Below, in pieces: positions 1-42,557 of a DNA stretch of 42,557 nt. This stretch comes from Phycisphaerae bacterium (GTDB lineage: Bacteria; Planctomycetota; Phycisphaerae; Sedimentisphaerales; Anaerobacaceae): assembly GCA_003553245.1 (NCBI GenBank), contig PWDX01000155.1, positions 1 through 42,557 on the forward strand. The letters are read 5' to 3'. Under the pieces are notes generated by a model. That model did no database searches. It saw only the letters and a program-made list of their open reading frames with translations, and was not told where the DNA came from. Both the position numbers and the translations under genes were made by a program. The stretch's first letter is position 1; each line of letters opens with the position of its first letter.

Positions 1-273
1 AGCAAAGATGCTCTGCCCAAAAACAGGCTTAAAAGCCCGAAATTACTTCAAAATCACTTTTTTGCTGAAAAATTCATCGCTACAACAAGTTACAATCATT
101 AACTCTGCTCATGTTGCTAAAACTCAATCATTTTGCAGAAGCCTTATAAACTCAGTAGATTAGCAACTTGTGCGGGAAATATCAACCTCAATTATCGTCT
201 TGACCCGGCGCGGCGTTTTGGTAATTTATAGCGATTGTTAAACTATACGGCAGAGTCTTTTGAAGGTGCATTT
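1..273. other. Leader region upstream of purD
   Basis: No gene was recognised in this stretch. It is AT-rich and holds the purD promoter near its right end (see 200-227). Any upstream gene would lie outside the window. Confidence 0.5.
200..227 (+). promoter_or_regulatory. Predicted sigma70 promoter of purD
   Basis: TTGACC at 200-205 and TAATTT at 222-227 are separated by 16 bases. The preferred purD start at 274 lies about 40 bases downstream of the predicted transcription start. Read by eye from consensus only. Confidence 0.45.
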
Positions 274-1596
274 ATGAAAGAGCAGAAAAAATCGAAAAAG
301 GGCGGTGGCGCGGAAAAAATTAATGTTTTGCTGGTCGGCAGCGGTGGCAGAGAACACGCAATCGCCTGGAAACTTGGTCAGTCGAAGAGGCTTGGCAAGC
401 TTTTTATCGCTCCGGGTAATCCGGGGACGGCTAAATTCGGGGAGAATGTGAATATCGGGGTAGGGCAGATACGGGAGCTGGTGGAGTTTGCGGTTAAAAA
501 TGATGTGCAACTGGCAGTTGTCGGGCCTGAGGATCCTCTGAGCGAGGGGGCTGTTGACACTTTTGAGGCGGCTGGTATTAAGGCATTTGGGCCAAGTGGG
601 GCCGCGGCAAAGCTAGAGGCGGATAAGGCTTTTGCCAAGCAGCTTATGCGTTCGAGTTCGATTTCTACGGCGGAGGGGCGTGTTTTTGATAATTTCCCCG
701 AAGCCAAGGCTTACATCGCCAGCAGGGATGAGGCGGTAGTTGTCAAGGCGGCGGGTCTTGCCAAGGGCAAGGGGGTATATGTGTGTGATGAGCCTTCGGA
801 CGGAATTCTGGCGGCGGAGAAGATAATGGTCGATAAGATATTCGGTTCGGCAGGTGATATGATTGTTGTCGAGGATAAGCTGCTTGGCGAGGAAGCTTCA
901 ATACTGGCGTTTGTTGACGGCAAGAGTATTTATGTGATGGAAAGTTCGCAGGATCATAAGCCGATCGGTGATGGGGATAAAGGGCCAAACACCGGCGGGA
1001 TGGGCGCTTACAGCCCGGCTCCGGTGGTTACGGATAAGATGATGGATCGTATTAACAGTGAGATACTTGTGCCGCTGGTGGCAGGTATGAACCGAAGCGG
1101 AGCGCCTTATAAGGGTATTCTTTACGCGGGGTTGATGATTACGGCAGGGGGGCCGAGGGTTCTTGAGTTTAATGTCCGGTTTGGTGATCCTGAGGCTCAG
1201 CCGATATTGATGAGGCTTAAGAGCGATTTGCTTGAGGTGATGCTTGCGGTGTGTGAGGGCAGGCTTGACGAGGTTGATTTACAGTGGGACCAGAGGCCTG
1301 CTGTTTGTGTTGTGATGGCGTCCGAGGGGTATCCGGGAGATTATGAAAAGGGCAAAGAGATTAGTGGAATAGATGAGGCTGAACAATTGCCGGATACGAT
1401 AGTATTTCATGCAGGGACCGCGGTTAAGGATGGTAGGGTTGTAACCGACGGAGGGCGTGTTCTGGGGGTTACTTCGCTGGGTGATAGTATCGCTGAGGCC
1501 AAGGAAAATGCCTATAAAGCCGCTGAACGGATTAAGTTCGATGGTGCGTATTACCGCGGTGATATTGCTGATAAAGCTATCAGACGCAAGGTGTGA
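274..1596 (+). CDS. purD: Phosphoribosylamine--glycine ligase (GAR synthetase)
   Basis: PurD is a cytosolic ATP-grasp ligase that joins glycine to 5-phosphoribosylamine, the second step of purine synthesis. The N-terminal motif VGSGGREHA, the ATP-grasp stretch around VVKAAGLAKGKGV, the segment GPNTGGMGAYSPAP and the metal-binding region NVRFGDPEAQ are all present. Length fits the family at about 440 residues. The reading frame is open from a TTG at 235, but the ATG at 274 follows AAGGTG with 6 bases between, so 274 is preferred. The N-terminus still carries about 15 lysine/glycine-rich residues before the usual family start. The next gene begins 2 bases after the stop, so the two are probably cotranscribed. 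No other purine gene is in the window. Confidence 0.95.
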   Translation: MKEQKKSKKGGGAEKINVLLVGSGGREHAIAWKLGQSKRLGKLFIAPGNPGTAKFGENVNIGVGQIRELVEFAVKNDVQLAVVGPEDPLSEGAVDTFEAAGIKAFGPSGAAAKLEADKAFAKQLMRSSSISTAEGRVFDNFPEAKAYIASRDEAVVVKAAGLAKGKGVYVCDEPSDGILAAEKIMVDKIFGSAGDMIVVEDKLLGEEASILAFVDGKSIYVMESSQDHKPIGDGDKGPNTGGMGAYSPAPVVTDKMMDRINSEILVPLVAGMNRSGAPYKGILYAGLMITAGGPRVLEFNVRFGDPEAQPILMRLKSDLLEVMLAVCEGRLDEVDLQWDQRPAVCVVMASEGYPGDYEKGKEISGIDEAEQLPDTIVFHAGTAVKDGRVVTDGGRVLGVTSLGDSIAEAKENAYKAAERIKFDGAYYRGDIADKAIRRKV

Positions 1597-1597
1597 T

Positions 1598-4500
1598 TTG
1601 ACCAGATTTAACATTGAATACGGCAATAGTATTACCCGGTTGAAATGGGTATTGGGGGCTTTGACGCTGCTGCTGGTTGTCGGGGCGGTGCTTTGGGTTG
1701 GTTTTGTGCTGTTTGGTTTGAAGCCTCTGGCGATTTCGCGGTTGGAGTCGATGACCGCGGGGCAGGTGGAAACAGGAGCAGTGCGTCTTAGAGCCGATGG
1801 GTCTGTGATTATTGATGATATGGTGATTTGGCCTGAGGGGGCAAATGGAGATGATGATTATATCATCAAAGCCGGCAGGGCATCTGCGCAGTTTGGGCTG
1901 TTGAGTGTGATTGGCTTTAAGCCGCGACTGAAAGATGTGCAGGTGAGCGATTTTGTCTTCAACGCGGTTTATTATGAGCCGGAGCAGCGATGGAATATCG
2001 CGGGTATTGACTTTGGTGAACCCAGCGATGCTGCGGCTGCAATACCTGCTGTTGTGCTGCGTAACGGTTTGGTTAAGTTAGGATCTAGTGATGATGCCGG
2101 TGTTCGGTTGCTTCTGGAGGTTGGGCTTGATTTCGATCTTAAAGTCGAGGATGACGGTAGTTATCGCTTTGCTCTTCAAACAGGCGGTAGAGGTGAAAGG
2201 ATGGCGATGGGTTCGGAATTGACCGGTGTAGTCCGGGATGGCCGCCTGGAGGCTGAGGGCAGGATTGACTCTTCGGATATTCCGTTTATACGGCGTGATT
2301 TTACAATGGAGAGGTTTAAGGCGGCGGGAGGATTCGACCGCGAGGGTAAATACAGCATTGGTGTTGATATTCGCAATCTTGATATAGCTAAGCCGGACGC
2401 GGATGAGATAGTTCCGTGGCGACGGGGTTGGCAGGACTGCGACAGTGAGCCGAGTAAACAAATAGAGCGGATTTTTAACGAGTATCGCTTCTGGGGGGTG
2501 GGGGATGTTAGCTTTACGGTGTCGGGTTCATTTACCGAACCGCGCAGGCCGAAGGTCGAGGGGATGGCTTATTGTAAGGATATTTCGATATTGTATTCGG
2601 GTTTTCCTTATCAGGTGGACAATGCGGTAGGGAGGGTTCATTTCGAGGGTGATTCGCTTTTGATTGAGAATCTTTACGGTCGGCATGGGGATAGTGACAT
2701 AGGTATTGAGGCATGGGCAAAATACGGGCAGGAGCAAAGGAGTTCCCAGCTGCGGGTCAGCAGCAATAATTTAGAACTTTGTGAGTCGCTTTTTTCGGCG
2801 ATGAATGAACGGACGCAGCGGACAGTTGAGAAGTTTTCGCCGGTTGGTACGGTGGGGGTTGATCTTGTTATCAGCAGAGAGCCGGGAGAAGATGACAGGC
2901 ATATAGAGCTTGAAGTTGGTTTGCTGGGTGTTGATGCGAAGTTTGAGGGCTTTGCCTATCCTTTGCGAGACGCAAAAGGTAAGTTGATTATAGATTCGGA
3001 TGATTTTCGGATTGAAGGGTTTGCCAGTAATAGTGATAAAATTCGTGCCGAGGGGATAGTTCGGTCATATAAGGATGAGGCGGTATTCGATATTGATGTT
3101 CAGGCAAGTGATATGCCGCTTGATAAGACGCTTAAAGAGTCGCTTACTCAACGGCAGCAGGATTTTTATTCGCGGCTGAATCTCGCGGGGCTTTTAGATG
3201 CTGAGGCGAATATATTTACGGAGAAAGCCGGGGATGAACCGGTATTTCTGGCGGAGGTTTATCTTAAGGATGGGATTTTAGGAGTTGAGGAGTCAGGGAT
3301 AGATTTGCTTAATGCTCACGGCAAGGCAGTTTTCAGGCCGGGCGAAGTAGAAATCGAGGATATCGCAGGTACAATAGCCGGTGATGAAGCGCAAGTTCGG
3401 GGGTTGGTCAGCCTGCCACCTGATGAGGCGGCAGAAGCTGCGTATAACATTACGACGAGTGTTCAGGATGCAAGATTGGGAGAGGAGTTATTCGATATTC
3501 TGCCGGAAGGTATGCAGGCGATTGTTTCTGAGCTAAGGCCGAGCGGTTATATTGGTTATGAGGCGACGCTTAGGTCGGGGCAAAATAATGACGAGGACTT
3601 TGCGATAGTTGTTCACTGTCGTGATAATCGTATTGAGCCTGATTTTCTGAGGTTGCCTGTTGAAGATATCAAGGGTGATATTACTATCACGCCGAGAATG
3701 GTTACATTTGACGGGATTAGCTGTGTTATTCGTTCAGAAAACGAGGATGGCTTTGGCCATGCTTCAGAAATAGGATTCAGTGGCGACATAGGGCTTGACT
3801 ATGGTGGATTTTCAGAGGGTGAATTCGCCGTGCAAATAAGTGACTTTTTAATAGACGGACTTATAGAGGGTGTACTTGCTGAAGAAAGCAGGCCGGCGTA
3901 TGGAAGTTTATCGCCTATTGGTGTGCTGGATTCCGACAGCCTGACAGTGCGGGTAAGTAAGGCATACAATGAGCCCGATTCTCCTGTCATAGTAGATTTG
4001 TCAGGTATGGTCGGCGTGGGTAAGCTGTCTTTTGGCGGTGATTTGAATATAGAGGAATTAAACGGTCAACTGGAAATTGAAAGTCTAAGGTATGTCGTTG
4101 ATGAGGGGCTTACAGAGCTTTTGGCGGCTTTCGGGGATGGCTCTGCGATAGTTTCCGGCAAGCAACTTAGTGATGTTCAGGCTGTATCGAGATATGACCG
4201 TGAAAAAGATAAGCTTTTGATAGAGCGAATTATTGGAGATTTTTACGGCGGCAAAGTAACAGGTGTGATTGAGGCGAACAGGGAGGAGCAAGGTGTTGCT
4301 TATTCAGTGCAGGCCGCTTTTGATGCTGTGAATATGGATCTTCTGCTCGCCGAGGTTAACGGTGTGTCGCAAGAATCCGCTGGGCGGGGTCTTATGGACG
4401 GCTCTATGTCGCTGGAAGGGCACACAGGTGCGCGAACTTCTCGCAGCGGGCGATGCCAGGTTGAAGTAACGCACATGCGCGCGGGGCGTCTTCCACTTTT

Positions 4501-4867
4501 TGCCAAGTTACTGCAACTTCAAAGCAGTGACGATTACGCATTTGACCAGATGGTAATGGATTCATTTATCCGAAACGGTGAATTGATGATTACCGCTTTT
4601 GATGTTTCAGGTCAGGATGCTGCTTTTAGCGGCAGTGGACGGCTTTGTCTGGAAAGTAACATAATTGATATGGTGCTTTATTCTCGCGGCAGGCGATTGC
4701 GGCAAGCACAGCCTTCTGTGTGGCAGTCGCTCGCAGAGGGGCTGGGCCAAGGTGTAATTCGCATCGAGGTCAGCGGTGATTTTCGTGAACCGATAATTGA
4801 AACAAAAGCACTTCCTTTTGTGAGCGACTCGCTTGAAATACTGGGCAGGCGATCAACAGACAACTAA
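1598..4867 (+). CDS. AsmA-like / DUF3971-type envelope protein
   Basis: A protein of about 1089 residues with one N-terminal membrane segment (WVLGALTLLLVVGAVLWV) followed by a long, beta-rich, acidic, exported region. The C-terminal part (a DGSMSLEG stretch, then an AGRLPLFAKLLQLQ stretch, then a final SGRLCLES/IIDMVLYSRG section) resembles the C-terminal domain of AsmA/YhdP-type proteins. Members of this superfamily are linked to lipid transport or outer-membrane homeostasis, so a periplasmic lipid-bridge role is possible but inferred. The start chosen is TTG at 1598. AAGGTG at 1588-1593, inside the end of purD, is its ribosome site, and the membrane segment then falls near residues 18-40. 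The frame stays open upstream to 1457, but that part overlaps purD and is probably not translated. Confidence 0.7.
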   Translation: MTRFNIEYGNSITRLKWVLGALTLLLVVGAVLWVGFVLFGLKPLAISRLESMTAGQVETGAVRLRADGSVIIDDMVIWPEGANGDDDYIIKAGRASAQFGLLSVIGFKPRLKDVQVSDFVFNAVYYEPEQRWNIAGIDFGEPSDAAAAIPAVVLRNGLVKLGSSDDAGVRLLLEVGLDFDLKVEDDGSYRFALQTGGRGERMAMGSELTGVVRDGRLEAEGRIDSSDIPFIRRDFTMERFKAAGGFDREGKYSIGVDIRNLDIAKPDADEIVPWRRGWQDCDSEPSKQIERIFNEYRFWGVGDVSFTVSGSFTEPRRPKVEGMAYCKDISILYSGFPYQVDNAVGRVHFEGDSLLIENLYGRHGDSDIGIEAWAKYGQEQRSSQLRVSSNNLELCESLFSAMNERTQRTVEKFSPVGTVGVDLVISREPGEDDRHIELEVGLLGVDAKFEGFAYPLRDAKGKLIIDSDDFRIEGFASNSDKIRAEGIVRSYKDEAVFDIDVQASDMPLDKTLKESLTQRQQDFYSRLNLAGLLDAEANIFTEKAGDEPVFLAEVYLKDGILGVEESGIDLLNAHGKAVFRPGEVEIEDIAGTIAGDEAQVRGLVSLPPDEAAEAAYNITTSVQDARLGEELFDILPEGMQAIVSELRPSGYIGYEATLRSGQNNDEDFAIVVHCRDNRIEPDFLRLPVEDIKGDITITPRMVTFDGISCVIRSENEDGFGHASEIGFSGDIGLDYGGFSEGEFAVQISDFLIDGLIEGVLAEESRPAYGSLSPIGVLDSDSLTVRVSKAYNEPDSPVIVDLSGMVGVGKLSFGGDLNIEELNGQLEIESLRYVVDEGLTELLAAFGDGSAIVSGKQLSDVQAVSRYDREKDKLLIERIIGDFYGGKVTGVIEANREEQGVAYSVQAAFDAVNMDLLLAEVNGVSQESAGRGLMDGSMSLEGHTGARTSRSGRCQVEVTHMRAGRLPLFAKLLQLQSSDDYAFDQMVMDSFIRNGELMITAFDVSGQDAAFSGSGRLCLESNIIDMVLYSRGRRLRQAQPSVWQSLAEGLGQGVIRIEVSGDFREPIIETKALPFVSDSLEILGRRSTDN

Positions 4868-4879
4868 CCGGGAAGTTGT

Positions 4880-5344
4880 TTATTTTTTTTCGATTTCCAC
4901 TATTTCTACATTTTTCCCCCACATTCGGAATGTTACTACATCGGGGCGATGTTTCACCCGGAACCTGACGGCCAGGCCGTCCTGCTTGAATTCTTCGGGC
5001 AGGTTGAGGGGATTGTACCTGTTGCCGCTTTGGTCTATTATTCCATAAAAACCACCTTCTATCGGCTGGTGAGCAATATGTCCGCTTAGCATCCTGGAGA
5101 CCTCATTGTTATTTTCTTTTTCGGTTTCGTTCGGGTCATCATCCGGGGCTACCACAGGCGGCGTCGGGTGCGGCTGCTCAGGACGGGAAGGCTCATCCCG
5201 TCTTTCGATGTGTCGTTGCTGAGGTTCGGGATATATTTCCGCTTGTTCTTCCGGCAGCGGCTCAGGTGCCGGCTCGCACGCTATCTGCATAATTATCCCC
5301 AGTGCAATAGCTAATACCAGATTCAAACGCAATACTGTTTTCAC
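4880..5344 (-). CDS. Small exported (possible lipo-) protein with NPLNLP-type C-terminal domain
   Basis: 154 residues. A hydrophobic signal (about residues 8-22) ends in MQIAC. This could be a lipoprotein signal, but glutamine at the -3 position is atypical. A proline/glutamate-rich linker follows (about residues 25-80). The C-terminal 60 residues carry the pattern GGFYGII, then YNPLNLPEEFKQDGL, VRFRVK and MWGKNVEIVEIE. This pattern is shared by many short bacterial and archaeal proteins of unknown function and looks like a compact beta domain. The start is GTG at 5344, preceded by GGGAGG. It lies 68 bases downstream of the SH3 protein gene on the same strand and may share its transcript. Its 3' end is 12 bases from the convergent AsmA-like gene. 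Confidence 0.7.
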   Translation of the reverse strand: MKTVLRLNLVLAIALGIIMQIACEPAPEPLPEEQAEIYPEPQQRHIERRDEPSRPEQPHPTPPVVAPDDDPNETEKENNNEVSRMLSGHIAHQPIEGGFYGIIDQSGNRYNPLNLPEEFKQDGLAVRFRVKHRPDVVTFRMWGKNVEIVEIEKK

Positions 5345-5412
5345 GACTTTACCTCCCAGTAGTCGTCTGCTCGCTACACCTTTATCATGCTGTTTATACT
5401 ATCAGCGTTGGC

Positions 5413-6555
5413 TCAGAGTTCTTCTATATCTGTAAAGCGCACTATCGCAGCGCCTGTCCGGGGATTCGGAACTATGTCGCCTATCAGCCCGACTCGTTTG
5501 CCGACAAACGGCAGGATTTGTTCAGGACTTAACTGTTGCCTTGGGACAGCATAGCATATTGTATTGCCGTCGGCATCCATCACTCGGTAGTAGGTTCCAT
5601 CCGGCTGACCGGCATAAAGATAGGACTCGCGGAGATAGCCGGTTACTGCATATTCGCCGGTATCTCGGAGTTGCTCAAGGCGTCTTGTGCGCGCCTGCTC
5701 GATGTTTGCCAGTGTTTGTCTAAGATGTTCACTTTCACGGTTCATCTGTCTGCCGGCATTTATTGCTGCTTCAATTCGCTCGATGTGAGAAAGCGCGAAC
5801 TCGGCATAGCGGGCAACGGTTTGTGATTCATCTTCGAGGAGTTCTTCCAACTGCTGTTTTATTTCGGAATAATCCTGTTCATCCCGTGGTTTTTCCCTTT
5901 CCTGGCGTATTTTCTCTTCTATCTGCCTGTATTTCTGTAGAGAATCAGGTTCCGGCTCTGGTTCGGGTTCGGGCTCTGGCTCCGGTTCTACTTCCGGCTC
6001 TTCCTCGACATCCGGCTCGTCTGGTTCTTCCTCAACGACAGGCTCAGGCTCTGATATATCTATCGGCTCAAGATACATATTGCTTATCCAGTAATATGCA
6101 CCTTCCGGCGGCACTATTTTGTAATAATCACCTGTTTCCTCGCCAAGCAGTTCAACTTTATCCCCTGTGTTAAGGTGCACCTGGACACTGGTGGAGTATA
6201 TCGGCCTGATGTATTCACTCCCGGCGTAAACTCGGACGCGATCTCCGGTAACTGTTCCAACGGTCGGGTCGTCCTGGTCAACTGAGACATAAGTCCTCGC
6301 GATCCAGGAAAAGGCATCTTCCGGAGGCATAATCTGGGCCCAGTCCTCCTGGATTGAAACAACCGTTACTTCATCGCCTTCATTTAGTCGTCCACAGCGA
6401 TAATGTCTGGTTCCAGGTCCGGAGCGTATATTGACATTGTCGCCGGTAACCTCGGCTGTGTAAGGGAAGTCAGGGGTTTCAGCGTGCGAGAAAGCTGAAA
6501 CAGATGCGATCGCTATAATGACAGATAGATAAATGTAAAGGATTCGAGTGTTCAT
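5413..6555 (-). CDS. Exported SH3-repeat protein with Glu-Pro linker and coiled coil
   Basis: 380 residues. A signal peptide (about residues 1-25, ending SHA) is followed by two bacterial SH3-like segments. The first is around VTGDNVNIRSGPG, the second around VTGDRVRVYAGSEY. An acidic low-complexity tract follows, with repeated Glu-Pro pairs. Next comes a charged coiled coil (about residues 205-290) and a C-terminal domain starting near EYAVTGYLRES and ending RTGAAIVRFTDIEEL. SH3b domains commonly bind peptidoglycan or other wall ligands, so a periplasmic cell-wall role is plausible. There is no catalytic domain. The ATG at 6555 has GGGAG upstream, and a strong promoter lies at 6612-6640. Confidence 0.75.
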   Translation of the reverse strand: MNTRILYIYLSVIIAIASVSAFSHAETPDFPYTAEVTGDNVNIRSGPGTRHYRCGRLNEGDEVTVVSIQEDWAQIMPPEDAFSWIARTYVSVDQDDPTVGTVTGDRVRVYAGSEYIRPIYSTSVQVHLNTGDKVELLGEETGDYYKIVPPEGAYYWISNMYLEPIDISEPEPVVEEEPDEPDVEEEPEVEPEPEPEPEPEPEPDSLQKYRQIEEKIRQEREKPRDEQDYSEIKQQLEELLEDESQTVARYAEFALSHIERIEAAINAGRQMNRESEHLRQTLANIEQARTRRLEQLRDTGEYAVTGYLRESYLYAGQPDGTYYRVMDADGNTICYAVPRQQLSPEQILPFVGKRVGLIGDIVPNPRTGAAIVRFTDIEEL

Positions 6556-6611
6556 TTTTTGCTCCCAAAAATGTAACCCATAAGCCAGCGTAAGATTTAA
6601 TTAACCGCAAT

Positions 6612-6640
6612 ACTTTAGCAACAGGCTATGGAGTTGTCAA
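6612..6640 (-). promoter_or_regulatory. Sigma70 promoter for the SH3-repeat protein
   Basis: On the minus strand a perfect TTGACA (6635-6640) and TAAAGT (6612-6617) are separated by 17 bases. It sits between the end of the rhomboid gene and the SH3 gene, so the SH3 gene has its own promoter. Confidence 0.7.
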
Positions 6641-6678
6641 GCGTTTTATTTGAACAGAAAATACGGTAGTATGATTGG

Positions 6679-7857
6679 TCATTCATTTAATTTTTGCAGT
6701 TCCTCACGGCATAGCTTTATCTGTCCGGGATCGCTTAGTTTTTCCATTGCCGCTTGGAGGTGCTGCTTTGCGTTTTGAGTTTCATTCATATATCTGGCGT
6801 AAATTAAACCGAGCATCAGTTCTACCTGGTCGGCGTAGTCATAGCTTCCATAATTTTCTAAAAACTGCTCGTATGCTCTGGCAGCTTCTTCGTAGCGGTT
6901 CTGGCCGGCAAGCTGATTCGCGATTTCCAGAAGATATGCCCTTGGTAATAACTGCGTATTATCAACTGCCATTAAGTCAAGATAGGCTTCAGCGGCTGCG
7001 GGAATGTTTCTCTGATTCATCCGCTGGGCTATCTCGTTTCGCAGGGAATGGACGCGCTTATCCTGTTTGGTTGGCTGGCTGGCTTCGGTTTTGAACGGGC
7101 CTTTGGAATTTTTGCCGATTCCCGTGAAAGGGTCGTAATCTGCAACAGCCTTTCTATATCTGCGACGACGATTCCACTGTCGTATCATTGTCCAGAGGTC
7201 GTTACCGCTTGGTGTAAGGACATTAGTTCCGAGAAACAAAAGCAATATGCCCGCACCGAAAGCGTATCCAGCCAGGTGGGCGTCATAAGCGATGTTCTGT
7301 CCAGTGCGTGCCAGCACATTATCTATGAATATGAGCTTGAAGGTGATAAACCATATCGCCGGAATCTGCAGCGTGCCGATGATGAAAAACCAGTACACAA
7401 CATGTATGAGTGATTTGGGATACAGGACGAGGTATCCACCTGTAATGGCGGCAACTGCGCCGCTTGCCCCGATAACAGGGTTCTGATGGAGTGCGACATG
7501 TCCTATACCGCTGGCGATGCCTCCGGCTAGGTAGAAAAGTGTATATCTGGTGTGTCCGAGTCGGTCGTTTACATTTCGGCCAAATATATAGAGAAACAGC
7601 ATATTACCGAAGATATGTCCCCAGCTTCCGTGCAGGAACGCGTAGGAGATGAACTGGTGGAGGCCAATAGAATCGGGATTTAACATAAATGGAATAGCCC
7701 AATCAGCAAGGGCCTGCACCATTACCCTCTGGCCTCGGATAATCTGGTATTGCGGAGAGTATGTAACGAGGAAAATCGCTACATTGACGGCGATAAGTAT
7801 ATGGTTTGCCCAGGGTCGCTTTCTGGGTGTTATGTCTGTACCTATGGGTATAATCAT
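6679..7857 (-). CDS. Rhomboid-family intramembrane serine protease with C-terminal helical (TPR-like) tail
   Basis: 392 residues. It is predicted to cleave membrane protein substrates within the bilayer. Six or so membrane segments lie in residues 15-215. Rhomboid landmarks are visible: HGSWGHIFGNMLFL (loop/TM2), the catalytic serine in GASGAVAAITGGY, and the catalytic histidine in AHLAGYAFGAG. After about residue 230 comes a soluble basic linker and then about 110 residues of paired helices with TPR-like spacing (AAAEAYLDLMAVDN, then EEAARAYEQFLENY, then QLKLCREELQKL-type ends). It probably binds partners on the cytosolic side. Start ATG at 7857; promoter at 7900-7928. Confidence 0.88.
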   Translation of the reverse strand: MIIPIGTDITPRKRPWANHILIAVNVAIFLVTYSPQYQIIRGQRVMVQALADWAIPFMLNPDSIGLHQFISYAFLHGSWGHIFGNMLFLYIFGRNVNDRLGHTRYTLFYLAGGIASGIGHVALHQNPVIGASGAVAAITGGYLVLYPKSLIHVVYWFFIIGTLQIPAIWFITFKLIFIDNVLARTGQNIAYDAHLAGYAFGAGILLLFLGTNVLTPSGNDLWTMIRQWNRRRRYRKAVADYDPFTGIGKNSKGPFKTEASQPTKQDKRVHSLRNEIAQRMNQRNIPAAAEAYLDLMAVDNTQLLPRAYLLEIANQLAGQNRYEEAARAYEQFLENYGSYDYADQVELMLGLIYARYMNETQNAKQHLQAAMEKLSDPGQIKLCREELQKLNE

Positions 7858-7899
7858 AAGGAATCTTTAATTTAACGAATGAATTTTTCCAAAAGCAGT

Positions 7900-7928
7900 A
7901 TTTTAGCTCAATAAGGGGGCTTACACAA
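7900..7928 (-). promoter_or_regulatory. Promoter of the rhomboid gene
   Basis: On the minus strand TTGTGT (7923-7928) and TAAAAT (7900-7905) are 17 bases apart. It starts just after the terminator of the small RNA unit. The rhomboid gene therefore does not need read-through from that unit. Confidence 0.55.
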
Positions 7929-7933
7929 GGCAT

Positions 7934-7962
7934 AAAAAAACAGGCCAGCCGAAGCTGACCTG
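7934..7962 (-). terminator. Intrinsic terminator of the candidate small RNA
   Basis: On the minus strand CAGGUCAGC and GCUGGCCUG form a 9-bp stem with one G-U pair, closed by a UUCG tetraloop and followed by seven U (7934-7940). On the plus strand the stem has a mismatch and no U tract, so the direction is clear. Confidence 0.85.
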
Positions 7963-8039
7963 ATTTTCTGTTTCTCAACCCCCTCTCTGTGAACAACAGC
8001 CGAAGTGTTGCGGCTAAGCGGCTTTCCCCCAGCCGGTCT
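7934..8039 (-). ncRNA. Candidate small RNA, about 106 nt, family not recognised
   Basis: A complete minus-strand transcription unit without a convincing coding frame. The promoter at 8046-8074 predicts a start near 8039, and a canonical terminator ends at 7934. Within the RNA, CGGCU/AGCCG (from 8020-8036) forms a 5-bp stem around a GGGGGAA loop. CAACA/UGUUG forms a second stem around a UUCG-type loop. A purine-rich single-stranded part containing AGAGAGGGGG precedes the terminator hairpin. I compared it by eye with SRP RNA, 6S and common riboswitches and saw no match. It could be a trans-acting sRNA with G-rich loops. A leader of the rhomboid gene is less likely, because that gene has its own promoter downstream. 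Confidence 0.6.
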
Positions 8040-8045
8040 ATTAAA

Positions 8046-8074
8046 AGTATAGGGTCTAAACCCACATAGGACAA
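8046..8074 (-). promoter_or_regulatory. Promoter of the candidate small RNA
   Basis: On the minus strand TTGTCC (8069-8074) and TATACT (8046-8051) are exactly 17 bases apart. Transcription should begin near the A at 8039. Confidence 0.65.
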
Positions 8075-8157
8075 ATTGATGGAATAACTTTTTGCGTTTA
8101 TGTTTGGTCGTTTGTAAGATGTGTCAGGCGTAACATTAACAGCATCAGGAAAGGTTT

Positions 8158-9231
8158 ATGAATAGCGAAATTATTCAACAAAGAGTGAGGGCGATGAGGC
8201 CGGAGCTAAAAAAGCTAAAGCTGGACGCGATGGTGTTTACCGGTAAGGCTAATGTAAGTTATGTGACAGGCTTTATGGGTGAAGACAGTTTGGCGATTGT
8301 CAGCGGGCGCGGCTGCTATTTGCTTACTGACAGCAGGTATAGCGAACAGGCAGAGGCCGAGTGTCCGAAAAGCAAGATAGTCCAGAGAAAAGGGTCGCTG
8401 GTTGCCGAGACGGCCAAGGTTGTAAATCGTCAAAAATCAATACGCACTTTGGGCGTTGAAAACACCACTTCAGTGGAATCTTATGGTAATCTGAAAAAAG
8501 CGGTTAATGCCAGGATTAAGGCTGTAGGCGGAATTGTCGAGCCGATAAGGGCGATAAAGCAGGATGCTGAGGTGAAACTGATCCGGCAAGCGGCTAAAAT
8601 CGCGGCAAAAGCATTGGAAAATACTTTGTTGGGCCTAAGGGCGGGTATAAGTGAAAACGAACTGGCTGGGCTTGTCGATTACCACATTCGCAAGCTGGGG
8701 GCAGCGGCGAGTTTTGAAACAATAGTCGCGTTCGGGGCCAATGCTTCGCGGCCTCATCATAGGCCGAGTCAGCGGAGGTTGCGCAAAGACGATACAATTC
8801 TGATTGATTTTGGGGCGGCTTTTGAGGGTTATTGCTGTGATATTACCCGTTGCTTTGGTTTTGGGCGGACTACCCAAAAGTACCGACGGATATATGAAGT
8901 GGTTAAGCAGGCTCAGGCGGCGGCTATTGATCTGGCCGCAGAAGGTGTGAAAATGAGTGAGCTTGATCGTGCTGCTCGTCAAGTAATTCGTGAGCATAAT
9001 CTGCCGGTTTTCGGGCATGGGACAGGGCATGGTCTTGGGCTGGAAGTTCATGAAATGCCGCGGATTTCGGGCAAAAGCGATGAAAAGCTGAAGGTGGGTA
9101 TGGTCTTTACTATCGAGCCGGGTGTTTATATACCCGGGCAGGCGGGCGTGCGAATTGAGGATGATATACTGATTACCCAAAACGGGTGCGAAATACTAAC
9201 CAAATGCTGCAATGTGGATGGTTGGCTCTAA
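8158..9231 (+). CDS. Xaa-Pro peptidase, M24 family
   Basis: 357 residues. A cytosolic dimetal aminopeptidase or dipeptidase that removes an N-terminal residue next to proline. An N-terminal creatinase-like domain (about 1-125) is followed by the pita-bread catalytic domain. All five metal ligands of the family appear in order: Asp in ILIDFGAAF, Asp in CCDITRCFG, His in FGHGTGHGLGLEVHE, Glu in FTIEPGVY, and Glu in VRIEDDILIT. The ATG at 8158 follows AGGAAAGG. PepP and PepQ cannot be told apart with confidence. The short length without an extra N-terminal extension is like the PepQ/YqhT type. Confidence 0.9.
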   Translation: MNSEIIQQRVRAMRPELKKLKLDAMVFTGKANVSYVTGFMGEDSLAIVSGRGCYLLTDSRYSEQAEAECPKSKIVQRKGSLVAETAKVVNRQKSIRTLGVENTTSVESYGNLKKAVNARIKAVGGIVEPIRAIKQDAEVKLIRQAAKIAAKALENTLLGLRAGISENELAGLVDYHIRKLGAAASFETIVAFGANASRPHHRPSQRRLRKDDTILIDFGAAFEGYCCDITRCFGFGRTTQKYRRIYEVVKQAQAAAIDLAAEGVKMSELDRAARQVIREHNLPVFGHGTGHGLGLEVHEMPRISGKSDEKLKVGMVFTIEPGVYIPGQAGVRIEDDILITQNGCEILTKCCNVDGWL

Positions 9232-9274
9232 ACGCCTGGGCGGTGTCGGATTAATGGGTGATATAAATTAGTCT

Positions 9275-9302
9275 TTGCTGTGAGGTATTGTTGTTTTATA
9301 AT
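9275..9302 (+). promoter_or_regulatory. Promoter of the lptB-def-fmt-rsmB operon
   Basis: TTGCTG (9275-9280) and a perfect TATAAT (9297-9302) are 16 bases apart. The lptB start at 9339 is about 30 bases downstream of the predicted transcription start. Confidence 0.65.
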
Positions 9303-9338
9303 GCCGGGCTGTAATTGTAACGAAAAAAGAGGTGTATT

Positions 9339-10115
9339 TTGAATGATATAACACTGCTTGAAACGCGGAATCTGGTCAAAAAGTATTCGGGCAGGGTTGT
9401 TGTGAATGAGATTTCGCTGCGCATAGGTCAGCGGAGTATCGTTGGTCTGCTTGGAAGGAACGGGGCAGGAAAGACAACGACCTTTCGAATGGTTATGGGG
9501 ATGATTCAGCCTGAGCAGGGCAGCGTAATCTTTGAGGGGCGCGATATTACTCGGCTTCCGATGTATAAAAGGGCTCGGCTTGGTATTGGTTATCTTTCAC
9601 AGGAGCCGAGTATCTTTCAGCGTCTGAGTGTGCGAGATAACCTATACGCGATATTAGAGACAATGGCTTTGACGAAGTCGGAGCGGATGCGGCGAGCGGA
9701 GTCTCTTATCGAGCGGTTTGCCCTGACAGAGGTTGCGGATTCACAGGGTCGGTTTTTATCCGGCGGTGAGCGAAGAAAGCTGGAAATTGCCCGTGCGATG
9801 ATAACGGATCCTTCGCTGATATTGCTTGATGAGCCTTTCAGCGGTGTCGATCCGATAGCTGTGGAGGATCTTCAGGAAGAGATTCGTCGGCTGCATGATT
9901 CGGGGGTGAGTATTCTTATTACTGATCATAATGTGGAAAGGACACTGGAAGTCGTCGATAAGGCCTATATTGTCGATCACGGCAAAGTAATCGGCGCCGG
10001 TTCGCCGAAGGAGATTGTGAACAATGAGTTGGTGATTAAGAACTATCTTGGGCGTTCGCTGGCGCACCGCCAGTTCGATTCTTCCGATCAGAATTTCGAA
10101 AATGTCGAGGATTGA
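9339..10115 (+). CDS. lptB: LPS export ABC transporter ATP-binding protein
   Basis: 258 residues. It is the cytosolic ATPase that powers lipopolysaccharide extraction by the LptBFG complex. Walker A is GRNGAGKTT, the signature is LSGGERRKLEIARAM, Walker B is LILLDEPFSGVDP, and the switch histidine is in LITDHNVERTL. The run DEPFSGVDPIAV is typical of LptB rather than of branched amino-acid transporters. The start is TTG at 9339 with AGAGGTG upstream. No lptF, lptG, lptA or lptC is in the window, so its partners are elsewhere. It heads an operon with the def-fmt-rsmB translation genes. An outer-membrane organism is implied. Confidence 0.9.
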   Translation: MNDITLLETRNLVKKYSGRVVVNEISLRIGQRSIVGLLGRNGAGKTTTFRMVMGMIQPEQGSVIFEGRDITRLPMYKRARLGIGYLSQEPSIFQRLSVRDNLYAILETMALTKSERMRRAESLIERFALTEVADSQGRFLSGGERRKLEIARAMITDPSLILLDEPFSGVDPIAVEDLQEEIRRLHDSGVSILITDHNVERTLEVVDKAYIVDHGKVIGAGSPKEIVNNELVIKNYLGRSLAHRQFDSSDQNFENVED

Positions 10116-10128
10116 CGGAGCTGAAAAT

Positions 10129-10650
10129 ATGGCGGAAATTAACCCAGATAAATGCAGAATGACTCGTTATCCTGTGTCGGTGCTGACTCGGCCTGCTGAA
10201 CCGGTGGAGCGGATTGATGATAATATCCGTGAATTGGTCGAGAGGATGACGGATTTGATGATAAAGCATAAGGGTATTGGTTTTGCGGCTCCTCAGGCGG
10301 GTGTGGCTTTGCAGATTTTTATCGTATCGCTTCAGAGCGACAGAAAGAATCGTAAAGTGTTTATTAATCCGACCGTCAAAGTCGCAGGTGACCTCGAGCC
10401 GGCAGAGGAGGGGTGTTTGAGCGTTCCGAATGTTTATACGAAAATACGCAGATATAACCGCTGCACTGTTACGGCTATGGACTTGGAGGGCAGGGCTTTC
10501 ACAGAAGAGGCCGAGGGCCTTTACGCAAGGTGTATCCAGCATGAATACGATCATATTCAAGGGATGACTATTGTTCAGAAGATGTCTTCGACTGCTCGTA
10601 TCGCTAATCGCAAGCAGTTGAAAAAGCTTCAGCAGGACGAGGGGATGTAG
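10129..10650 (+). CDS. def: Peptide deformylase
   Basis: 173 residues from the chosen start. It removes the formyl group from the first methionine of new proteins, as a cytosolic metalloenzyme working at the ribosome exit. The three family motifs are present: GIGFAAPQAGV, EGCLSVPNVY (metal Cys) and QHEYDHIQG (two metal His and the catalytic Glu). The ATG at 10129 has GGAG eight bases upstream and gives a normal family length. The frame is open further upstream into lptB, but that part is not conserved. The fmt start follows after 3 bases, so the enzymes that add and remove the formyl group are made together. Confidence 0.95.
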   Translation: MAEINPDKCRMTRYPVSVLTRPAEPVERIDDNIRELVERMTDLMIKHKGIGFAAPQAGVALQIFIVSLQSDRKNRKVFINPTVKVAGDLEPAEEGCLSVPNVYTKIRRYNRCTVTAMDLEGRAFTEEAEGLYARCIQHEYDHIQGMTIVQKMSSTARIANRKQLKKLQQDEGM

Positions 10651-10653
10651 CCT

Positions 10654-11604
10654 ATGCGTATGGTTTATATGGGCAGCGGGGAGTTAGGCTTGAACTGCCT
10701 TGACGCTGTTTTAGAATCGGAGCATGAGCTTTGTCTGATAGTAACGCAACCTGCTCGGCGTGGCGGTCGTGGGCGTAAGCCTCAGCCAACAGCCGTGGCA
10801 CAGTGGGCGCAGCGCAACGGTGTTGCATGTATTGAGGCCGATGATGTGAACTGCGAAGCGATTGTCGATGCGATCGCCGCAGAAAAACCCGACCTGATAC
10901 TGGTGATCGCTTTCGGACAGTTCATAGGTAAGTCTATCAGGGAAATGCCGCCAAAAGGATGTATCAATGTCCATGCTTCGCTTTTGCCGAAGTATCGAGG
11001 GGCGGCTCCTATTAACAGGGCGATTGTAAACGGTGAAAAGGAAACGGGAGTTAGTATTATCACCGTTATGAAAAAGATGGATGCCGGGGATATAATATCC
11101 TTGGCGAAGACGCCGATATATTCGGAGGATACGGCAGGGAGCTTGCATGCCAGGCTGGCAGAGTTGGCGGCTCCTTTGTTGATTGAAACATTGGGTGATA
11201 TTGAAAACGGCAGTGCAAATTATGTCCGGCAGGATGAGTCGCAGGTGACATTTGCCCCAAAGATGAAAAAATCGGATGGTTATATCGATTTTTCAGAGTC
11301 GGCTGAAGCTGTCAAAAGAAAGATTCATGGTTTCTGGCCTTGGCCCGGTGCCGCGGCAGATTATGTCTCACAAGACGGTCAACGGTGCGTGCGGGTTACT
11401 TTTGCCAATGCGAAATGTTGGGATTATGCTAACTGTGAATTGCAACCCGGTATGTTGGATGAAAATCTGCATATTGTTTGCGGCAGGGGGGCTCTGGAAA
11501 TTATTGAAATTAAGCCTCAGGGGTCAGGATTGATGAGTTATGCGGATTTTGTGAACGGCCGACACCTTCGGCCCGGTGATATGTTCATCAAGATAGAGCA
11601 TTGA
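10654..11604 (+). CDS. fmt: Methionyl-tRNA formyltransferase
   Basis: 316 residues. It transfers a formyl group from 10-formyl-tetrahydrofolate to Met-tRNA(fMet). The N-terminal Rossmann fold begins MVYMGSGELG. The folate-binding and catalytic stretch INVHASLLPKYRGAAPINRA contains the conserved Asn, His and Asp-region pattern, with DAGDII downstream. A C-terminal OB-like domain starts near residue 205. Its stop codon overlaps the rsmB start by one base (TGATG). Confidence 0.95.
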   Translation: MRMVYMGSGELGLNCLDAVLESEHELCLIVTQPARRGGRGRKPQPTAVAQWAQRNGVACIEADDVNCEAIVDAIAAEKPDLILVIAFGQFIGKSIREMPPKGCINVHASLLPKYRGAAPINRAIVNGEKETGVSIITVMKKMDAGDIISLAKTPIYSEDTAGSLHARLAELAAPLLIETLGDIENGSANYVRQDESQVTFAPKMKKSDGYIDFSESAEAVKRKIHGFWPWPGAAADYVSQDGQRCVRVTFANAKCWDYANCELQPGMLDENLHIVCGRGALEIIEIKPQGSGLMSYADFVNGRHLRPGDMFIKIEH

Positions 11605-12977
11605 TGGCGGCGTCTTTTCAAAACGCAAGAGCGATAGCTTCGCAGGCACTGAATCGAGCTGAATCTCGGAGGCTTCCGGCTTCGACAACGCTTGAGCCGT
11701 TGCTTGGGCGAACGGATCGGCCTCAGCAGGCGACGGATTTAGTGTTTGGGACAATTCGCAACCGTTTGGCAATTGATAATCTTATCAGCCAATTAGCTAA
11801 CTGTCCTGTTAATCGGATTTCGCAGAAAATTCTGACGGTGTTGCGTATAGGAACTTATGAGCTTGTGTATAATGTTGAGACGCCGGAATATTCAGCGGTT
11901 GACGAGGCTGTGGAGCTAGGCAAAATGGTTGGGGGCAGAAAGCAGGGCGGTTTTGTAAATGCTGTGTTGCGAAATATCCAGCGGGCGATTGTCGAGCGAA
12001 ATATAAATCTGCAAAACGCCAAAATGAAAAGGACTCTGCCCAGGGATTTAAATACAGGATGCCAGTTTGACAGGGAAATTCTGCCTGATGCTGAAAGGGA
12101 GCCGGTTGAATATTATAATTTGGCTTTTTCGCTGCCGAAATTTGTGGTTTCACAGTGGCTGGATTATTTCGGCTCCAAGCGTACTAAAAGTATTTGTTTT
12201 GCTTGCAATCGCAAACCATCGATTTATCTGCGGCCTAATCCGTTAAAGACAGAGCAAATGGATTTATGGGCGGGGCTGGTTGCGGCGAATGTTAAAGCAG
12301 AGGCTCTTGAGGGCTGGCCGCTTGTTCGCCTTGAAGGTCCGGCTCATATCAGTTCGCTGGCGGGTTTCGAGCAGGGGCATTTTACCGTTCAGGATTATTC
12401 AGCATATCAGCCGGTGGCTCTGCTGGATCCCCAAGCCGGCAAGAAGATTCTGGATTTTTGTTCGGCTCCGGGCACTAAGACCACTCAACTGGCAGAGGCG
12501 ACAGGGGACAGCGGGCGTATAATAGCCACCGATACGGACTCGATGCGTCTGAAGAAAGTTAGTGAGAATGTTAAGCGGCTTGGGTTAAGAAGTGTGGAGG
12601 TGATGGATTTCGATAAGTTCGATAATGAGGCAGGGCGGCTTGGGCCTTTTGATTATATTTTGTTGGATGTGCCGTGTTCAAACACCGCAGTATTGTCACG
12701 CCGGCCAGAGGCGCGTTATCGGATCACCCGCAAATCGCTGACGGGGATATTAAAGACTCAGGCAGATCTTCTTGAAATCGCGGTTTCATTACTGTCACCG
12801 GAGGGTAGGATATGTTACAGTACTTGTGCGCTGCTGCCTGATGAAAACCATTGTATGGTCGAGAAATTTTTAGCAGAGCATAGTGATTTTAAGCTGGAAG
12901 CCGATAAGCTGACGGTTCCGATGGCCGATGCGCCTGATCATGACGGTGGTTACGCAGCGGTTCTGGTCAGAGAATGA
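11604..12977 (+). CDS. rsmB: 16S rRNA (cytosine(967)-C(5))-methyltransferase
   Basis: 457 residues. An N-terminal NusB-like RNA-binding domain (about 1-140) is followed by an SAM-dependent m5C methyltransferase. The SAM motif is DFCSAPGTKTTQLAE. The two cysteines of the mechanism lie in LDVPCSNTAVLSRRPE and CYSTCALLPDEN. The ATG at 11604 overlaps the fmt stop by one base, as expected for translational coupling. Residues 140-175 look like a slightly enlarged linker. It is the last gene of the lptB-def-fmt-rsmB operon. Confidence 0.92.
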   Translation: MAASFQNARAIASQALNRAESRRLPASTTLEPLLGRTDRPQQATDLVFGTIRNRLAIDNLISQLANCPVNRISQKILTVLRIGTYELVYNVETPEYSAVDEAVELGKMVGGRKQGGFVNAVLRNIQRAIVERNINLQNAKMKRTLPRDLNTGCQFDREILPDAEREPVEYYNLAFSLPKFVVSQWLDYFGSKRTKSICFACNRKPSIYLRPNPLKTEQMDLWAGLVAANVKAEALEGWPLVRLEGPAHISSLAGFEQGHFTVQDYSAYQPVALLDPQAGKKILDFCSAPGTKTTQLAEATGDSGRIIATDTDSMRLKKVSENVKRLGLRSVEVMDFDKFDNEAGRLGPFDYILLDVPCSNTAVLSRRPEARYRITRKSLTGILKTQADLLEIAVSLLSPEGRICYSTCALLPDENHCMVEKFLAEHSDFKLEADKLTVPMADAPDHDGGYAAVLVRE

Positions 12978-13067
12978 ACAGCGGCGATTTGCGATGATTT
13001 TTGGGCTTTTAATAATTGGCTTTTACGCAGATGGTTAGAATAGCAGAGTAATTTTCGGGGATAAGCA

Positions 13068-14243
13068 ATGAGAATAGCGTACTTTGACTGCCAGGCCGGC
13101 GCCGGCGGCGACATGATAACGGCAGCTATGCTGGACGCCGGTCTTGATGAGCATTACCTACAAGAGCAGCTTGGAAGCCTTGGTTTAGAGGGTCTAAGGA
13201 TAAGTGTCGAGAAAACCAGCCGCTGCGGGATAGGTGCGCTTAAGTTTACGCCGGTTGCTCCTGCGCAACATAACCATCGGAATTTGTCGGATATAACCGA
13301 GATTATAGAGGTAAGCGATATTGAGCAGGAGGCGAAAGAGCTTGCGGTGAAAATATTCCGGAGGCTTGCTGAGGCGGAAGCATTTGTTCATAAAACAAGC
13401 ATCGATGAAGTTCACTTTCATGAAGTGGGGGCAATAGATTCTATCGCGGATATTGTCTCGGCGGCTGTGGGTTATTGTGCGCTGGGTATTGAAAAGCTGT
13501 ATTGCTCCGGCCTTAGCGTTGGCGGGGGGACTGTTAAAACCGAGCATGGGATTTTGCCTGTTCCCGCTCCGGCTACGGCGTGGCTTGTGGAAAATGTGCC
13601 GGTCAAAGGCGGGCCAATTGAAAAGGAACTGCTTACGCCTACGGCGGCGGCGATTTTGACGACGCTGGCAGATGGTTTTGGTCCTATGCCGGAGATGAGT
13701 ATAGAGGCTGCCGGATACGGTGCCGGTTCACTGGATCCTGGTGATTTTCCGAATATAGCGCGGCTGTTTATCGGGACATCTGCTAAGCAGACGGTGGATT
13801 GCGACAGCGTGGTATTGCTTGAGAGCAATGTTGATGATGTAAGTGGGGAAGCGATAGGTTATGCGAGGGGTTTGTTGGAAAAAGCGGGGGCTTTGGATGT
13901 TTATACAACGGCTATTAACATGAAAAATAACAGGCCCGGTGTGAAGCTTTCGGTTATGGCAAAGGCCGAGGATGTAAAAGAGCTTGAAGAGATTATCTTT
14001 CGGCAGGGCCTCACATTCGGGATTCGGCGGCAGGTAATGTCTCGCAGTGTGCTTGGCCGGCGATTTGAGAAAGTGCAAACCGACTTCGGAGTGATAGGGA
14101 TAAAAGTCGGGTCTTTGTATGGTGAAGATATAACATTCAAAGCCGAATACGCTGATTGTGCGGCTGCGGCTGAATCTAATAATGTTTCACTAAAGACTGT
14201 TGCCGAGGCGGCGATTGAGGCATACTCTAAAATACAAAAATAG
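13068..14243 (+). CDS. larC: Nickel-pincer cofactor biosynthesis protein LarC
   Basis: 391 residues. LarC is a CTP-dependent cyclometallase that inserts nickel into the pincer cofactor of lactate racemase-type enzymes. The family N-terminus YFDCQAGAGGDM is clear. The region DEVHFHEVGAIDSIADIVS carries the histidine cluster, and the C-terminal domain has LESNVDDVSGEAIGYA. In Lactobacillus the gene is split by a programmed frameshift; here it is one uninterrupted frame. larA, larB and larE are not in the window, so the cofactor's target enzyme is unknown. The gene starts 90 bases after rsmB and has a weak ribosome site (GGGGATAAGCA). Confidence 0.92.
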   Translation: MRIAYFDCQAGAGGDMITAAMLDAGLDEHYLQEQLGSLGLEGLRISVEKTSRCGIGALKFTPVAPAQHNHRNLSDITEIIEVSDIEQEAKELAVKIFRRLAEAEAFVHKTSIDEVHFHEVGAIDSIADIVSAAVGYCALGIEKLYCSGLSVGGGTVKTEHGILPVPAPATAWLVENVPVKGGPIEKELLTPTAAAILTTLADGFGPMPEMSIEAAGYGAGSLDPGDFPNIARLFIGTSAKQTVDCDSVVLLESNVDDVSGEAIGYARGLLEKAGALDVYTTAINMKNNRPGVKLSVMAKAEDVKELEEIIFRQGLTFGIRRQVMSRSVLGRRFEKVQTDFGVIGIKVGSLYGEDITFKAEYADCAAAAESNNVSLKTVAEAAIEAYSKIQK

Positions 14244-14251
14244 AATATGAG

Positions 14252-14289
14252 GGCTGATCAAACAGTTGCGGTTGTCTTGCGTATCAGCC
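14252..14289. repeat. Inverted repeat upstream of the GGCT fusion gene
   Basis: GGCTGAT (14252-14258) and ATCAGCC (14283-14289) are perfect inverted copies 24 bases apart, in the gap between larC and the next gene. It could be an operator or an mRNA stem; no U tract follows. Confidence 0.35.
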
Positions 14290-14326
14290 GAGGGTGTATA
14301 TTGTATAGAGATGCGGGAAAATACGA

Positions 14327-16312
14327 ATGAAACTGCCTTTTGTTAAAAATTCGCAACGCAGGCCCAAGACGAATCTCTTTGTTTACGGGTCACTCATTGA
14401 GCCTCAGATATTCAAATCTGTGTGCGGTTTGAGTTTTACTTTTGATCCCCACGAGGTTGATAAGGATACTTTGTGGGCAGAACCAGCATTTTTGCCTGGT
14501 TACAGAAAGATGACGCCTGATAATGTTTATTGTTACGGAGTTAAAGAATCTTCTTCTCGGATAGAAGGTTTTGTTATTCACGGCGTTCCTAAAAAGGCGA
14601 TGGATGAAATTGACTGGTATGAAGGCAGCCGATATAAGCCTGAGATAATTGAGGTTAATACCGCCGGTGACACTGTCGAGGCTAAGGCCTATCTGGTAAG
14701 CCCCGAATCGATGAAGAAGCATTTCGGCGATCGATTCCATGTGAACCTAATCCACGAGTTATGGCTGCGTAAGCGTATTGAAAACTTTATTCATGAAAAT
14801 ATTCGACCTGGCGATGAAAGCGCTGATGCGGATGCAGAGCGACGCGCAGACCGTGAGTTGCTCGCGACGACCGAGCGTGATCTTGTAATGACGCATTATA
14901 ATGTCGATCCTTTCAGTGATTATTATCTGAAGTATGAGCTTGACAGGCCCAGGCCGAGCATAAAACAGCTTTATGAGGATCCCGAAGCAAGGCCGTTTGT
15001 TCCGAATTATCTTGGCCTTGTGATACGGCATGTTCTGTTGGACCAGCTTGATGAGAAAATTCACGACCGCTATCGGTACGAACTTGAACGAATGTACACT
15101 TCGGACAGGTACTTCAAGCGAAGCATTGGTTTACTTGCGGCTCTGCAGATGATGAACGCTTACAAGCCCGCGGTAGATATGGTTGTTGAGCAGGGGCTTA
15201 AAACGGGGGGAGCCATGCCGGTTAAGGCCGAAGCTGATAAGTATAACCTGTTTGATTACATAAAATACGCGGTCAAGGCGGCGGACAGCCTGTTTGATTC
15301 TCGTGTGGCGTGGTCTTATCTGAAACGCATCCGTTCTAACCTTCAGCCGGGGCTTACTCCCCTTGGAATGGAGGTTGAATTGAGCAATATTGGTTCCACA
15401 GCAGTTACCGCTGAAAGTGATTATCAGAAATCCAATGACCCCGAATATGACGGTTTCAAGTATTTTTATGATTTTAAACTTGATGTTTTGTCCTGGAAAC
15501 TTGGCGGTTATATTGATGATCACAGCGGCCAAATGGGAACTTCGCGGCGATTCGGTTTTCTGGAGCTTGCGCCGGGCAGGTTAAATGTCAACAAAGCATT
15601 GTCGCGTCCGGCTACTGCTGATCCATGGCTTTTGAATCAGTTGATACATGAGATAGTGGCTTTTTACGGTGTTAAGCCGCATAGTCTGCACTTGTCATTT
15701 CAGTTGCGAAAACGGCAGATAAACAATCAGCGTGTTTTACCGCTGGATTATGTCAAATGTCTGCTGGTTCTGGGAGGCGGCCTGGAGCAGAGAAATACTG
15801 GGAGATTGTGGGTTTCAAGGCTCAGCCAAGATGAGATAACGCGACGTGATTTTGGAGAAGAACTTATCTTTGCTCGTACGAGCAAGCGTAGCTGGTTTTT
15901 ACCTTTCGATGATATTGGCGAGCGTACTCCGCCCCAAGCCACAACCCACATTCAGCAGTACAAGTTTATTCGCCTGGATATGCGCGCTAACTATGAGCCA
16001 TTGATACTGGGACTGAAAGGTTTGCAGCTTTCATACAACCCTGGCGACTATCTGAGTGCTGAGCAGTTGAAGAAAAATCCGGAACTTCGCCGTGATTATC
16101 AGGAGTTGCGAAAATGGGCAAATGAGCCGACTCCGATTGACAAGGCGGTTATTAAGGAATTTCTTCGGACGATACATAAAGGACTTATGAATGAGCGTCA
16201 TCACAAGCCAGCCCATAAGCTTCATTATATTCGTTGGGCAATGAATTCGCTTGATGTTCAGTTGCGGTTGTTTAATAAGAAGCTTAAGGCACAAGGGATC
16301 AAAGCTTCGTAA
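14327..16312 (+). CDS. GGCT-like domain fused to an amidoligase-like region (function unknown)
   Basis: 661 residues, no signal peptide. Residues 15-125 match gamma-glutamylcyclotransferase/AIG2-like proteins: LFVYGSLIEPQ at the start and IDWYEGSRYKPEIIEV around the conserved Glu-Gly (99-100). Residues 130-340 are mostly helical and unrecognised. Residues 345-560 contain GMEVELS (347-353), GFLELAPGR (410-418), HSLHLSFQLRKR (452-463) and FIRLDMRANYE (547-557). This order of acidic, His and Arg strands recalls glutamine-synthetase-like COOH-NH2 ligases (amidoligases), which are known to occur with GGCT domains. That second assignment is an inference. The combination would suit a pathway that makes and opens amide-linked peptides or isopeptides. 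The downstream NUDIX gene is convergent. Confidence 0.6.
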   Translation: MKLPFVKNSQRRPKTNLFVYGSLIEPQIFKSVCGLSFTFDPHEVDKDTLWAEPAFLPGYRKMTPDNVYCYGVKESSSRIEGFVIHGVPKKAMDEIDWYEGSRYKPEIIEVNTAGDTVEAKAYLVSPESMKKHFGDRFHVNLIHELWLRKRIENFIHENIRPGDESADADAERRADRELLATTERDLVMTHYNVDPFSDYYLKYELDRPRPSIKQLYEDPEARPFVPNYLGLVIRHVLLDQLDEKIHDRYRYELERMYTSDRYFKRSIGLLAALQMMNAYKPAVDMVVEQGLKTGGAMPVKAEADKYNLFDYIKYAVKAADSLFDSRVAWSYLKRIRSNLQPGLTPLGMEVELSNIGSTAVTAESDYQKSNDPEYDGFKYFYDFKLDVLSWKLGGYIDDHSGQMGTSRRFGFLELAPGRLNVNKALSRPATADPWLLNQLIHEIVAFYGVKPHSLHLSFQLRKRQINNQRVLPLDYVKCLLVLGGGLEQRNTGRLWVSRLSQDEITRRDFGEELIFARTSKRSWFLPFDDIGERTPPQATTHIQQYKFIRLDMRANYEPLILGLKGLQLSYNPGDYLSAEQLKKNPELRRDYQELRKWANEPTPIDKAVIKEFLRTIHKGLMNERHHKPAHKLHYIRWAMNSLDVQLRLFNKKLKAQGIKAS

Positions 16313-16318
16313 AAGATG

Positions 16319-16783
16319 TCATTTTGGAGTTTTTTGCCGGTCAAGAAACCATTCTTTGGCCTTTTGGATTACTTCGTTATGGTCAAAAGCGAGGTTTTCG
16401 GGGAGTTTATCTATTTCGAACCAACGAGCCGCTTTGGCGTCTGACGCACCTTTTACCTCGGTTTCATCGGTGGCGACACCAGCATAAACTACGGTGATGT
16501 TCCTGCCGCGAGGGTCTCTTCCGGGGGTGCCGAATGTTGCAAGTTGACAGAGTTTTATATTTTTTAGCCCGGTTTCTTCGGTTAGTTCACGAGCTGCGGC
16601 GTCGGGCAGGTCTTCGTTCATATCCACGAAACCGCCCGGCAGCGCCCAGCAGTCTTTGAAAGGTGCACTGCCCCGCTGAATAAGCAGTATATACGGCTTA
16701 TGGTATTTAATCGCAAAAACGGCGGCATCTACAGTAACCATCGGTCGGGGGAACTTGTAGCAGTATTGGTGGTTTTCTCCCAT
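16319..16783 (-). CDS. NUDIX hydrolase (ADP-ribose pyrophosphatase-like)
   Basis: 154 residues. The Nudix box is complete: GGFVDMNEDLPDAA followed directly by ARELTEETGL, giving the G-x5-E-x7-REUxEExGU pattern. The N-terminal YKFPRPMVTVDAAVF and the tail FGTPGRDPRGRNITVVY are typical of the COG1051 ADP-ribose pyrophosphatase group. There is no DNA-binding domain, so it is not an NrtR regulator. It lies 80 bases downstream of the FHA gene on the same strand and may share its promoter. Confidence 0.88.
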   Translation of the reverse strand: MGENHQYCYKFPRPMVTVDAAVFAIKYHKPYILLIQRGSAPFKDCWALPGGFVDMNEDLPDAAARELTEETGLKNIKLCQLATFGTPGRDPRGRNITVVYAGVATDETEVKGASDAKAARWFEIDKLPENLAFDHNEVIQKAKEWFLDRQKTPK

Positions 16784-16863
16784 GACTTTGTGTTTTTCTG
16801 ATTACAAAGTTATTTATAATGATACAAACCAAGCCAGTTACCATAGCAACGCATAAGCTGTTA

Positions 16864-17388
16864 CTATTTTTCGAATGGGTCGAAATCTTCTGGCATTCCG
16901 CCGCTGTCGCCGAGTTCGGCCTGTTCGAGGATTGCGTCCAGGTCGTCTGTTTCTGCGTTAGCTGTTTCGGTTTCTTTCGGCTGTTTTGAAGTTTGGTCAA
17001 CAGCAACGCCAAATGTGTCGTGCTGCTTCTCAGCGGCGGAGGCGGCTTTTAGGGATTTTGCGTATTTTTCGGCAATTTCAATGAGGTTTTCGGGCTGGTT
17101 GTTTACCTGGCAAATGAATGTCAGCGGGCCTATCTGGAGCGCATCGCCGGGGCCGAGCTCCGTCTTGCGAATTTCCTGATTGTTTACCAGAGTTCCGTTT
17201 CTGGAGCCGAGGTCTCGGACCTCTAAGACTCCATCATCGATATTTAACTGACAATGTCTTCTTGAAACGCTGCGGAGTGGTATCTGGAGATCACAGCATT
17301 TCCGCCTTCCTACGACTGTTACCTCGCTTGGCAATTCGAACGGCCTGTAAGAGCCATCGTTCTTAAGTAAAACGAGCTTTATCTCCAT
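16864..17388 (-). CDS. FHA-domain protein
   Basis: 174 residues. An FHA domain (about residues 20-95) shows the phosphothreonine-binding pattern: VVGRRKCCDLQI, then SVSRRHCQL, then DLGSRNGTLVN. The rest is an acidic, probably unstructured tail rich in Glu, Asp and Ala. FHA domains read threonine phosphorylation by Ser/Thr kinases; no such kinase is in this window. The ATG at 17388 has AAAGGAGG just upstream, the strongest ribosome site seen here. The promoter is at 17417-17445. Confidence 0.9.
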   Translation of the reverse strand: MEIKLVLLKNDGSYRPFELPSEVTVVGRRKCCDLQIPLRSVSRRHCQLNIDDGVLEVRDLGSRNGTLVNNQEIRKTELGPGDALQIGPLTFICQVNNQPENLIEIAEKYAKSLKAASAAEKQHDTFGVAVDQTSKQPKETETANAETDDLDAILEQAELGDSGGMPEDFDPFEK

Positions 17389-17416
17389 ATTAGCCTCCTT
17401 TATTTATACTAATGCT

Positions 17417-17445
17417 ATTCTACGGTTTTTCGCATTAAATGGCAA
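17417..17445 (-). promoter_or_regulatory. Promoter of the FHA gene
   Basis: On the minus strand TTGCCA (17440-17445) and TAGAAT (17417-17422) are 17 bases apart. It is divergent from the thrS promoter, about 70 bases away. Confidence 0.6.
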
Positions 17446-17515
17446 GTATAAATGTTTACAAGGGCAAAAGATAGTTTTTATTGCGGTTTTGGTAATATTT
17501 CGCGGCGGCGCATTC

Positions 17516-17543
17516 TTGACATTTGGGTCAGAACCGCTATATT
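17516..17543 (+). promoter_or_regulatory. Promoter of thrS
   Basis: A perfect TTGACA (17516-17521) and TATATT (17538-17543) are separated by 16 bases. The leader to the thrS ATG is only about 40 bases, so there is no room for a T-box. Confidence 0.7.
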
Positions 17544-17590
17544 AGTTGTTCATTAAAAAGTTATTCTAATGGTTTTATACAAGAGTTTTT

Positions 17591-19510
17591 ATGGCAAAAG
17601 TAACTCTGCCTGACGGCAGTATATTGAATATTGAAGATGGAAAATCAGCTTGTGATGTGGCTGAACAAATTGGGCCTGGGCTTGCCAAATCCGCCCTTGC
17701 GGCCAGAATAGATGGAAAAATGACCGATCTTAGCACTGCGATCTGGGGACAAGCGGAGTTGGAGATAATCACCCCCAGTAGTCCGACAGGGCTTGAAACA
17801 ATGCGGCATAGTTGCGCGCATATCATGGCAGAGGCTATTTGCACGCTTTGGCCCGAAACTCAGCTTGTTTACGGGCCTACTGTGGAGGATGGTTTTTATT
17901 ACGACATTGACCTAGATGAGCCTATCCGGCCTGAAGATTTTGAGAAAATCGAAGCGAAAATGCGGGAGATTGTGCGTGCTGATAAGCCAATCAGGCGAAA
18001 GGAAATGTCTCGTGAAGAGGCTTTAAAGCATGTCGCGGGTAATAAGTATAAGGTGGATAACATTCGCAGAGCTGACAGTGAAGTAATCAGCTTTTATTAT
18101 CATAATAATGGAGGATTTGAGGATTTATGCACCGGTCCCCATATTCCCAGCACTGGCAAGTGCGGCGAATTCAAGATAATGAGCGTGGCCGGTGCTTACT
18201 GGCATGGAGATCCGACACAGAAAATGCTCCAGCGGGTTTATGGTACGGTCTGGCCTACCAAAAAAGAGCTGAAAAAGTATCTTAACAGGCTGGAAGAGGC
18301 CAAAAAACGCGATCATCGAGTAATCGGCAAGCAGCTTGATTTGTTCAGCTTTCATGAGGAAGGGCCGGGATTCGCGTTTATGCATCCGGCTGGGATGGTT
18401 ATCTGGAACGAGATTGTTGATTACTGGCAGAAAGTTCATCGCAGATACGATTATTCGCAGATAAAGACGCCGATAATGCTCAATGAGCGACTCTGGCATC
18501 AGTCTGGACACTGGGAAAACTATAAAGAGAATATGTATTTTACCGATGTTGATGAGGCGACTTACGCGATTAAGCCGATGAATTGTCCGGGAGGGTGTTT
18601 GATATTTAACAGCCGACGGCATTCTTATCGCGAACTGCCTATGCGGGTGGCTGAACTTGGCCTGGTGCATCGTCATGAGGCTTCCGGCGTGATGCATGGA
18701 CTGTTCAGGGTAAGGCAGTTTACACAGGATGACGCTCATATTTTCTGTAAGTCGTCACAGATTGAAGACGAGGTAATGGGCGTTATAGATCTGACTTTTC
18801 AGATGTACAGGACATTCGGTTTTGAGGATTTCCATGTTGAGCTTTCGACCAAGCCGGAAAAGCACATAGGTTCTGATGAAATATGGGAGACCGCGACAAA
18901 TGCTCTTGAGCAGGCTCTTAAACACAAGGGCATAGAATATCAGATAAATGACGGTGACGGGGCATTTTATGGACCTAAAATTGATTTTCACATAAAGGAA
19001 GTTCTTAATCGGTCGTGGCAGTTGGGCACGATTCAGCTTGATTTTTCTATGCCGCAGCGTTTTGATTTGAAGTATGTTGATTCGGACAATACCGAGAAAA
19101 CGCCGGTTATGATTCACCGTGCCATACTCGGTTCGTTCGAGCGGTTTATGGGTATATTGATCGAGCATTACGGCGGGGCATTTCCGCTGTGGCTTGCACC
19201 GGAACAAGTTCGTGTTTTGCCTATCAGCGAGAAGACGAATGATTACGCCCGTGAAATTGAGTCCAGGCTTAAAAAGGCTGATATAAGGGCTACTGCGGAT
19301 GTTTCGGATGAAAAAATCGGCGCTAAAATTGCTAAGGCTCACGAAAACAAACTGCCGTATATGCTGGTTGTTGGGCCTAAAGAGCGTGAGCAAAATGCCG
19401 TTAATGTTCGAATTCGGGGTGTAAAAGAGACCAAGACAGTCAGTCTGTCGGAATTTTTTGAAACCGCAGGCAAAAAAGTTAGTGACAAAACACAGGATTT
19501 ACTCTTTTAA
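17591..19510 (+). CDS. thrS: Threonyl-tRNA synthetase
   Basis: 639 residues, full length. It charges tRNA(Thr). Domains in order are: TGS (1-62, MAKVTLPDGS), the N2 editing domain with RHSCAHIMAEAI, the class II catalytic core, and the anticodon-binding domain from about residue 540. The zinc ligands can be placed in MNCPGGC, DDAHIFC and PVMIHRAILGS. Motif 2 is RVAELGLVHRHE, and motif 3 is around HRAILGSFERFMGILIEH. It is followed by infC, a common bacterial neighbourhood. Confidence 0.97.
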   Translation: MAKVTLPDGSILNIEDGKSACDVAEQIGPGLAKSALAARIDGKMTDLSTAIWGQAELEIITPSSPTGLETMRHSCAHIMAEAICTLWPETQLVYGPTVEDGFYYDIDLDEPIRPEDFEKIEAKMREIVRADKPIRRKEMSREEALKHVAGNKYKVDNIRRADSEVISFYYHNNGGFEDLCTGPHIPSTGKCGEFKIMSVAGAYWHGDPTQKMLQRVYGTVWPTKKELKKYLNRLEEAKKRDHRVIGKQLDLFSFHEEGPGFAFMHPAGMVIWNEIVDYWQKVHRRYDYSQIKTPIMLNERLWHQSGHWENYKENMYFTDVDEATYAIKPMNCPGGCLIFNSRRHSYRELPMRVAELGLVHRHEASGVMHGLFRVRQFTQDDAHIFCKSSQIEDEVMGVIDLTFQMYRTFGFEDFHVELSTKPEKHIGSDEIWETATNALEQALKHKGIEYQINDGDGAFYGPKIDFHIKEVLNRSWQLGTIQLDFSMPQRFDLKYVDSDNTEKTPVMIHRAILGSFERFMGILIEHYGGAFPLWLAPEQVRVLPISEKTNDYAREIESRLKKADIRATADVSDEKIGAKIAKAHENKLPYMLVVGPKEREQNAVNVRIRGVKETKTVSLSEFFETAGKKVSDKTQDLLF

Positions 19511-19578
19511 TATAGACATCAGTATTAAGTAAGGCTGGGAAGTAAATGTCCATGCCGAATAATCGCAGACAGTGAATA

Positions 19579-19607
19579 TTGTAAAGACTTCACAAGTCTG
19601 ACATATT
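19579..19607 (+). promoter_or_regulatory. Possible infC promoter with inverted repeat in its spacer
   Basis: TTGTAA (19579-19584) and CATATT (19602-19607) are 17 bases apart. Between them AGACTT-CAC-AAGTCT (19585-19599) is a perfect 6-bp inverted repeat. It may be an operator, or a weak attenuator hairpin in a thrS-infC transcript, since it is followed by TATTTT. Both promoter hexamers match consensus at only 4 of 6 positions. Confidence 0.3.
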
Positions 19608-19632
19608 TTCCAGAAAGGCAAGGTGGTTTAGA

Positions 19633-20148
19633 ATCGCAAAATCGAGTTTACGAGTTAACAGAGATATCCGGTCAGATAAGGTGCGCCTTATCGGCAGCCG
19701 GGGTGAGCAAATAGGAGTGGTGGATCGCAATGAGGCGTTAAATATGGCTGCGGACGAAGGGCTTGATCTTGTGGAGGTATCACCCAACGCCGAGCCGCCG
19801 GTCTGTAAAATAATGGATTACGGCAAGTACCTGTATCAGAAAAAAAGGAAGGTACGCCAGAGCAGCCAGAAACAGGCAACAACGCAGATGAAAGAGCTCA
19901 GGTTTCGCCCGGAAACCGATCCTCACGACCTTGAAATAAAGGTTAATAAGGCACGTAAATTCCTTGAAAAAGGCAATCGTGTTCAGTTTACGGTATTTTT
20001 CCGCGGAAGACAGATGATGCATAGGGATCAGGGTTATGAGGCGCTAGAAAGCGTTACAGAAGCCCTTGACGATATTGCGAAAGTAGAAAGAGAGCCTAAA
20101 TTCAGTGGTAAGAGGCTGACTATGGTGGTTGCGCCTATCAAGGCCTAA
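19633..20148 (+). CDS. infC: Translation initiation factor IF-3 (AUC start codon)
   Basis: 171 residues. It binds the 30S subunit, keeps it free of 50S and checks start codon pairing. No ATG, GTG or TTG gives the full protein. The conserved N-terminus (AKSSLRVNRDIRSDKVRLIG) is only recovered by starting at ATC, 19633. AGGTGG lies six bases upstream (19621-19626). IF-3 genes of other bacteria use AUU, AUC or AUA, which lets the factor repress its own translation. A first GTG at 19681 would cut off part of the N-domain. C-terminal landmarks are KELRFRPETDPHDLEIKV and GKRLTMVVAPIKA. rpmI and rplT, which usually follow infC, are absent here. Confidence 0.93.
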   Translation: MAKSSLRVNRDIRSDKVRLIGSRGEQIGVVDRNEALNMAADEGLDLVEVSPNAEPPVCKIMDYGKYLYQKKRKVRQSSQKQATTQMKELRFRPETDPHDLEIKVNKARKFLEKGNRVQFTVFFRGRQMMHRDQGYEALESVTEALDDIAKVEREPKFSGKRLTMVVAPIKA

Positions 20149-20276
20149 TGGGTTGTTAAAAATGGGTAACGGCAAAACCTGACTTTCTTATGTCTAAACA
20201 ATTCTAAATGGCTTTTATCCGGCTGATTGAGTGAGAGAGTAATTGGCATTAAAATCGAACAGTTACGCCTGGGAAA

Positions 20277-20285
20277 TGGTATAAT
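20277..20285 (+). promoter_or_regulatory. Extended -10 promoter of hflX
   Basis: TGG-TATAAT, a perfect -10 box (20280-20285) with the TGn extension. No convincing -35 box was seen at the right distance. hflX starts about 40 bases downstream. This suggests hflX is transcribed separately from infC. Confidence 0.5.
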
Positions 20286-20326
20286 AAGGGTAAAGTGAAC
20301 TTTTATTCTGGAGGCATATTTTAATT

Positions 20327-21655
20327 TTGGAAAAGTTTCGCGAGACCCTTAAGGTCAAAACAGAGAGGGCGATACTGGTTGCTGCACAGCTTAAAAGCGG
20401 TTGGTCGGGTGATGATTTGGAAGAATTGACTGCGTTGGCACGCTCAGCAGGAGCGATTGTGGTTGACCGGTTTCAGCAGAAGATTCATAGGCCAAATCCG
20501 TCTTATTATATAGGCAAGGGCAAGGCAGAACAGCTCAGTCAGCGAGTCAAGCGTTTCGATGCTGATGTAATAATATTTGATAATGATCTAACGCCTGCAC
20601 AAATAAAGGCTCTCGAAGAGGTGGTAGGGGCCAAAGTTCTGGATCGCAGCGAGTTGATACTTGATATTTTTGCAGGCATGGCTCGAACCAAACAAGCCAA
20701 ACTGCAGGTGGAGCTTGCTCAGCTTGAATATACCTACCCGCGTCTTACTCGTATGTGGACCCACCTCGATAGTGTGGCTGGTGCCGGTGGCGGAACAGGA
20801 GCGGGTGTTGTCGGCGGTATAGGCACACGCGGCCCTGGCGAAAAACAGCTCGAGGTTGACCGTCGGCTGGTAAATACCAGGATTACCGAGCTTAAGCGGG
20901 AGCTTGCCGTTATCGATAAGCGCAAGGTCAGCGAAATAGAAAGCAGGAAGAATCAGTTCAAAATTTGTCTGGTGGGCTACACCAATAGCGGCAAAAGTAC
21001 ACTTCTAAATACTCTTACCGAGGCTCGAGTGAGGACCGAGGACAGGCTGTTTGCCACGCTTGATACGCGTACTAAAAGGTGGAATCTTGGCGGAGGGGCG
21101 GATGTACTGTTAAGTGATACCGTGGGGTTTGTCAGCAATCTGCCTCACCAGCTTGTCGAGTCATTCAAGGCGACGCTGGAAGAGGCGGTGAATGCCGATT
21201 TGTTGTTGCATGTGGTTGATATAGCGAATCCTGAAGCGGCTGAACAGGTCGAAAGCGTTAAAAAAGTGCTTGATGAAATAGGCTGTGCAGATAAACCTGT
21301 TCTAACGATTTTAAATAAGGTTGACGCGGTTGTTGATATGCAGCAGCTTGAGATGATGCAGACCGTCGATGATTCTGCGATTTGTGTGTCGGCGCGAACA
21401 GGTTTCGGACTGGAGCAGCTTCGCGATGTGGTACTTGCGAGATATCGCGGCTCGGAATTGCTGCTGGCTGTTACCAGCGATGTAGGTAACGGTAAATTGC
21501 AGAGTTTCTTGCGCGCACAGGGAAACATTATTGACGAGCAATACGATTCTGACAGCGTATGTATTCGTACACGGCTGGGCAGCAACCAGTTGGCACAGCT
21601 AAAGAGTCTTCGCCCTGATAAGCTTGAAATACTCCAGGGGCAGACTGAGTGTTGA
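20327..21655 (+). CDS. hflX: Ribosome-associated GTPase HflX
   Basis: 442 residues. HflX is a GTPase that splits stalled or heat-damaged ribosomes. The N-terminal HflX domain shows NPSYYIGKGKAEQL and the glycine-rich linker GAGGGTGAGVVGGIGTRGPG. The G motifs are GYTNSGKST (G1), DTVGFVSNLP (G3) and NKVD (G4). Length is normal. The start is TTG at 20327, with GGAGG 12 bases upstream, which is a little far. An ATG start was not found. Confidence 0.94.
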   Translation: MEKFRETLKVKTERAILVAAQLKSGWSGDDLEELTALARSAGAIVVDRFQQKIHRPNPSYYIGKGKAEQLSQRVKRFDADVIIFDNDLTPAQIKALEEVVGAKVLDRSELILDIFAGMARTKQAKLQVELAQLEYTYPRLTRMWTHLDSVAGAGGGTGAGVVGGIGTRGPGEKQLEVDRRLVNTRITELKRELAVIDKRKVSEIESRKNQFKICLVGYTNSGKSTLLNTLTEARVRTEDRLFATLDTRTKRWNLGGGADVLLSDTVGFVSNLPHQLVESFKATLEEAVNADLLLHVVDIANPEAAEQVESVKKVLDEIGCADKPVLTILNKVDAVVDMQQLEMMQTVDDSAICVSARTGFGLEQLRDVVLARYRGSELLLAVTSDVGNGKLQSFLRAQGNIIDEQYDSDSVCIRTRLGSNQLAQLKSLRPDKLEILQGQTEC

Positions 21656-21680
21656 CATTTTGCCGATGTGCTGGTTAAAT
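21652..21680 (+). promoter_or_regulatory. Promoter of gpsA, overlapping the hflX stop
   Basis: A perfect TTGACA (21652-21657) overlaps the hflX stop codon. TTAAAT (21675-21680) is 17 bases further on. A palindrome at 21683-21705 follows directly, where a repressor could sit. Confidence 0.5.
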
Positions 21681-21682
21681 AT

Positions 21683-21705
21683 CGGTTTAACGATGTTGTT
21701 AACCG
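21683..21705. repeat. Palindrome between hflX and gpsA
   Basis: CGGTT (21683-21687) and AACCG (21701-21705) are inverted. Overlapping them, TTAAC-N6-GTTAA (21687-21702) is a second inverted pair. It could be an operator just downstream of the gpsA promoter. There is no U tract, so it is not a normal terminator. Confidence 0.35.
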
Positions 21706-21726
21706 GCTTTAACGTATGCTCAAGGG

Positions 21727-22722
21727 ATGTTCAAAAAAATCGCGATTATCGGCAACGGGGGGATGGGAACTGCCCTGTCTATAATACTCTCCTACAATAA
21801 GCTTTCTGTTGTGATGTGGAGTCATGATGTGGATGAGCTCTCTCAAATGCGCAAGGCGGGGGAAAATGAAAAATATCTGCGAGGCTATAAGCTTCCTGAT
21901 GACCTGCAATTGCAAGGCGATGATAGTAAAATATTCACTGATGTGGATATGATTATTTCGGCAGTACCTTGCCAATATACTCGGGGTGTGTGGCAGAGGC
22001 TAAAGCAGTATTATCCTGCGTGGATACCTGTAGTATCAGTGACCAAAGGTATCGAGAATAAGACACTTCTTCGCACTTCGCAGATATTGGATGAAGTACT
22101 TGGCGGGTATGTTCCGGTTTGTGCGTTGTCAGGTCCGACTATAGCGGATGAGCTTGCTTGTAAGCTTCCGGCGACGGCTTGTGCGTCCAGTTGTGATAAG
22201 CAGCTTGCTAAGAAGGTTCAGCATGCGGTTTCGGTGCCGTGGTTTCGCGTTTATACCAATACTGATCTGGTTGGTGTTGAGCTGGCTGGTGCGACAAAAA
22301 ATGTCATAGCCATAGCGGCAGGTATTATTGACGGATGCGGGTTGGGTGATAATGCAAAAGCTGCTCTGGTTAGTCGGGGGTTGGCAGAGATAAGCCGGCT
22401 CGGTGTGGCGATGGGAGCTGAGGCTCGGACTTTTTACGGCTTGGCCGGGCTCGGTGATCTGGTAACGACCTGTATCAGCCCGCACGGACGGAATCGTTCT
22501 TTCGGCCAGCGAATCGGCAGCGGACAAAGTGCTGCCGAAGCTGCATCTGCGACCTGCTCAGTAGTGGAGGGGGCCAGCACATGCGAGTCGGTGATTGCTC
22601 TTGCCGAGCGGTATAATGTGGAAATGCCGATAGCAAAAGCCGTTTATCAGGTGATATTCGAGGATAAACCTGTCGAGGATGCAATAAAAGACCTTATGCT
22701 CCGTCGTCTAAAGGCCGAATAA
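21727..22722 (+). CDS. gpsA: Glycerol-3-phosphate dehydrogenase [NAD(P)+]
   Basis: 331 residues. It reduces dihydroxyacetone phosphate to sn-glycerol 3-phosphate for phospholipid synthesis in the cytosol. The Rossmann motif is IIGNGGMGTALS. The catalytic lysine region is GATKNVIAIAAGIIDG, and further conserved segments are SVTKGIE and ALSGPTIADE. It is full length, with an ATG start at 21727. Confidence 0.95.
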   Translation: MFKKIAIIGNGGMGTALSIILSYNKLSVVMWSHDVDELSQMRKAGENEKYLRGYKLPDDLQLQGDDSKIFTDVDMIISAVPCQYTRGVWQRLKQYYPAWIPVVSVTKGIENKTLLRTSQILDEVLGGYVPVCALSGPTIADELACKLPATACASSCDKQLAKKVQHAVSVPWFRVYTNTDLVGVELAGATKNVIAIAAGIIDGCGLGDNAKAALVSRGLAEISRLGVAMGAEARTFYGLAGLGDLVTTCISPHGRNRSFGQRIGSGQSAAEAASATCSVVEGASTCESVIALAERYNVEMPIAKAVYQVIFEDKPVEDAIKDLMLRRLKAE

Positions 22723-22802
22723 CGACGCCGGTTTAACCTGTAATGCCGTCAAAAGCAGCTCTATTGGATTTATGTTTCCGGTTTTGAACACATGAGGGTA
22801 AT

Positions 22803-23252
22803 ATGTCATACAGTCAACAGTTAAAGCGGCCGCCTAAAGTTTCTACGGCGGTAAAATTACTTTACACTGGTCTTGGTGTAGGAATAATAAGAGCAATCAT
22901 TGAGATATTGTTCTACAGGGAAAAGATTCCAGCAGGCTTTGTTCTGATGGTGTCGTTTTTTATGTGGATATTTATGGGTCTGATTATATATCGGATCAGC
23001 ACAGGGCATAACTGGGCGCGTATTACATTTCTTGTCCTATTCACTTTGGGATCGCTTTCATATATACAGACCATTTTTTTACGGCTAAATGATGAACCAA
23101 TCTTGGTTCTAATAGGCCTGGTAGCAGTTGTTATTGAAGCCATAGCACTGTTGCTTTTGTTTCAGAGAAATTCTTCTCTGTGGTTTATGGCGATGAAAGA
23201 TTATAGATCCACCAGTCTGGATAACTGTTTGTCTCATCGGGACGCTATTTGA
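22803..23252 (+). CDS. Small four-helix membrane protein of unknown function
   Basis: 149 residues. Four hydrophobic segments are visible at about residues 16-35, 47-65, 76-95 and 101-118. The N-terminus PPKVSTAVKLLY and the segment GHNWARITFLVLFTLG resemble a widespread family of short inner-membrane proteins without a known function. The C-terminal 25 residues (after WFMAMKDY) do not match that family's usual short end. A different frame continues with protein-like composition to about 23350 (see findings), so the 3' end may have suffered a small frameshift. Confidence 0.65.
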   Translation: MSYSQQLKRPPKVSTAVKLLYTGLGVGIIRAIIEILFYREKIPAGFVLMVSFFMWIFMGLIIYRISTGHNWARITFLVLFTLGSLSYIQTIFLRLNDEPILVLIGLVAVVIEAIALLLLFQRNSSLWFMAMKDYRSTSLDNCLSHRDAI

Positions 23253-23776
23253 CTTTCCTGAATTTAAGCCTGAAAAAATGGTCGGTCAATACGAGGTGGA
23301 TGAAACAGAAAACATTGCCGTTTTCAGAATCGCTGTCGGATGCCTGGGCTAATATCATCAGGATTAACTGTTGCAACTATTAATGTTGATATTGTTTTCT
23401 TTCGACTGTTTTAGCCGAGTTAACCCATTAGGCAGTTCCAGGAAGGTCTTGAAACAGTGGCTGTTGGCTTTGGCAAAGTCTTCTATTTGCTTGCAGTCCT
23501 CTGGCCGCAAATGACAGCACAAACCGTTATGACCATTTTGCAAGGCCTTGCCCTTTAAGAGGAGAATCCAGGATAATATAGCATGCCGCAAGCTACCTAT
23601 TTTAACATTTTTGCTTTTTCTCAACAACCTCCAATTTTCATGCTATTGCCCTGGCTTTTTGGGTTATTTTTGCAAAAATACAGCAAATTTCTGCTACAAA
23701 AGAGTTTTTTGTCGGAAGTTGCAATAAACAAACGAAGAAATGCGTCTGAAAGAGTAAAAGAAGAAAGAATAAACGA
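23253..23776. other. 524-base gap before the ECF cassette
   Basis: No convincing gene. The first 100 bases continue a +1 frame of protein-like composition ending at a TAA near 23352. An 87-codon frame on the minus strand (23364-23627) has no recognised homology and no good ribosome site. The last 150 bases are AT-rich and must contain the promoter of the sigma gene. GGAAGTT (23714-23720) and GTCT (23744-23747) resemble ECF promoter elements but are 23 bases apart, too far for the normal spacing. Confidence 0.4.
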
Positions 23777-24316
23777 ATGCCCCGGAACAGCCTGGAAGAA
23801 ATATTAGAAGGATGCAAGACCGGCGATTCCGGCAGCTACAGGGAGTTACTGAATTTATACGGAAAACGATGTTATTCGTATTTTTACCGTTTAACAGGCG
23901 ATAGTCATTTAAGCGAAGACCTTCTGGGACAGCTCTTTATAAAACTGGTAAAGAAAATCGGTACTTTCAGGGGAGATAATTTTGACGCTTGGCTTTTTAC
24001 TATTGCTTCAAACATCTTTAGGGATTATTTGAGGGCTAAACAACGCCGGCAGGATGCGTTGGATGGAAGTGTCGAAAGAGCTCGATATGAATCAACACAA
24101 AGCTTTGACGAACACCCTCAAAGCGACAGGTTGCAGGTAGAAATGGAAAAACTTGATGCCGACACGAGAGAACTGATTGTTATGCGATTTTACGGGCAAT
24201 TGAGTTTCAAGGAGATGGCACGCATCCGGGGCGAGCCCCTTGGAACGACACTATCGAAATTGCACCGCGGCCTCGCCAAGCTAAAAGAATTAATGGAACA
24301 AAATGAAAATGAATAG
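23777..24316 (+). CDS. ECF-type RNA polymerase sigma factor
   Basis: 179 residues. The sigma2 domain (about 15-85) has LYGKRCYSYFYRLTGD, SEDLLGQLFIKLVK and FDAWLFTIASNIFRDYLR. The sigma4 domain (about 120-175) has TRELIVMRFYGQLSFKEMA and GTTLSKLHRGLAKLKEL. There is no sigma3 or extra C-terminal domain. The ATG at 23777 has only a weak purine-rich ribosome site. The following gene overlaps by 14 bases, which points to tight coupling and to a role for that gene in controlling this sigma factor. The target promoters are unknown. Confidence 0.9.
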   Translation: MPRNSLEEILEGCKTGDSGSYRELLNLYGKRCYSYFYRLTGDSHLSEDLLGQLFIKLVKKIGTFRGDNFDAWLFTIASNIFRDYLRAKQRRQDALDGSVERARYESTQSFDEHPQSDRLQVEMEKLDADTRELIVMRFYGQLSFKEMARIRGEPLGTTLSKLHRGLAKLKELMEQNENE

Positions 24317-24794
24317 TAACAATTACAACGAGTATAAACAGGCCGAAGAACTGCTCGGTAAACAGCAGGCCGATGAATTATTTGAAAATATGAGCGATAC
24401 TCAGCGGATTTTCGATGCTTCATCGCAGGGGCCAACAGAGAAATGCCAGGCCGACATTCTCGCGACAGTTGAGCAAGCTCTTAAAGCCAATACGCCTACT
24501 ACCTGGCGTACATTTGCCAAAGTAGTGGCAGTGGCAGCTATGCTCTTCCTGGCTGTCTTATTTGCCGATAGACTATTGACCTCAAAAGTCCCGGACAGCG
24601 AGGATGTTGCCGATGCTGCTTCGACTGATATTATGCAAACACTATCAACAGCCGTGGTACAGGCTGAACTTGATGAAATTGAAATGATGTTGCTGGGGAC
24701 GGGTTCTTCAAGCATTTATAATTATGAAGAAAGCCAACTGGCAACTATCGAACGAGAGATATTAACTTTGGATGATGATTTTTGGAAAGGGTAG
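24303..24794 (+). CDS. One-TM protein in anti-sigma position
   Basis: 163 residues. A cytosolic N-terminal part (1-70) is followed by one membrane segment (about 75-92, KVVAVAAMLFLAVLFADRLL) and an acidic outer part (93-163). It overlaps the sigma gene by 14 bases and has the topology of a membrane anti-sigma factor. The N-domain lacks the HxxxCxxC zinc motif of ZAS proteins, and no sequence match to a known anti-sigma domain was seen. The role is therefore inferred from position and topology only. A second ATG at 24309 is an equally possible start. Confidence 0.6.
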   Translation: MKMNSNNYNEYKQAEELLGKQQADELFENMSDTQRIFDASSQGPTEKCQADILATVEQALKANTPTTWRTFAKVVAVAAMLFLAVLFADRLLTSKVPDSEDVADAASTDIMQTLSTAVVQAELDEIEMMLLGTGSSSIYNYEESQLATIEREILTLDDDFWKG

Positions 24795-24798
24795 AAAA

Positions 24799-25554
24799 AT
24801 GGTTAATTCAATCAAATTACTGACAGTTGCGGCAATTTTATCGGTGCTGTTTGCTGGTTTTGCTACGGCAGACGAAATCCAACAGGACAGACCAAATAGA
24901 ACTCGCCGAGGTCCACGCGGGGTACAAACAGAACGCTTTGACCGCGAGGAAATGATGCGGCATCGCTCCGAGATGTTTTTGAGGATGCTTGAGCGATCAG
25001 ATCCTGACAAGGCCGCGGATCTTCAAGAACTCCTAGACGACAATCCTGAGTCGTTCCGCAAAAAAATGACAGAGATTATGCAACAGCGCCGTGAAGCAAA
25101 GCCTGAACGGGTTGAGCCTATGCGACACAGGGGTCGAACCCCACGGTTAACGCGCGAGCAGTTGGATAGATTACTTGAGCGTATCGAAAGAAGAAGTCCT
25201 GAAAGAGCAGCCGAGCTTTATGAACTTCGCGAAGAAAGCCCACGAGAATTCAGACAACAGATACGCGGTATATGGAATCGAATACACACCCCCAGACGCC
25301 GCCCAGTAACATCAGAGCGGGTAGAAAGCTTCCTTGAGAGGCTAGATGAACAATCGCCGGAAAGAGCCGAAAGACTTCGTCGATACTATGAGGACAATCC
25401 GGAACAATTTAAGCAACGAATGGGTTATATGTTCCAAAGGCGTTTACAAGCACCTCAACGCAGATGGCGCAGCGATGATGAGCGACCCGAAAGTACCCGT
25501 ACCCGTCGCAGGGGAAGCAGGCGTGGCCGAGAAACTAATAAACAGAATGATTAG
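24799..25554 (+). CDS. Exported Arg/Glu-rich protein with three copies of a helical repeat
   Basis: 251 residues from the ATG at 24799, which follows GGAAAGGG. A signal peptide (1-24, ending ATA) leads into a very basic, charged, helical protein. Three repeats are visible, each with the pattern of a leucine-rich helix, then SPERA.L, then NPE.F: RMLERSDPDKAADLQELL with NPESF, RLLERIERRSPERAAELY with SPREF, and FLERLDEQSPERAERLR with NPEQF. The tail is Arg/Ser-rich. It could be a periplasmic partner or sensor for the sigma/anti-sigma pair, loosely like CpxP/ZraP-type helical proteins, but no homology is claimed. Confidence 0.65.
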   Translation: MVNSIKLLTVAAILSVLFAGFATADEIQQDRPNRTRRGPRGVQTERFDREEMMRHRSEMFLRMLERSDPDKAADLQELLDDNPESFRKKMTEIMQQRREAKPERVEPMRHRGRTPRLTREQLDRLLERIERRSPERAAELYELREESPREFRQQIRGIWNRIHTPRRRPVTSERVESFLERLDEQSPERAERLRRYYEDNPEQFKQRMGYMFQRRLQAPQRRWRSDDERPESTRTRRRGSRRGRETNKQND

Positions 25555-25578
25555 TTTATCTGAAAAATAGGTGACAAA

Positions 25579-26265
25579 GTGACAAGTTTCAAAACGGCTC
25601 AAATAAGTTGCATCTGTTTTATTATTTTAGTGGCTTTGGCCGGTTTCGTCGAAGCCGGCCAAGCTTCAGAAATATTCTGGGAAGAACAGGATAATTACCG
25701 TCGGCCGCCCGCGCCAAGCCCTGAAAACGGCAGAACTCAAACGGATGTAAGGCCAAGATTTAGAACTATCGGCCAACGATACTCAGATTACCTGCAATGG
25801 CTGGAGGATAATTATCCCGATGAGGCTGAGGAGCTCGAAAATCTGCAGCAAGAAAACCCGGAACTCTTTGGACGGCATCTGCGCATAAGTCTGCGAAAAT
25901 ACGGCGAGATTTTTCATGCTGACAGGGAAAACCCTGAACTTGCCGACCTTCTAAAAGAAGACCTCAGACTCAAAGAGCGACGCGACTATCTGCTTGACAA
26001 AATTCGGCAGGAAGATATCGCCGCTGAAGACGGCGAGCAACTCGAATCGCAAATCCGCCAGGTCGTTGCCGAGCGTTTTGATGTAATTGTCGAGATAAAG
26101 CAATTTCGGCACGACCAGCTTGAACAACGCTTGAGAAGACTACAGCGAGATTTACGGCGAAGGCATCGACAGCTTGAAATCTGGCAAGAGCAAAAAGAGC
26201 AAAAGCTGGAGGAAAGAATGTCAGAGTTGCTCGAACAGAAAGATCCGCAATTTTACTGGGACTAA
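25579..26265 (+). CDS. Exported coiled-coil protein sharing the repeat module of its neighbour
   Basis: 228 residues from a GTG at 25579, with AGGTGA upstream. A signal peptide (about 1-30) is followed by one copy of the same module seen in the preceding protein (YLQWLEDNYPDEAEELENLQ, then ENPELFG). A long charged coiled coil runs from about residue 90 to 220, rich in Arg, Glu and Gln. It lies 24 bases after the neighbour, so it is almost certainly in one operon with it. Function unknown. Confidence 0.62.
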   Translation: MTSFKTAQISCICFIILVALAGFVEAGQASEIFWEEQDNYRRPPAPSPENGRTQTDVRPRFRTIGQRYSDYLQWLEDNYPDEAEELENLQQENPELFGRHLRISLRKYGEIFHADRENPELADLLKEDLRLKERRDYLLDKIRQEDIAAEDGEQLESQIRQVVAERFDVIVEIKQFRHDQLEQRLRRLQRDLRRRHRQLEIWQEQKEQKLEERMSELLEQKDPQFYWD

Positions 26266-26391
26266 GAGCCTGTTGTAATGGTTAATACTTTATCTGACAC
26301 TAACCGAAATAGTGCATTAAGATTACCGGAATAATTTAGCGATTAAATCTCATTGCTTTGTATCTGTTGCCGGCGAATTTATGGGGCATAT

Positions 26392-27063
26392 TCATTTGTC
26401 CGTTTTTCGCAATATCATAAATCCGTGCATAGTATCCATTCCCACTGCTCGGATAGGCTGCTCGGTAAATACCACTATATAGCCCGAGCGGGGCAGCCAG
26501 TAGCCTCTATCCAGTTCATAATTGACATAGAATCCTGCCGGGTAATGATATACTAACTTAGTGTCAATTCCGCTCACGGCTGGTTCAGTAACACCATCCA
26601 AATCCTTTTTTTTATGCCATGTGACGGCGTTGGATCCGCCTTGCCTGACATGCTCATTAAATTTTTCCAAAAGTTGATCATTTTCTTTTGGCGGCGCAAT
26701 ACTGATATATGCGTCCTGCGCTTCTAATAGCCCCTCGTCATTCAATTTCAGCGGTACTGCAATTTCGGTCCGCAAATTCTTTGCATTTTCATCCAGCCAG
26801 TCCCATTGTCTGAATTCGGTCATTTCTATCGTTCCCAAGACCGCTGATTCATCGTCTATAACGACCTGCAGCAGTTGCGAAAGCTCATACTGTCCGCCGA
26901 TATCCTCGGTTATCCAGAAAACATTTTGTCCTTTGCCGATAAACCCGAACTCTTGCCGGCCAAGTGATGCGGCCTGATTAACAGCAGGTATTATCAAAAG
27001 TGCCAAAAAAACTACCAAGACAAGCGCTTGCGCTTTTACAGCTTGTGTTTTTGAAAATAGCAT
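26392..27063 (-). CDS. Exported protein of unknown function
   Basis: 223 residues. A hydrophobic N-terminal segment (about 12-31) probably acts as a signal peptide, and the rest looks like a soluble, beta-rich domain. Recurring aromatic strands (FWITEDIGGQYELSQLL, YHYPAGFYVNYEL, GYWLPRSGYIVVF) are visible, but no family was recognised. The ATG at 27063 follows GGAAAGGAA. It starts 34 bases downstream of the aldo/keto reductase gene and is probably cotranscribed. Both proteins are predicted to be exported. Confidence 0.6.
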   Translation of the reverse strand: MLFSKTQAVKAQALVLVVFLALLIIPAVNQAASLGRQEFGFIGKGQNVFWITEDIGGQYELSQLLQVVIDDESAVLGTIEMTEFRQWDWLDENAKNLRTEIAVPLKLNDEGLLEAQDAYISIAPPKENDQLLEKFNEHVRQGGSNAVTWHKKKDLDGVTEPAVSGIDTKLVYHYPAGFYVNYELDRGYWLPRSGYIVVFTEQPIRAVGMDTMHGFMILRKTDK

Positions 27064-27097
27064 GAATTCCTTTCCTTACTCAAAAATTTCCCAATCT

Positions 27098-28075
27098 TTA
27101 GGCTGTAAATAAAGGATGGAGTTCCGCGGAGAGCTCTTTCAATTCCTCGTTTTTCTTTTCATTAAGCTTTTGGCATTCAGGCGCAATAGCCATCGCCAAT
27201 CGGTAGAGTTTTTCATTACCAGGCGGTGCGGCGGCTATAACATCACTGTGAAAAAGCGTCCATGAAAGCGCCATTTTAGCAAGTTCGGGTTCGACTATAG
27301 GCTCATACCATGTCTGCCATCTCTGTCGGTTTCCATTAGACTGCCAGCGTTGTTTAGCCATCGCTTTAATTGCAAGAATATTGACATTTCGGTTGCGCGC
27401 TTCTTCGAGGACTTCCTGATCAAAGTTGCCCTGATAATGACAAGTAAAATTAACAGGGTAAAGTATCGTATCGAAGTCAAAATTTCGCATAGCATAAAGA
27501 GCCGCCTCGGGACTGTGAGCGCTGAAGCCGATATAACGGATAACACCAGCTTTTTGAGCTTCAAGAATTGGCTGGATCGCACCGTCTTTTGACAATGCAG
27601 CTTTCACATCCCGTTCGACATCTGATAGGGAATGAAGCTGATACAGGTCGAGGTGGCTTGTCTTAAGGCGTTTTAGCGAGTTATCCAGTTCTTCTTTCGC
27701 TCCTCTGGCTGAACGCCGGCCGGTTTTTGTAGCAAGGAAAACTTCCTCACGATAGGGCTTAAGAGCCGGGCCAAGTTTTTCCTCAGAATCACCATAATTT
27801 ACAGCGGTATCGAAGTAGTTAATGCCCGCTTCGATGCTGTCTGCAACTACCTTATCCGCTGCCTTTTGGTCGATGTGTCTTAATAGTATCCCGCTCATTA
27901 TGATTATTGACAAATCAATACCCGTTTCCCCGAGCGGCCGTTTGGGCATTTCTTTTTGTGGCGGCTGCGATATGATTTCATCAATTTGTGCCGAAAGCGT
28001 GGGATTTTTCGCTAATAAAGCAGCCACCATTGCGCTGGTGGAGTATTTTAGGAAATCTCTTCGTGTAGGTGTCAT
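27098..28075 (-). CDS. Tat-exported aldo/keto reductase
   Basis: 325 residues. A twin-arginine signal (TRRDFLKYSTSAMVAALLA) precedes an aldo/keto reductase barrel. The catalytic set can be placed: Asp in NYFDTAVNYGDSE with the Tyr following, Lys in VFLATKTG, and His in LYQLHSL. NADPH-dependent reduction of a carbonyl substrate is the family activity; the substrate is unknown. Export of a folded, cofactor-loaded enzyme explains the Tat signal. The C-terminal part keeps the barrel strands FDTILYPVNFTCHYQG and VNILAIKAM. Confidence 0.88.
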   Translation of the reverse strand: MTPTRRDFLKYSTSAMVAALLAKNPTLSAQIDEIISQPPQKEMPKRPLGETGIDLSIIIMSGILLRHIDQKAADKVVADSIEAGINYFDTAVNYGDSEEKLGPALKPYREEVFLATKTGRRSARGAKEELDNSLKRLKTSHLDLYQLHSLSDVERDVKAALSKDGAIQPILEAQKAGVIRYIGFSAHSPEAALYAMRNFDFDTILYPVNFTCHYQGNFDQEVLEEARNRNVNILAIKAMAKQRWQSNGNRQRWQTWYEPIVEPELAKMALSWTLFHSDVIAAAPPGNEKLYRLAMAIAPECQKLNEKKNEELKELSAELHPLFTA

Positions 28076-28119
28076 CTTCTTCTTGGCCTTTCACTAAAAT
28101 GCCAGTTATTCTCATAAGC

Positions 28120-28128
28120 ATTATAACA
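28120..28128 (-). promoter_or_regulatory. Extended -10 promoter of the aldo/keto reductase operon
   Basis: On the minus strand TGT-TATAAT: a perfect -10 box at 28120-28125 with the TGn extension. No good -35 was seen. The start codon at 28075 is about 40 bases downstream. Confidence 0.45.
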
Positions 28129-28194
28129 GTGATCGTCAGAAAAATTAAATACATTGTTAATATTTTGCAAACTTCCAATGCTTTACATAATCTA

Positions 28195-28731
28195 TCACGG
28201 CATACTTTCAATCGCCGCTATGGTAGATCCTTCCAAGCTTAGCATCTTTTTCTTTGTGCTGATCCCGCCGCCTGCGCTGAATCCGCCCAAGCCTCCATCA
28301 GCACCGACCACTCGATGGCAGGGTACTATCAACGGTAAATTATTAGCGGCCATTGCTCTGCCGACTGCGCGGGCTGCCTGCGGTGAACCCGCTTCAGATG
28401 CAATGTCCGCATAAGTCGCGGTGCGGCCATATTCTATGTTTCGGCAGGCTTTGAGCACATCCCGCGTGAATTTGTTTTTGCCGGCAAGAAAGAGCTTATA
28501 TTTTGCAAAATCGACTTGCACCCCTTCGAAATAATTCACGATTTCCATTTGAAGCGGGCGCAGTAAATTAGGCTTATGTTGCGCATGAGTAAGATCTTTT
28601 AGCAATATATCAGCAACTGCGTCGGGTTCTTCATTCGGCAGGGCGGTTCGGTATATTCTGTCACCGATAGCTGCCAGACCGAAAAACCCCCATCCTGTTG
28701 GTATAAGGGTGTATTTAACATTATGCTGCAT
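28195..28731 (-). CDS. ogt: Methylated-DNA--protein-cysteine methyltransferase
   Basis: 178 residues. A suicide repair protein that moves alkyl groups from O6-alkylguanine to its own cysteine. The active-site motif is LIVPCHRVVGADG followed by GLGGFSAG. The upstream segment TATYADIASEAGSPQAARAVGRAM is the DNA-binding helix-turn-helix region of the family (its parts are visible around residues 105-135). The N-terminal ribonuclease-like domain is present. There is no Ada regulatory domain. Confidence 0.93.
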   Translation of the reverse strand: MQHNVKYTLIPTGWGFFGLAAIGDRIYRTALPNEEPDAVADILLKDLTHAQHKPNLLRPLQMEIVNYFEGVQVDFAKYKLFLAGKNKFTRDVLKACRNIEYGRTATYADIASEAGSPQAARAVGRAMAANNLPLIVPCHRVVGADGGLGGFSAGGGISTKKKMLSLEGSTIAAIESMP

Positions 28732-28835
28732 TTTTGCCGACTCCGATTTAAATCAACGATAGATTCAATATCGCACATTTAATAGAAATAGCAACGCCAA
28801 ATCTGGTAAAGCAGCTATGAAATCGCTTTACTCGA

Positions 28836-29843
28836 TTACCATTCGGCCAGCTCACCAAGGAGTTCCTCCACGAGATCCTTCATCGTAACTATCCCCAGCG
28901 GCTTTCGACCTTGGCGAGGTGCGGCCCTGGCAACAAGCAGAATCTTATTGCCCTTTTTACGCATCAATTCGATTCCCGTTGTTACTGCCGCAGAAGGCGA
29001 TATTGTGCTAAGCGGTTTTATAAAATCTCGAAGATCATCAAAATCTCTATCCAGGCACAAAGCTTCATAGATATTGATATAGCCAAGTATATTCGTCATA
29101 TTGCCTTCATAGACAAGCAATCGCGTATAAGGGCACTGCGCAAGTATCTCGAGCAGCGATTGCCTGTTCGTACTAACATCTAAAGTGCGCACCGATGAAA
29201 TCGGAACCATCACATTGACAAGGCGAATGTTGGGAATACTGACCAGGCGATTAAGAATATCCGTCTGCACGGACGAAAGGACTCCTTCCTGCTCAGTTTC
29301 CTGGAAAATCGTTTTAACATGGTGGCGCTGAGCGGTCATGATGATTGTATTACTGGGCAGGTCAGAGCCGGCAAGTCGAATAAAGCCGCGAGAAACAAGC
29401 GCAAGTAGCGGCGTAATGCCGGTCCATATAAATATCTTATGGAAAAAATAAACAAATGGCGCAAAAGTGTACATCAGGGTGTTGCTTAAAGAGAAAAAAA
29501 GATGCTTGGGAAGCAGCTCAGCAAAAATAAACAATATCGGTGTTAAAATGGCAGTGGCAAATATTTCAGCCTTGTACTCGGCATACCCAAATGAAATAAA
29601 TAAACCTGTTACTATACTGACCAGTATATAGTTAAAAAGGTTATTACCTGCCAGAATGGATAATGTCAGGCCACTGGGGTCTTCGATGCATTTGCCCAGC
29701 AATATATGAGGCAACCGTTTTTGCTCTATTCCCAGACGAACACGAACACGACTCAATTGATATAAGCCGGTTTCCGTTCCCGAAAAAAAAGCACTGGCAG
29801 CAAGAGCAGCCAAAGCTATGAATATGGTTAAAATTTCACTCAT
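28836..29843 (-). CDS. CNNM/CorC-type membrane protein with CBS pair
   Basis: 335 residues. The DUF21/CNNM membrane domain (1-175) starts LAASAFFSGTETGLYQLSRVR, with the small-residue FFSG/TE motif. A cytosolic CBS pair follows (from about residue 205), with VNVMVPISSVRTLDVS and LGIVTMKDLVEELLGEL. The C-terminal CorC_HlyC domain of longer family members is missing. Relatives take part in magnesium or cobalt homeostasis or in resistance. The start overlaps the end of the longer paralogue by 8 bases, so the two are probably coupled and may form a heterodimer. Confidence 0.88.
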   Translation of the reverse strand: MSEILTIFIALAALAASAFFSGTETGLYQLSRVRVRLGIEQKRLPHILLGKCIEDPSGLTLSILAGNNLFNYILVSIVTGLFISFGYAEYKAEIFATAILTPILFIFAELLPKHLFFSLSNTLMYTFAPFVYFFHKIFIWTGITPLLALVSRGFIRLAGSDLPSNTIIMTAQRHHVKTIFQETEQEGVLSSVQTDILNRLVSIPNIRLVNVMVPISSVRTLDVSTNRQSLLEILAQCPYTRLLVYEGNMTNILGYINIYEALCLDRDFDDLRDFIKPLSTISPSAAVTTGIELMRKKGNKILLVARAAPRQGRKPLGIVTMKDLVEELLGELAEW

Positions 29844-31089
29844 CCTGTTTTATCGGTTCAAATTTGAGAATAATGCTCTGGACGCGATGTTTCTTAACTT
29901 TTTCAACCGTAAATTTCAAATTCCGCAAATAAGCAGTATCGCCAGGCTTAGGTATTCGCCCGATAAGCGCAGTAACAAGGCCACCGAGAGTAGCTATCTG
30001 TGACTCTTCGATATCGATGTGAAAAGCCGCCGCCCAGTCGTGAATTGCCAGATTACCCGACAGGCGAAATTCAAAAGGTCCGATCTGCTCCACCGGCTCA
30101 GGTTCAGAAGTCGAGTCAATAGGCCCGAGCAGTTCTTCAGCGATATCTTCAAGTCTGACCGTTCCAGCCAGGCCTCCATACTCATCGACCACAATAGCAA
30201 TGTCAACGCCATTGTCGCGGAAGAATTCAAGCAAACTTTCAACACTTTTCTGTTCCGGCACGAAGTTAGCTTCGGTGATTAGTTTCCCCAGCGGCTTATC
30301 ACGATTAAGAACTATATCACGCAAATAAACCAGCCCCTGAATATTATCGATTTTGTCTCGATAGACGGGAATCTTTGTCAGTCCGTTGCGACGCATCATT
30401 TCAATTGCGTTTTCTGGCATTTCACTTATTTTGCATGCTACTATGTCAACTCGTGGGCACATAACATTACGAACTTTTAAAAATCCCAGCTCGATAACTT
30501 CTGACAAAAATTTATTTTCATCGGCGGTTATCAACCCCCGCTTGCTGGATTCGGCAATAAGAGCTTTGAAATCATCGGTCGATATATCACGCGTTTTTTG
30601 TCGGGGCCCTAAGAGAACATTAGTAATGGGTGTTACCGCAAAATGATTAAAGAAATACACAAGGGGCGAAAAAGCTTTCATTAGAAAATACATTGGAACC
30701 GAAACAGAGACACTTACGGTCCGTGCATTGGCAAAAGCAAAAGATTTTGGAAAAATCTCACCAAAACAGACAATCGCCGCGAATGTCGAAGCAGCGGCGA
30801 CAATGGCCGCGGTGACCCCAAATTCTCGCTCGATGCTAACGGTAAAGGTGCTGGCAATAGCGAAATAGAGAACATTTATCAGCATATTGCCAAAAAGAAG
30901 CGTCCCTAACAGCTTGGCCGGTTTTGAAATGAGGCTTCCTGCTAATTTTTGCAATCGGCCGGCGGCCTGTCGGAGATTTTTTGCTTGCCGACGGGTAAGG
31001 TTAAAATATGCGGTCTCGGAACCGGAAAAAAACGCCGAAAACACAAGAAGAACCGCCATTGCAACAATTTGACCGATGTATCGATACAT
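29836..31089 (-). CDS. CNNM/CorC-type membrane protein with CBS pair and CorC_HlyC domain
   Basis: 417 residues. The DUF21 domain (1-180) begins VFSAFFSGSETAYFNLTRRQ. The CBS pair has VMCPRVDIVACKISEMPENA and VVDEYGGLAGTVRLEDIAEELLG. The C-terminal CorC_HlyC domain (about 335-415, with FRLSGNLAIHDW) is present. This is the complete family architecture, linked to divalent cation efflux. The paralogue downstream lacks the last domain. It begins 8 bases after the end of the histidine kinase gene, so kinase and transporters are very likely one operon. Confidence 0.9.
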   Translation of the reverse strand: MYRYIGQIVAMAVLLVFSAFFSGSETAYFNLTRRQAKNLRQAAGRLQKLAGSLISKPAKLLGTLLFGNMLINVLYFAIASTFTVSIEREFGVTAAIVAAASTFAAIVCFGEIFPKSFAFANARTVSVSVSVPMYFLMKAFSPLVYFFNHFAVTPITNVLLGPRQKTRDISTDDFKALIAESSKRGLITADENKFLSEVIELGFLKVRNVMCPRVDIVACKISEMPENAIEMMRRNGLTKIPVYRDKIDNIQGLVYLRDIVLNRDKPLGKLITEANFVPEQKSVESLLEFFRDNGVDIAIVVDEYGGLAGTVRLEDIAEELLGPIDSTSEPEPVEQIGPFEFRLSGNLAIHDWAAAFHIDIEESQIATLGGLVTALIGRIPKPGDTAYLRNLKFTVEKVKKHRVQSIILKFEPIKQDE

Positions 31090-31097
31090 TGGCTGAT

Positions 31098-31892
31098 CTA
31101 TTCGTCATTCCTCTGCGTAGGCTTTGGCAGCGATATACGAAAGCTTGTGCCCTGTCCAGGTTTAGAATCCACAGAAATCGCTCCTTCGTGATCATCAATT
31201 ATCTGCTTACAAAAGAGCAGTCCCAGCCCGGAGCCGCCGCTGTGAGGATCATTTTCATCGCTGTCAGCGGTCGTAAAAAAAGGCTCAAATATCTTTTGAA
31301 GGTTTTCGGATTTAATCCCTGAGCCGCTGTCGCGTATTCGTATTTCTACCGAATCGGCTGTATCATCGGCTTTAATATCAAGTGTGCCGCCCTTGCCAAG
31401 CATAGCACGCCGGGCATTCAGTATAAGGTTCATAAACACCTGCTGAAGCTGTATCGGAACAGCCCGAACGGTAAGATTCGGTGAAATAGTAATAGCCACC
31501 GTTATTTTATCTTTGGAAAAATCGCGTGCAAGGCAGGTAAAGACTTCATCAATCATCTCTTCAAGCCGGATTTTTTCTTTTTTACTGGCTCGACCGCTCG
31601 TAGCCGAGAGCATTGCTTCCATTACCTCGGTAGCTCGCCGGCAATTTCTGCTGACTTTTTTCAGTGCTTTTTTTGCAAGCTGCTCATCACCAGGATGCAT
31701 CAGGGCAAGATCGGCGTAATTGGCTACCGGTGTCAGGAGGTTATTTATCTCGTGCGCTACCATTGCGGTGGTCGTTCCCAGGTTTGCCAGTGATTGAAGC
31801 CGGCCAAGCTGGAACTTGAGCTTGTCATTTTCTTTTTTCTGCTCATAAGCCTCTTTGTGAAGACTTCGGCGTTTTTCTATAATACTTGCCAA
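31098..31892 (-). CDS. Soluble sensor histidine kinase
   Basis: 264 residues, no membrane segment. A short N-terminal coiled coil (1-40) leads into a HisKA domain with the phospho-acceptor in MVAHEINNLL. The ATPase domain follows, with the N box VFMNLILNARRAM, G1 in RDSGSGI and G2 in SGLGLLFCKQIIDDH. The input must come through the coiled coil or a partner protein, since there is no sensor domain. The start chosen is TTG at 31892: AGGAG lies seven bases upstream of it. A GTG at 31898 is too close to that site. The divergent receiver gene (32331) is the obvious partner to test. Confidence 0.88.
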   Translation of the reverse strand: MASIIEKRRSLHKEAYEQKKENDKLKFQLGRLQSLANLGTTTAMVAHEINNLLTPVANYADLALMHPGDEQLAKKALKKVSRNCRRATEVMEAMLSATSGRASKKEKIRLEEMIDEVFTCLARDFSKDKITVAITISPNLTVRAVPIQLQQVFMNLILNARRAMLGKGGTLDIKADDTADSVEIRIRDSGSGIKSENLQKIFEPFFTTADSDENDPHSGGSGLGLLFCKQIIDDHEGAISVDSKPGQGTSFRISLPKPTQRNDE

Positions 31893-31953
31893 TTGCACGC
31901 TCCTGCTATAAAATCCTGTAGGTCGCTTAGCTAATGCTAAACTCAGACATTAT

Positions 31954-31983
31954 ACTATAGTCGTTTTTATCGGCCGCTGACAA
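31954..31983 (-). promoter_or_regulatory. Promoter of the kinase-CorC operon
   Basis: On the minus strand TTGTCA (31978-31983) and TATAGT (31954-31959) are 18 bases apart. A second -10-like TATAAT overlaps at 31949-31954. Confidence 0.45.
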
Positions 31984-31991
31984 CGCATTTC

Positions 31992-32020
31992 TTGAGCCGA
32001 TAAATGGCATTATCTATTGA
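31992..32020 (+). promoter_or_regulatory. Possible promoter of the small protein and receiver genes
   Basis: TTGAGC (31992-31997) and TATTGA (32015-32020) are 17 bases apart, divergent from the kinase promoter. The match is modest. Confidence 0.35.
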
Positions 32021-32037
32021 TACTGCCTGAGAAGGCG

Positions 32038-32313
32038 ATGGTCAAACGGAAATTCAAAATGAATGAAAAGAGAATTTTAGACGAGTTGATTGAAGTATTG
32101 CAAAGCCAGGGGATCGAGATACGCTCGGATTTCTTTGGCGGTACCGGAGGAGGTTTGTGCGTTGTTAAAGATAAAAAGATTTTCTTTATTGACACTGATG
32201 CCACCGCTGCTGAAAACGCCGCAAAATGCGCACAAGCAGTCTTGGAATCCGTCGATATAGACACGATTTATATAAAGCCCGATGTAAGGGAATTTCTTGA
32301 AAAGGTTAATTAA
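32038..32313 (+). CDS. Small conserved-looking protein of unknown function
   Basis: About 91 residues from the ATG at 32038, or 84 from the ATG at 32059. The start is uncertain, because GAGAAGG lies only two bases before 32038. The core has a helix (RILDELIEVLQSQGIEIR), a glycine turn (FFGGTGGGLCVVKDKKIFFI) and a C-terminal helix ending IKPDVREFLEKV. There is no signal peptide. It lies 17 bases upstream of a stand-alone receiver gene and opposite a histidine kinase, so it may belong to the same pathway. No function is claimed. Confidence 0.6.
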   Translation: MVKRKFKMNEKRILDELIEVLQSQGIEIRSDFFGGTGGGLCVVKDKKIFFIDTDATAAENAAKCAQAVLESVDIDTIYIKPDVREFLEKVN

Positions 32314-32330
32314 CGGCCAGGAGAACTTTT

Positions 32331-32795
32331 ATGACCGAGAAACAAAAACAAAAATCCACAGTACTTATCGTAGATGATAACGAAGCAAATCTGGAGCTAT
32401 TACAGGCCTATCTTGAGGATATTGATTGTCGAATCATTACCGCCTATGATGGCCCGGAGGCGATGGAAAGAGTCAGCCAGGAAAGCCCCGATCTTTTACT
32501 GCTTGACATTATGATGCCAAAAATGAGCGGCTTTGAAGTCTGCAAGCGTATCAAAAGCAAGCCTGAAACGGCAAATATACCGGTAATAATGGTAACTGCT
32601 CTAAGTGAGTTTGGAGATATTGAACGGGCAATTGAAAGCGGGGCCGAGGATTTTCTTAGTAAGCCCGTAAACAAGCTGGAACTTATCGCTCGCGTGCGAA
32701 CAATGCTAAAACTCAAGCACCTCACCGACAGGCTTGAAAGGACACTCGCCTATCTGGGTGAAATCGAAAAACATGGCCGCAAAATAAGTCATTAA
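32331..32795 (+). CDS. Stand-alone response regulator receiver
   Basis: 154 residues. A single receiver domain (about 9-125) has the acidic pair in VLIVDDNE, the phospho-acceptor Asp in LLLLDIMMPKMSGFEVC, the switch Thr in VMVTALSE and the Lys in FLSKPVNKLEL. A 25-residue helical tail follows, with no output domain. Such DivK/CheY-like proteins signal by binding other proteins. The nearest kinase is the divergent soluble histidine kinase. A good ribosome site (AGGAG) precedes the ATG at 32331. Confidence 0.9.
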   Translation: MTEKQKQKSTVLIVDDNEANLELLQAYLEDIDCRIITAYDGPEAMERVSQESPDLLLLDIMMPKMSGFEVCKRIKSKPETANIPVIMVTALSEFGDIERAIESGAEDFLSKPVNKLELIARVRTMLKLKHLTDRLERTLAYLGEIEKHGRKISH

Positions 32796-32829
32796 TTCTG
32801 CAATTTTTGAAAAATCAGCGCACAAAACA

Positions 32830-32860
32830 AGCCGAAACCAGTTTTTAACCGGTTCCGGCT
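32830..32860. terminator. Bidirectional terminator-like hairpin
   Basis: AGCCGAAACC (32830-32839) and GGTTCCGGCT (32851-32860) pair over 10 positions. On the minus strand all pair, with one G-U; on the plus strand there is one A-C mismatch. U-rich bases follow on both sides (GTTTCTTC on plus, TGTTTTGT on minus). It could end the receiver transcript. Confidence 0.5.
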
Positions 32861-32918
32861 GTTTCTTCACCACACATCCCACCTATTTTCATCAGCCTGC
32901 TCAGCCGAATTATTTGCT

Positions 32919-33262
32919 GCTGGGTTTGAGCTGTTGGCAACTTCAAACCCAGCGAAGAGGAGGAGAGAGAAAACTTTATAAACAACGCGACATTAGCCGC
33001 GGTCGTTTTCTGCTGGGCTTGAGTTGTTGGCAACTTCAAACCCAGCGAAGAGGAGGAGAGAGAAAACTTTATAAACAACGCGACATTGGCCGCGGTCGTT
33101 TTCTGCTGGGCTTGATGCTGTTGGCAACTTCAAACCCAGCGAAGAAGAGGAGAGAGAAATTTATAACAAACGCAAAATCTGCGGTTATTTTCTGCTGGGT
33201 TTGGTAACCCTGCTTTTGCGCATTTTACAGGTTATCAAGCCCAGCTTGGGGGAGAAAACTCC
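32919..33262. repeat. 93-bp tandem repeat array of paired hairpins (three near-identical units plus one diverged)
   Basis: Units begin at 32919, 33012 and 33105 (period exactly 93), and a diverged fourth begins at 33194. Each unit has hairpin A, with arms GCTGGGYTTGA and TCAAACCCAGC (11 bases each) around a loop containing GTTGGCAAC. Then comes a purine tract (GAAGAGGAGGAGAGAGAAAA) and a second short hairpin, CGCG/CGCG or GCA/TGC. Unit 4 keeps the outer arms but extends them to 16 pairs (GCTGGGTTTGGTAACC with GGTTATCAAGCCCAGC, two G-U on the plus strand) with a wholly different loop. It ends with GGAGAAAACTCC. Structure is thus kept while sequence changes. No match to attC, REP or CRISPR repeats was established. 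Confidence 0.75.
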
Positions 33263-33277
33263 TCATGAGCATATATT

Positions 33278-33301
33278 AACATGCCATACTAAATGCATGT
33301 T
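33278..33301. repeat. Short palindrome next to the repeat array
   Basis: AACATGC and GCATGTT are perfect inverted copies separated by 10 bases. It lies between the repeat array and the end of the degenerate receiver gene. Confidence 0.4.
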
Positions 33302-33328
33302 GCTCTCTCGTTTAGCGATTCAGCAGTG

Positions 33329-33757
33329 CTACTTTTTGGCCTGAGGCATACCAGATTCATGCCTTATTTCGTGCCATTCCCGTATTTCGGCCGGGCTTTG
33401 CAACCCCAGAACATTCGCAACTGTCTGCCTGAAATGCTCGTCGTCAGTATCTTCTGTCAGTACTGCCGAGACACCCAGGCTTCGAGCCTTGATTTCCTGT
33501 TTGGGGTCATTGGAACGCACAAACACAATAGTAGGGATATCCGGCTTTACAGCCTTTAGTTTACGCAGAAACGCCCCATCATCATGTCCGTCCAGATTCC
33601 AACTGCTGATTACGCTGTCAATTTTTTCATTTTTCAAAGAGCTGGCCGCCTTTGAGGCCGAGTCCATCGATATAACTCTTATCGGCAGTTCTCTTAAGGC
33701 CTGAACCTTTCCATTCAAACCCACCGTTAAAACAGATGCTTGTACGAGAACTATCAT
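33329..33757 (-). CDS. Degenerate receiver-domain protein (pseudo-receiver)
   Basis: 142 residues. The fold pattern of a CheY-like receiver is visible: a first strand MIVLVQASVLT, the fourth-strand segment IPTIVFVRS, and the helix EIKARSLGVSAVL. The key residues are missing, though. There is no acidic pair after strand 1. The position of the phospho-acceptor Asp reads Ser in DSVISSWNLDGHDDG, and the conserved Lys is replaced by Glu in VLTEDTDD. It cannot be phosphorylated in the normal way. It may act by binding partners or another signal, or be a decayed gene, although the frame is intact. Confidence 0.7.
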   Translation of the reverse strand: MIVLVQASVLTVGLNGKVQALRELPIRVISMDSASKAASSLKNEKIDSVISSWNLDGHDDGAFLRKLKAVKPDIPTIVFVRSNDPKQEIKARSLGVSAVLTEDTDDEHFRQTVANVLGLQSPAEIREWHEIRHESGMPQAKK

Positions 33758-34108
33758 CTTAATTACAATACCTACACATCCGGAATTTCAATCTTTTCGA
33801 CGACCTTCATGTCGTCCTGCAAGAAGTATTAGCGAACCATATGCCAAACAAGGATAATTTTCAGATATTTTTTAAATGCTTGTAAGTGCGAAGTTTACAA
33901 AGAGACGAAGATTAATTCTGTAATAGGCCACTACTTCGGCTTACCGACCATTTTCGTCGCTTAGCAGTGAAGAGAATCGCCTTCAGCGACTTACTGCATA
34001 CTGTTTTTGGCAGAAGCAGCTGTTATGGTTGCGCCTGACCAAAATGGCCGTCAGGATTAATTATCGGAGCATATGTGCGGGAAAAACATAGTAAAAATTG
34101 TTGATTTG
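33758..34108. other. 351-base gap between two minus-strand genes
   Basis: No gene was recognised. Several short inverted repeats are present: GACGAC/GTCGTC near 33799-33816, TTGTAA/TTACAA (33881-33901) and CCTGAC/GTCAGG near 34043-34064. None is followed by a U tract. The stretch should contain the promoter of the degenerate receiver gene, but I could not choose one. Confidence 0.4.
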
Positions 34109-35191
34109 CTACGGTTTTGAACTGTTCCTGCGAATCTCATCAGTGGAGATATCAAGCTTTTCCAGCATTCGATTGAGCCTGCGGCGTTCAACGCCGAGTA
34201 TTTTAGCTGCTGCCATTTTACGACCTTTTGTGTACTCAAGTGTCTGGGTAATAACACGCCGCTTTACCTCATCCAGAGTAGGCAGAGAGTGGGTTGAAGT
34301 AGAAGGAGTATTTGAAACGATAATTTCAAACGGCAGCACCGAGGTCGCAATTTCCAACCCCGTCGTCAGCACATAAGCCCTCTCAATTGCATTTGAAAGT
34401 TCGCGGACATTGCCGGGCCAATCATAATTAAGTATAAGCTTCTTGGCATCGGTGCTGAGGGTTTTTGGCTGTTCATCGTAGAATAAAGCTTGGTTAGCAA
34501 GGAAATGCTCTGCCAGCAGGGGGATGTCTTCTTTTCGTTTGCGGAGGGGCGGCACCTCAAGCGTCACAACATTTAACCGATAATAGAGGTCGGCACGGAA
34601 TTGACCGTCATCAACCATTTTGCGAAGGTCTCTGTTGGTTGCGCAAAGAACACGCACATCTATAGGATAGCTTTTTGTTGAACCAAGCGGCGTAACTGCT
34701 TGTTGCTGAAGCACTCGCAACAGCTTTACCTGCAATTCCAATGGAATCTCGCTAATTTCATCGAGGAATATTGTACCTCTGTCTGCGGCACGGAAAAAAC
34801 CCAGCGTATCATCAACGGCGCCGGTAAAAGCACCTTTTACATGCCCGAAAAGCTGACTCTCAAAAAGCTGTCCGGTAAGTGTGGTACAATCGACCGGAAC
34901 AAAAATCTTGTCTCTGCGATTGGATACACCATGTATCTGTCTTGCGACCATTTCTTTACCGACCCCCGTTTCGCCGGTTATGACAACAGGGCATTTGCGG
35001 GTTGAAATAGCATCGATCATTTCCAGAATTGATTCGAAAGCCGGACTTTGGCCAATAAAACAGTTATCAGCGATGCGATCGGTTCCACCGCTGATTTGTC
35101 CCGAACCTACAGACAGAATCTCCGTGCTATCAGGCCAGATATTCTTTATTTCTCTTTCGCAATTTTGTTCCATACCATCGCGACGCCGCAT
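34109..35191 (-). CDS. Sigma54-dependent transcription activator without receiver domain
   Basis: 360 residues from the chosen start. A short N-terminal part (about 60 residues, no known sensor) is followed by the AAA+ domain. This has Walker A GETGVGKE, the sigma54-contacting loop GAFTGAVDD, Walker [10 protein letters not shown] and the sensor region [13 protein letters not shown] linker then leads to a Fis-type helix-turn-helix at the C-terminus ([19 protein letters not shown]). It should act as a hexamer that opens sigma54 promoters. With no receiver it is PspF-like, so control must come from a partner or from its amount. The ATG at 35191 follows AAGGGG. The frame is open upstream to 35317, but the promoter at 35293-35321 lies inside that part. 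Confidence 0.9.
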
Positions 35192-35292
35192 CCGTATAGA
35201 GCACCCCTTGTCTTCTCGTTTAACACCTTTTGCGGGAGAGAAATGCACTGCCTGAAAGGGATGCATTCCTCCCTCACTCTTCTCTACTATGG

Positions 35293-35321
35293 AATATATA
35301 CTATAAAGCCTTGCCAATCAA
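35293..35321 (-). promoter_or_regulatory. Promoter of the sigma54 activator gene
   Basis: On the minus strand TTGATT (35316-35321) and TATATT (35293-35298) are 17 bases apart. It fixes the translation start downstream of about 35286. Confidence 0.55.
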
Positions 35322-35398
35322 GAAAAATTATGGGACTTGTGAGAATTTTTCAAAAAATAAAGTTACCTAAAGCCCTATATAATCTGAGCTTACAATAG

Positions 35399-35413
35399 TT
35401 AACCTTGAGTTAA
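35399..35413. promoter_or_regulatory. Operator-like palindrome, copy 1
   Basis: TTAAC-N5-GTTAA, perfect inverted halves. The same halves recur at 35522-35535, about 120 bases away. Confidence 0.4.
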
Positions 35414-35521
35414 TTTAAATATCCTCATAAATGGCTGATAATATGGTGTTTTCATTACAGATATACTTTTAAAGCCGAATAATAAGCAAAAAAACAGCAT
35501 TTTTCGCTGAAAAATTCATTT

Positions 35522-35535
35522 TTAACTATTGTTAA
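35522..35535. promoter_or_regulatory. Operator-like palindrome, copy 2, over the ferritin -35 box
   Basis: TTAAC-TATT-GTTAA, perfect inverted halves. It overlaps the -35 box of the predicted ferritin promoter (35529-35534), where a bound protein would block transcription. Copy 1 could allow looping. Confidence 0.45.
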
Positions 35536-35557
35536 CCCGCAGATGCTGTGTTATTTT
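35529..35557 (+). promoter_or_regulatory. Predicted promoter of the encapsulated ferritin gene
   Basis: TTGTTA (35529-35534) and TATTTT (35552-35557) are 17 bases apart. The leader to the ATG at 35640 is about 75 bases. Confidence 0.45.
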
Positions 35558-35639
35558 TATTACAGAAGATTTAGACAAAACACACGCCCTTAGGAGTTTT
35601 GGGCAGCCGAAAATTATTTGAAAGTAAAGGAGAAAACAA

Positions 35640-36029
35640 ATGGCACTGGAATATTTCCATGAACCGCGGGAAAAACTGCCGCCGGCCGTACTTAACCTTA
35701 AGCGAGCACTGGCAAGTGTTATTGAAGAACTCGAAGCGGTAAGCTGGTACAACGAACGAGCCGCAGGCGAAACAGATCCTGAGCTGCGGGAAATTTTAAT
35801 ACACAACAGAAATGAGGAAATAGAACATTCGATGATGTTGCTGGAGTGGGTGCGCAGGAAGTACCCAGAATTTGCTGAAGAAATGCGAACTTATATGTTC
35901 ACCGAGGCGCCGATAACAGAGCTTGAAGAAGCAGAAGAAAGTGAATCCGATGGCTCTGATGAAGACGATCCCAAAAATAGCGATGCTTCTGACGGAAGTT
36001 TGAATATAGGCCCAATGAAAGACGGTTAG
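35640..36029 (+). CDS. Encapsulated ferritin-like protein (EncFtn) with cargo-loading tail
   Basis: 129 residues. It matches encapsulated ferritins, which oxidise Fe(II) inside encapsulin protein cages. Helix 1 has ASVIEELEAVSWYNERA and helix 2 has NRNEEIEHSMMLLEWVRR. The family's ferroxidase residues can be placed at Glu30, Glu60 and His63, with Trp36 and Tyr37 nearby. After an acidic linker (95-117) the protein ends DGSLNIGPMKDG. This resembles the encapsulin cargo-loading peptide (typically GSLxIGSL-like), though Pro-Met replaces Ser-Leu. No encapsulin shell gene is in the window, which is unusual, since the two are normally neighbours. A clear AAGGAG precedes the ATG. Confidence 0.88.
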   Translation: MALEYFHEPREKLPPAVLNLKRALASVIEELEAVSWYNERAAGETDPELREILIHNRNEEIEHSMMLLEWVRRKYPEFAEEMRTYMFTEAPITELEEAEESESDGSDEDDPKNSDASDGSLNIGPMKDG

Positions 36030-36340
36030 CCATATAATACTTATTGACAACACCCCGCAATAATATGCTAAGAGAACCGGCAGAGCTGGCGAATTGACGC
36101 CTTAAATTCACATGCCAAGAAATGTTGCGTTTCGTTTCCTTAACCTACAAATTGGTTGCGGGCTTCGGCAATTAAGCTTAGCATCTTATCAGCTTGGCCC
36201 TGTACATTAGGATCGGAATTTGTCACGCGGGCATCCTACTTTCGATATTCGAGTTTGACTCGGTGGCGTGATTGCTGGGCTTTCATCTACCTAATAACAG
36301 TTCCGCTGTCGGCAAAAATGAGTTTTTCTTATAAAAGTAA
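36030..36340. other. 311-base gap downstream of the ferritin gene
   Basis: Nothing convincing was seen: no shell-protein fragment, no clear terminator. A TTGACA at 36044-36049 has no -10 box at a useful distance. Confidence 0.4.
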
Positions 36341-36428
36341 CGGAGAGGGGGGGATTCGAACCCCCGGTGAAGCAAAGCCCCACACAGCCTTTCCAAGGCT
36401 GCACCATAAGCCACTCGGACACCTCTCC
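36341..36428 (-). tRNA. tRNA-Ser (anticodon GGA)
   Basis: 88 bases on the minus strand. The acceptor stem GGAGAGG/CCTCTCC is followed by discriminator G, as expected for serine tRNA. The anticodon loop CTTGGAAAG gives GGA. The T loop is GGTTCGAATCC, and a long variable arm is present, typical of class II tRNAs. CCA is not encoded. It reads UCC and UCU codons. Confidence 0.95.
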
Positions 36429-36715
36429 ATAATTTTAACAAAAATAAGATTTTCTTTGTTCTTATCTTTTATATATTTCTCGTTATTCTTATGTCTTTTC
36501 AAATAACAATTTAGCCTCTTCAACTCTGTTCAGGCCACATCTGCACTCTGTGATATCCCAGTTGTGTTATTCTGAACGCTTAAGCGAAATAGCTTCTTTG
36601 GTATGAATAACGAAGCCCTTTATAGCTGAGATCATTGTATCTGTCAATCATCTTTCCCGGGAGTTGTTCTATAGCTGTCACTTAGGCACGGTTTTACTGA
36701 TGCAGTCGGTCGGTC

Positions 36716-37210
36716 TTAAAGTTCCGGATCAGTCCGTTTTTGGTAACTCAGCGGAACTATCAGCACTGCGCATTCGGCCTTGCGGGCAACTTTTTCGGTA
36801 ACATTACCGAACAGGGCTTTTTGTAGTGTACCGCTGCCTTGGCGGCCCATAACGATCAGGTCGATTTGCTTTTGGTGGGCGAAATCGAGGATTTCCTGCC
36901 AGTCCTTTCCGATGCGGTATTCAGTCTTGATATTTACATCCTTCGGCGAGATCGACAAATAGGCCCGCTCAATGCGCTCGTCCAGATCATGTTTGGCTTT
37001 GTTATCCACATCCTCAACCTCATAAACATATGTTTTCCAGAACTGGGCTTCTGATTCGGGAATTATATGCAGGATATATAGCTCGCTGCCGGGCTGGCGC
37101 TTAGCGGCATCCAGGGCGAACGAAAAAGCGAAGTCGGCATTTTCTGACAGATCCGTGCAAAACAGGATGCGTTGAAATGTTGTCTGATGATGTGAATAGT
37201 TGTTTTCCAT
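36716..37210 (-). CDS. Universal stress protein (UspA family)
   Basis: 164 residues. A UspA Rossmann-like domain starts QRILFCTDLSENADFAFSFA. The ATP-binding motif G-2x-G-9x-G-S/T-type is visible in IVMGRQGSGTLQKALFGNVTEKV (parts GRQGSGT and FGNVTEKV), so it probably binds ATP. The ATG at 37210 has TGAGG five bases upstream; a TTG at 37234 is less likely. It lies about 75 bases downstream of dctM on the same strand. In Halomonas the UspA protein TeaD is encoded next to a TRAP transporter and tunes it, so a similar role is a reasonable inference. Confidence 0.85.
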   Translation of the reverse strand: MENNYSHHQTTFQRILFCTDLSENADFAFSFALDAAKRQPGSELYILHIIPESEAQFWKTYVYEVEDVDNKAKHDLDERIERAYLSISPKDVNIKTEYRIGKDWQEILDFAHQKQIDLIVMGRQGSGTLQKALFGNVTEKVARKAECAVLIVPLSYQKRTDPEL

Positions 37211-37285
37211 AAATGCCTCACACAAAATAAACAATCATAAAAGGCCATCTCTTTCTTGTTTTGCGTTCTGCCCAATCTTCATACG

Positions 37286-38587
37286 CTATCCAATCCAAGC
37301 CGGTAAAAATGTACAAATAGAGGGGAAAATAATCAGCAGAACCGCCGCGATAATTAATGCCAGCAGAAATGGCATAGTTCCCCGAAAGATAGTCTGTAGT
37401 GGTACATCCCGCTCGATACCGCTGACAACATACACATTGACGCCTACCGGCGGCGTAATCACTCCCATTTGAGTTACGATAACAATAATCACGCCAAACC
37501 ATATTGGGTCGTATCCCAGCGTGGTCACTACAGGATAGAAAATTGGAATTGTCAGCAATATCAGCGCCAGTGCGTCGATAAAACTACCTGAGGCCAGGTA
37601 AAACAAGATAATCATTCCGATTACCATCCACCCCGGTAGCGGCAGGCCTGCCAGCCAAGTTGCCAGTTCAAATGGAATTCGTGTAATAGCCAGAAATCTT
37701 CCGAAAATGACAGCTCCGGCAACGATAAACATTACCATGCATGAGGTTCTTACCGTTTCCATTAGTGATCGCATTAGCATCTTGCGCGATAGCTGGCCGC
37801 GTATGCCGGCAATTATAAGACTGCCTGCCGCCCCGATAGCCGCCGCTTCGGTTGGTGTGAAATATCCCAGAAACATCCCGCCCATCACTAATACAAACAG
37901 CGCCAGGGTTTCAATCAGCCCGGCCAGTGATAAGAATCTTGAACGCCAGCTCATCGCAGGGCCGGCGGGGCCAAGTTCTGGGTTGATTATACACCGAGCA
38001 TAGATGGTAAGGCAAAAAAGTAGTGCAATGAGCAAACCCGGCAAAATGCCCGCCATAAATAATTTCCCAATCGATTGTCCGGTCAAGATTGCATAGACAA
38101 TAAACACTACGCTTGGCGGGATTAACATACCGAGTCCGCCGCCGGCGGCCACAGTGCCGCAACTTAATTCATTGCTGTATTTGTAGCGTTTCATTTCCGG
38201 CAGTGCTACCGAGGCCATGGTTGCGGCGGTTGCAGGTCCGGAGCCGCAGATTGCGCCGAATCCGGCACAGGCGCCGACTGTTGAAGCAGCCAGCCCGCCG
38301 GGCAAGTGTCCCAGCCAGTGATATGCTGCGTCAAAGAGTCTGCGACTGATACCGGCATGAAAAGCTATCTGCCCCATAAAAACAAACAGTGGAATTACTG
38401 TCAGGCTGTAAGAGGTAAAGGTTTCGTAGAGCTCAACCGTTATCATACTGGCGGCAGCGTGAGTGTTTACGATTAAGGCAAATCCGATAAAGCCAATAAC
38501 CGCCATGGCGAATGCCACCGGCAGGCTTGCTGCCAGCAGTACAAATAAGATAATACAACCCAGAATACCGATTTGCAGTGGCGTCAT
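37286..38587 (-). CDS. dctM: TRAP transporter large permease
   Basis: 433 residues from the ATG at 38587. It is the large membrane subunit of a tripartite ATP-independent periplasmic transporter, which drives solute uptake with the sodium gradient. About 12 membrane segments are visible. Family segments include GQIAFHAGISRRLFDAA, GFGAICGSGPATAATMASV and LGMLIPPSVVFIVYAILTGQ. It overlaps dctQ by 4 bases (ATGA). Confidence 0.93.
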   Translation of the reverse strand: MTPLQIGILGCIILFVLLAASLPVAFAMAVIGFIGFALIVNTHAAASMITVELYETFTSYSLTVIPLFVFMGQIAFHAGISRRLFDAAYHWLGHLPGGLAASTVGACAGFGAICGSGPATAATMASVALPEMKRYKYSNELSCGTVAAGGGLGMLIPPSVVFIVYAILTGQSIGKLFMAGILPGLLIALLFCLTIYARCIINPELGPAGPAMSWRSRFLSLAGLIETLALFVLVMGGMFLGYFTPTEAAAIGAAGSLIIAGIRGQLSRKMLMRSLMETVRTSCMVMFIVAGAVIFGRFLAITRIPFELATWLAGLPLPGWMVIGMIILFYLASGSFIDALALILLTIPIFYPVVTTLGYDPIWFGVIIVIVTQMGVITPPVGVNVYVVSGIERDVPLQTIFRGTMPFLLALIIAAVLLIIFPSICTFLPAWIG

Positions 38588-39117
38588 AGTTTGATCATCT
38601 CCCGTTGCGGATATATCAGATGATGCACAACTACAAGTACAACCACAAAACAGCAAAATCCAATGAAAATCGGCACCCAGAAGATGGGTATTCTGAGCGT
38701 CTGTGAAACCTGGCCTATATGGTACAAATCCGTTCCGTATAGAACACTACGCCAGCCGAGGAATCCAAAGAGCGTTATTGAGAGTAAACGCATTACGCTA
38801 TCGACGATAATCCTGCTGATATGGTTGAGTTTGTGGAAAAAGTACTCTATTGCCACATGCCCTTTAACGGCTGTCGTATAGGGCAAGGCCGCTGCAAGTG
38901 TTACCGCTCCGGCGATTCGCACTATGTCAAACGCGCCAACGAAAGGCCGATTAATCCACGGTAATCTAAGCAGCACATCGGCACATGTAACTGCTATCAT
39001 TACAAATACGCTGACAGCCGAAATATATGTCAGAGCAAATACAATAGTCCTGACGCTGCGGACGCATATGCGTTCGATTCTTCGCCAAATAAATTTACCT
39101 TGTGGCGTTTGGTTCAT
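38584..39117 (-). CDS. dctQ: TRAP transporter small permease
   Basis: 177 residues with four membrane segments (about 20-45, 55-75, 95-115, 140-165). The pattern ADVLLRLPWINRPFVGAFDI and the later VKGHVAIEYFFHKL are typical of DctQ proteins, which scaffold the large permease. It lies between dctP (18 bases upstream) and dctM (4-base overlap). Confidence 0.9.
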   Translation of the reverse strand: MNQTPQGKFIWRRIERICVRSVRTIVFALTYISAVSVFVMIAVTCADVLLRLPWINRPFVGAFDIVRIAGAVTLAAALPYTTAVKGHVAIEYFFHKLNHISRIIVDSVMRLLSITLFGFLGWRSVLYGTDLYHIGQVSQTLRIPIFWVPIFIGFCCFVVVLVVVHHLIYPQREMIKL

Positions 39118-39135
39118 GGGTTGCCGGGCGTATTA

Positions 39136-40179
39136 TTATTGTACTGTTGTCTTGTGCTCTTCTATTAGTTCAAGTAGTCTATCCAGGAAATCTTTACCCG
39201 GAAGACCTCGCTGTTCAGTGTTGGTTACATACTCCTGCAGTATAGGCTGGACGGCGTCTTTCCATCGCTGCTCTTCTTCGGAGGACAAAGATATGACCTC
39301 TCGATTTAGTTCGCGAATGAATTCCATTGCACTGTCGTCGGCTTGATCCCATGCCCGGCCGTGTTTATCAATCCACTCGTCGCTGACCTCTTCTATGATG
39401 CGCTGCTGTTCTTCGTTGAGTCTGTTCCAGCTTGCCTTGTTCATTACCACAAACATTGAGGTGGTATAGCCAATGACGGAGGTATCGGTGATAGAGTCGA
39501 TGACTTCTCCCTGTTTCCAGCCTTCTAGCGTTTCTACCGGACAGAAAGTTGCGCTTACAACACCTCGCTGAAGGGCTTCATATGTTTCCGGCTGACTCAT
39601 TGCCACCGGTACGCCCCCGAGATTTTGGACAATCTTGGCTGAAAGTCCTGTTGCGCGAACCTGCAAGCCTTCCATATCCTCCAGAGAGTTCACGGGTTGT
39701 TTGGATGCCAGTATGCCCGGGCCGTGTGCGTGAATATAGAGGAGTTTGACATCTTTTAGCTCTTCTGGCTCAAATTCACGGGCAATTTTGGTCGCTATCT
39801 GCGTTGCAGAGAGGCCGTTGGGATAACCCAGAGGCAGGTCAATTCCTTCCAGCAATGGAAATCGCCCGCGCGTGTAGGCAAAGCAGCTCATTCCAATATC
39901 AGAAATACCGCTTACCACGCCGCTGTAGCACTGATCGGCTGCGCTTAGCGTTCCGGCCGGATAGATAGTAATGTCAACGCTCCCGTCGGTGCGATGTTTA
40001 ATCTCCTCTGCCCACTGCTCGGCCATCTGGCACTGGATATGTGTTGGTGGGAAAAATACGCTGTATGTCAGTCGGACGGTTTGTTCGCCTGACTCGTCGG
40101 TTTCATGGCCGCAGCCAAAAAGCCCCGTAAAGGCAACCAGACACGCTACTGCAAAGATACCTGAGAGCGTTCGTTGCAT
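39136..40179 (-). CDS. dctP: TRAP transporter solute-binding protein, lipoprotein
   Basis: 347 residues. A lipoprotein signal ends in LFGC (about residue 23), so the binding protein is anchored to the membrane. The DctP fold is clear: [19 protein letters not shown] at the start, the conserved region [19 protein letters not shown], and [14 protein letters not shown]-like segments. The Arg in the LQVRATG motif normally pairs with the carboxylate of the ligand, so an organic acid is the likely substrate; which one cannot be told. The ATG at 40179 has GGAGG upstream. First gene of the operon. Confidence 0.92.
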
Positions 40180-40490
40180 GACAATACCTCCTGAAATCGG
40201 ACTATTGATAGGATTTAGAACGAAAAAAACGCTCCGTTCTTACAAGTTCGGTGTTAGTATAGTAAAGTTTTGGTCGTTTTTATGCAAGAATTATACCTTT
40301 GAGAAAACAATTTTGTGCGGCTGAAAGTGCACAGGATGTTTTGGTAGCCTTGCCACTATTTTGGATGGACCAAAATTTCCTATATCCAATGGTTATTGCT
40401 GAGGCCATTTGATATTGGATATTATTTTGGGCTTTTGCTCCAAATTGGTTGTATTGTGATGCCTTGGGATTATGCCGGGTTTTTTGTCAA
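40180..40490. other. 311-base gap between dctP and tRNA-Gly
   Basis: No gene. It should contain the dctP promoter; on the minus strand TATACT and TATAAT boxes are visible near 40255-40300, but without clear -35 boxes. A perfect 9-bp inverted repeat (ATATCCAAT/ATTGGATAT, 40382-40422) with a nested AATGG/CCATT forms a stable stem. Confidence 0.4.
40382..40422. repeat. Inverted repeat (9-bp arms)
   Basis: ATATCCAAT (40382-40390) and ATTGGATAT (40414-40422) are perfect inverted copies, with AATGG and CCATT nested inside. It may be a processing or termination element downstream of tRNA-Gly. Confidence 0.45.
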
Positions 40491-40562
40491 AGCGGGCGAT
40501 GGGATTCGAACCCACGACGTCCAGCTTGGGAAGCTGACATTCTACCGCTGAATTACGCCCGC
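40491..40562 (-). tRNA. tRNA-Gly (anticodon CCC)
   Basis: 72 bases on the minus strand. The acceptor stem GCGGGCG/CGCCCGC is followed by discriminator U. The anticodon loop TTCCCAA gives CCC, which reads GGG. The T arm is GTGGGTTCGAATCCCAT. CCA is not encoded. Confidence 0.93.
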
Positions 40563-40700
40563 GATCATTTAGGTTGTATTTTTATCGCTGGTGAAATTAT
40601 AATCATAATAAATATTTGTTTCCAGAAGAATAAAGCCATTTTTATAAATTTAGTACTGCTAGGACTTTACATCATAACTGCTTTGCTGGCAAAAACTTAC

Positions 40701-40740
40701 ACTGTTTCAGTGTGTTTCAGTATGTTTCAGTGTGTATCAC
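40701..40740. repeat. Four tandem 10-bp repeats
   Basis: Four consecutive 10-base units with the pattern (A/T)NTGTTTCAG. The first three end in TTTCAG, and the last reads TGTGTATCAC. The 10-base period puts each copy on the same face of the helix, as in arrays of protein-binding sites. Confidence 0.6.
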
Positions 40741-41074
40741 TTTTTTGGCCGTTTGTTACATCCGCTGTTACAATGCTCCTCCAATAGGCGCCCTCAAAAT
40801 TTTAAAAAATATCATAAATTTTTTACATCGCGAAAAAAATTCTGCGGAACAAAAGCTCAACCAAGTGCATTGCTAATGGCAAATTTCCCCACTAATGATT
40901 GCCAAATTATTCCGGGCTTTTGAATTCTTCGATAGCCACTGCGGCTTCTTTTAGAAGTTGCAACTCGTACTTTTTTCATTAATCATTAAGTGCTTTAACC
41001 GATCAACGCAGGGCTACCTGACAGCTCTGCCATGCTCAATACAAGCAGCGGCATATTGTAATATTTTTCTCTTG

Positions 41075-41098
41075 CTATATTGTCAAATGTTTATATAG
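41075..41098. promoter_or_regulatory. Candidate LexA operator
   Basis: CTATAT-N12-ATATAG, perfect 6-base inverted halves that overlap the -35 box of the lexA promoter. LexA usually represses its own gene, so this is the best candidate site in the gap. It does not match the E. coli or Bacillus SOS box. Confidence 0.4.
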
Positions 41099-41107
41099 TG
41101 ATATTAT
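41080..41107 (+). promoter_or_regulatory. Promoter of lexA
   Basis: TTGTCA (41080-41085) and TATTAT (41102-41107) are 16 bases apart. The ATG is at 41135, with a leader of about 20 bases. Confidence 0.55.
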
Positions 41108-41134
41108 ATTAAGAATCATACAGGAACAACCATT

Positions 41135-41746
41135 ATGGAAGAACTAACTGAAAAACAACATAAACTGCTCAAGTTTATTGAGCAAAGGATTGACAGTGGA
41201 AATCCTGCAAGTCAGAGAGAAATGGGAAAGCATTTTAAGCTCAGCCAAAATGCGATATATCAGCTTATAGGCTACCTCAAGCAAAAAGGATACATCGTCA
41301 ACGAAGGCGGTCATCGTGGCTTGAGGCTTTCCAAACAGTATATCCAGCAAAGAAAAAAGGGATTGCCCCTTGTAGGGAGAGTTGCTGCAGGTGAGCCGAT
41401 ATTAGCTGATGAAAATATCGAAGATTATGTTCAGTTAAAAGAGCTGCTTGGACTTTCCGATGACGTTTTCTTTTTGAGGGTATCTGGTGATAGTATGGTC
41501 GATGAGGGGATAATGGATGGTGATTTAGTCGCAGTTAAACCAGCAGGCACTGTTGAAAGCGGTAAAATTGCGGTGGTGCTGCTTGACGATGAAGCTACGG
41601 TGAAGAGGGTTTTCTTTGAGAAAAACAGGATTGCTCTGAAACCTGCAAATACCGCTGAAGGCTATAAAACTCGTTATATTACATCATCCCAGAAAGATAT
41701 TCGTATAGTGGGCAGGGTAATCGGTTGTGTCCGAACTATCAGGTGA
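41135..41746 (+). CDS. lexA: SOS response repressor LexA
   Basis: 203 residues. An N-terminal winged helix-turn-helix (1-66) and a C-terminal S24 self-cleavage domain. The cleavage bond is Ala85-Gly86 in GRVAAGEP. The catalytic pair is Ser120 (SGDSM) and Lys157 (ATVKRV). Cleavage stimulated by RecA would release DNA repair genes from repression. The recognition helix region (SQREMGKHFKLSQNAIYQLI) differs from the Proteobacterial one, so its operator is likely different too. The DUF72 gene starts 5 bases after the stop and is probably in the same operon. Confidence 0.93.
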   Translation: MEELTEKQHKLLKFIEQRIDSGNPASQREMGKHFKLSQNAIYQLIGYLKQKGYIVNEGGHRGLRLSKQYIQQRKKGLPLVGRVAAGEPILADENIEDYVQLKELLGLSDDVFFLRVSGDSMVDEGIMDGDLVAVKPAGTVESGKIAVVLLDDEATVKRVFFEKNRIALKPANTAEGYKTRYITSSQKDIRIVGRVIGCVRTIR

Positions 41747-41751
41747 GCATT

Positions 41752-42557
41752 ATGGCCACTGTTAAAATTGGAATTGCAGGCTGGTCTTATCCTGACTGGA
41801 AAGGGTTGGTATATCCTGAAAACAAGAAAATCGACCAGCTCGAATATATAAGCAGTTTTGTCGATTGCATCGAAATAAATAACACATTTTATCATCCGCC
41901 TTCGGCAAAGAATGCAAAGTCCTGGCTAACGAGAACAGAGCATAAAGAAGGCTTTTATTTTACGGCTAAGCTGCACAGAGATATAACTCACGCCAATAGA
42001 ATTGATTCTGAGATGGTAAAAATGTTCCATAAGGGCTTTGAGCCTTTTATTGAGGCAGGAAAGCTCAAGCACCTGCTTGCACAGTTTAAATGGAATTTTA
42101 ACGACACTGTTGATAATCGAGGGCAACTGGGTCTGATTGTCAGGAACTTCTGTGATTCTTTCAATATCGTTTTTGAGCTAAGGCATAGAAGCTGGCAGCA
42201 GAATGATGCCTTGAAGTTTCTTAAAGAGTTAGGCGTGGGTCTGTGCAATCTTGATTATCCGACAACGCATAACTCCTTTGATATGCCTGTCAGTGCAATC
42301 GGCAAAGCTGGTTATTTCCGTTTACACGGACGGAACAAAAATGCCTGGTTTGACAAAAATGCAGGGCGTGATGAAACATACAATTATTACTATGACCACA
42401 GCGAATTAAAAAAAATAAAGCATAGGGTAAAGCAGCTTTTAGAGGCGTTCGAGTCTCTTACTGTAATTGCCAACAACCACTATAAAGGCTCAGCTGTAGC
42501 TAACGCCATAGAACTCAAAGCTATGCTGACAAATAAGTCACAGCCTGTTCCTGAGCC
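41752..42557 (+). CDS. DUF72 (YecE-like) protein, cut by the window edge
   Basis: 268 codons are visible and the 3' end is missing. It starts MATVKIGIAGWSYPDWKG, with AGGTGAG upstream inside the lexA stop region. DUF72 proteins have a TIM-barrel fold. Other family landmarks are EINNTFYHPP, FTAKLHRDITH, FELRHRSW, FRLHGRN and VIANNHYKGSAVANA. Some relatives are found near DNA repair genes, and its place behind lexA suggests SOS control here. The biochemical activity is not known with certainty. Confidence 0.9.
   Translation, partial: MATVKIGIAGWSYPDWKGLVYPENKKIDQLEYISSFVDCIEINNTFYHPPSAKNAKSWLTRTEHKEGFYFTAKLHRDITHANRIDSEMVKMFHKGFEPFIEAGKLKHLLAQFKWNFNDTVDNRGQLGLIVRNFCDSFNIVFELRHRSWQQNDALKFLKELGVGLCNLDYPTTHNSFDMPVSAIGKAGYFRLHGRNKNAWFDKNAGRDETYNYYYDHSELKKIKHRVKQLLEAFESLTVIANNHYKGSAVANAIELKAMLTNKSQPVPE

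Follow-up and report, generated by a model that had tools for sequence, protein, structure and literature searches.

A tandem array of structured RNA elements beside a pseudo-receiver gene in Sedimentisphaerales and its predicted pairing with the mRNA of a sigma-54 activator

Sequestering RNAs of the CsrB and EutX types display repeated hairpins in one RNA, and EutX titrates an RNA-binding response regulator. The Qrr small RNAs (sRNAs) of Vibrio are multiple, are transcribed from sigma-54 promoters under a sigma-54 activator and feedback-repress the gene of that activator, luxO (PMC8043402). Cuckoo and alpha-r14 sRNAs comprise several hairpins with repeated, redundant CU-rich anti-Shine-Dalgarno motifs in unpaired regions, and the sRNA NfeR1 forms a feedback loop by silencing the mRNA for an NtrC-type regulatory system (PMC10746234, PMC7143759). 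In the CcaF1-CcsR1-4 operon of Rhodobacter sphaeroides, a small protein gene is co-transcribed with tandem homologous sRNAs and a terminator stands at the end; the CcaF1 protein binds RNA and aids maturation (PMC10253847). The pan motif consists of simple stems, mostly in tandem, for which protein binding was suggested (PMC2864571).

The array described here was found in a window, the whole stretch of 42,557 nt of DNA analysed, which belongs to Planctomycetota, Phycisphaerae, Sedimentisphaerales according to the record titles. It is like Qrr in its related multi-copy sRNAs, its sigma-54 promoter and an activator gene as target, all of them predicted here (PMC8043402). Qrr1-5 are separate genes with their own promoters, whereas the tandem copies would here share one transcript with a pseudo-receiver gene (PMC8043402). 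Compared with Qrr-luxO, the activator lacks a receiver domain and pairing is placed at the predicted 5' end of its mRNA. No sequence match to Qrr was obtained, the phylum is unrelated, and, with no Rfam match to the array, homology to an established sRNA family (Qrr, for example) was not seen either. The array also repeats CU-rich anti-Shine-Dalgarno-like tracts outside stems, as Cuckoo and alpha-r14 do. Those alphaproteobacterial RNAs carry the motif CCUCCUCCC in hairpin loops and have variable stems (PMC10746234, PMC7143759), an arrangement not found in the array, whose tract lies between hairpins, whose H1 hairpin is itself conserved in sequence and which matched no Rfam family. CcaF1-CcsR is an architectural parallel of pseudo-receiver plus array, with a DUF1127 protein and an RpoHI/RpoHII promoter in place of a pseudo-receiver and a predicted sigma-54 promoter (PMC10253847). 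The pan motif lies upstream of pantothenate genes and has a different stem with two bulged A residues (PMC2864571). Unlike the CsrB and EutX types, the array has neither an ANTAR-type dual hexaloop nor a GGA-loop series on the RNA strand; instead of ANTAR-type tandem hairpins with two six-nt loops bearing A1 and G4, H1 loops varied from 2 to over 30 nt. A literature search found no comparable regulatory RNA for this little-studied planctomycete group.

The array repeats are a previously undescribed structured bacterial RNA family. The unit is an RNA of about 105 nt on the minus strand with the consensus order pyrimidine tract (UCUCUCCUCUUCUUC), hairpin H1 (GCUGGGUUUG..CAAACCCAGC), A-rich linker (AnGAAAnCAAA), hairpin H2 (CACGGC..GCCGUG) and GAUAAnnAUAA. 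No family of Rfam 15 matched the array, neither in the window at gathering score nor in the loci of three relatives at E up to 1, and only tRNAs were returned; this agrees with the sequence-only reading of this DNA, which had recognised no known repeat class. A first alignment of 31 units from about 16 genera, in the minus-strand sense of the window, had 98.4% of cells paired and two-sided changes in seven pairs, and 0 of 500 shuffles equalled it. An alignment of 150 units, fitted to the covariance model and hence biased towards it, had 97.8% of cells paired and two-sided changes in 15 of 16 pairs. Wobble-type cells were G.U 215 times on the minus reading and 17 times on the plus reading, and fold z-scores of the three similar window units were about -5.5 to -6.2 on the minus strand and -2.2 to -2.8 on the plus strand. 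Because of both asymmetries, the functional strand is minus. The exception was unit 1, where minus-strand A-C mismatches in the hairpin would read G-U on the plus strand. Read on this strand, the purine tract reported for each unit becomes a pyrimidine tract of the RNA. Selection on an RNA or DNA structure had been proposed; for RNA it is strongly supported by covariation, by the G.U asymmetry and by occurrence in 31 of 84 genera of the order. Conservation of the 5' arm of H1 and of the linker went beyond what tract pairing needs.

Several other identities were considered and rejected. A plus-strand reading, with the purine tract as Shine-Dalgarno sequence or CsrA-type GGA array, was ruled out by the strand asymmetry; plus-strand tracts did precede an ATG in L053, L058 and L060, with frames of just 4-11 codons. 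A sigma-54 promoter within H1 (TGGGTTTGAAGTTGC) was unconserved and a chance match of the window units. A hammerhead-like reading of GAAA and GUGAUAA failed at mismatching core residues, and no defining features of an integron attC site or a CRISPR were seen.

In the window, tandem copies start at 32913, 33006 and 33099/33100 (Table 1). Three near-identical units with a period of exactly 93 bp had been described. The tandem copies stand, with spacings of 93 and 94 bp, and copies 2 and 3 share 96% and about 90% identity with the first. The three were probably homogenised recently. The diverged fourth unit with its 16-pair outer stem was confirmed and, in minus-strand order, is the first of the four; the altered second hairpin of the third copy was also as described. 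The limits given for the array had to be replaced by those of the four minus-strand units in the table. The hairpin that follows the array would terminate its transcript, and its palindrome could equally serve the plus strand. The stretch 33263-33330, before unit 1, is a conserved 5' part of the putative array transcript with GAGAGC, an H2-like hairpin and AUGCUCAUGAGGAGUUUUCUCC; L044 and L049 are similar.

Table 1. Features of the array locus in the window.
Feature	Coordinates	Strand	Details
Sigma-70-like bEBP promoter	35294..35321	-	TTGATT..TATAGT/TATATAT; just upstream of target site; consensus match only
Predicted target site	35265..35285	-	AGAGAAGAGUGAGGGAGGAAU; near bEBP mRNA 5' end; predicted to pair with tract UUUCUCUCUCCUCUUCUUC, -25.3 kcal/mol
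bEBP, sigma-54 activator without receiver domain	34109..35191	-	Pfam Sigma54_activat, E 1.2e-65; HTH_8
Sigma-54 promoter	33831..33847	-	TTGGCATATGGTTCGCT; score 14/17; 90 nt upstream of pseudo-receiver ATG
Pseudo-receiver gene	33329..33757	-	142 aa; Pfam PF00072, E 1.4e-7; first operon gene
Array unit 1	33158..33265	-	CM R1 33.7 bits, E 2.3e-4; first transcribed; leader-type GAGGAGUUUUCUCCCCCAAGCUGGG...
Array unit 1, parts	H1 33194-33245; tract 33248-33258	-	Leader-type first unit also present in relatives
Array unit 2	33063..33165	-	CM R1 82.5 bits, E 6.7e-16; among model-building sequences
Array unit 2, parts	Pyrimidine tract 33141-33159; H1 33105-33140; then H2	-	
Array unit 3	32970..33071	-	CM R1 81.8 bits, E 1.0e-15; among model-building sequences
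Array unit 3, parts	Pyrimidine tract 33047-33066; H1 33012-33046; then H2	-	
Array unit 4 (last)	32877..32978	-	CM R1 66.4 bits, E 4.5e-12
Array unit 4, parts	Pyrimidine tract 32954-32973; H1 32919-32953; degenerate H2	-	
Terminator-like hairpin after array	32823..32860	-	14 pairs; U-rich tail

The array unit was confined to one place in its own genome and was widespread in relatives of the order, which answers the recurrence search that had been suggested. The covariance model detected the element in 37 of the 89 family genomes and, across the order (Sedimentisphaerales by record names), in 47 of 161; a sample of 294 planctomycete genomes yielded no element outside the order. The search filters miss weak matches, so that counts outside the family are lower bounds, and targeted scans located weak arrays adjoining the receivers of G041, G046 and G053. 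The element occupied one or few places per genome without scatter. A search of 60 relatives located its core CAAACCCAGCGAAGAAGAGGAGAGAGA beside orthologs of the pseudo-receiver gene in many genera.

The array had been placed between two receiver genes. The genes on its two sides run towards each other, and the right-hand one, the pseudo-receiver, is the gene to which it belongs. This protein has a receiver fold (AlphaFold pLDDT 82.6). Foldseek matches included the receiver domains of DctD and NtrC1. The protein has no output domain. An alignment of 23 orthologs showed neither the phospho-acceptor Asp nor the N-terminal acidic pair; the acceptor position held S, K, N, R, H and other residues, and the combination of acidic pair and acceptor Asp that marks a phosphorylated receiver was not found in the orthologs. 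A profile built first from 23 receivers was so divergent that it could not serve in scanning the contigs. Most copies of the element sat in this pseudo-receiver operon. Same-strand elements were detected at 28 of 31 named receiver loci, mostly 3' of the gene and sometimes also or only 5', and in three other families the element was 3' of the receiver in all 11 loci examined. Receiver and element occurred together in 41 genomes, the receiver alone in 22, the element alone in six and neither in 92 (Fisher p 5e-16), so that genomes with an array nearly always possess the pseudo-receiver. In the window, the receiver without output domain lies beside a sigma-54 activator without receiver (bEBP). 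The two may represent one NtrC-type protein split in two, an idea that the Foldseek matches to DctD and NtrC1 receivers touch upon.

A sigma-54 promoter is predicted before the transcription unit of the array operon, as is known for Qrr sRNAs. The consensus YTGGCACGnnnTTCGCT lay mostly 80-120 nt upstream of the pseudo-receiver gene. At 22 of 30 other loci a score of at least 15/17 was reached within 350 bp, and four more had such a promoter further upstream; shuffled sequences almost never attained these scores. The bEBP is located upstream of the pseudo-receiver operon in the window, and a sigma-54 activator without receiver domain was next upstream in many loci. Each of the 15 family genomes searched had a clear bEBP ortholog (63-78% identity), as did 14 of the 15 genomes from other families. 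The bEBP start in the window is uncertain and was taken at MRRRDG, longer TTG/ATG starts being possible. The bEBP leaders have one layout in common: a promoter, a purine site, a hairpin that begins with the latter half of this site, a second hairpin and the ATG. Of 14 leaders scanned, 11 had the pattern TTGA[CT]-N-TAnnnT ahead of the site. The first hairpin had modest support, with two-sided changes in three of seven pairs; in most leaders the first 7 nt or so of the site were free and the remainder was in the 5' arm of this hairpin.

The tract is rich in CUCCUC order, and its accessibility together with this composition suggested anti-Shine-Dalgarno pairing. Of nine arrays folded, five had tracts more accessible than their remaining RNA and four (L148, L163, L170 and L173) had tracts of at most average accessibility. 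Among 119 sampled genes of the own genome, the bEBP leader ranked first for pairing with the tract, at about -25 to -27 kcal/mol, and in relatives with an adjacent activator it was within the top 0-6% of random windows. Over the loci, bEBP leaders reached -21.3 kcal/mol and other genes -10.7 (p 6e-6); combined p values were 9e-7 against shuffles of tract order and 1e-12 against leader shuffles. Paralogous activators of the same genomes paired poorly (median -10.7 vs -22.5, p 0.002). Complementarity between the tract and the predicted start of the bEBP mRNA held in most of 23 family genomes and extended to two further families. Among these 23 genomes, G086, G022 and G008 had no good pairing where it was expected and G088 had a weak one, and several bEBP leaders of other families had no good pairing. 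In 15 further genomes, where non-adjacent bEBP orthologs were located by protein search, the site was often present, e.g. AGAAGAAGUAGGAGAGAU in G068 and AAAGAAGAGGAGAGC in G014.

The sites tracked lineage-specific tracts, as in G076 (UCUCUCUCCCUUUCUUC with GAAGAAAAGGGAGAGAG) and family f7 (UUUUCCUCCUCC with GGAGGCGUGAGGAAAA). Where the tracts had changed in families f7 and f2 (CUUUUCCUCCUCC; UUCUUCUCCUCC), the sites had changed too (GGAGGCGUGAGGAAAAC; GGAGGAACGAGAAGAC); these between-family changes are few events, yet specific. Exchange of own for foreign tracts was non-significant for 14 loci alone (p 0.13) and became significant once complete tract sets and non-adjacent orthologs were entered, with p 0.003 across 18 family genera and none of 50,000 reshufflings as good across 24 genera in three families (p 2e-5); these tests count genera as independent, which overstates significance, and part of the signal lies between families. 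The six f2 and f7 genera alone gave a weak result (60/720). That own pairings beat all 50,000 reshufflings argues that array tract and bEBP leader coevolve, judging from the sequences compared. The array thus appears to have the conserved seed, complementary to a target mRNA and coevolving with it, that is expected of a base-pairing sRNA, and the complementary leader is that of the neighbouring sigma-54 activator.

The repeats are probably best explained as tandem sRNAs, driven by sigma-54, which base-pair with the mRNA of the activator. The array would be a set of polycistronic tandem sRNAs forming the 3' part of the pseudo-receiver transcript, made from the sigma-54 promoter on the minus strand and presumably processed into units. 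Each unit would display a mostly single-stranded, anti-Shine-Dalgarno-like tract between hairpins, and the tract would pair with the purines at the 5' terminus of the bEBP mRNA. Pairing via a toehold of about 7 nt would open the leader hairpin and alter activator expression, creating a feedback loop if this bEBP drives this sigma-54 promoter, as we suppose. The feedback may well be negative (repression), for which Qrr-luxO and NfeR1-ntrBC are precedents, and the pseudo-receiver or another protein could bind the conserved hairpins. Pure tract pairing leaves the invariant 5' arm of H1 and the linker unexplained, and dispersed sense copies beside PEP-CTERM start codons would not be expected of a purely trans-acting sRNA. 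If true, this would add an independent example of feedback on an activator by multi-copy sRNAs under sigma-54, comparable to Vibrio quorum sensing and, unlike there, built as one tandem transcript with a pseudo-receiver, and it would give a role to one of many non-phosphorylatable receivers. The family is order-wide, and its predicted target, backed by coevolution between two RNAs, makes it directly testable.

The main rival, compatible with base pairing, is a protein-binding sponge of the CsrB/EutX kind, in which the arrays would draw an RNA-binding protein, perhaps the pseudo-receiver, away from the single elements in PEP-CTERM and other leaders. It is consistent with the same-sense single elements that adjoin PEP-CTERM start codons elsewhere in the genomes, the conservation of the H1 5' arm and linker, the recurrence of the f2 H1 loop motif CGAACAGUGAU in the bEBP leader hairpin and the near-constant presence of the pseudo-receiver; the window genome, however, has ten PEP-CTERM matches above the family cut-off but no dispersed element, and titration by itself gives no reason to expect that the tract would be complementary to the activator leader and coevolve with it. 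We consider it possible, though clearly the less probable account. Somewhat more doubtful, and offered tentatively, is a new module that joins both ideas: a phosphorylation-dead receiver and a tandem sRNA array would be made together from a sigma-54 operon, the receiver would bind RNA and guide the array to the activator mRNA (in f2 the two RNAs have a loop in common), copy number would set feedback strength and single elements would extend control to surface PEP-CTERM proteins.

A cis-acting leader or tandem riboswitch controlling downstream PEP-CTERM genes is unlikely. At roughly half of the receiver loci, PEP-CTERM genes (some of them identified by Pfam) lie behind the array on its strand, and the last element can directly adjoin a Shine-Dalgarno sequence. 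A leader or riboswitch would always stand upstream of its regulated gene, whereas the array is kept with a convergent next gene in the window and at eight other loci (L145, L156, L157, L161, L163, L165, L166 and L173). In several lineages, the window included, it ends the operon and is therefore not only a leader. Up to seven tandem copies would also be unusual for a riboswitch, and the unit showed neither a terminator nor an obvious sequestering switch. A DNA-level repeat, i.e. a REP/MITE-like mobile palindrome, a recombination site or a protein-binding DNA array, would agree with palindromic, tandem, intergenic sequences in several copies per genome; it is very improbable in view of the 215 to 17 strand asymmetry, the orientation fixed relative to one gene across families, the few genomic locations and the RNA-RNA coevolution. 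Plain recent tandem duplication without function, named earlier as the refuting case, would account for the 90-96% identity of three window copies and can be practically dismissed, as structured units are conserved in the same place in 31 of 84 genera.

Single elements were also found apart from arrays. Same-sense elements lay directly upstream of PEP-CTERM genes in L062 (2193-3900), L094 (2496-7825) and L104 (2541-2650), some abutting the Shine-Dalgarno sequence. One to three elements preceded a DUF438/hemerythrin gene in L098 (718-952), L099 (2454-2550) and L123 (6914-7282), and further single elements were near two-component genes. Sigma-54 promoters preceded the elements at the DUF438/hemerythrin genes, where they were strong, and in L102, and were absent before those at PEP-CTERM genes. 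Going by the copies in PEP-CTERM leaders, the element may also work in cis or use a protein in common with the array. In the f2 bEBP leaders L246, L247, L255 and L260, the hairpin carries the loop motif named above or a close variant, as do H1 loops of f2, f6 and f7 arrays, as if the same protein bound both RNAs.

As general targets, PEP-CTERM mRNAs received no clear support. Their start regions in the own genome paired better with the tract than other genes (p 0.002), and a generic 16S anti-Shine-Dalgarno sequence separated them too (p 0.01); pooled relatives gave p 0.03 in one test and p 0.8 in another. The ribosome-binding region of a PEP-CTERM gene in L192 (G000:C200), GAAGAAGAAGGAGAAAGAAA-ATG, reached -22.3 kcal/mol with the tract, second best of the 119 genes, and this gene is a possible further target of the array.

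Two other repeats were observed in the window. At 40703-40739, the 10-bp repeat TGTTTCAGTG occurs in 3.7 copies. At 5948-6001, 18/24-bp repeats lie within the gene 5413-6555 on the minus strand and encode a Pro-Glu repeat in a secreted-looking protein.
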